Source: Flavobacteriales bacterium
GTDB lineage: Bacteria; Bacteroidota; Bacteroidia; NS11-12g; UBA955
DNA length: 46,079 bases
Assembly: GCA_002737705.1 (NCBI GenBank)
Contig: NSIM01000005.1
Span: forward strand, 74,623 to 120,701
Direction: 5' to 3'
Shown here: positions 1-46,079 of the stretch, one piece after another
Layout: each line of letters begins with the position of its first letter
How positions within the stretch are numbered: position 1 is the first letter of the stretch
Made by a program: the position numbers and the translations under genes
The notes under the pieces: generated by a model
Database searches by the model: none
Told to the model about the DNA's origin: nothing
What the model saw: only the letters and a program-made list of their open reading frames with translations

Positions 1-1
1 G

Positions 2-643
2 CTTGACCCATTCCCAGCGTGGGAAGAAACAGACCTTATCGGACTTAAATTACTGATCAAAGCCAAAGGGAAATGCACGACAGATCATATTTCTATGGCA
101 GGCCCTTGGTTGAAATTTCGCGGACACCTCGACAATATTTCCAATAATCTTCTCATTGGCGCGATTAACTTTTTCAATGAAAAGGACAATGCAGTAAAAA
201 ACCAACTCAATGGTGAATACGGTACTGTTCCTAAAACCCAACGCGCATACAAGTTGGCAGGAATCGGCACCGTGGTTGTAGGTGATGAGAATTACGGTGA
301 GGGGTCTAGCCGCGAACACGCTGCGATGGAGCCACGCCATTTGGGTGTTCGGGCAGTTTTGGTAAATAGTTTCGCTCGGATTCATGAAACAAACCTTAAA
401 AAACAAGGAATGTTGGCTTTGACATTTACAGACAAATCTGATTACAACAAAATTCTAGAGGACGATACCATCGATATTATAGGACTCTGCACATTTTCAC
501 CCAATAAGCCACTGCAATTGCGCTTGCACCATGCCCATGGAATTACTGAAAGCATGGATGTAAATCACAGTTATAATGAACAACAAATAGAATGGTTCAA
601 AGCAGGTGCCGCCCTGAATATTATTCGTAAAAATATTTTCTAA
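2..643 (+). CDS. Aconitate hydratase, C-terminal part (5' end outside window)
   Basis: Aconitase isomerises citrate to isocitrate in the TCA cycle, in the cytoplasm. The reading frame is open from the first bases of the window, so only the last 213 residues are present; the [4Fe-4S] cysteines lie upstream. What is visible is the C-terminal swivel domain: [20 protein letters not shown] near the start, then the substrate-binding [20 protein letters not shown] block with the conserved Ser-Arg pair, then [10 protein letters not shown]. This arrangement matches the mitochondrial-type aconitases common in Bacteroidota. Its TAA stop shares one base with the next ATG, so the two genes are probably cotranscribed. 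Identification is firm; the paralogue class is inferred. Confidence 0.95.
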
Positions 644-2517
644 TGGGTGGCGAAAAGTACTTCTACACAGGGGTACTTGTCGCTTTCATCACTTTTCGTT
701 GCTTCGCTTTTATTTGTTTCTCTGGCAATTACACCGATTCAGACCAATGTGTTATGTGGCAAATGGCTGCAGATTTTGCCCGTGGTGAATGGCATACTCC
801 ATTTTTCTACGGACAGCTTTATTCGAGCGGTTTAGAAGCTTGGTTAGCAGCCCCTTTTATTTGGATTGGAATTCCGGTCTATCGCGCAGTTCCCCTGGTA
901 ACTTTTTTGATGTCTGCACTTCCTTGGTGGTGGATCTCACGCTGCGCAATAAAAAATCATGGCTATACTCAAGGAGCCTGGGTTTTATTGGGAAGTCTAT
1001 TGTTTCCCATCACCTGGCTTCAAACTACATATATCAGCCGCGGATTTATGCAAGGCATCTTTTTGGTATCTCTCGCCGCCTACCTGTGGCATAGGGCAAA
1101 CCATCTTAACCAAGATGCCCAAAAACCCAATTACAAGGCAAAAAACAAAAACCCTTCAAGAGAGACATCTGGGGATGGCCTTCATCCATTTCCAAACCCA
1201 ACAATCACGAGAAAAAGAGGGTGGGTATTGAAAGATCGATTTACGCTGGGTTTGAATCGCATTATTCACAGCATAATGGTACATACCAACTGGAATGTAT
1301 ACAGGTATTATAGACCGGTGCCGCATCGTCTACTTCGGCCTATTCTATGCAATCTCTCTATTGTTTTGGGTATATGGGGCATACTACAGAATTCGAATGC
1401 AATTTTTATTTTGCCTCCTATTTTACTGTTGTTTTTCAAACCAACTCAATTCCATCATCAAGGTTATCTGCCCAAATCGAGGTCTCGTCCCGAAATAGGC
1501 ATTTCCCTTTCGATGGTGTTATTTTTTATTTTATACTGTGTAAAATCAAGCCATCCCGAATGGATCATTCACAAAACATTTCAGGTAAATTTTAGTCTCA
1601 AGGCACTGCAATCAAATTTCACGCACGCCAACGACTTATTCCAACACACCTTTTTGCCAATTCCTCTTCTGGGTTTGATTCTACTTGTTTTAATCACAGT
1701 ACTTTGTTTTAATTGGCGTGGTATAGAAGATTCAAACACAGAGCGAACCGCCAACGAACATGTGCAGACTCGAAAAACGGATGCCACAACGCATAAAAAA
1801 AAGAATTTACATCGCTTTCCTTGGATATTGTTGCTACTACTGGTTTTTCCATTGTGCTTATTTGGCATTGAAAAAACACAAGATGGTACCGAAAATATTT
1901 ACTTTGGATATGGAAGATTTTTTCTTTCGCTGCCATTTTCCTGGGCTTGGTTTTGGGCACTTACTCCCCTTAAATCTTCAATTGAAGGTCGGCTAAACCG
2001 CATCGCTCCGCACATCAAATATCCTGTCATTGCATTGTTGTTTGCATGCCAAGGCGTTGCATTTTGGCACTTTAGCAGTATTCGATATTTCGGAAAAACC
2101 TATATACCCATAATGGTTTATCCCCTGAACCAACTGAAACAAGATGCCATTCAGTTACAGGCCATTTGCAAAAAACAAAAAATTGGGGCTGTTCTTATCG
2201 GCAATCATTTTGTAATTGAGGCGGGTAGCATGGGATTCCCGCAGTTTGCCAAAGAATTACCCACCCCAATTATTCGGAGTAAATATGAACGAAGGCATTG
2301 GATTCTTCCAACCCTCAAGCGAGAATCTGCAAGTGGCATCGCGTTCAAACCCAAAAAAGTACTGATGATGGAACTCGAGTTACCACAAAAATGGGCCAAA
2401 CAAAAATACCCCTTCAAGCAAGTGGATATTATTGGAAATGCCTATATTTTTGAAACTGGAAACGATGATCTTTGGCAGGTTATACAAAAATTGGAATTGC
2501 AAAATCTGAACCAATAG
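643..2517 (+). CDS. Multi-pass membrane protein, GT-C/GT39-like glycosyltransferase candidate
   Basis: A 624-residue integral membrane protein with roughly ten hydrophobic segments. After the first segment it has the acidic stretch NYTDSDQC (DxD-like, about residues 30-36) followed by FFYGQLYSSG, an arrangement typical of the first external loop of GT-C fold transferases that use polyprenyl-linked sugars. Family assignment is by pattern only and the acceptor is unknown. Residues about 150-225 form a hydrophilic, basic stretch that interrupts the membrane segments, and a second Lys/Thr-rich stretch lies near residues 365-390; both look like variable loops. The start codon overlaps the aconitase stop (TAATG), so translation is probably coupled. 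No metabolic link to aconitase is evident. Confidence 0.6.
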   Translation: MGGEKYFYTGVLVAFITFRCFAFICFSGNYTDSDQCVMWQMAADFARGEWHTPFFYGQLYSSGLEAWLAAPFIWIGIPVYRAVPLVTFLMSALPWWWISRCAIKNHGYTQGAWVLLGSLLFPITWLQTTYISRGFMQGIFLVSLAAYLWHRANHLNQDAQKPNYKAKNKNPSRETSGDGLHPFPNPTITRKRGWVLKDRFTLGLNRIIHSIMVHTNWNVYRYYRPVPHRLLRPILCNLSIVLGIWGILQNSNAIFILPPILLLFFKPTQFHHQGYLPKSRSRPEIGISLSMVLFFILYCVKSSHPEWIIHKTFQVNFSLKALQSNFTHANDLFQHTFLPIPLLGLILLVLITVLCFNWRGIEDSNTERTANEHVQTRKTDATTHKKKNLHRFPWILLLLLVFPLCLFGIEKTQDGTENIYFGYGRFFLSLPFSWAWFWALTPLKSSIEGRLNRIAPHIKYPVIALLFACQGVAFWHFSSIRYFGKTYIPIMVYPLNQLKQDAIQLQAICKKQKIGAVLIGNHFVIEAGSMGFPQFAKELPTPIIRSKYERRHWILPTLKRESASGIAFKPKKVLMMELELPQKWAKQKYPFKQVDIIGNAYIFETGNDDLWQVIQKLELQNLNQ

Positions 2518-2628
2518 CCATTGAAGAAGGGTTTCATTGGGATTCAATTATATTATTAGGGATTTTGGGTATTGGTTGGCCGACGAATCGATCAAAATAG
2601 AACGTCCCAAGCACTGGAGCGCAAAGTA

Positions 2629-3768
2629 TTATTTGGAAGCAAATTGCTTTACCGATTCCTCAATATAGGTTTTTACACAGTCAAATACCTTAGACCCACT
2701 GCGCCCCCTATCAATACCGTTTCCAGTTCGAACCACCACCATATTGTATTGCGGCATTATACAAATAAACTGTCCGTGTAAGCCCTGAAAATATGAAAAT
2801 TTGATTCCCCCATCTGTTTTGCCAATCCAAAATGAATGTCCATAATTGGGCGATAGAAAAGGCTGCTGTGCTTTTACCAAAAATGCACTGTCTACCAAGC
2901 CCATCCCCTGATGCAATACCAAAAGACCCAAACGACCAAAATCGCGCGCACGGGCATCAAAACAACAAAAAGCCAATTCCTGACCCTCTTTTTTGTCGAG
3001 CTGCCAAGTAGCAGAAGCCTCTGCTCCCATGGGGATCCACAAATATTCTGAAGCCAATTCGGACAGGTGTTTTCCCGTTGCCTCCATCAAGGCCATGGCC
3101 AACAATTGGGTCGCTCCGCTTTGATAAACAAACCGTTTACCGGGCTCTTCGACAACAGGAATACTTCGCAAAACACCGCCTACATCCGACCCATAATATG
3201 TTTTGGCAGTGACCCCAATGGGCAGATAATAATTTTCTTTCCAATCCAATCCGGCCGACATGGTACTCAAATGCCTGAGTGTGAGCTTATTGGAATAGGG
3301 TCCTTTTAACCAAGGCAAAATATTGTTTACTTTTTGATCCCATGAAGTCAGTTCTCCGCGCTGTATCGCTTGTTGAACCATAATCGTTACAATTGTTTTT
3401 GACATAGAAAAGGAGTTGCTCCGCTCTTCTGCAAACAGTGGGGCAAAGTATTTTTCGCAGACCAATGTATCGTTGTGGTATACCAAAAAAGAGCCGCTAT
3501 GGGTATTTTCTAGCTTGGCCATCAGGATATTGCTCAAACGTACATTGAAACGATTGGAATCCACCGGCCATTGGGAAATATGATTGGGGTTGTTGGGTAT
3601 CGCTCGGGTATCAAAATACTTCCAATCAAGGTAATGGGCCGACTTCTCCCCCATACAATAGGTAAGTCGAACTCCCTTAAAAAGAAAAGAATAGGGTGAT
3701 ACCCACAGAAGACACAAAATAAGTCCCAAGAAAATAAGCCCCAAAAATATGCGTTGCAATAATTTCAT
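2629..3768 (-). CDS. Serine hydrolase, beta-lactamase/class C family
   Basis: A 379-residue member of the beta-lactamase/D-aminopeptidase family (PF00144). An N-terminal hydrophobic helix (residues 7-24) suggests a signal anchor or uncleaved signal, so it should act in the periplasm. The three active-site boxes are visible: SMSK at residues 121-124 (nucleophile Ser121, Lys124), YQS at 215-217 and HGQ at 331-333. Substrate cannot be told; esterase or peptidoglycan peptidase roles are common in the family and resistance should not be assumed. I start at the ATG nine bases inside a possible TTG start because the TAAATTTG promoter box lies exactly six bases upstream of it. It is convergent with the membrane-protein gene. 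Confidence 0.88.
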   Translation of the reverse strand: MKLLQRIFLGLIFLGLILCLLWVSPYSFLFKGVRLTYCMGEKSAHYLDWKYFDTRAIPNNPNHISQWPVDSNRFNVRLSNILMAKLENTHSGSFLVYHNDTLVCEKYFAPLFAEERSNSFSMSKTIVTIMVQQAIQRGELTSWDQKVNNILPWLKGPYSNKLTLRHLSTMSAGLDWKENYYLPIGVTAKTYYGSDVGGVLRSIPVVEEPGKRFVYQSGATQLLAMALMEATGKHLSELASEYLWIPMGAEASATWQLDKKEGQELAFCCFDARARDFGRLGLLVLHQGMGLVDSAFLVKAQQPFLSPNYGHSFWIGKTDGGIKFSYFQGLHGQFICIMPQYNMVVVRTGNGIDRGRSGSKVFDCVKTYIEESVKQFASK

Positions 3769-3774
3769 GTCATT

Positions 3775-3782
3775 CAAATTTA
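3775..3782 (-). promoter_or_regulatory. Predicted -7 promoter box (TAAATTTG) of the serine hydrolase gene
   Basis: An exact match to the Bacteroidota -7 consensus TAnnTTTG, six bases before the chosen ATG. No clear -33 TTG is seen. If transcription begins 4-7 bases after the box, the mRNA has essentially no leader. It also overlaps the alternative TTG start, which argues against that start. Confidence 0.45.
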
Positions 3783-3859
3783 AGAAATAGTGGCCAGTTT
3801 TAATACCTGGAGCTTAAAAGAATACTTCGCTTTTTCATTTCTTTTCGCAACGATTATTT

Positions 3860-3867
3860 TACATTTG
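3860..3867 (+). promoter_or_regulatory. Predicted -7 promoter box (TACATTTG) of the beta-propeller T9SS gene
   Basis: Exact TAnnTTTG match, six bases before the ATG at 3874. The -33 element is poor (TTC rather than TTG). It is the counterpart of the box driving the divergent hydrolase gene. Confidence 0.45.
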
Positions 3868-3873
3868 TATTAA

Positions 3874-6360
3874 ATGATTAAAATTCTGCCAAAAAAAATC
3901 CTTTTTATATGTTTTCCTTGCCTGGCAATCATGGTAATTTCTTGCATCATTGATTCACAAAATTGTGACACAACGAATTCGGGAAATGGATTGCATCCAG
4001 GATATTACAAACAGTGGTTTGAAGAAAAAAAAGATGCCAATGGTAAGATTCCCCCTTTTTTAAGAACCCAATGGGCAAAATGGGATGCCCAACAAATCAT
4101 TAGACGCGCCGATGAAAACCCGATTGATTCAATCATTGAACTCGGGCCAAAAAATGTAGCCGGACGAACCAGAAGTATTTGGATAGATCCACGTAATGAA
4201 AAAATCATTCTGGCTGCAGCCATTTCAGGTGGTTTGTGGCGAAGCGAAAATGGGGGTCTAAGCTGGAAACCAAGCAACGAACAACAAATTTCGATGATGC
4301 CCAGTTGCATTACTTCAAATCCCTATAATCCAGATGAAGTGTATTACGGAACCGGTGAAAGCCGGGCAAACAGCGCAGATGTTGATGGAGAAGGGGTGTT
4401 CAAGTCAATCAATGGTGGTAAAACGTTTACACAAATTCAATCGACGACCAAATTGGCAGGATTCAATGCGATTTGGGATATTGAACATTCAAAAATTGAT
4501 AGCCAAACTTTATTTGTAGGCACCCATTCTAATGGTTTGTATCGCTCACAAGATGGCGGAAAAACTTGGGCTAATGTCTTCAAAGGAGGCAACAGCCAAA
4601 TCAACGAGATTGTCTGTTTGCCCAATGGAAGAATTATTGCCACGATGCAGTCGAGTTTTGTGATAGCCAGCGACTCGAATGGAAATCCCGGCACATTTAA
4701 AATTGTAAATTTCCCAAATTCACCCGGTTCTGGAAAATACCGACGCATCCAATTGGCTTATTGCTCCAAATTCCCCAGCGTAGTTTTTGCTGTGTTTGAA
4801 GGATATGAATTTAGTGATAATGCAATTCGATTTTACAAAAGCAGTAATGGGGGTATTCTTTGGACCGAAAAAACAGCTCCTACAAATGGCGGAGCCAGTT
4901 ACCAAGCATACTGCCTAATGTTAGGAGCTCACCCAACAGACTCTACAAAATTGGTTTTTGGGGGAACCAAGATTGTAACCAGCAACAATGGAGGGGAAAC
5001 ATGGAATTCAATCGCTAACGGGCATTCAGACCACCACTGTTTTGCCAACCTTCCAAAATCAACCAATGAATTTATCATTGGCAGTGATGGCGGATTGCAT
5101 AAATACCGATGGACAAGCACTGAAATTCTGGCCAATCTAAATAACGGCTATAAGGTAACCCAGTTCTATTGTGGAAGTTTTGGGCCCAATGGGATGGTTG
5201 GTATTGCCGGATCTCAAGACAATGGGACACATGTTACAAGCAAACCCCTCGAAAGCCAATCATTTTTCGGTGGGGATGGCGCTTATTGCCATATTGGATT
5301 ACAAGACGGCTCCGTTGCCTATATGAGCTATCAAAACGATGCGATTCATAGAATGACAAATTTTAATCCTACGAATCCATCCTTTGCGGTAAATATAACT
5401 GACCCCGCATTTACATCAGATGGTGTAGATTTTATCAATTTGTATGAAATGAATCCTATGGACCAAAATATGGTTTTTTACCGAACCAACCGATTCCTTT
5501 ACCGCACAACCAATATGGGGGATGAATGGACTACCATGAATAAAAGTATTCGCGCTGGAATCAAAGCCATCGGCATCAGCCACCAAGAAAATCCCGTGGT
5601 GTATTTTGGCGGAATATCTACCCAATTATACAAAATTGAAAATGCGGGACTCGCCCTAGCTGGCAAAGAAGTGAATTTTAACAGCAGTGCACCTACAAAC
5701 GTTACCAATGACAATATCAAAGGATTGCACGTACACCCGAAAGACCCCTACACTGTTTATGTAGCACTTTCTAATATAAGCAATCAACCCAGGGCATGGA
5801 GGGTGACTGGACTTGACAGCGTAAGCAAAATTCGAACATGGAAAAACATTTCTGGTAATTTACCCATTGGCTTACCTGTCAATATGCTTGCTGTAGACCC
5901 CCTTTTCCCAGATCGCGTATTTTTTGCTGGTACTGATTTTGGTTTGTATTACTCGATTGATAGTGGAAACACATGGAACAAAGATTATCGGGTTCCCAAT
6001 GTTTGCCTCCATGAAATTAAGATGCGTGATGACCGAACCCTATTCTTATTTACCCATGGACGGGGAATGTTTGCTTTGCCATTAAAGTATGTAGACGTAA
6101 CCTCTAATCTTCGCATGCAGGTTGAGAAATTAAAAAGCTACCCCAACCCTACGAATAATACCGTAGAGGTACATGCAACTATTTCTCTGCTGAATGCAGA
6201 ATATACTGTAAGCAATACGAATGGACAGGTTGTGCTCAAGGGCCGATTGTCTGCAGGGCAAAGCATACCAATGAAAGAACAGCAAAATGGAAGCTATTTT
6301 ATTCAAGTCAAATCGGGAAATCAACTATTCACAAGCAAAATTCTCAAAAACGAGAAATAA
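3874..6360 (+). CDS. Secreted beta-propeller (VPS10/BNR-like) protein with T9SS type A sorting domain
   Basis: An 828-residue exported protein. Residues 1-30 form a signal sequence; VISC at about 21-24 fits a lipobox, so lipidation is possible. Residues about 85-740 hold repeats of the sialidase/sortilin type: GGLWRSENGGLSW, GVFKSINGGKTF, GLYRSQDGGKTW, IRFYKSSNGG, GLYYSIDSGNTW, each an Asp-box-like strand-turn. Such propellers bind glycans or proteins; no glycosidase activity can be claimed. The last ~75 residues (SYPNPTNNTVEVHA ... GSYFIQVKSGNQLFTSKIL) are a Por_Secre_tail type A sorting domain, which sends proteins across the outer membrane through the type IX system. A lipobox together with this tail is unusual. 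The next gene begins directly after the stop. Confidence 0.88.
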   Translation: MIKILPKKILFICFPCLAIMVISCIIDSQNCDTTNSGNGLHPGYYKQWFEEKKDANGKIPPFLRTQWAKWDAQQIIRRADENPIDSIIELGPKNVAGRTRSIWIDPRNEKIILAAAISGGLWRSENGGLSWKPSNEQQISMMPSCITSNPYNPDEVYYGTGESRANSADVDGEGVFKSINGGKTFTQIQSTTKLAGFNAIWDIEHSKIDSQTLFVGTHSNGLYRSQDGGKTWANVFKGGNSQINEIVCLPNGRIIATMQSSFVIASDSNGNPGTFKIVNFPNSPGSGKYRRIQLAYCSKFPSVVFAVFEGYEFSDNAIRFYKSSNGGILWTEKTAPTNGGASYQAYCLMLGAHPTDSTKLVFGGTKIVTSNNGGETWNSIANGHSDHHCFANLPKSTNEFIIGSDGGLHKYRWTSTEILANLNNGYKVTQFYCGSFGPNGMVGIAGSQDNGTHVTSKPLESQSFFGGDGAYCHIGLQDGSVAYMSYQNDAIHRMTNFNPTNPSFAVNITDPAFTSDGVDFINLYEMNPMDQNMVFYRTNRFLYRTTNMGDEWTTMNKSIRAGIKAIGISHQENPVVYFGGISTQLYKIENAGLALAGKEVNFNSSAPTNVTNDNIKGLHVHPKDPYTVYVALSNISNQPRAWRVTGLDSVSKIRTWKNISGNLPIGLPVNMLAVDPLFPDRVFFAGTDFGLYYSIDSGNTWNKDYRVPNVCLHEIKMRDDRTLFLFTHGRGMFALPLKYVDVTSNLRMQVEKLKSYPNPTNNTVEVHATISLLNAEYTVSNTNGQVVLKGRLSAGQSIPMKEQQNGSYFIQVKSGNQLFTSKILKNEK

Positions 6361-6768
6361 ATGACTCTTGAGGCAGAATCCCAACTCAACGCCCTTGAAA
6401 AACAACTTGTGGCACTAAACGACATGCTTTTAGAACTTAGCACCGAAATGATCGATGGAAAGTATACTCCATACCCCATGTATCTTGCCCACCAAGAAGA
6501 AGCAAAAATTGGAGAAATGATTGTGGATCGCACCGAGTTTGGATTTCCTTTTTCAATTAATGCGAGTACGGTCGAGCGTTTTTTAGAACTTGGAATCATA
6601 CAAAAAGAACGTTTGGGAGGATTTTTGAAGACCTATGGCAACCCCAAGAAAAAATGCTGTGTCTTTTTAATGGCAATGCCCGAACCCCAATTTGTATTTT
6701 ACGCTTTCAAAAAAGCAAGCAAGACAAAGCCCGAAAAACCCGCATTGTCTGGTATGTCATCGCCTTAA
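6361..6768 (+). CDS. Hypothetical protein, 135 aa
   Basis: I do not recognise a family. The ATG follows the previous TAA with no spacing, and codon use looks like that of its neighbours, so it is probably a real, translationally coupled gene. The first 30 residues are Glu/Leu-rich and could form a short coiled coil; there is no signal peptide or membrane segment, so it is probably cytoplasmic. The middle contains DGKYTPYPMYLAHQEEAK and the end is Lys-rich. The flanking genes (a secreted propeller and a glycosyltransferase) do not suggest a clear role. Confidence 0.6.
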   Translation: MTLEAESQLNALEKQLVALNDMLLELSTEMIDGKYTPYPMYLAHQEEAKIGEMIVDRTEFGFPFSINASTVERFLELGIIQKERLGGFLKTYGNPKKKCCVFLMAMPEPQFVFYAFKKASKTKPEKPALSGMSSP

Positions 6769-6787
6769 CCCAGGTTCTCAGTATGCA

Positions 6788-7825
6788 ATGCTAGCCTCTG
6801 TCAATCGAATACCAAAGCCCACTGTTCATGTTGTTGTGTTGAATTATAATACGCAGGCTATGCTTGCGCTGTGTTTGCCAGAACTGATACGCAACAGCAA
6901 GATCGAAGGAGTAAGCATAAGCGTTGTAGACAATGCCTCCAGCGACGGAAGTGCCGATTGGGTGGCTAAAAATTACCCTGCACTTGGGCTCATCCGTTTA
7001 CACAATAATACTGGATATGCTGGCGGATACAACACCGCCCTCGCCCAATTGAATGCTGCGTATTTTGTATTGTTAAATAGCGATGCCACTCCGGGAGAAG
7101 GATGGCTAGAACCATTGCTATTATTGGCCGAAGGAGATCCCAATTTTGGTGCCGCACAACCCCACATCATCAATTATTATAAGCGAGAACAATTTGAATA
7201 CGCCGGCGCAGCGGGTGGATTCATCGACCGACTTGGATACCCATTTTGTCGGGGAAGAATTTTCGGAAATGTCGAAAAAAATACCGGGCAATACACGGGC
7301 AATAAACAGGTGTTTTGGGCTACAGGTGCGGCACTATTTATCAAACGGGAAGCATGGGAGAAAGCCGGAGGATTGGATACTTTATTCTTTGCCCACATGG
7401 AAGAAATTGACTTGTGTTGGCGCTTGCAACTCCTTGGGTATACCATTTGGAGCTGTGGCAATAGCCAGGTATTTCACATTGGCGGGGCTACACTTTCCAA
7501 TAAAAATCCGCAAAAAACATTTTTAAATTTTCGCAATAACTTATTGATGTTGCAAAAAAATCTTCACCCAAGTGAACGCGAATCAATCATAAAAAAACGC
7601 AAATTGTTTGATGCCTTGGCTGGCCTATTTTTTCTATTGCAAGGCAAGTTTATCCATATTTCAGAGATTGTAAAGGCCCACCTCGAATTTGAAAAAATAA
7701 AAAAACAATTGTTGCCCAATGCGCATTCGAAAACTTTGTCTGAATTAACTGGAACCTTAAACGATTCTATTGTTTTGGGCTATTTCATGCGAGGAAAAAA
7801 AACCTGGAATCGCTGGTTTTCTTAA
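6788..7825 (+). CDS. Glycosyltransferase family 2
   Basis: A 345-residue GT-A fold transferase that should move a sugar from a nucleotide donor to a lipid-linked or polysaccharide acceptor at the inner membrane. Visible motifs: VHVVVLNYNT at the start, VVDNASSDGS (about residues 46-55), LLNSDATPG as the metal-binding DxD-like motif (near 99), FAHMEEIDLCWR as the acceptor/base motif, and a C-terminal amphipathic stretch. This order is typical of rhamnosyltransferase-like GT2 proteins (WbbL type). The frame is open 96 bases further upstream, inside the preceding gene, but the family begins near MLASVNRIPK. Its stop overlaps that of the convergent xerD by four bases. Confidence 0.9.
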   Translation: MLASVNRIPKPTVHVVVLNYNTQAMLALCLPELIRNSKIEGVSISVVDNASSDGSADWVAKNYPALGLIRLHNNTGYAGGYNTALAQLNAAYFVLLNSDATPGEGWLEPLLLLAEGDPNFGAAQPHIINYYKREQFEYAGAAGGFIDRLGYPFCRGRIFGNVEKNTGQYTGNKQVFWATGAALFIKREAWEKAGGLDTLFFAHMEEIDLCWRLQLLGYTIWSCGNSQVFHIGGATLSNKNPQKTFLNFRNNLLMLQKNLHPSERESIIKKRKLFDALAGLFFLLQGKFIHISEIVKAHLEFEKIKKQLLPNAHSKTLSELTGTLNDSIVLGYFMRGKKTWNRWFS

Positions 7826-8727
7826 TTTGATCTGGGGTGAAATTTGAGTACTGTGTCAGCCAAATAATGGCGATCAAGGTGCGTATAAATTTCTGTGGTT
7901 GTAATACTTTCATGGCCGAGCATTTCTTGCACTGCACGTAAATCGGCTCCTGCTTCTACCAAATGCGTTGCAAAACTGTGCCTAAAAGTATGTGGCGATA
8001 TATTTTTCTTAATCCCCGCTTTGATCGCCAATGACTTGATGAATAAAAATACAGATTGCCGACTCATTTTGACACCGCGTTTGCTTAAAAAAACAATGTC
8101 ACGGCTACTGGGCTTCACATGAATATGAATCCGACACTCCTTCATGTATATTTTAATATGCTTTAATGCCCTTGTGCCAATGGGTACCAAGCGCTCTTTA
8201 TTGCCTTTGCCAAGCACTTGGATGTATTGCTCATCTGCATGAACTTGGGTAATGCCCAATCCAACCAATTCACTTACACGCAATCCACAACTATACAGGG
8301 TTTCCAATATGGCCACATTGCGTTCTCCTTCGGGAAGGGAACGGTCTACTGCCACAATCATTGCATCAATCTCCTCGAAACTCAAGACGACGGGCAATTT
8401 ACGGCCCGTTTTGGGCAGTTCTAAAAAATCGGCCGGACTCTCAGCAAGGGAGTCTTCCAGCACCAAAAATTTGTAAAATGACCTTACTCCAGAGATGATT
8501 CTGGCTTGTGAAGTGGCTTGAAATCCCCTATCAGAAATCCATTCAGGAAACTTTTGTATGCGTTGTTTGTCTGTGTCAAAAGGGCCATTACACCCCAAAG
8601 ATTCAGACCATACACGAAATTTTTCAATATCAGAAACATATGCCTCCACGCTATTTAGCGAAAGAGAACGCTCCAATTGCAAATACTGTTTAAATCCCAA
8701 GATGGACTCATCCCATCCCATACCCAT
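7822..8727 (-). CDS. xerD: Tyrosine recombinase XerD/XerC type
   Basis: A 301-residue site-specific recombinase of normal Xer length, expected to resolve chromosome dimers at dif together with a partner and FtsK. The N-terminal SAM-like core-binding domain covers about residues 5-90; the catalytic domain carries Arg150 (CGLRVSEL), Lys174 (GKGNKER), His246 and Arg249 (PHTFRHSFATHL), His272 (LGHESITTT) and Tyr281 (EIYTHL), a complete set. The open frame continues upstream inside the next gene, but the ATG overlapping that gene's stop by one base gives the family-typical N-terminus. No attachment site or mobile cargo is nearby, so a housekeeping Xer is more likely than an integrase. XerC versus XerD cannot be settled from sequence alone. 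Confidence 0.9.
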   Translation of the reverse strand: MGMGWDESILGFKQYLQLERSLSLNSVEAYVSDIEKFRVWSESLGCNGPFDTDKQRIQKFPEWISDRGFQATSQARIISGVRSFYKFLVLEDSLAESPADFLELPKTGRKLPVVLSFEEIDAMIVAVDRSLPEGERNVAILETLYSCGLRVSELVGLGITQVHADEQYIQVLGKGNKERLVPIGTRALKHIKIYMKECRIHIHVKPSSRDIVFLSKRGVKMSRQSVFLFIKSLAIKAGIKKNISPHTFRHSFATHLVEAGADLRAVQEMLGHESITTTEIYTHLDRHYLADTVLKFHPRSN

Positions 8728-9581
8728 TATTTTAATTTGGCTTTTTCGACCTGCAAAACTTCTTTGGTATTGGCATCGTAAATCCAAACCACAAGATCCA
8801 AATTTTCCGGTTTCCACTTGGCTTTTGGAAGAACATAAAAATGTTTCTCGCGGACCCACCCTGCCGGCATATTGTTGCCAATTTCTATACCAAGAGAAGA
8901 TCCAATACAAGCCCTAAGCACATGTTCGTGCATGTAATCGTCTCTAAAACCACTGGAAGTATCTGCATCAGATTGCTTGCTAATAACCCTGTTTTCTGTA
9001 ATGCCCATTGCCCATTTATAGTTTCCTGTGGCAGACTTATTGGTGATCACCTTGACTTCGATACGTGCCCTTCCATCGGGGGTATTCCAGGTGCTTTTAA
9101 TGTGAAGGTTGAAAGGACTCGATTTGACCATCTGCAGGGCAATGGCTGAGGCCCAATCACTGGGGACTATTAATTTACTGCCATTAAACGTAAACTGGTC
9201 AACAGAACCCAACGGCAAAGAACCAATTCCACCCAAAGCACTTGCAATTTGCTCGGACTCTATGGTACTCATTGTGTCAAAGCCTGCCCAGGGGAATGTC
9301 AAAGAGGGTGGGGTTTTGGGGTATAAGGCAACTACTACCAGAGAATTTGGGGTAAGTGCCAACAGTTTTTTGGCCACAACAGCTGCTTTGGGACAATTGT
9401 TACAGCGAACACCTGTAATATCAAACAACAATACTTTCTTGGCCGATGCTGTTGGAATGGCCATTAGATAGGAAGTATCCAAAAGGGGCTTCGCTTCATC
9501 TACCATAATGATTCCGGGGAGTTCCTCTTTACAAGAAATAAAAAGAAATAAAACACCAGAAAAAAACACACTATATCTCAC
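8727..9581 (-). CDS. Omp28-like lipoprotein with thioredoxin-like CxxC
   Basis: A 284-residue predicted outer-membrane lipoprotein: hydrophobic signal then FLFISC, lipidated Cys17. Residues 45-75 hold VLLFDITGVRCNNCPKA, a thioredoxin-fold start with Cys60 and Cys63, as seen in Omp28-related proteins of Bacteroidota (named from Porphyromonas). The C-terminal half (YMHEHVLRACIG ... NLDLVVWIYDANTKEVLQ) fits the same family. Function is unclear: a thiol-disulfide or adhesive role is possible. The start is a GTG, supported by the signal peptide and by a TATTTTTG box four bases upstream. It is cotranscribed with xerD, whose ATG overlaps its stop. Confidence 0.8.
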   Translation of the reverse strand: MRYSVFFSGVLFLFISCKEELPGIIMVDEAKPLLDTSYLMAIPTASAKKVLLFDITGVRCNNCPKAAVVAKKLLALTPNSLVVVALYPKTPPSLTFPWAGFDTMSTIESEQIASALGGIGSLPLGSVDQFTFNGSKLIVPSDWASAIALQMVKSSPFNLHIKSTWNTPDGRARIEVKVITNKSATGNYKWAMGITENRVISKQSDADTSSGFRDDYMHEHVLRACIGSSLGIEIGNNMPAGWVREKHFYVLPKAKWKPENLDLVVWIYDANTKEVLQVEKAKLK

Positions 9582-9585
9582 ACTT

Positions 9586-9593
9586 CAAAAATA
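9586..9593 (-). promoter_or_regulatory. Predicted -7 promoter box (TATTTTTG) of the Omp28-xerD operon
   Basis: Exact TAnnTTTG match ending four bases before the GTG start. No -33 TTG is seen at 17-23 bases. It lies back to back with the box of the glutathione peroxidase gene, 18 bases away on the other strand. Confidence 0.4.
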
Positions 9594-9611
9594 CACAAAA
9601 CCAAATGATAT

Positions 9612-9619
9612 TATATTTG
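9612..9619 (+). promoter_or_regulatory. Predicted -7 promoter box (TATATTTG) of the glutathione peroxidase gene
   Basis: Exact TAnnTTTG match, ten bases before the GTG start. The -33 element is not evident. Confidence 0.4.
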
Positions 9620-9629
9620 TTTAAACAAC

Positions 9630-10217
9630 GTGAAACATTTTCGATTAATTTCTATTTTGAGTGCAGTTGGCACCCTATTAAGTGCCTGCATTTTTGGGAA
9701 ATCCAAAACCATAGACCCCATGAAAATACACAATGCACCCTCCTCATTGTACAGCATAGCCCTCACCTCCATAGATGGAATCACCCCAATAAAACTTGCT
9801 TCTTTCAAGGGCAAAAAAATATTGTTTGTCAATACTGCCAGCAAATGCGGGTATACGCCTCAATACAAAGAATTGCAAGAACTTCACGAAAAAATGGGCG
9901 ACAAACTGGTTATCATAGGCTGTCCCTGCAACCAATTTATGGATCAAGAGCCGGGTGATAAAAAGGAAATTCTTGCCTTTTGCACAATGAATTATGGTAT
10001 TACCTTCCAACTTAGCGAAAAACTTGATGTAAAGGGATCAAAACAACATCCACTTTTTACCTGGCTATGTAACCGTTCCCAAAATGGTTCAATGGATGCC
10101 TCAGTAAGTTGGAATTTTAACAAATTTTTGGTGAATGAAGAGGGGTACCTCGTTGGATACTTCCCTTCTGGTACAAAACCGCTATCCGAAGAAATGATCG
10201 CTGCAATCAATAAATAA
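9630..10217 (+). CDS. Glutathione peroxidase family protein, predicted lipoprotein
   Basis: A 195-residue thiol peroxidase reducing peroxides, most likely with thioredoxin-type partners. The core shows NTASKCGYTPQY with peroxidatic Cys73, CNQFMDQEPG with the Gln of the catalytic tetrad, and SWNFNKFLV with the Trp and Asn; a further Cys in FCTMNYG could be the resolving one. The N-terminus is a lipoprotein signal ending LLSAC (Cys20), so the enzyme is probably anchored on the periplasmic side. I accept the GTG start because only it includes the signal; an ATG at residue 31 would give a shorter cytoplasmic form. It is divergent from the Omp28-xerD operon. Confidence 0.9.
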   Translation: MKHFRLISILSAVGTLLSACIFGKSKTIDPMKIHNAPSSLYSIALTSIDGITPIKLASFKGKKILFVNTASKCGYTPQYKELQELHEKMGDKLVIIGCPCNQFMDQEPGDKKEILAFCTMNYGITFQLSEKLDVKGSKQHPLFTWLCNRSQNGSMDASVSWNFNKFLVNEEGYLVGYFPSGTKPLSEEMIAAINK

Positions 10218-10229
10218 ACCCTTTTCTCC

Positions 10230-10260
10230 TTGCGATAAGGACAATCCTCCCCTATTTTTG
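10230..10260 (+). promoter_or_regulatory. sucD promoter, TTG-N20-TATTTTTG
   Basis: The best promoter in the window: TTG at 10230-10232, a 20-base spacer and TATTTTTG at 10253-10260, matching the Bacteroidota consensus at both elements. The ATG of sucD follows after 17 bases, so the leader would be about 12 bases. Confidence 0.6.
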
Positions 10261-10277
10261 CTCTGCAATTTTTTACC

Positions 10278-11153
10278 ATGAGCATACTTGTTAACAAAGA
10301 TTCTCGTATTGTCGTTCAGGGTTTTACTGGCACCGAAGGCAGCTTTCACGCCCAACAAATGATTGAATATGGAAGCACTGTAGTCGGGGGCGTAACCCCA
10401 GGAAAGGGTGGAACTATCCATCTAGACAAACCCGTTTTCAATACCGTTCAAGACGCAGTTCGGGAATCTGCTGCCGATGTAAGTATTATTTTTGTACCCC
10501 CAGCTTTTGCCGCAGATGCCATTATGGAAGCAGCAGAGGCAGGAATTAAAGTCATTGTATGTATTACCGAAGGAATCCCAATCAAAGACATGGTAAAGGT
10601 TCGTGAATATATAAAATCCTATGATTGTCGGTTAGTGGGTCCAAATTGCCCAGGAATCATTACTCCAGGCGAAACCAAAATTGGGATTATGCCAGGATTT
10701 ATTTTCAAAAAAGGGAGTATTGGCGTGATTTCTAAATCTGGGACCCTTACCTATGAAGCGGTTGACCAACTCACAAAATTGGGATTGGGGCAAAGCACCG
10801 CTATAGGCATTGGAGGTGATCCCATTATAGGAACCACGACCAAAGAAGCGGTTGAATTGTTTATGAATGATCCCGAAACAGAAGGCATTGTAATGATTGG
10901 AGAAATTGGCGGAGGAATGGAAGCAGAAGCAGCCCGTTGGATCAAAGAATTTGGCACCAAGCCCGTTGTTGGGTTCATCGCCGGACAAACAGCCCCTGCA
11001 GGTCGAAGAATGGGGCATGCCGGAGCAATTGTTGGAGGAAAAGATGATACAGCAGCCGCAAAGATGGCCATCATGGCTGAGTGTGGTATTCACGTAGTGG
11101 ATAGTCCTGCAGAAATCGGAAAAACCCTGTTGGCTGTTCTTAACAAGCGTTAA
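10278..11153 (+). CDS. sucD: Succinyl-CoA synthetase alpha subunit
   Basis: A 291-residue TCA-cycle enzyme subunit that, with SucC, interconverts succinyl-CoA and succinate with substrate-level phosphorylation. The CoA-binding Rossmann domain starts at [18 protein letters not shown]; the ligase domain has [10 protein letters not shown] (153-161) and [13 protein letters not shown], in which His247 is the phosphorylated residue. Length and motifs are fully normal. sucC is not adjacent, so the two subunits are encoded apart here, as often in Bacteroidota. It has its own promoter and a hairpin followed by T residues, so it is probably monocistronic. Confidence 0.97.
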
Positions 11154-11157
11154 TTAC

Positions 11158-11202
11158 ACCGCGGTGGATTGAAAGAACAAGTATTGTTGAAGCGCGGTTT
11201 TT
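11158..11202 (+). terminator. Possible rho-independent terminator after sucD
   Basis: An outer 6-base stem (ACCGCG at 11158-11163 with CGCGGT at 11193-11198) encloses a small inner hairpin (AACAA-GTA-TTGTT). A run of five T follows, starting at 11198. The 29-base loop makes it imperfect. Confidence 0.35.
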
Positions 11203-11321
11203 CAATACAGTCAATGCATCGTATCGATCACTCTTCTCCTGAAACAAGAACCAAAAACTGCTGTTGTAATTGATTCTTCAAATGGAATCCATCTTGCAAA
11301 ATGAAATTTGGGATTTTAGTG

Positions 11322-11360
11322 GCGCGTCATTTCCCATTGTGGATTCTTGGGTTAACGCTG
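11322..11360. repeat. 39-base dispersed repeat, copy A
   Basis: Matches 19697-19735 in 37 of 39 positions, same orientation, 8.4 kb away; the two differences are transitions. It lies in the 248-base gap between sucD and lolA. Read on the minus strand it would encode ALTQESTMGNDA, the same peptide as in the RibD C-terminus. Flanking sequences of the two copies do not align. The rest of this gap shows short open stretches in shifting frames on the minus strand but no convincing gene. Confidence 0.85.
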
Positions 11361-11401
11361 CCGCATTTACAAGTGTATCTATAAATAATAAACGCTTTCC
11401 C

Positions 11402-12067
11402 TTACTTCTTCTTCGTTAAATCAACCAAAACTACATCCTTGTGGACTGATTGATTCCAAGAAAAAAATGCGTCTTCTAAAGGGGGGTTTGGAATAAAATT
11501 TGCAATTTCAATGGCGATCTCAGTTCCATTTTTAAAGTACTGTATTACGCGTTGTATTTTTTTAGAAGTCTTGTCAATTTCCAATTTGACATAGGTATAA
11601 TTTACCTTTTTGGATGGTGTCAATAAAATCACATCGTAATTTTTATTGTTGCGGACAATCGGGCCATCATATTTGCTCTTAAAATCTTTCTTGTACAAGC
11701 TAAAAATTTCGGCTGGGCTAATGCTATTTTTTCGGATCTTAACATCTTCCTTGGTTAATTCCATGTCTTCTTTGCTGTATGTCCAGGTATAAACACCATT
11801 GCAAAAAATCTCCTGCGATGCATAATCCAATTTGAATTTTTTTGATTTGAGCCAAATAGTCCCATTCTCAACCAATGATTTCCCATTGCTGGAAGTAGTG
11901 GTAATTGAAAAGGATGCCTTAATGGTGGCATAGGATTTATACAATGAAGTAACTTTAGTCAAAATTGCCTGTGACTTCGCATCGCCTTTACTTTGGCCAA
12001 AAAGACCCACCGAAAACACACAGCTTAGAATAAGGAATAGCCAATCGAATAGGCGGGTCTGTTTCAT
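11402..12067 (-). CDS. lolA: Outer-membrane lipoprotein carrier protein LolA-like
   Basis: A 221-residue periplasmic protein with a signal peptide (residues 1-24, ending SVGLFGQS). The body resembles the LolA beta-half-barrel: a helix with ILTKVTSLYKSYATIKASFS, then FKLDYASQEIFCNGVYTWTYS and paired strands through VNYTYVKLEIDKTSKKIQRV. LolA carries lipoproteins from the inner to the outer membrane. It follows ftsK by 19 bases on the same strand; the same ftsK-lolA order is well known in other bacteria and strengthens the call. Confidence 0.88.
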   Translation of the reverse strand: MKQTRLFDWLFLILSCVFSVGLFGQSKGDAKSQAILTKVTSLYKSYATIKASFSITTTSSNGKSLVENGTIWLKSKKFKLDYASQEIFCNGVYTWTYSKEDMELTKEDVKIRKNSISPAEIFSLYKKDFKSKYDGPIVRNNKNYDVILLTPSKKVNYTYVKLEIDKTSKKIQRVIQYFKNGTEIAIEIANFIPNPPLEDAFFSWNQSVHKDVVLVDLTKKK

Positions 12068-12086
12068 TGTGATTCTCTTTTTTATA

Positions 12087-14708
12087 TTACAAATTATTCA
12101 AAAATTGCTCCAAACTGTATTCATCAGGAATCAATACTTGTCTGGCTTTACTTCCATTATTGGGTCCTACAACACCTGCATCTTCTAACTGATCCATCAA
12201 ACGGCCTGCCCTGTTATACCCAATCTTTAATTTTCGTTGTATCATACTTGTACTCCCAACCTGGTTGAGAACCACTATCCTTGCAGCATCTTCAAATATA
12301 GGATCGCGTTGGTCAGAATCAAAACCATCCCCCGATAAAACACCGCCTTCTTCTTTTATCTCAGGCAATAAATACGCTGTAGAGAACGCCCTTTGTTCTC
12401 CAATAAAGTCTACGATTCTCTCCACTTCTTGTGTGTCTACAAATGGACATTGCAATCGGATTACCTCGTTGCCACCACTGTATAACATATCGCCTCTGCC
12501 AATCAATTGGTCGGCGCCGTTGCTATCCAATATGGTTCTGCTATCAATCTTAGACGATACCCTAAATGCAATCCGTGCAGGAAAATTCGCCTTGATCATC
12601 CCGGTAATAACATTCACCGACGGCCGTTGGGTAGCCAAAATTAAATGAATCCCAATGGCCCTTGCCAATTGTGCCAAACGGGCAATCGGAATCTCTATCT
12701 CCTTGCCAGCAGTCATAATCAAATCGGCTACCTCGTCCATCACAACTACGATATAGGGCAAAAATCTGTGCCCTTCGTTGGGATTCAATTTGCGTGCTAA
12801 AAACTTTGTATTGTATTCAACAATATTTCGAACCAGGGCATCCTGCAATAATTTGTAGCGGTTGTCCATCTCTACACACAAACTATTTAATGTATTCACC
12901 ACCTTGTGGTTGTCGGTTATAATGGCTTCTCCATCGCCAGGCAACTTGGCCAAATAATGTCGCTCAATCTTGTTGAACAAAGTGAGTTCGACTTTTTTGG
13001 GATCCACCAACACGAATTTTACGTACGCTGGATGCTTCTTGTATAGCAGGGAAATCAAAATTGCATTGAGACCGACAGACTTCCCCTGACCCGTAGCACC
13101 CGCCATAAGCAAATGGGGCATTTTTGCCAAATCGGTTATATAAATCTCATTGGAAATTGTTTTCCCCAAAACCACAGGCAGTTGAAAATCACAATCCTGA
13201 AATTTCTTACTAGACAACAAACTGCGCATGGAAACCATCTCTGGATGTTTATTGGGAACCTCAATACCAATGGTTCCCTTGCCAGGTATTGGTGCAATAA
13301 TGCGAATGCCCAAAGCCGCCAAACTCAGTGCGATATCGTCTTCTAAATTTTTAATCCTTGAGATCTTTACCCCAGGGGCTGGCACAATCTCATACAAAGT
13401 AATGGTCGGACCGACACTTGCCTTTATATGCGCGATACCAATCTTATAGTTTATCAGTGTTTCAAGAATTAAGTCCTTGCTGGCCTGGATCTCATTCATG
13501 TCAACTTCTTGCTTCTTTGTATCGTATTCTTGAAGCAAATCAAGGGTTGGAAAAACATATTTACTCAATTCGGCAGTGGGATCATATTGGGTATCCAAAC
13601 CCATCCGACTGATAGAATTGTCACCCATATTTTCTTTCACCCCATCCTCTGGGTTGCTGTTCATAACCTCTACCTTAAACCCATCATCGCCGAGCAAAGT
13701 ATTTATTCCCGTACCCGAAACCACTGCCTCCGAATTGCTTGTGGGCTTGGTATCGGAATTGCCCATTTCTGCATCTTCGAACCCATCATCATCATCAGAA
13801 AATGGAACCGGTTCTCCATGGTGAATGTAACTGGAATCGGATGGGTTTGATTCATCCTTGGGTGAAACCGACTTAATAGATATGTTTGAAAGGGCCTCCT
13901 TCTGTGCAGGGGTGAGGGAGATGTCGTCATCGCGCAATTCAACTTCAACCAAATCGGCATCCATTTTGTCTGTATCAAAATCCTCAAATACACTGGGTTC
14001 AAAACCACTGTCTTCCATCGTGTCTGTTTCGGAGATGATTGAGGCATGTCGGGAATCATTGAGAATCAAATCATCTTCTTCATCCTCGTGGGTATTGAAT
14101 GTTATTTTCGAAAATGGATTGGCATTAAAGAAAAATATAGAATAGGCAATGGCATAAAAAGCCAAAAAGAAAAATGTGCCCAAGTTGCCAATGGCACCCT
14201 TAATTTGGGTGATTGCGCTATCGCCAAATACCCCCCCCGTCGGAAACCAACCCCTCTCAAACCACCCCATTGTAAAAGTCAAACTCAATGAAAACCATAC
14301 AGAAAACAAAAGGGTATGAATTGCAATGCGCAAAAGAGAGAATGGACGGTAATCGAACAACAAATACAATCCGCAGAAAGTAATCCACGGCAGGAAGGAA
14401 AATGCGGCCAATCCAAAGCCCTTTTCAATAAACAAAGATGACAAAGCCCATCCAAAATAACCCATCGAATTGTGAATGGTTCCTGCCGTATGGTTTTGGT
14501 CTCGTTGACCAGTAAATAAAAAGGAAAAAAACCCAATGGCCATCAAAACCGACATGATAATCATGAAAAATCCCACCACTTTGCGGGTTGGCGGATGCTG
14601 AAGCGTAATCGCAGACCAAATATCCTTGGCCGACACTTTTTCCATTCGGTCACCATTGTCACGCAGGAAATCTGACCGGGAATCTTTACTTGATTTGTGC
14701 TTGCCCAT
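12087..14708 (-). CDS. ftsK: DNA translocase FtsK/SpoIIIE family
   Basis: An 873-residue septal DNA pump that moves chromosome ends and activates Xer recombination at dif. The N-terminus has about four transmembrane helices (residues ~35-190); residues ~195-380 are an acidic, Asp/Ser-rich linker; then the alpha/beta motor with Walker A GATGQGKS (~535) and Walker B VVVMDEVADL (~655); and the C-terminal winged-helix gamma domain (SMIQRKLKIGYNRAGRLMDQ). The frame is open to a TTG 27 bases further upstream, but the ATG giving MGKHKSSKDSRS is the more likely start. TACTTTCG, one base off the -7 consensus, lies ten bases before it. Its presumed partner recombinase gene is in the same window. Confidence 0.95.
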   Translation of the reverse strand: MGKHKSSKDSRSDFLRDNGDRMEKVSAKDIWSAITLQHPPTRKVVGFFMIIMSVLMAIGFFSFLFTGQRDQNHTAGTIHNSMGYFGWALSSLFIEKGFGLAAFSFLPWITFCGLYLLFDYRPFSLLRIAIHTLLFSVWFSLSLTFTMGWFERGWFPTGGVFGDSAITQIKGAIGNLGTFFFLAFYAIAYSIFFFNANPFSKITFNTHEDEEDDLILNDSRHASIISETDTMEDSGFEPSVFEDFDTDKMDADLVEVELRDDDISLTPAQKEALSNISIKSVSPKDESNPSDSSYIHHGEPVPFSDDDDGFEDAEMGNSDTKPTSNSEAVVSGTGINTLLGDDGFKVEVMNSNPEDGVKENMGDNSISRMGLDTQYDPTAELSKYVFPTLDLLQEYDTKKQEVDMNEIQASKDLILETLINYKIGIAHIKASVGPTITLYEIVPAPGVKISRIKNLEDDIALSLAALGIRIIAPIPGKGTIGIEVPNKHPEMVSMRSLLSSKKFQDCDFQLPVVLGKTISNEIYITDLAKMPHLLMAGATGQGKSVGLNAILISLLYKKHPAYVKFVLVDPKKVELTLFNKIERHYLAKLPGDGEAIITDNHKVVNTLNSLCVEMDNRYKLLQDALVRNIVEYNTKFLARKLNPNEGHRFLPYIVVVMDEVADLIMTAGKEIEIPIARLAQLARAIGIHLILATQRPSVNVITGMIKANFPARIAFRVSSKIDSRTILDSNGADQLIGRGDMLYSGGNEVIRLQCPFVDTQEVERIVDFIGEQRAFSTAYLLPEIKEEGGVLSGDGFDSDQRDPIFEDAARIVVLNQVGSTSMIQRKLKIGYNRAGRLMDQLEDAGVVGPNNGSKARQVLIPDEYSLEQFLNNL

Positions 14709-14800
14709 TATGAATGAACGAAAGTACGGCGCCAAATCGTTTAACTACAATTGTCTTTTACACCAAAACTGGCAGTGTTTAATTAATCAATCAGTTGAAT

Positions 14801-15721
14801 TTATAGAACAGAATATGTTCTGCCCTCAACGGCTTCTTGGGTATTCGCAAAAACCGATTGTGCTTCTTCCAATAGAAGGCTCGTATCATTATACCGGGCA
14901 CTAAAATGACCAATCAACAATTCCTTAACCCCTGCCGCCTTGGCTATTTGTCCTGCTTGAAGGGCAGTTGTATGAAATGTCTCTGCGGCCCTTTCTTTTA
15001 GTTCATGCAAAAAAGTGGCTTCATGGTAAAGTAAATTTACATTCCTAAGAATCTCTACCAAGCGGGTATCGTATACCGTATCCGTAATATAGGCAAGGGT
15101 TCGGTTGGGATGACCTGCCAAAGAAATATGTTGATTTGGGATGAGCCCTTTTTGGGGCGAGAGACAATCGGCCCCCCTTTTAATGGCTTCATACTGGTCT
15201 ACAGGAACCCCATATTTGATACAGGCATCCACATTGAGATGGCGCTCTGGGCCTAGTTCTTTGATTAAAAATCCCGTACAAGGCATGCGGTGTTGGAGGG
15301 GAACCGTAACAACTGCAAATTTGTCATTCTCAATGAGTGTGTGTATTGCGTCGGTTTTTGTCTTTATAAATTTCAGAAGATAAGGCAAATGTGCATCACT
15401 TTCTTTCAGTATGCTGGTGATTATACCTTCCAAAGCCGCTGGGCCAACCACAATAAGGGGCTCTGTTCTGCCAAATAGCGCCATAGAGCTAATTAAGCCC
15501 GGAAGACCAAAGTAGTGATCTCCGTGTAAATGGGTAATGAATACATGGGAAATACGGAGGGTTCGCAATCCATAGCGCGCCAATTGTCTTTGTGTTCCCT
15601 CCCCACAATCCAATAAAAGATACGTGCCCTCTAATCTTACAAAATGTGCACTTGGGTGACTGTATTTGGTTGGCGTAGCAGAAGAGGTGCCCAAAACAGT
15701 TATCTCAAACGCCTTTCTCAT
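14801..15721 (-). CDS. rnz: Ribonuclease Z
   Basis: A 306-residue metallo-beta-lactamase fold endonuclease that removes 3' trailers from tRNA precursors. The zinc motif HLHGDH is at residues 64-69, preceded by LLLDCGEGTQRQL; later metal ligands are in LAYITDTVYDTR and LLIGHFSARY. The substrate arm lies within PLIVVGPAALEGI onward. Length is normal for the short bacterial form. TATCTTCG (one mismatch to TAnnTTTG) ends six bases before the ATG, so it probably has its own promoter despite following the same direction as ftsK. Confidence 0.95.
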   Translation of the reverse strand: MRKAFEITVLGTSSATPTKYSHPSAHFVRLEGTYLLLDCGEGTQRQLARYGLRTLRISHVFITHLHGDHYFGLPGLISSMALFGRTEPLIVVGPAALEGIITSILKESDAHLPYLLKFIKTKTDAIHTLIENDKFAVVTVPLQHRMPCTGFLIKELGPERHLNVDACIKYGVPVDQYEAIKRGADCLSPQKGLIPNQHISLAGHPNRTLAYITDTVYDTRLVEILRNVNLLYHEATFLHELKERAAETFHTTALQAGQIAKAAGVKELLIGHFSARYNDTSLLLEEAQSVFANTQEAVEGRTYSVL

Positions 15722-15842
15722 CTTGCTCGAAGATAGTGAATGATTGTTGTTTTTTTGTTTCCCGATAAAAAACCTATGGAAACCCTATAGAAGCCCGAAC
15801 CACGATAAAACCCCTAATTCTTTGTCAACAATTCGAAATACC

Positions 15843-15872
15843 GATTTAAGCAAGCAATGATTTAAGCAAGCA
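15843..15872. repeat. 14-base direct repeat at the GT9 stop codon
   Basis: GATTTAAGCAAGCA occurs at 15843-15856 and 15859-15872, a 16-base period. The second copy includes the stop codon of the GT9 gene, so the repeat duplicates its last codons into the spacer. It looks like a slippage product; no function is evident. Confidence 0.8.
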
Positions 15873-16914
15873 CCGATTCAACAGCATTTTTAACCTGTAA
15901 CACAGAAATTTTGTCGATACAACGATCGTTCGGACGAACACAATGAATTTGATCACAAGGATTGCATTCGAGAATCTCGTGCAAGACGCGCGACCGAAGG
16001 GAGCGTGGATAAAACACATTGGGAACACCAGGGCCAACAATGGCTAACAATGGCACTCCTGCGATATCTGCCAATTGCAAAGGGCCGCTTTCATTTCCCA
16101 CATACAAGGAAGATTTTTCTATAAATGCATACAATGCCAACAAGGAATCAGATTTTCCATTGCCTGCAATCCATTTTACACCCGACCCACCCGCAGACAA
16201 CATAGCCTCTATATAGGGTTCTTCATCGGGGGTTCCAATCCATACAGGCAATAGGTTTTTTTCGGCCAGTAACCATTGTGAGAGGGCAATAAATCGTTCG
16301 GGTGCCCAGCGCCGAAGGGCGCTGCGCGCACCCGAATGAATAATGGCAAATGTGGGTTGAGACAAATCTGCGACCCAATCTTGGGCCAATACAATATCAT
16401 GGGCCGACGGATGCAATCTGGGCTGAACGACAGTAAGGGTGTTTGTTATGTCAAAACCATCCCCTGACCCCAGCAAAGGAGCAATAATTCTATAATTGCT
16501 TAAGACCTCGTGTGGCTGATTTTTCCGTTGACGAAACCGAATCCAACCCCGATCCAAACGATATTTCGGCATGGTTTTACTACGCAGGGATTTCCAAAAT
16601 GTTTTCCACGTTCCCCGCAATTCAACTACCAGATCATAGGGTTCTTTCCATTCTTCTATTGCAGACAGTATTTTGTCTATATGGGGATCATTCGCAATCA
16701 ATCCAACAACAGCGGGCTTACACAAAACATGGATTTCGGCAGCGGGAAACTGTTTTTTTAGCAGTTCAAAAACGTGGACTGACACCGCCATGTCTCCCAT
16801 CTCATCCCATTTTACACACAAAATACGCCTGGGTATAATGGGTTGGCCGCGGCCCGCATTGATTAAACGCGACAGCAGTATATTACAGAAATAAAGCCAC
16901 TTTTCATTCGTCAT
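15862..16914 (-). CDS. Glycosyltransferase family 9 (heptosyltransferase-like)
   Basis: A 350-residue GT-B transferase of the lipopolysaccharide core type, acting at the cytoplasmic face of the inner membrane. Features: RRILCVKWDEMGDMAVSVHV at about residue 28, the KPAVVGLIANDPHIDKIL helix of the first Rossmann domain, IHSGARSALRRWAPERFIAL at the domain junction, and SLYVGNESGPLQLADIAGVP, the donor-binding GNESGPxxLA motif. The C-terminus has the spaced cysteines CNPCDQIHCVRPNDRC common in this family. It starts at an ATG 12 bases after the stop of the cyclase-family gene, forming an operon with it. The acceptor is unknown. Confidence 0.9.
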   Translation of the reverse strand: MTNEKWLYFCNILLSRLINAGRGQPIIPRRILCVKWDEMGDMAVSVHVFELLKKQFPAAEIHVLCKPAVVGLIANDPHIDKILSAIEEWKEPYDLVVELRGTWKTFWKSLRSKTMPKYRLDRGWIRFRQRKNQPHEVLSNYRIIAPLLGSGDGFDITNTLTVVQPRLHPSAHDIVLAQDWVADLSQPTFAIIHSGARSALRRWAPERFIALSQWLLAEKNLLPVWIGTPDEEPYIEAMLSAGGSGVKWIAGNGKSDSLLALYAFIEKSSLYVGNESGPLQLADIAGVPLLAIVGPGVPNVFYPRSLRSRVLHEILECNPCDQIHCVRPNDRCIDKISVLQVKNAVESVLA

Positions 16915-16926
16915 CGCCCGCAATAA

Positions 16927-17745
16927 TTATTGTTTATCCGTGTTCCACGCATACAATACAGGACGCGAAGGCACGGCATCTGTGCACAAATTGGGAATTT
17001 GTAAATTGAGCATATAAACCCCATCAAAAAGGGAATCAGGAACAAAGATTAATTCTGTGATTGTGCTGCTGAACCGCGGATGCTGCAAAGGAATTGTTTC
17101 TGTAATTCCAGCCATACTGCGCTGGGGAAGTCCCCACCATTCGTGGTGCGCCTGTAATTTCCCTTCGTCTGATTCTGGATCCACACTCGGAAAATCGGTG
17201 AGTAGGTGTTGTATCCCTAAATCACGCAAATACGCCAAGGCATCTGGTGTAAAATAGGGGGGTTCATTTCCAGACCAATTTTGCGATCTTTTATCCTTTC
17301 CATTTGGCAAACTTCTTACTACCAAGGCATCGCAGCCCAACAAATTCCATTGATTGGCATCCCCCAGAGAAACAAATCCCCGATCAGAAAGGGTCATACT
17401 GATCAACTGTGCCGAAAACCAAAATTGTTTCAACACATCACCCAGTCCAATGCGATTCTTGGTGATGTGTCCAACACACTCTGTATGTGTAGCGTTACCG
17501 TGAGCACAAAGGGTTAATACCTCACAATTGGCAGACCCCCCCATGGCAATACTTCCTATAAAATCGCCCACACGAATTGGGTTAAACGATGCTTCGTTGA
17601 TAGAATACGCATTCGGATTATCGCCCAGCGGTCCTGTCGAAAGAGAAATATCGAGTGGCTTTGACAAATCTGCCCAACCCGATATGCCCTGAATTGAATG
17701 GTGAATCTGCACACAACAAAGTTGGGGATTTTTTTGGTAAATCAT
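16927..17745 (-). CDS. Cyclase-family (kynurenine formamidase-like) protein
   Basis: A 272-residue member of the cyclase/amidohydrolase family PF04199, metal-dependent enzymes hydrolysing amide or lactone bonds. The signature stretch is LCAHGNATHTECVGHI, corresponding to the HxGTHxDxPxH metal motif, though Thr-Glu-Cys replaces the usual Asp-Ala-Pro. Substrate is unknown; kynurenine formamidase is only one possibility. I start at ATG (MIYQKNPQLCC) rather than a TTG 42 bases upstream because the family begins there and TATTCTTG, one base off the promoter box, ends six bases before it. It leads a two-gene operon with the GT9; a functional link is not obvious. Confidence 0.75.
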   Translation of the reverse strand: MIYQKNPQLCCVQIHHSIQGISGWADLSKPLDISLSTGPLGDNPNAYSINEASFNPIRVGDFIGSIAMGGSANCEVLTLCAHGNATHTECVGHITKNRIGLGDVLKQFWFSAQLISMTLSDRGFVSLGDANQWNLLGCDALVVRSLPNGKDKRSQNWSGNEPPYFTPDALAYLRDLGIQHLLTDFPSVDPESDEGKLQAHHEWWGLPQRSMAGITETIPLQHPRFSSTITELIFVPDSLFDGVYMLNLQIPNLCTDAVPSRPVLYAWNTDKQ

Positions 17746-17934
17746 TGCACCCAAGAATAGTCGGTTGCGAAGCTGTGAATGGAGCAAAAAAGAAGTTTAT
17801 TACATGGGAGAAATAGGGTGTTCAAAGCCTGCTCTGAGATTCAAATGAAGCTTGCTCTTGCAAAAAAATGTATGCTATAACCATGTGACCCTTCAATTGA
17901 TATTTTCTAAAAAACTGCTTTCTTTGCAATCGCA

Positions 17935-18651
17935 ATGGGCAAATCAAAACGGGTCAAATTTTCTGAATACGAATCATTTCCCAATGCCTATTCTGCCGCA
18001 GTGGAAAGCAAAGGTCAATGGGCTTCCCTTTTTGGCAATACGAACCCCATCGTATTGGAATTGGCCTGTGGAAAAGGAGATTACAGCCTTGGTTTAGCAA
18101 GAATGAATCCGCACATTAATTATATTGGCATCGATATTAAGGGAAATAGACTTTGGCGGGGTGCCAAAACTGCACTTGAAGAAAAACTATCGAATGTGGC
18201 TTTTTTACGCATTCCCATCGACACCATAACATCGTATTTTGCGCCAAATGAAGTTTCCGAAATTTGGATCACCTTTCCCGATCCCCAACCCCAAAAAGAG
18301 AAAAAACGCCTGAGCAGTTTCAGGTTTTTGAATCTATACAGACAGATTGCCCCTCCCACTGCATTCATTCATCTCAAGACAGACAGCACCTTATTTTTTG
18401 AAAGCACTTGTAAGCAAGTCGAACGCGATGGCCTGAAAATGGAAGAAATCGTTCGGGATATATATGCAATGAATCCTATACCTAGCGTGTTGCAAATAAA
18501 AACATTTTATGAAACAATGTGGTTGGACATGAACCGAACCATTCAATATTGTCGGTTTGTTTTGGGTGATTGTGTGAGTAAAACGCCAGCAAATAAATTA
18601 CTGAAAAAAACACACATATATAAGGTAGGCGATGCAAACAAGCATCAATAA
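17935..18651 (+). CDS. trmB: tRNA (guanine-N7-)-methyltransferase
   Basis: A 238-residue SAM-dependent enzyme that methylates G46 of tRNAs. Motif I is VLELACGKGDYSLGLA (about 41-56), followed by YIGIDIKGNRLWRGA, and WITFPDPQPQKEKKRL, the TrmB-specific PDPxxKxxH-type signature in a Bacteroidota form, and FIHLKTDS. Length is normal. TTTCTTTG, one base off the -7 consensus, ends eight bases before the ATG. The last 54 bases overlap the end of the convergent lipoprotein gene. Confidence 0.95.
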   Translation: MGKSKRVKFSEYESFPNAYSAAVESKGQWASLFGNTNPIVLELACGKGDYSLGLARMNPHINYIGIDIKGNRLWRGAKTALEEKLSNVAFLRIPIDTITSYFAPNEVSEIWITFPDPQPQKEKKRLSSFRFLNLYRQIAPPTAFIHLKTDSTLFFESTCKQVERDGLKMEEIVRDIYAMNPIPSVLQIKTFYETMWLDMNRTIQYCRFVLGDCVSKTPANKLLKKTHIYKVGDANKHQ

Positions 18652-19425
18652 CCCAATAATGAGTGATAGTGCGGGCGCCAAAATATTGATCAGTGCGAAA
18701 GCAACCGCTAATGCACCCAATACAATGCCTATTAATGCCAAGACTTCGAGCAGGGAATTGAGGCCAAGCAATCCAAAAAAAATGGCGGCAAGGCCAAAAA
18801 CCCACCCTACAATGGGAATAAAGCCCATAAATCCGAGCAAAACCGACATTATGGAATAAAACCACCCTTTTTTGGCTTTCCGGTACTGCGATATTCTAGT
18901 CTTTTGACATAGCAAATGCTGTTTTTCTGTTGTCTGCATGACTCTGTTTTGCAAACCCAAATTTGGAAGCCCCCTATTTCGAACACCCATGTTGCGAATA
19001 CCCAAATTTCGAACACCCGGTTGGAGAAGCCGCACATGATCAGCCATTCGCTGAGGTTCTACAATGCGAAGGATTGGATCTGTGGTGCTGATTGGATCTG
19101 TGATGGTGAATCCGGACGGCAACCATATCTCGGAATTCTGCTGTTTTGATTCTCCCAAGCCAATTGGGTTCTGGGGGGTTGATGCGGTGGCGTCTTGAAC
19201 AGGCATACTTTCTGCACCGCTAGAAAAATTCTTGTCGACAGCGAATGTAGAAGGTGTTTGGGTCTGAGAAACTACTTTTTTCTTTGCTGATATCGCTCCT
19301 CTCCCTCCATTCCAAGAAATAGCAAAACCCGAATTGTGGTAGCGTTTAGCAACGATTATACTACTGCATGAGGACAGTAAAAAACCCACTGCTGTAATGG
19401 CAAAAAATACACTGTGTTTTTTCAA
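18598..19425 (-). CDS. Unknown lipoprotein with C-terminal membrane segments
   Basis: A 275-residue protein of unknown function. A TTG start gives a canonical lipoprotein signal (KKHSVFFAITAVGFLLSSC, Cys at about 20); no ATG offers this, and a TAAATTTG box lies 24 bases upstream. After a Ser/Thr/Gln-rich region come five tandem pentapeptides of the form G-x-(R/P/Q)-N-x (about residues 137-161), then a basic patch and three to four hydrophobic helices rich in Gly/Leu (residues ~190-275). A lipoprotein anchor followed by helices is odd: it may be an inner-membrane protein. Small Gly/Leu membrane domains like this occur in DUF4190-type proteins, a weak resemblance. It overlaps the trmB 3' end by 54 bases. 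Confidence 0.65.
   Translation of the reverse strand: MKKHSVFFAITAVGFLLSSCSSIIVAKRYHNSGFAISWNGGRGAISAKKKVVSQTQTPSTFAVDKNFSSGAESMPVQDATASTPQNPIGLGESKQQNSEIWLPSGFTITDPISTTDPILRIVEPQRMADHVRLLQPGVRNLGIRNMGVRNRGLPNLGLQNRVMQTTEKQHLLCQKTRISQYRKAKKGWFYSIMSVLLGFMGFIPIVGWVFGLAAIFFGLLGLNSLLEVLALIGIVLGALAVAFALINILAPALSLIIGLLMLVCIAYLIYVCFFQ
18943..19017. repeat. Five 15-base in-frame tandem repeats in the lipoprotein gene
   Basis: Minus-strand units GGTGTTCGAAATTTG and variants repeat five times, encoding GVRNL, GIRNM, GVRNR, GLPNL and GLQNR. Divergence rises toward the 3' end of the coding strand. The unit is a multiple of three, so changes in copy number would keep the frame. Confidence 0.85.
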
Positions 19426-19449
19426 GGCTAAATATATTAAACGACAAAA

Positions 19450-19457
19450 CAAATTTA
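19450..19457 (-). promoter_or_regulatory. Predicted -7 box (TAAATTTG) of the unknown lipoprotein gene
   Basis: Exact TAnnTTTG match 24 bases upstream of the proposed TTG start. It lies inside the alternative longer reading frame beginning at a GTG at 19479, which argues for the shorter protein. Confidence 0.4.
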
Positions 19458-19543
19458 ATTTGAAGACATACACATTCACGCCTCTTCAACCCACATCTGT
19501 TGAGGGTGTCCACGAAAGAAGAAAATGGCCCCCAAAAGCCGTT

Positions 19544-19705
19544 TCAAAGGCAATCGCTCTTTGGAGGAATTGTAGAATTTTTGACAACAAATCCGACCGA
19601 TTTGTGGTCCTTACCAACAATCAAATCCCCCTCCCCGTGAAGGACCAAAATCTCCCCACCACTACGATACCGATGCTTTACTGTACCAAGACCAATGCGC
19701 ATCAT
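19544..19705 (-). other. Unlisted 53-codon open frame overlapping the ribD 3' end, part of a repeat-like segment
   Basis: An ATG ATG start inside the 39-base repeat opens a frame rich in Gly/Val (GLGTVKHRYRSGGEILVLHG, then EGDLIVGKDHKSVGFVV), ending at TGA. It overlaps ribD by 44 bases in another frame. The segment downstream (to about 19490) also has coding-like stretches in other frames on both strands, as expected of a dispersed repeat or decayed gene rather than an active small gene. I assign no function. Confidence 0.35.
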
Positions 19706-20888
19706 TTCCCATTGTAGATTCTTGGGTTAACGCTGGGCCTGTCCATTCTGGGGCCTTTAATCCCTTTTCTAACAATACCGTCTGGCTCCGCAAAATATGA
19801 ACCTCGTCTACACATCCATCATTGATAAACATTGCCAAAACCTTTGCTCCACCCTCTACCATCACCGATGCAATGCCCAATTCAAGCAAGACTTTCATGA
19901 GCATTGGCATTGAATATTGCTTTGGCATTTCCAATAAATAGGCTTGTGATTCTGCCGATTTGATGTCTTTTCCTGTTTTGGTGATGGTTGTAACGCCGTC
20001 AGGAAGTGCACCGTTACAATCAATTGTTGTTCCTTTGCTTGCTGTTGCACCGTAGGCTTTGATGGCGGCGCCTTCTTCGTATACAATGAGCAAATTTCCA
20101 TCCGATCTGGCCAAAGACTCTTTGTCATACTGCCCGCGTAAATGGCGATCCAACACCACACGAACGGGATTCTTTTGCGGATGGGTCGAATCTATATTGG
20201 CTTCCATTGCCCCTGGCAATCCATGGCGAATGTTTAGCCTGGGTTTGTCTTTTTGCCACGTATCTATGCCAACCAATATTGCATCTACCATCGCCCGCTG
20301 TTCATGAACCCAATGGTGGGCATCAGAACCCGAAATGATACTGCGATTTGGGTCAATTCCATCCATCAAACCATCGGAAGATTCGGCCCATTTTAGCATG
20401 GTATGCGCCCTTTCAAACAGTTGATTTACAACAAACCGGCGGTTAAAAAACATACACTCTTTTTCTAAAACCCCCAATTCAACCGCTATTCCAGCCGATT
20501 TTAACAGGGCAATTCCCTTGCCAGCAACCTGCGGATTGGGATCTAGCATACCCACAACAACGCGTCGAATTCCTTTCTCTATCAGCAAATTGGCGCAAGG
20601 CGGTGTTTTGCCAACATGCGCACAAGGTTCTAAATTTACATATAAAGTGGTCCCTGAATAATCAAAATCGACAGGCAGTGAATTTAGCAATGCCTGCTCT
20701 GCATGTGCCTCCCCAAAACGGGCATGCCAGCCTTCAGCAAGAATCTTTTCAAGTTTGGGGTACGCCTTGGCTCCAAGTTCAGAATCCTTTGCAAGAACCG
20801 CTCCCACCCATGGATTGGGACTTACCCTGGACATCCCACGACGAGCCAATTGCAAACAACGCAGCATATATATCTCGTCTAATCCCAT
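19662..20888 (-). CDS. ribD: Bifunctional riboflavin biosynthesis protein RibD
   Basis: A 408-residue fusion of the pyrimidine deaminase and reductase that act after GTP cyclohydrolase II in riboflavin synthesis. The deaminase domain (1-150) has HAE at 62-64 (His62 zinc ligand, Glu64 base) and PCAHVGKTPPC with Cys89 and Cys98. The reductase domain follows (MLKWAESSDGLMDG, VDAILVGIDTWQKDKPRLNIR, VMVEGGAKVLAMFI). I start at MGLDEIYMLRCL; the upstream open frame runs into the nhaA region. The final residues ALTQESTMGNDAHWSWYSKASVS lie in the 39-base repeat and beyond, so the native C-terminus may have been replaced. TAACTTCG, one base off the promoter consensus, ends eight bases before the ATG. 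Confidence 0.93.
   Translation of the reverse strand: MGLDEIYMLRCLQLARRGMSRVSPNPWVGAVLAKDSELGAKAYPKLEKILAEGWHARFGEAHAEQALLNSLPVDFDYSGTTLYVNLEPCAHVGKTPPCANLLIEKGIRRVVVGMLDPNPQVAGKGIALLKSAGIAVELGVLEKECMFFNRRFVVNQLFERAHTMLKWAESSDGLMDGIDPNRSIISGSDAHHWVHEQRAMVDAILVGIDTWQKDKPRLNIRHGLPGAMEANIDSTHPQKNPVRVVLDRHLRGQYDKESLARSDGNLLIVYEEGAAIKAYGATASKGTTIDCNGALPDGVTTITKTGKDIKSAESQAYLLEMPKQYSMPMLMKVLLELGIASVMVEGGAKVLAMFINDGCVDEVHILRSQTVLLEKGLKAPEWTGPALTQESTMGNDAHWSWYSKASVS
19697..19735. repeat. 39-base dispersed repeat, copy B, inside the ribD 3' end
   Basis: Second copy of the element at 11322-11360 (37 of 39 identical). Here it encodes part of the RibD C-terminus on the minus strand and holds the ATG ATG start of the overlapping 53-codon frame. 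Similarity stops sharply at both edges. Confidence 0.85.
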
Positions 20889-20908
20889 TTTAAATACGAA
20901 GTTATGCC

Positions 20909-20916
20909 TATTTTTG
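20909..20916 (+). promoter_or_regulatory. Predicted -7 box (TATTTTTG) of nhaA
   Basis: Exact TAnnTTTG match eight bases before the ATG at 20925. It lies downstream of an alternative ATG at 20904, which would then be outside the transcript; this decides the start chosen for nhaA. No -33 TTG is visible. Confidence 0.4.
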
Positions 20917-20924
20917 TTCAGCCA

Positions 20925-22109
20925 ATGAAACCCGTTCGGAAACCCATTCGCCTCACCACGCTTTTCAAAGAATTTTTTGCAAGTCAGCAATCGGCAGGGA
21001 TTTTATTGGTACTGTGTACGATTCTTTCTTTGGTCTTGGCCAATGGTTCGATTGGCGAATCCTATCGCGCATTTTGGAATACAGAAATCGGCACAGAAAT
21101 AGGAGGATTTCACCTTAAACACTCTTTAACCGGTTGGGTGAATGATGCCTTAATGACATTTTTTTTCTTGCTTATGGGATTGGAAATCGAGCGTGAATTG
21201 TATATCGGAGAACTCAGTGAACGCAAACAAGCCATGCTGCCCTTAATGGGTGCATTGGGAGGAATGATTGTTCCCGCACTGATCTATTGCCTTTTCAATT
21301 TCAATTCCCCTGAGACACTTTCAGGTGCAGGTATTCCTACTGCCACAGACATTGCATTTGCCGTTGCCATTATGGGACTTTTGGGCAATCGTGTTCCCAT
21401 GGCATTAAAGGTATTTCTTGTTGCCCTTGCCATTATCGACGACCTAGGGGCAATCCTCGTTATCGGACTGTTTTATGGTAGCGGTTTTCAATGGCTGTAT
21501 ATCGTGTATACAGCGGCAATCTGTGGCGTACTGTATTGGCTCAACAAAAAGCAGAATGACAATCCGTGGATTTACTTGTGTGTGGGAATTTTACTTTGGT
21601 TTTCAATGCTTCAAAGTGGAATACATCCAACCTTGGCAGGGGTCATTATCGCTTTTGCAATACCCTTCCAAAATGGGAAACCCAATACCTTGTCTTACCG
21701 GCTCGAACACAGAATTCAATGGCCAGTTGGGTATATTATTTTGCCCTTATTTGCGCTTTCTAATACTGCTATTTATATTAATCCCGCTATTGTTTTCCAA
21801 CTCTTTAATCAAGAAAGCTTGGGAATCTTCTTTGGCCTCACCCTCGGAAAACCCTTGGGCATTGTGCTTTTTAGTTTGCTCGCCATAAGGCTTGGAATCG
21901 CACGTTTGTCGGAAACTATAAGCAAAACGATGTTGCTCGGTGCTGGGATTTTGGGCGGTATTGGATTTACCATGGCCCTGTTTGTCGACAACCTGGCCTT
22001 TGCGAATCCAGACCATATCGAATTGGGTAAGATTTCTATTTTACTGGCCAGTACCTGCAGTGCATTGATTGGATATTCTCTGTTGCGTTTTTCAAAAACA
22101 AATCCATAA
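20925..22109 (+). CDS. nhaA: Na+/H+ antiporter NhaA
   Basis: A 394-residue inner-membrane antiporter that expels Na+ in exchange for protons. The sequence has about twelve hydrophobic helices. Family signatures: LLMGLEIERELYIGELSERKQAMLP split across helices II-III, IPTATDIAFAVAIMGLLG with the Thr-Asp of helix IV, and LVALAIIDDLGAILVIG with the paired aspartates of helix V that bind the ion. The C-terminus has GGIGFTMALFVDNLAF. Length is normal. Divergent from ribD with only 36 bases between start codons. A seven-residue longer form from the upstream ATG is possible but less likely. Confidence 0.95.
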   Translation: MKPVRKPIRLTTLFKEFFASQQSAGILLVLCTILSLVLANGSIGESYRAFWNTEIGTEIGGFHLKHSLTGWVNDALMTFFFLLMGLEIERELYIGELSERKQAMLPLMGALGGMIVPALIYCLFNFNSPETLSGAGIPTATDIAFAVAIMGLLGNRVPMALKVFLVALAIIDDLGAILVIGLFYGSGFQWLYIVYTAAICGVLYWLNKKQNDNPWIYLCVGILLWFSMLQSGIHPTLAGVIIAFAIPFQNGKPNTLSYRLEHRIQWPVGYIILPLFALSNTAIYINPAIVFQLFNQESLGIFFGLTLGKPLGIVLFSLLAIRLGIARLSETISKTMLLGAGILGGIGFTMALFVDNLAFANPDHIELGKISILLASTCSALIGYSLLRFSKTNP

Positions 22110-22247
22110 CTCACCCGCAAGACTATAACATCCAAGCATTTCAAAAAGACATGAATTTTTGGATTCGGCGCATTACATCCTCACCGTATTTCGCCAATTG
22201 CATGCATATTTTATTACGCCCCAATTTTTTATCATCCATCTAAATTA

Positions 22248-22255
22248 TAGCTTTG
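22248..22255 (+). promoter_or_regulatory. Predicted -7 box (TAGCTTTG) upstream of the outer-membrane transporter-like gene
   Basis: Exact TAnnTTTG match, 42 bases before the ATG at 22298, giving a leader of roughly 35 bases. The upstream -33 region is T-rich without a TTG. Confidence 0.3.
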
Positions 22256-22297
22256 TACGGATATACAAAACAGTACCAAAACAACAATGCATCTTCA

Positions 22298-23068
22298 ATG
22301 AAAAAACACTACCCTTTTACACTGGCAATCCTCACTCTTGGGGGAATTTCGAATACCCTTTTTGGACAAACGTTGCCTTCCATTCAATTAGACCGGCCCG
22401 ATCAAACAGAATGCCCTTTTATTACTCCAACCCGATATATCCAAATTGAAAATGGTATATTAAACGAGAAACAAAATTCTAGCACCATGGTCAGTGCCCA
22501 ATCCAGCCTCTGGAAGTATGGCATTAATGAAAAATTAGAACTGCGAATCATCACAGAATTTACAACAGCCAATCGCAATTTTGAAGGAAAAATTGCCATG
22601 AGTCCAATTACAATTGGCTTTAAAACAGCATTGCTTGAAGAAAAAGGGTTCCGACCCAAAACTTCATTTATTGGACATATTTCATCGTCAAAATTGGGGA
22701 GTAGCAGCCTTGAAACACCCTATATTGCCCCCTCATTTAGATTTACAATGCAACATACATTGACAAAAAATATATCCCTAGCCTATAACTTAGGCGCAGA
22801 ATGGGACGGGAAAAATGCTGGACAAACCTATATATACACCTTGACAACCGGGATCGGTTTATCTCCAAAAATTTCCTTTTATTCAGAACTTTATGGTTTC
22901 CTTGCCGCGGACCAATTGCCAGATCATAGACTAGACGGGGGCCTTACTTACCTTGTAAACCATAACCTAATGACCGACATTTCTGGTGGCATTGGCTTAA
23001 CAGAAAATGCAGCCCAGCACTATATTGCAATTGGACTCTCCTATCGATTTAACACACAAAGTCCTTGA
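22298..23068 (+). CDS. Predicted outer-membrane beta-barrel, phenol MetA/transporter-like
   Basis: A 256-residue exported protein with signal peptide (residues 1-23, ending NTLFGQT). The mature part begins LDRPDQTECPFITPTRYIQIENG, a start seen in the transporter family of PF13557 in Bacteroidota, followed by alternating hydrophobic strands ending in IAIGLSYRF with a terminal aromatic typical of outer-membrane barrels. The cargo is unknown; the family is named for a putative phenol transport role that should not be taken literally here. I prefer the ATG giving MKKHYPF over an upstream TTG that would bury the signal. Its stop is five bases from that of the convergent protease. Confidence 0.75.
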   Translation: MKKHYPFTLAILTLGGISNTLFGQTLPSIQLDRPDQTECPFITPTRYIQIENGILNEKQNSSTMVSAQSSLWKYGINEKLELRIITEFTTANRNFEGKIAMSPITIGFKTALLEEKGFRPKTSFIGHISSSKLGSSSLETPYIAPSFRFTMQHTLTKNISLAYNLGAEWDGKNAGQTYIYTLTTGIGLSPKISFYSELYGFLAADQLPDHRLDGGLTYLVNHNLMTDISGGIGLTENAAQHYIAIGLSYRFNTQSP

Positions 23069-23073
23069 AATTC

Positions 23074-26000
23074 TTAGCGAAATACCTGGATAAATCCCCG
23101 CAACTGCTCTAGGGTGGTATTGTGCTTTAAGAGGTAAAAGTAGATGCCCTCTGGGAGCTCATTTCCAGCATTGTCTTTTCCTGACCAATCATTCTGATAA
23201 GCCGGAGTGGAATACACCAATATCCCAGCACGGTTGTATAGTTCAAGGCTGTGCTTTTCGTATTCTGCCAATTCAAATAAATCCCAGAAATCATTGTGAC
23301 CATCTCCATTGGGACTAATCAAATTTGGAATGCGGAGCAATTCTGGATCCACCACATTGACCCATACTGTATCAAGCCAAAGACAGCCATTGATGTCGGA
23401 TGCAAACAATGTGTACTGCGATCTTTTGGTGGGTCTTGCCAAGACTATTTTGAGAGAGTCTGCCGTTTGGAATGTCTCTTTGGGCATCCATTTCAATCGC
23501 TGCAATCCGTAGGCATACAATCGCGCTTGGTCACCCCGATAAATGGTCGTATCGGCAAGAGATTTCACCTTGATTAAAAATTCGTTGATGAATAAGTTGA
23601 TAGAATCACGGCAGCCTTGAGAATCGAAAACCCTGAGCGTATACTTGCCTTTACCCAATCCGGTGGCTTTGGCAGTTTTTTGCTGTAGGGGATCATTCCA
23701 TTGGTAGGTATAAGGCAAGAATCCGCCTTTGGCAGCCACGCTGAGGTAACCAATTTTACTCCCCAAACATACCGCAGAGTCAAAGGCCGTTAAACTCAAA
23801 CCCATTTTTGCCGGTGCCACAATGACCGCTACTGAATCGGCAAAAGGAAGGGAGCAAGCATCCGATACAAGCAATCGATAGGTATGGCTGGCAATCGGTG
23901 CATCCTGTTTAAGAAAAACATTGGTGGGGATAGCATCGAGAGTCCAAGAAAGCGTGGCAGCTCTGCCACCGCTAGCAGACATAAGAATTACGGTCGTATC
24001 GCCATAGCAAAGAATACTGTCGCTCAGGGAAATACTCCCACGAAGGGGTGCCCGTCTGTCTATTGTGAATTCAGTGGTATCATTGGCTGGGGTACATCCA
24101 TCTGTTACCCATACACGGTAGGCTTTTTTGCCAATTCCCAACGGATTTAACACGGGATTGTTGCCGTTAACCCCAGTATTCTCCCAAATTACTTTTCGCG
24201 ATAAGGCATTTCCACCCGAGTCTACAAGGTTTACCTGCAAGGATTGCCCGTCGCATAAAACCGTATCGTTTACCGCGCTCAAAAACAAGGGCAGTCGCAG
24301 TGTTATGAGAATAGAATCGTAGGCATTGGGAGAGCAATCGTCTTTTGCGACGACATAATAGAGAGTGCTTTTGGCAGGTGTAATGGAAATAGAACCCGCC
24401 TTTATCCCGTTGCTCCAATCATATGTATAGGCACCCCCACCATGAAGTCTGTTTCCCCCACTAACATTGGCAGTAAGCACACTCGAATTGCCAAAACACA
24501 AAATAGTATCATTGGATACTACAAGTTTCAATGCACTGTATGTGAACAATATACTGGTATCAATGGCTGATTTCACAGAACATCCGTCGGAAAGGGTAAG
24601 TGTGATGGGCAATGTATCGGTAAGCACAATAAAGGCATTTTTTTGGTTTCCAAGACCCGCAGACCACGAATAACTGTATTTGGCCGTATCTCCACCCGAT
24701 GCCATGGCAGAAAGATACATGGTCTGGCCAATACAAACAGCGGTATCAATGGACGTGATTTCTACCCCTAACTTGGGCAATACATAAACCACTTGGTCAG
24801 CGGTAGCGGTTTTAGACAAACATCCATCCCAAAGCACAACCGTGTATTGCTGGGTGGAAAGGGATTTTACCAGCTGACTGGATCCGCCTCCAGTGGTTCC
24901 ACTGCCAATCCATGAATAGGCGTATTGGAACTGGCGTCCTCCCGATGCCGTCGCCTGTAATGTTACAACATTGCCGTAACAAATTGTTGTGTCGGTATTC
25001 AATGTCACAGACAAGGGCTTGAACAGTCCTTCATATTCGAGTTTAAACCCCTTTCCCTCCAAGGCAGCATCGCTGTATTGTTTGAAAATCAATGCATGCC
25101 CTACAATGGTCTTCCACAATCCTTCAAAAGGCAGACTGGTTCCTGAATATTGTCCAATACGGTTTGCTCCCAACTCAGCATTGACATACATAACAAGTGA
25201 GTCGAAACCCGCCTCGTAGTCAAATACTTTGTAACGGAAACGAATGCTGTCTGCACCCGGAAGTGACAGTTTAAAGGAAACAATTTTATTGCCACCGTAT
25301 AGTCCCTCACCCCCGTCGTCGTATACAAAACCCTTACAACCCACTGCGCTGTCGGATCCAGACTTTGGCAATAAAAAGGCCTTACAAATATCATAGGTGC
25401 TGTCTATATTAACATATTTTACGCGGGTTATACTGTCTTTCTTACCCTTAAAACAAGATTCTACCACCAGTTTAACCGTAAACTTTCCATAGGTTGAATA
25501 GGCGTGCAGTGGGTTGGTAACAGCGCTCGTTTGCCCATCGCCAAAATCCCAAGAACTGGATTTAAAGTTGTCTGAATAATTTAAGAATTGAAGATTTTTG
25601 GCAGTTTTACAGGCCATCGTATCGCCCAAAAAATTGGCTTTTACAAAGGAACTGTCGTATTTATTGCCAACCCCGCAGACCCACCATGCATTGCTAACCT
25701 GAACAACCTCGTTGCTGCACTGTCCGTATAAATCACTGGCAGACATAATACTAAAGGTACGTGCATCCGAAAATTTTGAACTGCTGGTAAGGTAAACACT
25801 GAGGTTTCTGTATGCAATTTTGGCTGCCTTGATAATCCCCAACGAATCAATTTTATACGACCAACCTTTTTCATTGGTTCCTGAAAGGCCATGGGCAATC
25901 AAATAATACCAATGATTTTGTACACCACTATTGATGTGAACGCCCCCATTGTCTGATGAAGCTGTATGCCAATATTTTCCGAAGTCGTTTCCGTATTTAT

Positions 26001-27336
26001 AGAATTTGGGATGGGAAAATGTATTGGGATTGGCCATACTGCGAATTCCATTTTTGGAGGGAGTTATGTCTTCTCCGATAAGCCAATTAAAACGGGATGG
26101 TCTGGCCCAAATCTCAATGGTTTGACCGAATATATCGCTAAAACTCTCATTTAGGGCACCGCTTTCATAGGAGTACACCAAGGCTGCAGTATTGGTTGTA
26201 ACGGCGTGGGTTATTTCGTGGCCGCAAACATCTAAGGCAGTGAGAGGGTTGAATGAATTGCCATCCCCATAAGTCATGCTGCTGCCATTCCAAAAAGCGT
26301 TGTCATATTTGACATCATAATGCACATAACTCAGAATTTTGGCTCCATTGTTATCAAAACTGTTGCGGCTGTGTAACTGGTTGTAGTAGTCGTAGGTTGC
26401 CTCTGCCCCCCAATGTGCATCGGTAGCCACCTCGTCTTTTGCAGCATTTACATTGTTCCAATAATTATTAGAATCGGTAAAATCAACGGCAGCACTATAG
26501 CTTTTTCCACTTTTACAATTGTAGGTTTCTATCCCTTTGCCACGGGTTGTTTCTCGCAAGCGAAAAGATGTTTTCGATACGCTGTCGGTGAAAATGGTTT
26601 GGGTGCCACTGTATTTTGTGACTGCAGTTCCTTTGACGTCGGTATGCAGAATCAAGTCATTGCTGGCAATTACACCGCCTGTTTCGGCATCTACATAAAT
26701 AGATTTTCCCAGCAGGGGTGATAATGCCAATATGTCAAACCGATAACAAAGGCGGTGAGAATCGCCAAGCTTAAAGGCCGGGGGGCAATACATTAACTCC
26801 CCCGTAGGAAAATATCCCGTATCTTGATTGCCGGTTGCCCTGCGCAACATCTCGTTTTGTTGGGGATCTTGCCAATAATAGACTTCGGCTGGCAAGAAGC
26901 GTAATGCCCTATCTCTGGCCTGGTCTGCGTTGAATACGTGTTTTCCGGAAAACTGCGATTCCGAGACAAAATCTCCATTTATACTGGTAATTTTACCCGA
27001 TTTTGTATGCAAAATACCCATTGAAAGCAAGGATGGAATGCCATTGTAATGGTGGCGAACACGGTAGTGAATGGCCCCCAATTCATCCTGCAATTCGGAA
27101 TATATCTTCCACTGGGAGGCAGGTGCGTATTGCCCTATTTTGCTGATTACTACAGTCCAATTTTCTAGTTCTGGTTGCGCCTCGGGTCTGTAAATTACAA
27201 TTTGCGGGTTGTTTAGTTGGGTATGGGGATACATTCCTGGTCCGGGCACTTGCGCGTTTAAGGAAGGGCCTAACAAAAAAAGAAACAAACTGCCAGAAAA
27301 TATAATAAAGGACTTGATGTTCGGATAAAAAATCAT
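23074..27336 (-). CDS. Large secreted M4 (thermolysin-type) metalloprotease with T9SS type B sorting domain
   Basis: A 1420-residue exported protein. Order: signal peptide (1-28, SLFLFLLGPSLNAQ), fungalysin/thermolysin propeptide region, M4 catalytic domain with HEITH (~372-376), the third zinc ligand Glu in GALNESFSDIFG exactly 24 residues on, and NGGVHINSGVQNHW with the catalytic His; a PKD domain (SSSWDFGDGQTSAVTNPLHAY, ~590), a CUB-like segment (~660-760), then about six repeats with D-T-x-(I/V)-C and ASGG motifs (SprB-like), and the CHU_C domain (LISPNGDGHNDFWD ... YFYLLKHN). The tail is the gliding-motility-associated type B sorting signal. It probably digests or anchors to extracellular protein. 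No overlapping partner gene. Confidence 0.92.
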   Translation of the reverse strand: MIFYPNIKSFIIFSGSLFLFLLGPSLNAQVPGPGMYPHTQLNNPQIVIYRPEAQPELENWTVVISKIGQYAPASQWKIYSELQDELGAIHYRVRHHYNGIPSLLSMGILHTKSGKITSINGDFVSESQFSGKHVFNADQARDRALRFLPAEVYYWQDPQQNEMLRRATGNQDTGYFPTGELMYCPPAFKLGDSHRLCYRFDILALSPLLGKSIYVDAETGGVIASNDLILHTDVKGTAVTKYSGTQTIFTDSVSKTSFRLRETTRGKGIETYNCKSGKSYSAAVDFTDSNNYWNNVNAAKDEVATDAHWGAEATYDYYNQLHSRNSFDNNGAKILSYVHYDVKYDNAFWNGSSMTYGDGNSFNPLTALDVCGHEITHAVTTNTAALVYSYESGALNESFSDIFGQTIEIWARPSRFNWLIGEDITPSKNGIRSMANPNTFSHPKFYKYGNDFGKYWHTASSDNGGVHINSGVQNHWYYLIAHGLSGTNEKGWSYKIDSLGIIKAAKIAYRNLSVYLTSSSKFSDARTFSIMSASDLYGQCSNEVVQVSNAWWVCGVGNKYDSSFVKANFLGDTMACKTAKNLQFLNYSDNFKSSSWDFGDGQTSAVTNPLHAYSTYGKFTVKLVVESCFKGKKDSITRVKYVNIDSTYDICKAFLLPKSGSDSAVGCKGFVYDDGGEGLYGGNKIVSFKLSLPGADSIRFRYKVFDYEAGFDSLVMYVNAELGANRIGQYSGTSLPFEGLWKTIVGHALIFKQYSDAALEGKGFKLEYEGLFKPLSVTLNTDTTICYGNVVTLQATASGGRQFQYAYSWIGSGTTGGGSSQLVKSLSTQQYTVVLWDGCLSKTATADQVVYVLPKLGVEITSIDTAVCIGQTMYLSAMASGGDTAKYSYSWSAGLGNQKNAFIVLTDTLPITLTLSDGCSVKSAIDTSILFTYSALKLVVSNDTILCFGNSSVLTANVSGGNRLHGGGAYTYDWSNGIKAGSISITPAKSTLYYVVAKDDCSPNAYDSILITLRLPLFLSAVNDTVLCDGQSLQVNLVDSGGNALSRKVIWENTGVNGNNPVLNPLGIGKKAYRVWVTDGCTPANDTTEFTIDRRAPLRGSISLSDSILCYGDTTVILMSASGGRAATLSWTLDAIPTNVFLKQDAPIASHTYRLLVSDACSLPFADSVAVIVAPAKMGLSLTAFDSAVCLGSKIGYLSVAAKGGFLPYTYQWNDPLQQKTAKATGLGKGKYTLRVFDSQGCRDSINLFINEFLIKVKSLADTTIYRGDQARLYAYGLQRLKWMPKETFQTADSLKIVLARPTKRSQYTLFASDINGCLWLDTVWVNVVDPELLRIPNLISPNGDGHNDFWDLFELAEYEKHSLELYNRAGILVYSTPAYQNDWSGKDNAGNELPEGIYFYLLKHNTTLEQLRGFIQVFR

Positions 27337-27454
27337 GTAATTTCGGGTTTATTCGTCGTTAATAAACGCCCTACAAGTATAGCATTTTTGTTCGAAAATA
27401 TACCCTTTATAAAAAGGGAAAGTTCATTCGGAAATTTGGCTCGGTATCGAATAC

Positions 27455-28552
27455 TTAGTTGCTAATTCTAAAATTCGCTCGGCGATTTTTGGCTCTTCCT
27501 GATACAGATGTATTCTGAAATATTGGCTTCATTTCACCATAACTAATTGTTGTGATACGGCTCGCAGTGATGCCATGATACACCAAATAACTCTTGATAC
27601 TTTGGGCACGATTCTGTCCCAACTTGATATTGTATTCATTGCTACCAATACTATCCGTATACCCCCGTACCTCGATATTGAGATTTTCGTTCGCCTTCAT
27701 GAAGGCGACCAGCTTGTCTAATGCCACAGATGAAGAAGGCTTTAACAATGCTTTACCAAATTCGAAATTAATATCACTGGTATCCAATACTTCTTCAAGT
27801 TCTTTCACCACTTCGGGTTCAACCACCACTTCGGGTACAACCACCACTTCGGGTTCAACCACCACTTCGGGTACAACCACCACTTCGGGTACAACCACCA
27901 CTTCGGGTACAATAATCACTTCAGGACATCCTTTGTTTGCGGCAATTCCAGGAACAGTTGGACAAAGATCTTCGTTATCCACTACCCCATCGCCATCCTT
28001 ATCCTTAACACGACGGGTGCGCGAATTACGAAACCCCATTCGATCGCCCGATGTTACATAGCCAATTGTAAGGGTGGGTCCAACCCAATTTGAATACCCA
28101 AGATTTACAGTCCAGGGGTACTGTTTCAACTTGTATTTAATCGCAATTTCTTTTCGCAATCTGGGATCTACACGAGAAGCACCCAAGAGCAATCCTTTTC
28201 TCAACAAACCTGCCCCACCATGAATAGAAAATTGTTCGTTTATTTGAAACGAGGCTCCAAATAAATCACGAAAATAAAATTTGGTATTGTCTTCCTCAAA
28301 TTGAATTCCTCCACGGTATTCTAAGGTGTAGTAAAACCCAACACGATTTTTGATCAATTGATTGACACCCAATACCAATCTTGGAGCTGAAAATTTTTCA
28401 TGGTGGCGAAACACCATTCCCAATCCGGGTTCAAACGAAGGCTTGGTAAAAAATCCTTCGCCAGCAGACGCCGTAGATTGCGCACCGACTTGAGCACAAA
28501 AAAACAAAAGAAGTGTGGCGACGACGCCTTTGTAATACTGTTTAATGGACAT
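27455..28552 (-). CDS. OmpA family protein with TSP3 repeat and PEVVV linker
   Basis: A 365-residue outer-membrane protein: signal peptide (1-24), an eight-strand-like barrel region (~30-180), one thrombospondin type 3 calcium motif (KDKDGDGVVDNEDLCP), a linker of tandem PEVVVV/PEVVVE hexapeptides (~211-249), and an OmpA peptidoglycan-binding domain (INFEFGKALLKPSSSVALDK, IEVRGYTDSIGSNEYNIKLG, RAKNRRANFRI). It links the outer membrane to the cell wall. The barrel plus TSP3 plus OmpA layout is common in Bacteroidota. The linker is encoded by a near-perfect 18-base tandem repeat. It is divergent from the polysaccharide operon. Confidence 0.93.
   Translation of the reverse strand: MSIKQYYKGVVATLLLFFCAQVGAQSTASAGEGFFTKPSFEPGLGMVFRHHEKFSAPRLVLGVNQLIKNRVGFYYTLEYRGGIQFEEDNTKFYFRDLFGASFQINEQFSIHGGAGLLRKGLLLGASRVDPRLRKEIAIKYKLKQYPWTVNLGYSNWVGPTLTIGYVTSGDRMGFRNSRTRRVKDKDGDGVVDNEDLCPTVPGIAANKGCPEVIIVPEVVVVPEVVVVPEVVVEPEVVVVPEVVVEPEVVKELEEVLDTSDINFEFGKALLKPSSSVALDKLVAFMKANENLNIEVRGYTDSIGSNEYNIKLGQNRAQSIKSYLVYHGITASRITTISYGEMKPIFQNTSVSGRAKNRRANFRISN
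27806..27925. repeat. 18-base in-frame tandem repeat in the OmpA linker
   Basis: Six units of CACCACTTCGGGTWCAAC (W is T or A) run from 27806 to 27913, the last base of the sixth unit differing, followed by a decayed seventh. On the coding strand each unit is P-E-V-V-V-(V/E). Near-identity points to recent expansion. Confidence 0.9.
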
Positions 28553-28557
28553 TACAT

Positions 28558-28591
28558 CAAAACTAATCTAAAACATTTCAAATAAACACAA
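28558..28591 (-). promoter_or_regulatory. Predicted promoter of the OmpA gene, TTG-N23-TAGTTTTG
   Basis: TAGTTTTG at 28558-28565 ends five bases before the ATG; a TTG lies 23 bases upstream (28589-28591), at the upper limit of reported spacing. A nearly leaderless transcript is implied. Confidence 0.45.
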
Positions 28592-28770
28592 TTATGTATG
28601 AACGTCCTATTAATTTTTACAGTTTTTAGTAGGTTGACTTCCAAAAAGAGGTTAAGAGGAGGCACATGTCCATAAAATCGATTGCAATAAATTGGGTGAA
28701 ATTGGCAATAATTTCAATCTCGCACACTTCACAAATTGGTTTTTTGGCAGAAATGAAAACAAGTAAAAAA

Positions 28771-28804
28771 TTGGTCGTAGTGTTGAATTTCATCCTTACT
28801 TTTG
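28771..28804 (+). promoter_or_regulatory. Predicted promoter of the polysaccharide operon, TTG-N23-TACTTTTG
   Basis: TTG at 28771-28773 and TACTTTTG at 28797-28804, spacer 23 bases. The box ends six bases before the ATG of the first gene. The rest of the 258-base OmpA-operon spacer holds only a weak hairpin (28606-28633) and no gene. Confidence 0.45.
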
Positions 28805-28810
28805 AAATTC

Positions 28811-29548
28811 ATGTTATTATCCATTGTGATAGCTACATATCAAGCAGGTGAGGCATTGGAAAAAACATTGCGTTCATTGCTAATATTGCCCTCGGATGAA
28901 GTAGAAATACGCATCGCAGACGGAGGGTCGACGGATGTAATTACCCTCGAAATCATTCAACGATTCAAGCCCTATTTGGCAGAATATATTTCTGAACCAG
29001 ACAAGGGTGTTTACGATGCATGGAACAAACTCATCCCGCGCTGCAAAGGAAAATTTATTACTTTTTTTGGATCTGGAGATACCATAGAACCCCCCTATTT
29101 TTCGGAATGTAAAACCCAATTGTTGAAATCTAACATACGCATAGAGTATCTGGCTTGCCGCGTTAACCAGCGACTACCCAATGGTAAAAAAATTAGAGAA
29201 AAAGGAAACCCATGGTATTGGAAAGACATGAAACGAAATATGTCAATTGCACACGTTGGGTCGTGGCACGCAAAAAGTGCTTTCGAGGAATATGGCCTCT
29301 TCGACACTTCATATAAAATTTGTGGCGATTATGCTTGGTTTTTACAGGCAGGATCGACCTTAAAAACATGTTTTGTTGAAACACCCCTTGTGAATATGCA
29401 AATAGGTGGCATGAGCGATCACAACCCATTGGTTTTTGCTGAAACCCGCCGTGCCCGTCAAGAAATTTTGCACAAAAATCTGTTTAACCTATGGTATTAT
29501 GATCGAATGTACCGCCTGCGAAAACAATTGAGAAAATGGCTACTGTAG
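28811..29548 (+). CDS. Glycosyltransferase family 2, first gene of polysaccharide operon
   Basis: A 245-residue GT-A transferase. The N-terminus LLSIVIATYQAGEALEKTLR and IRIADGGSTD are the nucleotide-binding motifs; FFGSGDTIEPP stands at the DxD position with Gly-Asp; the end has YKICGDYAWFLQAG with the acceptor-side Asp. It resembles short WcaE-like transferases. A TTG nine bases upstream is in frame but falls within the promoter box, so I use the ATG. Its stop overlaps the start of the ATP-grasp gene by 13 bases. Confidence 0.9.
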   Translation: MLLSIVIATYQAGEALEKTLRSLLILPSDEVEIRIADGGSTDVITLEIIQRFKPYLAEYISEPDKGVYDAWNKLIPRCKGKFITFFGSGDTIEPPYFSECKTQLLKSNIRIEYLACRVNQRLPNGKKIREKGNPWYWKDMKRNMSIAHVGSWHAKSAFEEYGLFDTSYKICGDYAWFLQAGSTLKTCFVETPLVNMQIGGMSDHNPLVFAETRRARQEILHKNLFNLWYYDRMYRLRKQLRKWLL

Positions 29549-30702
29549 TTGTTTATTTGGGCCATGCCTTGGATCGCCGAACCTTTGATCTTTTTAATTG
29601 GTTTCGCAAAACAAATTCCACACAGGTTGCCCTAATCCAGACAAGCAACGCATTCGAACAATGGCTATACCCAGGTGCACATTATATAGACGGATTGGGG
29701 ATGGATAAATTGTTTGATTTTGCACGCTCCAAACCAAACCTGCACATTGTCTACTTGCCCTTTTTGGAAGACCAGATTGAAGCAATCTATGCGGCCCATG
29801 CGCAGAACACACTTCCAGAAAATATCAACTACTTGCTTCCCCATCCAGACGATTTTGTTCGGGCCAATGACAAAGGACTTTTTACCTCCATTTTTTCGGC
29901 ACAAAAACTCGCTGTCCGCGGTTATTCATGGGCAGAATTACAACAAGAAATTCCCCATGCGGGGGTATTGGCCAAACCCAAAATTGGAAGGGGCGCCATC
30001 GGACAGATTTTTATTCGAAATCATACAGACCTTACAAAAATAAATGGGTATGATGCCTATGTATTTCAAAAACAATTGGGGCATACCCATGAAGTGATTG
30101 GCGCGTTTTTTCTCTGCAACAAAGGCACAATACAGGCGCATTACCAACACAAAAGAATCCGCACTTACCCCAAAACCGGAGGTGTTTCTGTGCTTTCTGT
30201 CATCCACCACAACCTTGAAGTACTCGAAAAAGGCAGGGCTATTTTGAAAGATTTACAGTGGTCGGGTCTGGCGATGATAGAGTTTATGCAAGATCCAGAA
30301 GACCAACAATACTATGCTATCGAATGCAATCCGCGCTTGTGGGGCACTTGTTTATTGGGTGAATTTGCAGGATTTGGATTGATACAATTGTATATTCATC
30401 AAATCAGCAATACATTCTTGATTGGGGAGGCTAAACCCATGGTTCAATCTTGCTGGCAAAACAATCCCAATTCGGATGTTGGTGTCCAGACCACAAATCC
30501 AGAGGCAAAAATTTGCTGGCCCTTCCCCTACCATATACCAGCCCTGTGGAAACGAGATAAAAACACCTGTTACATTGGCATAAGCGGGGCAGGTTTTCGT
30601 GCGATACTGTTTATTTCTTTATCTTTGTTTAGTCTGAAAAAATGGTCTACCCTACGCAAGAAAATCTTTCGCCAGAAATCTTCGATTTCGACAAAACATT
30701 GA
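29536..30702 (+). CDS. ATP-grasp domain protein
   Basis: A 388-residue enzyme of the ATP-grasp superfamily (carbamoyl-phosphate-synthase-like), which activates a carboxylate as acyl phosphate and joins it to an amine or similar nucleophile. The central domain shows GVLAKPKIGRGAIGQIFI (ATP-binding Lys and glycine loop), a hinge FQKQLGHTHEVIGAFF, and YYAIECNPRLWGTCL, the ExNPR metal motif. A hydrophobic stretch near the C-terminus (ILFISLSLFSL) may touch the membrane. It sits between a GT2 and a HAD hydrolase in a polysaccharide operon, so it may add an amino acid or similar group to a sugar; that is inference. The next gene overlaps its end by 61 bases. Confidence 0.85.
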   Translation: MATVVVYLGHALDRRTFDLFNWFRKTNSTQVALIQTSNAFEQWLYPGAHYIDGLGMDKLFDFARSKPNLHIVYLPFLEDQIEAIYAAHAQNTLPENINYLLPHPDDFVRANDKGLFTSIFSAQKLAVRGYSWAELQQEIPHAGVLAKPKIGRGAIGQIFIRNHTDLTKINGYDAYVFQKQLGHTHEVIGAFFLCNKGTIQAHYQHKRIRTYPKTGGVSVLSVIHHNLEVLEKGRAILKDLQWSGLAMIEFMQDPEDQQYYAIECNPRLWGTCLLGEFAGFGLIQLYIHQISNTFLIGEAKPMVQSCWQNNPNSDVGVQTTNPEAKICWPFPYHIPALWKRDKNTCYIGISGAGFRAILFISLSLFSLKKWSTLRKKIFRQKSSISTKH

Positions 30703-31262
30703 CCTATAAAGACAGCACCTTGGGTTTCTTTCTTTTTAAAGAGCACCGGTGTAAACAAATCTTCCTATGCCTGGTATTTTACTTGCTGGCCATTGGGGTA
30801 AAACTTCAGCTCATCAACAGAAAACAACACAAAGAATGCCTGTTGAATCTGTTTTTTGGACGATACTCTCAAGATGCCTTAAACCAAAAGGCCAAAGACT
30901 ATGCGAAAACCATTCTATTTCAATCGTGGACAAAAACCATTCCTTGGACGCAAAGCCCTACAAAATGGGTGATTACCGCCTCCTGGTCGGCCTGGGTGAA
31001 ACCTCTTTTTCCAGAAAACACGCAGGTAATTGGATCGGAATTTACCAAAAATACAAAGCAACAATGGGTTGTCGACCCTCATACCGAAGGCGAGGAAAAG
31101 GTATTGGCCTTGGCAAAACATGGAATCGGGAGCTTCGGAACCGTCTACACCGATTCTAAACGAGATGCACCTTTGGTGAAGTTGAGCAAGCAATGGGTTC
31201 TCATTCATCCAAAAGGCCATTCCCATGGAACCGATTTCAAACAATTTATGCGCCATGCTTAA
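30642..31262 (+). CDS. HAD-superfamily phosphatase (HAD-IB, SerB-like)
   Basis: A 206-residue hydrolase. Motif I is IFDFDKTLTYKD with nucleophile Asp15 and Asp17; motif II TASWSAW; motif III Lys in EGEEKVLAL; motif IV TVYTDSKRDAPLV with the metal-binding Asp. The cap between motifs I and II has a hydrophobic segment (IFLCLVFYLLAIGVKL), as in HAD-IB members found next to polysaccharide genes. It likely removes phosphate from a small metabolite or phospho-sugar. The start overlaps the ATP-grasp gene by 61 bases and the end overlaps the deacetylase by eight, so the three are translationally linked. Confidence 0.88.
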   Translation: MVYPTQENLSPEIFDFDKTLTYKDSTLGFFLFKEHRCKQIFLCLVFYLLAIGVKLQLINRKQHKECLLNLFFGRYSQDALNQKAKDYAKTILFQSWTKTIPWTQSPTKWVITASWSAWVKPLFPENTQVIGSEFTKNTKQQWVVDPHTEGEEKVLALAKHGIGSFGTVYTDSKRDAPLVKLSKQWVLIHPKGHSHGTDFKQFMRHA

Positions 31263-32094
31263 ACCCAAGGCATTTTTTACGGTAGACGTGGAAGAATGGT
31301 ACCACGCCTTGGTAGTAGAAAAATACATACCGCGCAAAATATGGCCCGCACAAGAAAGTCGTTTACCCGCGTGTATTGATATTATTTTGGCATTGCTCAG
31401 CAAACACAATACAAGTGCAACCTTTTTTTGCCTCAGTTCTATTCCCAAACAAAATCATACAGTATTGCGGAAAATTTCTGACGCCGGGCATGAGATTGCC
31501 AGCCATGGCGTTTCGCATAAAAAACTTCACCTGCTTTCCGATAAAGAACTTTGGAGCGAATTGTCGTCGTCGAAAGATACTTTAGAAGCTATTACCGGCC
31601 AAGAGGTGATTGGCTTTCGGGCGCCCAATTTTTCGATAGAAGATCGGGCCATTATCGCCCTCAAAGAAACTGGTTACCGTTACGATTCTAGCTTGCTCAG
31701 TGTAAATTGGCATCCCCACTACGGCACATTAAGGGGTGAACAAGTTGGGCAAGACCCCTGCGTACTGTCTAATGGAATATGGGAATTCCCATTGTCGAAA
31801 TACCGCGTTTTGGGATTGGATATTCCTTGGTGCGGAGGTGCCTACGCCCGGCATATGCCCTTCTCTGCCTTTCAATTGGGGATGCAACAATTCTCCAAAA
31901 AATACGCCTATAATTTTTATGTTCACCCTTGGGAAGTCGATCCCAATCCGCTTGCAATTAAAGCGATGAACCCCTTAGACCGCATTCGACATTTTAGAAA
32001 CATAGAAAAAATGCCCTCCCGCATCGATAAATTGCTTAATTTGGCATCTTTCAGCACCATCAAACAATACATCCATGAGCAATCCAATAACTAA
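31255..32094 (+). CDS. Polysaccharide deacetylase (XrtA/DUF3473-like)
   Basis: A 279-residue NodB-fold enzyme removing N-acetyl groups from a glycan. Motifs: FFTVDVEEWYH with the catalytic-base Asp11, SHGVSHKKLH with metal ligands His84 and His88, GFRAPNFSIEDRA, YDSSLLSVNWHPHYG, and YVHPWEVDPN with the late His. The DVEEW start and HPWExDP ending are those of the deacetylases found in exosortase/PEP-CTERM exopolysaccharide loci. No signal peptide is seen, so it may act on lipid-linked intermediates inside the cell. The ATG overlaps the HAD stop; an alternative ATG 30 bases upstream is also in frame. Confidence 0.9.
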   Translation: MLKPKAFFTVDVEEWYHALVVEKYIPRKIWPAQESRLPACIDIILALLSKHNTSATFFCLSSIPKQNHTVLRKISDAGHEIASHGVSHKKLHLLSDKELWSELSSSKDTLEAITGQEVIGFRAPNFSIEDRAIIALKETGYRYDSSLLSVNWHPHYGTLRGEQVGQDPCVLSNGIWEFPLSKYRVLGLDIPWCGGAYARHMPFSAFQLGMQQFSKKYAYNFYVHPWEVDPNPLAIKAMNPLDRIRHFRNIEKMPSRIDKLLNLASFSTIKQYIHEQSNN

Positions 32095-33067
32095 ATACAT
32101 CACCAAAATCTTAGCAAAAATTGCCAATCACTCAATACTGTTGGTGTGTTTAACAATCACAGGCGCCTTGGTTGGATTGGTGTATGCCCAGTTTTTCCCC
32201 CAACAATACAAAGCCACCACAATGATTGGCATCGAGGAAGAAAAAGCCGCAGGTTTCGAATCGCTCATGGCACAATTTGGCCTGGATGCCGGAGGATTAA
32301 ACCCCGGAGGCATTTTTGAGGGAGAGAGTTTAATAACCTTGTTTAAAATGCGGCATATTGTTGAAAGTGCCTTGCGCTCATCAAAAAGCCGCAACACGCA
32401 AAAAACACAATCGCTGGCAGAGCGCTTTTATGTTCAGTCAGATTTTAAAGACGAAGCCCCTTTTCTCGGACAATCCTACGCTGCCATTCTAAAAAATAAC
32501 CGCCTTGCCGACACCTTGCATTATGTTTTGTTCAAAGCGTTGTTGAAAAAGCACTTTTCTTTTGACAAGCCCGACAAAAAACAGAGTTTTATTTATGTGA
32601 GTTGTACCCATCAAGATCCAGAACTTGCCTCCGATTTAACCGTTGCAATAGTCCATTCACTCTCAAATTATTACACCACAATTTTGAAAGAAAAGGTTGG
32701 GCAAAACTTAGAAGTATTGCAATTAGAAGCCGATTCTCTGCGGTATTTATTGAACAAACGATTGATCCAAACTGCGGTTCAATCAGATTTAAATGTAAAC
32801 CCAAACCGCCAAACATTGGGGGTTGACAAAAGCAAATCGATGGTAGATCTCCAAATTACCATCAACATGTACGGCGAAATTCTAAAACAACTTAAGTTGG
32901 CAGAGATCAGCCTCAAAAAACAAAATCCCTTGATCCAAATTTTGGATTACCCCAAATTTCCCTTTGAAAAAAGTGGTTTGCCCACTTGGCAAATTATTTT
33001 ACTGGGGGCTGTTTTGGGTGCCGCGCTCACTATTTATGTGGCTTTGAGGAATTATACCCATGACTAA
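32075..33067 (+). CDS. Wzz/chain-length determinant family protein
   Basis: A 330-residue inner-membrane protein with a helix near residues 20-42 (ILLVCLTITGALVGLVYAQF) and another at the C-terminus (IILLGAVLGAALTIYVAL), the PF02706 layout. After the first helix comes YKATTMIGIEEEKAAGFESL, and before the last LIQILDYPKFPFEKSGLPTW, matching the Pro-rich motif before the second membrane helix. A long periplasmic helical region lies between. It sets polymer length. No Walker kinase domain or Tyr tail is fused and no separate kinase is present. The start overlaps the deacetylase by 20 bases; the last codons lie in the duplicated segment at the flippase start. Confidence 0.85.
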   Translation: MSNPITKYITKILAKIANHSILLVCLTITGALVGLVYAQFFPQQYKATTMIGIEEEKAAGFESLMAQFGLDAGGLNPGGIFEGESLITLFKMRHIVESALRSSKSRNTQKTQSLAERFYVQSDFKDEAPFLGQSYAAILKNNRLADTLHYVLFKALLKKHFSFDKPDKKQSFIYVSCTHQDPELASDLTVAIVHSLSNYYTTILKEKVGQNLEVLQLEADSLRYLLNKRLIQTAVQSDLNVNPNRQTLGVDKSKSMVDLQITINMYGEILKQLKLAEISLKKQNPLIQILDYPKFPFEKSGLPTWQIILLGAVLGAALTIYVALRNYTHD

Positions 33068-33249
33068 AGATTATTTCACCCTTTATCTGGCAAAGATTTT
33101 CACTGCATTGTCTACGGCGTGGATACATGTTAAGTTGGCCCATGACTAAAGGTTTGTTTTACCCATGACTAAAGATTATTTCACCCTTTATCTGGCAAAG
33201 ATTTTCACTGCATTGTCTACGGCGTGGATACATTTTAAGTTGGCCCATG
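33057..33249. repeat. Nested tandem duplication at the flippase start
   Basis: CCCATGACTAAAG occurs at 33057, 33139 and 33162, giving steps of 82 and 23 bases. A 90-base segment (33055-33144) recurs at 33160-33249 with a single mismatch (33129 versus 33234). The first copy starts a 29-codon frame at 33060 that repeats the first 27 flippase codons and stops at 33149; the full-length flippase starts in the second long copy. Confidence 0.95.
33060..33149 (+). pseudogene. Truncated 29-codon duplicate of the flippase N-terminus
   Basis: Begins MTKDYFTLYLAKIFTALSTA and continues identically to the flippase except Val for Phe at residue 24, then ends His-Asp-stop where the duplication joins. Its ATG overlaps the wzz-like stop by eight bases, the usual junction in this operon, so it is probably the ancestral start. 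Its stop lies 15 bases before the present flippase ATG, so it could still act as a coupling leader. Confidence 0.75.
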
Positions 33250-34484
33250 TTTTTGGGGTAGAACATTATGGGTTGTTTGGCTTGGCCATTGTATTGTCTT
33301 TTTATTTTCTATTTGTAGCCGATTATGGATTGTCGGTGAGTGGTCCACGGGTTTTTCAGGAATTCTCAGACCCAGAACAAGGAATAAGGGTTGTTCAAAG
33401 CCTACGTTTGGTTTTGGGTTTTCTGTGTGCAGCAATCTATGCCCTGTGTATCGCAGTGTTTTACCAAGGCGTGGCATCCTATCTCATCTGGGCCTTGCCA
33501 TTGGTTCTTCTAAACGGCTTTGTAAACGATTGGCTCTTTCGTTCCATCCAAAAGCCCATCAAGTCGTCACAACGGCAAGTGATTCAATCTTTGATTCAGG
33601 TTCTTGGAATGTGTATTGCAATGAAAATCGGCGGCACTGAAAACCTGAACCCTACACTCAATCATACGCTAAGCCCTACCCTAAACCCTGCGCTAAGCCA
33701 TCCCGGTGCGTCGATGCAAGTTTTTCTCCTCATTTTTTTTCTGGCTCCTTTTCTATCTCAATGTGCCATTGGCTTTCACAAGCCCCCGCATTCAAGCGCA
33801 GTTTTGCCATTTACCCACAACTGGAAACCCCTTGGTAAAGACATCTTGGCCCTTCTTCGCAAACAATTTCCCCTTTTTTTGGGCCATGCACTTTACTCTT
33901 TACAATACAGTTTGCCCTATATTTTGGTGGGTTTCTATTGTAGCAGGCAGCAATTGGGTTGGTTTAACAGCCATTTTTTTTTGTATAGTAGCTTGGCATC
34001 AATTCTGCTCATTACCCAAGATGTATTTCTCTCTCAACAAAAACACAAACCGCGCTCTTTTCTGGTTTGGGTGCTTCTTTCAACGGCAGGAGCCTTGTTT
34101 GTTCTGTATCTTGGGCCATACTATTACGGACCCTTCTTTGGGCCCCAGGGATTTGTTTTTCAGACCGATTTAAACCTGCAATTTATGGTCTTGCTGCTAC
34201 TATTCATGGGGAGAATTCTGTACGTGAACAAGAGTATTTTTTCCCTAAATGGAAAGTTCTATGCACGTATAAACCTCCTGGCTTTGTGTTCTCAACTGAT
34301 GGGTTTTCTATGGGTTTTGGTTGTTCAGGCAGAAATAAGCAGCCGCCTTTTGCTAAATTTACTCTTGGGTTCGGAAGCACTTACCCTGATTGTATGCCTG
34401 CTATTAAACGCAAATAAAACCGGCCATATAGACTTGCTGAACAAACAACATACGACCGCAAACCATGAAAGCATTCTTGTTTAA
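33165..34484 (+). CDS. Wzx-like oligosaccharide flippase
   Basis: A 439-residue membrane protein with about twelve hydrophobic helices and the N-terminus typical of the polysaccharide transporter family: LAKIFTALSTAWIHFKLAHVFGVEHYGLFGLAIVL spread over helices 1-2, then VADYGLSVSGPRVFQEF. It should flip lipid-linked repeat units to the periplasm. Residues about 162-180 are a short tandem run (NPTL, NHTL, SPTL, NPAL) in a loop between helices, an unusual insertion. The start lies in the second copy of a tandem duplication. Its stop overlaps the polymerase start by 20 bases. Confidence 0.85.
   Translation: MTKDYFTLYLAKIFTALSTAWIHFKLAHVFGVEHYGLFGLAIVLSFYFLFVADYGLSVSGPRVFQEFSDPEQGIRVVQSLRLVLGFLCAAIYALCIAVFYQGVASYLIWALPLVLLNGFVNDWLFRSIQKPIKSSQRQVIQSLIQVLGMCIAMKIGGTENLNPTLNHTLSPTLNPALSHPGASMQVFLLIFFLAPFLSQCAIGFHKPPHSSAVLPFTHNWKPLGKDILALLRKQFPLFLGHALYSLQYSLPYILVGFYCSRQQLGWFNSHFFLYSSLASILLITQDVFLSQQKHKPRSFLVWVLLSTAGALFVLYLGPYYYGPFFGPQGFVFQTDLNLQFMVLLLLFMGRILYVNKSIFSLNGKFYARINLLALCSQLMGFLWVLVVQAEISSRLLLNLLLGSEALTLIVCLLLNANKTGHIDLLNKQHTTANHESILV
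33648..33704. repeat. 12-base in-frame tandem repeat in the flippase gene
   Basis: Four units encode NPTL, NHTL, SPTL and NPAL, followed by a partial SHP. Units differ at several bases, so the expansion is older than that in the OmpA or CapD genes. Confidence 0.7.
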
Positions 34485-35739
34485 ATACCTCCGTTTTCTG
34501 GTTTTCCTTCCCAATATTAATCCTTTCTCGGCATTGTTTAGTTCAGAAATTTTCCCCTGGGGGGTATTGTTCGGGCAAAGTGCTGGCTTTGGCATTCCCA
34601 AGCGCTATATTCATTTTTTGGCTTATGTGACTCTCTCCGGTGTCCTGGTGTTTTTTTTGGGCAAATCAGACCTGATGGGAACCAGCAGGGCGGCCTCGGC
34701 TTTGGTAAATGCCACCCTGCCCTTGGGCATCATTTTGTTATTGGATGACGATTTTTTGGCTGGCTTAAACAAAGCTTTTCACGCAGTATTCTATTTTCAT
34801 TTGGTCTTGATACCCATACAATATTTGGGATGGTTTCCGCATTTTTTAACACCTTTTTTTGGCTTTTTTATTGAACGGTTTACGTCGGTATCTACTGGTG
34901 ATGGTCGGGGGGTTGCCGGCTTGTTTGCAGAACCCAGTTATTTGGGCATTGCCATGATGTATTTCCCCATCTACAAAATCATCCACGACGATCTAAAAAA
35001 AGGCGATACACTGTGGCGTTTGTGGATTTGGGTTGCTGTCGTATACGAAGTATTGCTTATTCGCTCGGTTACCGGAACCGTATTTTTGTGCATTTATTTA
35101 CTCAGTACCCAATCTGCCAAACGCATCCTTCCAATACTGGGTATTTCCTTTGTTGCCTTGCTGCTTTTTTTGGGTATCAGCAAAGGACTCGACCAATTGC
35201 CACGACCGCTTGAAATATGGTACCAAATTATCTACCAAGGAGAATACAAAAACTTATATGGCTTTTTGCTGCACGAATCGGGTTTTCGGTTGGTGAGTAT
35301 TTTGGGTTCCTATTCTTATGGGGTTCTTCATTTGTTGGGCTCCGGCATAGGGTTATGGGGCCCTGCCAGTATCGTGGCTTTAGACAACGTGGGTATACCC
35401 GCTACCGATTTTGGTTTTTTTGTAACCTGGTATGGCGGTGTATTTGAAGGGGTAAGACCCACTGCGATTGTGGCCGATATAATGCTCGAATGTGGCTTGG
35501 TCGGCACCCTTCTTTTTGGGCGATTCTTACTACCCTTTATTCGGGTCAAAGAACTTTGGTCTATCCCCGAAGCACGGTCTTTACTCATTATTTTTTTGTT
35601 CAATATTCTCTTTTTGGGAAATATCGGTGACCCCACCCCTTTCGTTTTCTTGGGACTCACCCTAAGAAAAATTATGGGCGCAGAACAAGCCCGCAGCCTA
35701 TTTTTTACGCCCCCTAATATTCCAGTCGATGCACCATAA
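34465..35739 (+). CDS. Wzy-like polysaccharide polymerase candidate
   Basis: A 424-residue membrane protein with ten or more hydrophobic helices. The stretch DGRGVAGLFAEPSYLGIAMM (about residues 147-166) is the (R/G)xxGLFxEPSxLG motif recurring in O-antigen polymerases and related proteins. A large external loop follows near residues 240-330, as in Wzy proteins. Sequence similarity in this family is low, so the call rests on the motif, topology and position after a flippase. It would join repeat units at the periplasmic face. Its end overlaps the next gene by 11 bases. Confidence 0.7.
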   Translation: MKAFLFKYLRFLVFLPNINPFSALFSSEIFPWGVLFGQSAGFGIPKRYIHFLAYVTLSGVLVFFLGKSDLMGTSRAASALVNATLPLGIILLLDDDFLAGLNKAFHAVFYFHLVLIPIQYLGWFPHFLTPFFGFFIERFTSVSTGDGRGVAGLFAEPSYLGIAMMYFPIYKIIHDDLKKGDTLWRLWIWVAVVYEVLLIRSVTGTVFLCIYLLSTQSAKRILPILGISFVALLLFLGISKGLDQLPRPLEIWYQIIYQGEYKNLYGFLLHESGFRLVSILGSYSYGVLHLLGSGIGLWGPASIVALDNVGIPATDFGFFVTWYGGVFEGVRPTAIVADIMLECGLVGTLLFGRFLLPFIRVKELWSIPEARSLLIIFLFNILFLGNIGDPTPFVFLGLTLRKIMGAEQARSLFFTPPNIPVDAP

Positions 35740-38287
35740 GGACGGGGTTTGTATTGTATTGTGTTTTCACAACGAAGAAGCCAATTTGCCCCAAGCTGTG
35801 GCCGGTATTGTGTCGCAAACACATATTCATTGGCGACTGGTTTTGGTTGATGATGGATCGAGCGATGGGAGCAGCCATTGGGCGATGGAACAATCGAAAA
35901 AAGATCCACGGATTCAGGTTTTACGCGTATGGCCCCAAAAGGGCATATCTGCTGCCCGCAACGCGGGCATGAATCAATGTGTAAACCGCTACTTGGCTTT
36001 CTGCGATGCCGACGATGTATGGATGCCCTATAAATTGGAAAAGCAATTGGAAGCACTGCAAACAAAAAATGCCAGTATCTGCCACACCAATACCTGGTAT
36101 GTAGATGCAACAACAGGGTTTCAGTCCAAACCCACCCAACTGCCAAAACACATCACTTACAAGCGTTTGTTGATGGGAAATCCCTTGGGTTTTAGCACCC
36201 TACTGCTAGACAAACAAGCCCTCCGAATACCACTATTTCCCATTTTACCCGCAGGCATTATTCATGAGGATTATGCATTTTTAATTACCCTTTTTAAGAC
36301 CCAAGACGAACCCCATGAAATCGGTACAAGTGGAAGCGGTCCAGGTGGAAGCGGTCGGGAAGCTTGCATCTTTGCCCCAACGATAGCATTGGTAGAAACT
36401 CCCTGCGTTCGCATCGGACTCAGCGCACAGGGGCGTGCAGCTCAAAAAGGCAGGGCCTTGCGTTCACAGGCGTATATCCTAAAACACTATGCCGGCATAT
36501 CTCCCATTAGAATTATTGTATATTTGTTTAGTTATTTTTATCTCGCTATGAAAAAAAGACGTTCAGCGACTCTCATTCACATGGTAAAACAAGGATTTGT
36601 GTTTGGCATTTTACTTCGCTGTATACTAAATCTACAAGCCCAAACTGTGTCTGTAGGAATGCCTTATTTCGAAGACCGTTTAAGGTGTTTGCAATTGATG
36701 CAAGTATTGGACAGCAATGTGAGTTTTTGCAACCGCCCTATCGATTACCGCCATGGTCTTTCGTTACATACACTCTATTTTAATGACACAAACATTACCC
36801 CTTTTGATACGGCACACTACCATGGACGCCTAGCATTCAAAAAAATCCGCACCTATATTCAGGCTCTGCCCTTGGTATTAAAACTTAAATATGATACCCA
36901 CCATCCTTTTGGTTGGTCTGATGGGCCCATGATTCCGAATGTGGGGGCACAATATTATGTAAATGCCGGGTTTGAAATTGTGAGTCCCTTTCTTGATATT
37001 CGGATTGCCCCTGAATTGGTAAAAGCCCAAAATAAAGACTTTCAAAACCCCCCATACAGGCCTGGTGGTATTGATTTGATAGACCGTTTTGGCACCAAAC
37101 CCTATCAACAATTATTTTGGGGTCAAAGCCATGTGCGCCTGAATCTTGGTCCCATATCTACCGGATTGTCAAATGAAAATTTATGGTGGGGTCCTGGTAA
37201 AAAAGCCGCTATTCTGATGAGCAACAATGCCCCCGGTTTTGCCCATGGGTTTATCAGTACAAACCGCCCGATAAAAACTCCCTATGGCAGTTTTGAATTT
37301 CAATTGGTTGGTGGAAACCTCAAACCCTCAGGCTACTCGATTCCAACCACTCCCACCCAAGGAGAATGGCCCTATATTAGTGCCGCAGACAACCAAGTGA
37401 TCCCCAAAGAAAAACTCTATGACCGGGCTTTTAGTGGCTATTGTATCACCGTTCAACCCACACTAACCCCAGGACTTTTTTTGGGGTTTCAACGGGCACG
37501 ATTGTCGGATACCATTGCCAGTAAACAGGCCTATTTGGCTGTTCTTTCGAGCAAATTTGCACCCAAAGACGAGTATTATGGTTTGAACCGTATTGAAAAT
37601 GCCAACCAGTTGGTTACCATCTCTGCCCGGTATTTGTTTGCTGCCTCTCATGCCGAAATCTATGTTGAATGGGGTCGGGAAGACTGGGCCTGGGATATCG
37701 AAGATTTCTTAACCCAACCCGAAGTATCGAGGGCTTACTTACTGGGATTTGCCAAGGTATACCCAATAAACAGCACAAAATATCTCAGCTTCAGCGGCGA
37801 ATTTACCAATATCCAAGCCCCTTTTGTGTCGTATTCACGACAGAAGGGATACAGTTTTTATACCCATTCATCGGTGGGATATACCCACCAGGGACAGGTT
37901 ATGGGTGCAGGCATTGGTCCTGGAAGCAATATGCAAAGTATCGAATTTTCTGCAAATGATGGGTATAAGTCTAAGGGTGTTCGCATTGAAAGGGTTGTGC
38001 ACAATATAGACCAATTGTATTGGCGGATGGAGGCTTGGAAATTGCCCAACGCCAACCCCAACAAAGTAGACGATTCCAAAAACTTTGTAGACATTTGCCT
38101 CACAGGATTCAAACAATTTTTCGTACACAAAGCCATTGTAAATTACAAACTCGTTGTGATGAAAACCTATAACTACAATTGGTGGTATTTGTCGCCAAAG
38201 GACGGGGGTAGAGATGGTCCCTTTCGCTTCAAGGGGAAAAACCTGTGGTCTTGGGGTGCGGAGGTGTCTTGGATTCAACGCTTTTAA
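35729..38287 (+). CDS. Fusion of glycosyltransferase family 2 and Wzi-like outer-membrane capsule protein
   Basis: An 852-residue single frame. Residues 1-273 are a complete GT2: GVCIVLCFHNEEANLPQAV, LVDDGSSDGS, AFCDADDVWMP (DxD) and IIHEDYAFL. A Gly/Ser insertion (GTSGSGPGGSG) lies near residue 200. From Met274 a signal-like segment appears (KKRR, then QGFVFGILLRCILNLQAQ), followed by about 550 residues like Wzi/capsule-assembly proteins: SNENLWWGPGKKAAILMSNN, YGLNRIENANQLVTISARYL, YVEWGREDWAWD. Cytoplasmic and outer-membrane modules on one chain make no topological sense unless the signal is cleaved or an internal start is used; ATGs at 36548 and 36581 are candidates. Loss of a GT2 stop codon would explain it. 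Confidence 0.85.
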   Translation: MHHKDGVCIVLCFHNEEANLPQAVAGIVSQTHIHWRLVLVDDGSSDGSSHWAMEQSKKDPRIQVLRVWPQKGISAARNAGMNQCVNRYLAFCDADDVWMPYKLEKQLEALQTKNASICHTNTWYVDATTGFQSKPTQLPKHITYKRLLMGNPLGFSTLLLDKQALRIPLFPILPAGIIHEDYAFLITLFKTQDEPHEIGTSGSGPGGSGREACIFAPTIALVETPCVRIGLSAQGRAAQKGRALRSQAYILKHYAGISPIRIIVYLFSYFYLAMKKRRSATLIHMVKQGFVFGILLRCILNLQAQTVSVGMPYFEDRLRCLQLMQVLDSNVSFCNRPIDYRHGLSLHTLYFNDTNITPFDTAHYHGRLAFKKIRTYIQALPLVLKLKYDTHHPFGWSDGPMIPNVGAQYYVNAGFEIVSPFLDIRIAPELVKAQNKDFQNPPYRPGGIDLIDRFGTKPYQQLFWGQSHVRLNLGPISTGLSNENLWWGPGKKAAILMSNNAPGFAHGFISTNRPIKTPYGSFEFQLVGGNLKPSGYSIPTTPTQGEWPYISAADNQVIPKEKLYDRAFSGYCITVQPTLTPGLFLGFQRARLSDTIASKQAYLAVLSSKFAPKDEYYGLNRIENANQLVTISARYLFAASHAEIYVEWGREDWAWDIEDFLTQPEVSRAYLLGFAKVYPINSTKYLSFSGEFTNIQAPFVSYSRQKGYSFYTHSSVGYTHQGQVMGAGIGPGSNMQSIEFSANDGYKSKGVRIERVVHNIDQLYWRMEAWKLPNANPNKVDDSKNFVDICLTGFKQFFVHKAIVNYKLVVMKTYNYNWWYLSPKDGGRDGPFRFKGKNLWSWGAEVSWIQRF

Positions 38288-38299
38288 TACTGTTACTAT

Positions 38300-40735
38300 A
38301 TGAAAAAACTTTTTTTTATACTTTTATGCATAGGTTTTCTCTCTCCTGTGTGGAGCCAAGATTTTTTCTTCAGTAAGAACCTGGCCGACATCAAAGTAGA
38401 ACAACTTACAGAACTACAAATTCAACAGTATAAAAGGCAAATACAAAACGCAAACCTCACCGAAATGCAGGCTACAGAGTTGGCCAAGAAAAGGGGTATG
38501 TCTGAAGATGAAATTCAAAAACTGAAAGACCGCATGTCGGTGCTCGATATTTTAAGTGGTACTGCCTTTTCAAAAGAACAGTCTACACTAAAAAGACAAG
38601 ATACGGCAGGGGTTTCAGACAATATTGTTAATCGCAAAGCAACCCCGTTAATCGAAAAAATATTTGGTTCGGATTTGTTTGCCAATGCCCAAATGACGTT
38701 TAATCCCAACCTGAGCATTGCCACCCCAGAAAATTACGAATTGGGAACTGGTGATGTAATCAATATATTGGTGTATGGCTACCAAGAGGCATCATACCAA
38801 CTCACCATCACAAAAGATGGGTTTGTAAATATTCCCCGAATTGGTGTTGTTACTCTCAATGGATTGAGCATCAAGGCAGCCAAGGTTTTGCTTAAGAAAA
38901 AATTCATTCAAAATGGGTATGCAAGCCTGGGCAATGGCCAATCTCAACTGGCGCTCAATTTGGAAAACATCCGAAGCATTCATGTTACTGTCATCGGTGC
39001 CAACCACTCTGGAAATTATATGCTTCCTGCGGTTGCCACCGTATTTCATGCCCTGTATGTAAGCCAAGGACCTGCTCCCAATGGTTCTTACCGCAATATA
39101 CAACTCATCCGCAATGGAATACTAAAACAAACCATCGATTTATATCCCTTGCTTTGCCGTGGCGACAACAGTGCCGATATTGGTTTGCGTGATGGCGACA
39201 TTCTCTATATTCCATTGTATTTGTCTCGTATTAGCATAGCAGGTCAAGTAAAACGAACCGGATTGTTTGAGTTATTGCCAAAAGAAAGCCTAGAAAATCT
39301 CCTTTACTATGCGGGTGGATTCAACGAAATCGCCTACAAAAATCACCTCTATATCGAACAGTTAACCTCCAAAGAACTGCGTGTACAAGACGTGTATACA
39401 GATTCTTTTGTCAGTTTTATGCCCCAATCGGGCGACAAAATCTTTGTCTCTGGTATTCTAAACCGTTTCCAGAACCAAACCTGTATTATGGGAAACGTAA
39501 AGCGTCAAGGGAAATATGAATTTACTGATGGCATGCGGTTGTCTGATCTTATTGCAAAGGCCGACGGATTAAAGGAAAATGCCTTGACCAACCGTGCCCT
39601 TATCATTCGAAAAGGATTTGATCACAAACTGCAATATCATCATTTTAACCCTCTTTTGGCAATACGCAAGGATCCATTGCACGACCTGTTGCTCCAAAAT
39701 TTAGATTCAGTGGTCATTGAAGACCAACAAATAACAAACCCCCTACAATTTGTCGAAATTTTGGGTGAAGTAAATAACCCAGGCACTTTTTTACATGGAG
39801 AAAATCTTTGCTTAAAGGATGCTCTGTTTTTGGCCAATGGATTTACCCAGTATGCCAATATTCGGGATATCGAGGTATACCGCCATGTGGTTGCAGAACC
39901 ATCAGATGGCAATACCATAACACGCCTGATGACGCCAATTTTAGATACGCTCAAATCTGTATCTCAAGAACTGATTCTCTTGCCCAGCGACATTATTGTG
40001 GTTCGAAAAAAAACAAATGGGATTTCTCTGGGTACGGTATATATTGAGGGTGCAGTTTCGAATGCGGGTAGCTATCCTATCTTAAACAATCGGTTTGGCC
40101 TACTCCAATTGCTGCAGCAATTGGGCAAAGCAGATGCTTCCTTAGACCCCAATGGCATATATATAATCAGAAAAAAAGATATGACCGCAAACCCCGATTT
40201 GCTCACAAAAAAAATAAAACTCCCTGTTTCTCTGGTGAGCGGTTTGTATGATTCAGTGGCGCAAAAACCTGAATGGGCAAATTTGCAAAAACAAAAAACC
40301 CTCCTAATTTCGGTTGATTATAAGAAATTGCTATCGGGTAGAAAAAAATTCGATATTGTGCTTTTAAACCAAGACAAGATCGTGCTTGGCAAGTTTTCAA
40401 ATACGGTTACATTGTTGGATGGAATTCAAAACCCGACCGTATTGACATACAGAAAACACAGACGCGCCGATTATTTTATTGACAGGGCGGGGGGCTTTTC
40501 CGAGAACAGCATTCGAAAACAAACCTATGTTGTCTATCCCAATGGCAAATCAATAAAAGCCAAGCATTTTTTGTTTATTGTTTGGTATCCCAGAATGGTT
40601 TCTGGCAGTTTGGTCATCGTTCCAGAAAAAGACCTGTCTACAGTCCAAACCTCTATGGAGCCCAGTGTAAAAGTTGCCCTGTTTAGCATCATTTCATCCA
40701 CCCTCACCATGATGTATCAGGTTTTAACCAAATGA
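38300..40735 (+). CDS. SLBB-domain polysaccharide export protein (Wza-like)
   Basis: An 811-residue exported protein with signal peptide (1-19, GFLSPVWSQ). After an Arg/Lys/Gln-rich helical region it has the export domain (NYELGTGDVINILVYGYQ, about 147-164) and then five or so SLBB repeats (IHVTVIGANHSGNYML, ISIAGQVKRTGLFELLP, TCIMGNVKRQGKYEFTD, VEILGEVNNPGTFLHGEN, VYIEGAVSNAGSYPILN). The C-terminal helix (VALFSIISSTLTMMYQVL) could cross the outer membrane. Such multi-SLBB proteins replace Wza in Bacteroidota. It follows the Wzi-like segment by 12 bases, consistent with joint function in export. Confidence 0.92.
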   Translation: MKKLFFILLCIGFLSPVWSQDFFFSKNLADIKVEQLTELQIQQYKRQIQNANLTEMQATELAKKRGMSEDEIQKLKDRMSVLDILSGTAFSKEQSTLKRQDTAGVSDNIVNRKATPLIEKIFGSDLFANAQMTFNPNLSIATPENYELGTGDVINILVYGYQEASYQLTITKDGFVNIPRIGVVTLNGLSIKAAKVLLKKKFIQNGYASLGNGQSQLALNLENIRSIHVTVIGANHSGNYMLPAVATVFHALYVSQGPAPNGSYRNIQLIRNGILKQTIDLYPLLCRGDNSADIGLRDGDILYIPLYLSRISIAGQVKRTGLFELLPKESLENLLYYAGGFNEIAYKNHLYIEQLTSKELRVQDVYTDSFVSFMPQSGDKIFVSGILNRFQNQTCIMGNVKRQGKYEFTDGMRLSDLIAKADGLKENALTNRALIIRKGFDHKLQYHHFNPLLAIRKDPLHDLLLQNLDSVVIEDQQITNPLQFVEILGEVNNPGTFLHGENLCLKDALFLANGFTQYANIRDIEVYRHVVAEPSDGNTITRLMTPILDTLKSVSQELILLPSDIIVVRKKTNGISLGTVYIEGAVSNAGSYPILNNRFGLLQLLQQLGKADASLDPNGIYIIRKKDMTANPDLLTKKIKLPVSLVSGLYDSVAQKPEWANLQKQKTLLISVDYKKLLSGRKKFDIVLLNQDKIVLGKFSNTVTLLDGIQNPTVLTYRKHRRADYFIDRAGGFSENSIRKQTYVVYPNGKSIKAKHFLFIVWYPRMVSGSLVIVPEKDLSTVQTSMEPSVKVALFSIISSTLTMMYQVLTK

Positions 40736-42027
40736 CCGCTCTGGCCCCGGCCCGCTATAGGATACCCCTTTCCAAATTGTTTTTTGGTAGTCCGCCGGCA
40801 CTGAGGCAAGCATTGGCATTGGCTCCCTCAGACCTTTGTGTATATGGCAGTTCTTGGGTACGTGTATTGCAATCACTTTTGATTGCCGCCAAACTCCATT
40901 CTGATCCCTTACAGTGCAGCAAAAATCTCGTGGTATTGCCGGCCTACAGTTGCAACGAATTTAGCAAAGCCATCCTTCTTGCAGGCTTGCAACCCGTTTA
41001 TGCCCCTGTCAATGCAGAAGGACTGATGGAGGCGCAAGACGCCCTTCCGTTTATTACTGAACATACCCTCGCCTTATTGGCCTGTACCAATACCGGAATC
41101 GTGCCCGATATGGCTGCCCTCAAAACACTGTGCCAACACACGGGCATCTTGTTTATCGAAGACGCGGGCTATAGCCTGGGGGGCTTACAAGGCAATGAGA
41201 CATTGGGTAAGATTGGAGATTTTAGCATCACCAACCTCAGCGAAGGAAAAATGCTGCCGGTAGGCGGCGGACTTGTATTGTCGCTCAGTAAAGATTTGCA
41301 GCACAAAAAAATAGCCGATACACTCAGTGCACAAAGCAAAACATGGATGCCGCGCCCCCTGGGTATAGATTTTTTGCGTTTGTGTCTGTTTCATTTGGGT
41401 TCTTCCAATATGGGTATGGGTTTGTTTTACTGTCTAAAGGCATTGATCCCCTCGCTATCAAAACAAGTATTTAGTTTAGAATCTACCCGCAAATCGGAAT
41501 CGTATTCTCAAGGAGATATATCGGTAGAACCAAAAAACCAAGTCGAAGGCGAAATAAAGCCTGGACCAAACTCCTGGTCAAAAAAAACCCCCATCACTGC
41601 CGTCTGGACCCTCAACCCATTGCACCAGAAAGCCATCTTACAGCAAACTCTGTGGGGACTGTCTAGATTGGTTTCGCGCCGCATGGCGATTGGGTACCTG
41701 TCTTTGACCGCGGCCAATGGCCCAAGACAAAAAAAAGCCCAGTATTACCGGGCTCAATTGTCGGGTGCGTTTTACATGCCCAAAATCGAAAAATCGAATA
41801 TCTTGGTAAAACAGCCCATTCTCATTTCCCACACCCTGGGCGCCCAAAAACGGCTAGAACTCGAACGTTGGGGTATTGTCAAACAATATTCTAGCCAATG
41901 GGCTCAGGCAGGCAGCGATTTGATACATGCACAACGCTATTTTTTAGAGCAGTATAGCCTACCCGTTCATGAAGGGGTGAGCCAGTGGCATCAAAATCAA
42001 ATCATCGCCCTGTTGAAGGCACTGTAA
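40732..42027 (+). CDS. DegT/DnrJ/EryC1/StrS-like PLP enzyme
   Basis: A 431-residue fold-type I PLP protein, probably a sugar aminotransferase. VVLPAYSCNEFSKAILLAG is the entry motif after the first strand; FIEDAGYSLGG has the Asp (144) that pairs with the PLP ring nitrogen; FSITNLSEGKMLPVGGGLV has Lys173 as the likely Schiff-base residue. The motif differs from classical DegT (KxLTTGEGG), so a relative with another reaction is possible. Residues about 240-285 are a Ser/Glu/Lys-rich insertion. It shares four bases (ATGA) with the export gene. With the CapD-type dehydratase nearby it could make a 4-amino sugar; that is inference. Confidence 0.75.
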   Translation: MTALAPARYRIPLSKLFFGSPPALRQALALAPSDLCVYGSSWVRVLQSLLIAAKLHSDPLQCSKNLVVLPAYSCNEFSKAILLAGLQPVYAPVNAEGLMEAQDALPFITEHTLALLACTNTGIVPDMAALKTLCQHTGILFIEDAGYSLGGLQGNETLGKIGDFSITNLSEGKMLPVGGGLVLSLSKDLQHKKIADTLSAQSKTWMPRPLGIDFLRLCLFHLGSSNMGMGLFYCLKALIPSLSKQVFSLESTRKSESYSQGDISVEPKNQVEGEIKPGPNSWSKKTPITAVWTLNPLHQKAILQQTLWGLSRLVSRRMAIGYLSLTAANGPRQKKAQYYRAQLSGAFYMPKIEKSNILVKQPILISHTLGAQKRLELERWGIVKQYSSQWAQAGSDLIHAQRYFLEQYSLPVHEGVSQWHQNQIIALLKAL

Positions 42028-42071
42028 ATTATTAGACGGTTCTTGGCGATTGCTTGTACCGGCAGCCAGCA

Positions 42072-42121
42072 AAAGTGCATGCAACAAAAGGGTGGGTCCA
42101 TTGCCCGTAACCATGCACTTT
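42072..42121. terminator. Bidirectional stem-loop between convergent operons
   Basis: A perfect 10-base inverted repeat (AAAGTGCATG at 42072-42081, CATGCACTTT at 42112-42121) with a 30-base loop. It lies between the ends of the DegT-like and FkbM genes; the right arm overlaps the FkbM stop. A-rich and T-rich edges could serve termination in both directions, but there is no long T run. Confidence 0.4.
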
Positions 42122-42827
42122 AAGCTTTAAAAAAAATGGCATTCAGGTACATTACCTCACCATCGATGAGGGAGGTATCTTGGTCATATACCCCTTTAAA
42201 AGAAAACCCCAAAGAATGAATTACGGTATATAGGTCATGAAAATTGCATTCTCCACCAAATTGCCCTGGCTTAATTCCCATTTCGACCAAAAGAACATCT
42301 GCCCCAGAAATCAGTTGTAGTCCGCCCCGTATAACCCTGTCTTCGAAACCCTGCACATCAATCTTTACCAAAATGGGTTTGGCCAATTGGCGGATGTCTA
42401 GTACCGCATCCAAACACCGAATGTGAACCGTTTCTGAGCCCATGGTAGAAGAAATTTGTTTGTAATGCAGCAAGGAAGCCTCTCCAAAAGGCAACAGTGA
42501 CGAAGAATAATGCCAGGCATTGGTATGCATGCTGGCCTCTTCGGCCTTTTCTCCCAGGGCAAACGGATAGAGCGTAACACGGGTATTGGTGGCAAATCTT
42601 TTTTGCAAGCCCGCAAACACCTTGGCTTGGGGTTCGAATCCATATACCTGGGCTTGCTTGCAAATTTGTAAGAAAAAATCGATTGTATCACCGCTACTCG
42701 CACCAATATCGATGACAGTATTGATATTGCGCTTGGCAATCCAGTATTCCTTGGCCTTTCGAATTTTGGCATAGGGCTTCACCTCCATTCCAAAGGCATG
42801 TAAAACAGACAGAATGATTGCTTTCAT
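42120..42827 (-). CDS. FkbM-family methyltransferase
   Basis: A 235-residue SAM-dependent methyltransferase. NTVIDIGASSGDTIDFF (about 36-52) is motif I, VYGFEPQAKVFAGLQ motif II, ILVKIDVQGFEDRVIRGG the FkbM signature DVQGxE, and VLLVEMGIKPG the following strand. FkbM enzymes O-methylate sugars or polyketides; here a sugar of the exported polymer is the likely target. The frame is open for another 297 bases upstream, running into the 3' end of the CapD fusion gene, but that translation is low-complexity and unlike the family, so the ATG giving MKAIILSVLH is chosen. Confidence 0.9.
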   Translation of the reverse strand: MKAIILSVLHAFGMEVKPYAKIRKAKEYWIAKRNINTVIDIGASSGDTIDFFLQICKQAQVYGFEPQAKVFAGLQKRFATNTRVTLYPFALGEKAEEASMHTNAWHYSSSLLPFGEASLLHYKQISSTMGSETVHIRCLDAVLDIRQLAKPILVKIDVQGFEDRVIRGGLQLISGADVLLVEMGIKPGQFGGECNFHDLYTVIHSLGFSFKGVYDQDTSLIDGEVMYLNAIFFKA

Positions 42828-42872
42828 GGCATTCGTTAGTGGGGTTGGTTGATAGATCGCTTGGGAGCGGAA

Positions 42873-42974
42873 GGGGGCTAAAGTTGTCGTTTGTGTGGTT
42901 GGCAACAGATTGCCCGAGGGAGGTTTTGGACCGCTTACGGGCGGTAGGGGGCCAAAGTTGTGGTTTGTGTGGTT
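42873..42974. repeat. 28-base direct repeat in the FkbM upstream spacer
   Basis: 42873-42900 and 42947-42974 match in 26 of 28 bases (GGGGGCTAAAGTTGTCGTTT versus GGGGGCCAAAGTTGTGGTTT, then TGTGGTT in full). They are 74 bases apart in the 152-base spacer between the CapD fusion and FkbM, which holds no gene. Confidence 0.85.
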
Positions 42975-42979
42975 TTCTG

Positions 42980-45532
42980 CTACCGGGCCAAAATAATTTT
43001 TATAGATTTCCACAAAATGCGGCAATCGAATAAAAACGAAGCATGTTGAATATAATACAAGTCGAAATTGAGTTTTTCTTCGTAATCTTCCAGGGTGGCA
43101 TCTGGATTGTTTATCTGAGCCCACCCAGAGATGCCGGGTTTTAACGCGTATCGCTTAACATACCCTGCATTGCGCAATTCGTATTCTTCTGAGAGCAATA
43201 CTTGCTCAGGTCTGGGCCCAACCCAACTCATGTTTCCGAGTAAGATATTGATGATTTGCGGCAATTCGTCGATGCGGGTTTTTCGAAATATCATCCCAAT
43301 CCAAGGAATAACGGTTCCATCATTTTTGACCATCCCTGCCCGTTGGTTGTTGTGGCCATTTTTGAGGGTTCGAAGTTTATACAAGAAAAAAGATCTGCCA
43401 TCATATCCCCGCCTTTGTTGTGAGATAAAGAGGGGTAATCCTGCCTTTAGCAGCAAAACCGAAGCTGAAACGATGAGAATAAGGCATGCCATCGGGAGCA
43501 CCAGTATGCTAAACAAGATATCAAAAATCCTTTTTCTGCGACTCAATCCATAGGTGCTTGGTTGAAATACACCCTCTATTCCATTTCCATTTCCATTTCC
43601 ATTTCCATTTCCATTTCCATTTCCATTTCCATTTCCATTTCCATTTATTCTGTACCGGTCGTTGAAAGAATTGTCTATGCCGTACTCGGGCACTGTCGAT
43701 TGGAGCCAGTGAAATAAGTCTGTGGTTTTTTGGCTTTTGGATACAATTTCTTTGAGTTGAGCAAAGGCTTGTTGCACTTCCGAGTGATTGGTCTCTCTTA
43801 TGTGTGCCACCCTAATTTTGGGATGGGGTGAAGGCAAATCTGTTTCTAGGTTGCTGATTAATTCTTCGAATAATTTTTCGCCCTGCCGGAGTCCAGTATA
43901 GACGATATTGATGTCTTTATTGGGAACAAGCCCTGCAAGTCGGATCATGTTTTCGGCCAAATTTTTAATCAATACGGGCTCTCCCATGTCAAATACATAA
44001 ATTTCACCCCCCGAAGACATCGATCCTGCCTGCAAAACCAAGCTACAAGCCTCGGGTATGGTCATAAAGTATCGAATAATGTCTTTGTGCGTAACCGTTA
44101 CGGGGCCCCCAGCTTCGATTTGATTTTTGAATGTAAGCAGAACGCTTCCATTGCTTCCCAATACATTGCCAAAACGCGTCGTTATAAATTGGGTTTGAGA
44201 CAGCGAATTGCTCGATTGCACATACCGCTCTGCTGCCCTTTTACTGGCTCCCATCACATTGGTGGGGTTGACCGCTTTGTCAGTACTAATTTGTATAAAC
44301 TTTTCTGCCTTATACCGAATGGCCAAATCGGCCAAATCGGCGGTTGCCATCGTGTTTACCAACAGGGCCTGTTTGGGGTTCCCCTCCATCAAAGGGACAT
44401 GTTTATAGGCTGCCGCATGAAAAACAATGTCAAATTTATGGCTGTCAAACAAATCATTCATCACAATATTTTGGCAAATATCTGCCACCACAAACCGCGT
44501 GTTGATGCTTCTGTAGTTTCGCATTTCATTTAATTCTTGTTCTAGGTAAAAAAGGGGCGATTCGGCATGGTCTAACAAGACAATATTGGCTGGCCAATAC
44601 TGAAGAATTTGCCGAGAAATTTCGGATCCAATACTCCCTGCTGCCCCGGTTACGAGTATGTTTTTGCCAAACAAAAAGTTTTTTAATTCTTTGTCGTTCA
44701 ATACGATTTGTTCTCTTCCCAACAAATCGGAAATGTTCATATTTTGCAAGCTGCCTTTGTCTATCCCTTGTATAAGGCTTTGGGAAATATCGGGTATCCG
44801 CTGCAAAAGCATGTTTTTTTCCAAACAAATTTTTGCGATCTCTTTTTTGTTATTCTGTGAAATTGAGTTGATCGCCAAAACCATACTCTTTGCGATTCCG
44901 GTATCAATAAACTTGGCTTTGGCCAATGCCATGGAGTAGACCCTAACACCCTGGAGGTTTTTGCCTTGCTTGGATGGATTGTTGTCAATAAAGGCCAATA
45001 CATGGCGATTGCCTTTAAAATTGTTGAGTAACGCGGTACCCGCTTTCCCTGCACCATAAATAAGTGTCGGATTGTCTTTGATACTTTGATGGCTTTCGAG
45101 CGCCAATATAAACTTTACAAAGAGCCTGTAGGTAACCAATGCGAGAGAAGAACATAAAAAATCTACAGCGATAAATTGTATCGAAATTCGTTCTAATGCT
45201 TCCGAATGGACTGGGTAATTGTATTTAAACCACATTATCCCAAAAAACATAGAGATCGCTACCAACAAACGAAGCAAATACACTTTTACACAATCTTGAA
45301 TCGCAGTTTGACGAATAATGGTCTCGTGCACAGAAAACAAAAGATGCCAAAATACACTGATTGATAAGAGAAAAAACCAGATCCATTGGGTTTCTTTGAT
45401 AAATTCAAATACGTCCTTGGGCAAGCCAAAAAAAAGCATTTGAACAATACACAATGAAGCAATAATTACAATACCATCCAAAGCGAAAATAATATTTTTG
45501 GATACAGTACTATTTTTTATGAACTTGATCAT
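42980..45532 (-). CDS. Fusion of CapD-type nucleotide-sugar dehydratase and phosphoglycosyl transferase
   Basis: An 850-residue bifunctional protein. Residues 1-120: four membrane helices; ~140-270: CoA-binding-like Rossmann domain (TLIYGAGKAGTALL); ~285-625: SDR dehydratase (VTGAAGSIGSEISRQIL, AAYKHVPLMEGN, ISTDKAVNPTNVMGASKRAAE, the Ser-Met-Lys type of WbpM/PglF). After eleven Asn-Gly pairs (~630-651) comes a phosphoglycosyl transferase: RRKRIFDILFSILVLPMACL membrane hairpin, RRGYDGRSFFLYKLRTL, RIDELPQIINILLGNMSWVG with catalytic Asp-Glu, and PGISGWAQIN. It would both make a 4-keto-6-deoxy sugar nucleotide and load a sugar on undecaprenyl phosphate. The two activities are usually separate genes. 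Confidence 0.93.
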   Translation of the reverse strand: MIKFIKNSTVSKNIIFALDGIVIIASLCIVQMLFFGLPKDVFEFIKETQWIWFFLLSISVFWHLLFSVHETIIRQTAIQDCVKVYLLRLLVAISMFFGIMWFKYNYPVHSEALERISIQFIAVDFLCSSLALVTYRLFVKFILALESHQSIKDNPTLIYGAGKAGTALLNNFKGNRHVLAFIDNNPSKQGKNLQGVRVYSMALAKAKFIDTGIAKSMVLAINSISQNNKKEIAKICLEKNMLLQRIPDISQSLIQGIDKGSLQNMNISDLLGREQIVLNDKELKNFLFGKNILVTGAAGSIGSEISRQILQYWPANIVLLDHAESPLFYLEQELNEMRNYRSINTRFVVADICQNIVMNDLFDSHKFDIVFHAAAYKHVPLMEGNPKQALLVNTMATADLADLAIRYKAEKFIQISTDKAVNPTNVMGASKRAAERYVQSSNSLSQTQFITTRFGNVLGSNGSVLLTFKNQIEAGGPVTVTHKDIIRYFMTIPEACSLVLQAGSMSSGGEIYVFDMGEPVLIKNLAENMIRLAGLVPNKDINIVYTGLRQGEKLFEELISNLETDLPSPHPKIRVAHIRETNHSEVQQAFAQLKEIVSKSQKTTDLFHWLQSTVPEYGIDNSFNDRYRINGNGNGNGNGNGNGNGNGNGNGIEGVFQPSTYGLSRRKRIFDILFSILVLPMACLILIVSASVLLLKAGLPLFISQQRRGYDGRSFFLYKLRTLKNGHNNQRAGMVKNDGTVIPWIGMIFRKTRIDELPQIINILLGNMSWVGPRPEQVLLSEEYELRNAGYVKRYALKPGISGWAQINNPDATLEDYEEKLNFDLYYIQHASFLFDCRILWKSIKIILAR
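43580..43645. repeat. (TCCATT)11 perfect hexanucleotide repeat
   Basis: Eleven exact copies without interruption, encoding eleven Asn-Gly pairs on the minus strand between the two domains of the fusion. The unit is a multiple of three, so slippage changes linker length but not frame. Confidence 0.97.
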
Positions 45533-45538
45533 AGATAG

Positions 45539-45554
45539 AATAAGTATACTTATT
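45539..45554. promoter_or_regulatory. 16-base perfect palindrome AATAAGTATACTTATT
   Basis: A perfect dyad lying 7-22 bases before the ATG of the CapD fusion gene, in the predicted leader. A related half (AATAAGTAT) recurs at 45594-45602, next to the predicted promoter. It may be an operator or an RNA hairpin at the initiation region; no regulator is encoded nearby. Confidence 0.4.
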
Positions 45555-45584
45555 TACTTCGAATTTATTCGATTGTAAACATAG

Positions 45585-45592
45585 CAAATATA
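45585..45592 (-). promoter_or_regulatory. Predicted -7 box (TATATTTG) of the CapD fusion gene
   Basis: Exact TAnnTTTG match 52 bases before the ATG, giving a leader of about 45 bases that contains the palindrome. No -33 TTG at normal spacing. This leader is much longer than those inferred for other genes here. Confidence 0.4.
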
Positions 45593-45707
45593 CAATAAGT
45601 ATGTATAATTTGTAGCCCCTGATACCCAGTTTAATTTTATGTTCACTGTGAAAACGTCAGCGCAGCTGAGATTATTGTTTGCTGCCTAAAAACACAAGCA
45701 ACTACTT

Positions 45708-46079
45708 TTACAATCTACCATCCACCCAGTGCTTGGGCAAAACACCTTTGGCATCAAATAAAATGCCCTGCTTGTTTCGCCAATTTCGCCAATCGACAGA
45801 CAAAAACTCCCTGTGCGCTACGGCTAAAATGACAGCATCAAATGTCTGGAATGGGAGAAGGGTATTGGGTGTGTTCGGAGGGGTATTAAATTCGGATGTG
45901 AGCGGGGCCTTGCCAAACAATTGGGCCGCTTCAATCTCATTTGCCCATGGATCGAGGGTTGCACAGTGCATTCCATGTTCTTGCAGGCATTGAACCAATT
46001 TTAACACTTGGGTATTGCGCATATCGGATGCATTTTCCTTAAAAGTGATGCCCAAAATCAATACCCTAGCGCCTTTCAA
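45708..46079 (-). CDS. Nucleotide-sugar dehydrogenase, C-terminal part (5' end outside window)
   Basis: The last 123 residues of a UDP-glucose/GDP-mannose dehydrogenase family protein, which oxidises a sugar nucleotide to the uronate. Visible is the C-terminal UDP-binding domain: RVLILGITFKENASDMRNTQ at its start, then CATLDPWANEIEA and FDAVILAVAHREFLSVDW. The GITFKEN-DMRNT form is that of UDP-N-acetyl-sugar dehydrogenases (WbpA/TviB/WecC type). The catalytic Cys is outside the window. It precedes the CapD fusion on the same strand with a 175-base spacer that has its own predicted promoter. Confidence 0.9.
   Translation of the reverse strand: MKGARVLILGITFKENASDMRNTQVLKLVQCLQEHGMHCATLDPWANEIEAAQLFGKAPLTSEFNTPPNTPNTLLPFQTFDAVILAVAHREFLSVDWRNWRNKQGILFDAKGVLPKHWVDGRL

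Follow-up and report, generated by a model that had tools for sequence, protein, structure and literature searches.

Genes and domains at the locus

The window (the whole stretch of 46,079 nucleotides that was analysed) holds a Wzx/Wzy-type exopolysaccharide cluster of a Bacteroidota genus. A single forward-strand frame in this cluster (35729-38287) contains a GT2, an internal signal peptide and a Wzi; it begins at the ATG at 35729, closes with the TAA at 38285-38287 and runs through 852 codons with no internal stop. A chain-length protein and flippase-like and Wzy-like membrane proteins are encoded upstream. The start of the GT2 is overlapped by 11 bp by the gene of a Wzy/ligase-like membrane protein with no Pfam match (34465-35739, forward strand), an order that is also found in relatives. 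Directly downstream lies the gene of an outer-membrane polysaccharide export (OPX) protein carrying Poly_export and SLBB (38300-40735, forward strand). Two further features of the locus were noticed. A 105-bp tandem duplication (98%) at 33055-33249 lies across the boundary between the Wzz-like and the flippase-like gene, taking in the end of the one and the start of the other, and a second fusion, between a CapD/PglF-type dehydratase (PF02719) and a bacterial sugar transferase (PF02397), occupies 42980-45532 on the reverse strand. The Asn-Gly repeat linker of this dehydratase-transferase fusion (43579-43646) is encoded by a perfect hexamer repeat of 11.3 copies, whose length could change with the frame kept.

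An earlier note on this DNA had described a complete GT2 and a complete Wzi in one stop-free translation unit, and the 852-residue frame with its two Pfam matches bears this out. The GT2 part (residues 1-284, 35729-36580, forward strand) matches Glycos_transf_2 (PF00535) over residues 8-143 with a score above the cut-off (E 3.8e-29, 102 bits), is predicted to adopt a GT-A fold and has GT2 enzymes as its best structural matches. Alignment shows that the DXD-type, metal-binding motif CDADD and the downstream acidic motif HEDYAF are shared with relatives, and these motifs, taken with the selection described below, suggest an active enzyme. A 15-bp tandem repeat at 36322-36356 (forward strand) forms a Gly/Ser-rich loop within the GT2 that is without counterpart in relatives; a second species of the genus (G012), whose assembly breaks around there, lacks it in this form. 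The GT-A fold, the Pfam GT2 match above cut-off and the acidic motifs are also common to the GT2 enzymes 5HEA and WrtF (9OMN), but unlike in these the membrane-side tail at the C-terminus of the window GT2 runs on into an exported protein.

The mature Wzi part (residues 305-852, 36641-38284, forward strand) consists of a helical plug and a barrel resembling those of 2YNK, and matches Caps_assemb_Wzi (PF14052) at residues 482-735 with 41.6 bits against a cut-off of 30.1. Structures were predicted for the two halves separately with the junction included in each. The model of the Wzi half, which has a modest pLDDT of 62.8, was matched to E. coli Wzi (2YNK) with a Z score of 34.6 over 390 of 441 residues at 3.3 A, where model residues 35-579 align to residues 27-475 of the chain; the next best barrel scored 20.5. 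In the model of the GT2 half, the last helix continues through the signal peptide (259-304) with low confidence. E. coli Wzi (2YNK, PMC3791409) shares with the window Wzi the barrel, the N-terminal helical plug, a signal peptide that is cleaved or, in the window, predicted to be cleaved, and, within a Wzy-type locus, a place next to the gene of an OPX protein. The two proteins are 13% identical. E. coli Wzi is encoded by a separate gene and its signal peptide is N-terminal (residues 1-23), whereas that of the window Wzi is internal, being preceded by the 284 residues of the cytoplasmic enzyme. For Wzi homologues encoded close to OPX genes a role as lectins has been described (PMC3791409); those matched by the barrel alone have been proposed to be export porins (PMC9603273). 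The two halves belong to different compartments, as the earlier note had held, and two of the routes it offered, processing of the chain or an internal start, are weighed below.

The junction and its origin

The internal signal peptide covers residues 285-304 (MVKQGFVFGILLRCILNLQA; 36581-36640, forward strand), and its ATG is equivalent to the start of the separate wzi in relatives. A basic, signal-like segment had previously been placed at residues 274-308. A signal peptide is indeed present within it, but in the alignment residues 274-284 (MKKRRSATLIH) fall on the C-terminal end of the GT2 proteins that relatives encode separately, where the sequence is SKKRIVGRWF or close to it. Because these separate GT2 proteins end at window residue ~284, the basic KKRR stretch is by this alignment the GT2's own tail and the signal peptide of Wzi starts at M285 (ATG 36581). 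Both of the ATGs named as candidate internal starts exist and are in frame; the first of them (M274, 36548-36550, forward strand) is, judging from the alignment, most likely part of the GT2 tail.

The signal peptide is made up of a basic n-region (VKQG), a hydrophobic core (FVFGILLRCIL) and the motif LQA before Q305. The predicted signal peptidase I site (L302-Q303-A304 followed by Q305, 36632-36643, forward strand) places the cut between A304 and Q305, so that the last Q of LQAQ follows the cut and does not precede it as had been supposed, and Q305 is invariant in all 13 aligned Wzi, fused and unfused. In Bacteroidetes, Gln is exposed after signal peptidase I cleavage in 71% of predicted substrates on average, and the site at A304 and Q305 fits this rule of an N-terminal Gln (PMC5837995). 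The N-terminal position expected of a Sec/signal peptidase I substrate was not observed, the segment being internal unless ATG 36581 is the start. The core is interrupted by R297 in the window and by K299 in G012, and this signal peptide appears to be a weakish one.

Seventy genomes of the family were searched for relatives. The second species, G012 (SYIL01000027.1), has a Wzi that is 95% identical in amino acids to that of the window, and its frame is free of stops through the junction up to the start of the contig, inside the GT2. The first 166 residues of its GT2 are found at the end of another contig (G012:C7), and therefore the assembly gap falls in the middle of the GT2 and not at the junction. 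The shared stretch differs by ~6% of nucleotides between the two species. Over the last 65 codons of the GT2 (220-284) eight synonymous and no nonsynonymous changes were observed, and the Wzi parts differ with dN 0.023 and dS 0.22. The signal-peptide segment showed more rapid evolution than the segments on either side, a usual trait of signal peptides, both in this comparison and among the methyltransferase fusions described below. An ordinary overlapping or coupled gene pair was considered and rejected, there being no in-frame stop at the junction in either the window or G012.

Six relatives with complete junctions (G011, G013, G042, G074, G084 and G099) have two ordinary genes that abut or overlap, in the gene order Wzy-like - GT2 - Wzi that is common to them and the window, and the end of their separate GT2 marks the fusion point at window residue ~284 in the GT2 protein alignment. 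In five of them (all but G013), Wzi is 41-44% identical to that of the window and the two ORFs, unlike in the window, have their own stop and start. Of the refuting outcome named in the note, one half, relatives with two ordinary genes, is seen in these six, but the other half, an isolated error, fails since G012 shares the fusion under purifying selection. Because the junction is open in two species at this distance and the tail is under purifying selection, the fusion is, on the evidence of these alignments, neither an isolated error nor very recent, and we regard it as almost certainly real.

An A7 run at 36551-36557 (forward strand) lies near the 3' end of the GT2. If one A is removed in either species, the GT2 ends at a TAA (36585-36587, forward strand) that overlaps the wzi ATG (ATGGTAA), as expected of coupled genes. 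This TAA, which stands in the +1-shifted frame and is conserved in G012, is a probable remnant of the ancestral GT2 stop. The ancestral GT2 and wzi, adjacent or overlapping, would then probably have been joined in frame by a one-base change in the length of the A7 run. Such a change is preferred over a stop-codon substitution because the shifted frame keeps the TAA over the wzi ATG in both species. The suggestion that a stop codon was recently lost is thus replaced on both counts, as a dS of ~0.2 is too large for a recent event and the one-base change fits the origin better. Three changes separate the window from G012 between the A7 run and the ATG; all are in third positions and are synonymous in the fused frame but nonsynonymous in the other. 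The chance that three of three fall in third positions is ~0.04 (one third cubed), which is supportive but not decisive.

Other enzyme-Wzi fusions in Bacteroidota

The survey of Wzi frames covered 108 genomes of the order, samples of 395 genomes each from the class and the phylum, and two additional orders; long frames were inspected by direct reading. A class I methyltransferase followed by a signal peptide and Wzi was found in four species of one genus from another family (G390, G448, G491 and G493). A WecG/TagA/CpsF-type glycosyltransferase is joined through a signal peptide to a divergent Wzi in a single, 81%-complete genome (G353; L093:8119-10443, reverse strand), with 775 residues from the first ATG, and this fusion lies directly upstream of a glycosylphosphotransferase gene. 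The three fusion partners (GT2, methyltransferase and WecG/TagA) are mutually non-homologous. In the Wzi tree the fused state takes four changes, at least three of which are forced by well-supported branches. Since the partners are unrelated and the tree demands at least three changes of state, the fusions have independent origins.

Every fusion keeps an internal signal peptide with the phylum's site, an Ala before the cut and a Gln after it, and the hydrophobic cores reach KD11 values of 2.5-3.0 as against 2.1-2.8 in unfused Wzi. Between G448 and G493, the tail before the signal peptide shows five synonymous and no nonsynonymous changes, and in the methyltransferase fusions the dN of the signal peptide is 0.46 compared with 0.05 in Wzi. 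The methyltransferase halves of G390 (L079) and G491 (L090) are near-identical (dS 0.13) whereas their Wzi halves are saturated in dS, and the G390 Wzi groups with the unfused Wzi of G293 (L084) with a support of 98/100. Judged by these distances and this grouping, the Wzi module of G390 is an allele replacement in which the join was kept.

Several other long Wzi frames proved not to be fusions. Those of G264, G315, G363 and G594 have untranslated or low-complexity leaders, those of G516 and G632 are GC-rich spurious frames, that of G575 carries an N-terminal exported domain and that of G672 has a toxin-like fragment upstream. In G551 (L095) a Wzz-like protein and Wzi are in the same frame but a single TAA stands between them; the computed open-frame length spans both, and such figures therefore need to be checked by translation. 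No enzyme-length extension was found in ~150 Omp85 frames from nearly the same class sample (longest 969), a rough control that is not matched in constraint because Omp85 is largely essential.

Probable processing of the fused product

With no stop between the halves, any GT2 that is made is made as GT2-Wzi. We are inclined to favour a single preprotein that is inserted by Sec at its internal signal peptide and cut by signal peptidase I. Ribosomes finishing the GT2 would meet no stop and continue into Wzi. The GT2 domain would fold and work in the cytoplasm at the inner membrane while the internal signal peptide enters SecYEG and the basic GT2 tail faces the cytoplasm. Signal peptidase I would then cut between A304 and Q305; the signal peptide would stay attached to the GT2 as its C-terminal tail in the inner membrane, and mature Wzi would be released to the Bam pathway. 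This reading builds on an open frame, two complete domains, a conserved junction, an intact signal peptide with its site and recurrence with other enzymes. From these we infer that a single chain is translated and inserted by Sec, that it is cleaved and that both products are active. The predicted topology is compatible with this route, as the enzyme and its basic tail would be inside, the core in the translocon and the site a normal one for signal peptidase I.

A possible but rather unlikely alternative is a nested gene, where Wzi is mainly produced by internal initiation at ATG 36581 in translational coupling to the GT2. Any GT2-Wzi chain made by read-through would then be tolerated as a by-product or serve only as a tailed GT2. 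ATG 36581 lies exactly at the wzi start of relatives, is conserved in G012 and alone would give a normal signal peptide of 20 residues, and the GT2 and wzi of unfused relatives abut or overlap, as coupled genes do. Its context, however, is unremarkable, with no A-rich leader and an accessibility at the 55th percentile of the ATGs of the ORF, and internal initiation would leave unexplained how a GT2 is made alone. Start context and RNA accessibility were compared for ATG 36548 as well, and for neither ATG were they decisive. In the other fusions no ATG stands at the corresponding position. In G390 and G448 the nearest ATG is found 46 and 38 codons before the cut, with only GTG and TTG from there to the hydrophobic core. 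The 60 codons preceding the cut in G353 include TTG but neither ATG nor GTG, and for this reason internal initiation, though a plausible answer for the window, is less convincing as a general one. The two routes are not mutually exclusive, and Wzi may come wholly or partly from ATG 36581.

The A7 run gives rise to two further readings, as length errors and slippage typically occur in such runs. If slippage or phase variation occurred there, some chains would end at the TAA at 36585 with Wzi restarting at the overlapping ATG while others would be fused; one A fewer does give a GT2 stop overlapping the wzi ATG in both species. Seven A residues are nevertheless short for slippage and both species have seven, only the fused frame makes the three downstream changes synonymous, and neither the methyltransferase nor the WecG fusion depends on the run, which leaves this explanation very improbable. 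A decay of one half, with the fusion real but that half non-working, is marginally less probable still; the expanded GT2 loop (36322-36356) and the weakish signal peptide would fit it, but both halves are under purifying selection and the catalytic motifs and the cutting site between A304 and Q305 are intact. We give least credence to an assembly or sequencing error of one base in the A7 run. The genome is a draft from a metagenome and the frame depends on how many bases one homopolymer has, but an identical A7 run and frame occur in G012, across a shared stretch that differs by that ~6% of nucleotides, and the codons of the GT2 tail are conserved.

A preprotein of the favoured kind has a precedent in Bradyrhizobium FbcH (cytochrome b / c1), a prokaryotic polyprotein precursor where one ORF gives two proteins with an internal signal peptide between them. 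The window fits the same layout of one ORF and two complete proteins separated by an internal signal peptide. Both FbcH products remain at the inner membrane, within it or on its surface, and their processing is demonstrated, whereas in the window one product would be cytoplasmic and the other an outer-membrane barrel, with processing deduced from the sequence. Both halves belong to established families; what is new is a cytoplasmic enzyme joined to an outer-membrane barrel, retained across species and with repeated independent origin with different enzymes. A literature search found no description of a GT-Wzi fusion, which is weak evidence of absence.

Fusions across compartments are usually assumed to be absent, since joining would be expected to prevent export or leave the enzyme stranded. 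The fusions described here suggest that bacteria can make such enzyme-Wzi pairs as one protein that is cut at a built-in export signal. They further suggest that a natural preprotein can be handled by the Sec/signal peptidase route even with a folded cytoplasmic enzyme exceeding 250 residues before its signal peptide, because three unrelated joins were made onto Wzi, two are kept across species and all have an intact cutting site. We tentatively put forward, as a proposal slightly more open to doubt than to belief, that a cytoplasmic enzyme of surface-polysaccharide synthesis and Wzi made as one preprotein and cut at an internal signal peptide form a recurrent, selected architecture in Bacteroidota. 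Domain-based annotation would assign such chains to one compartment and miss the other. If the proposal is true, the ratio of enzyme to Wzi would be fixed at 1:1, the leftover signal peptide would tether the enzyme at the inner membrane, and recombination could exchange the Wzi module while the enzyme ahead of it stays the same, as seen in G390.
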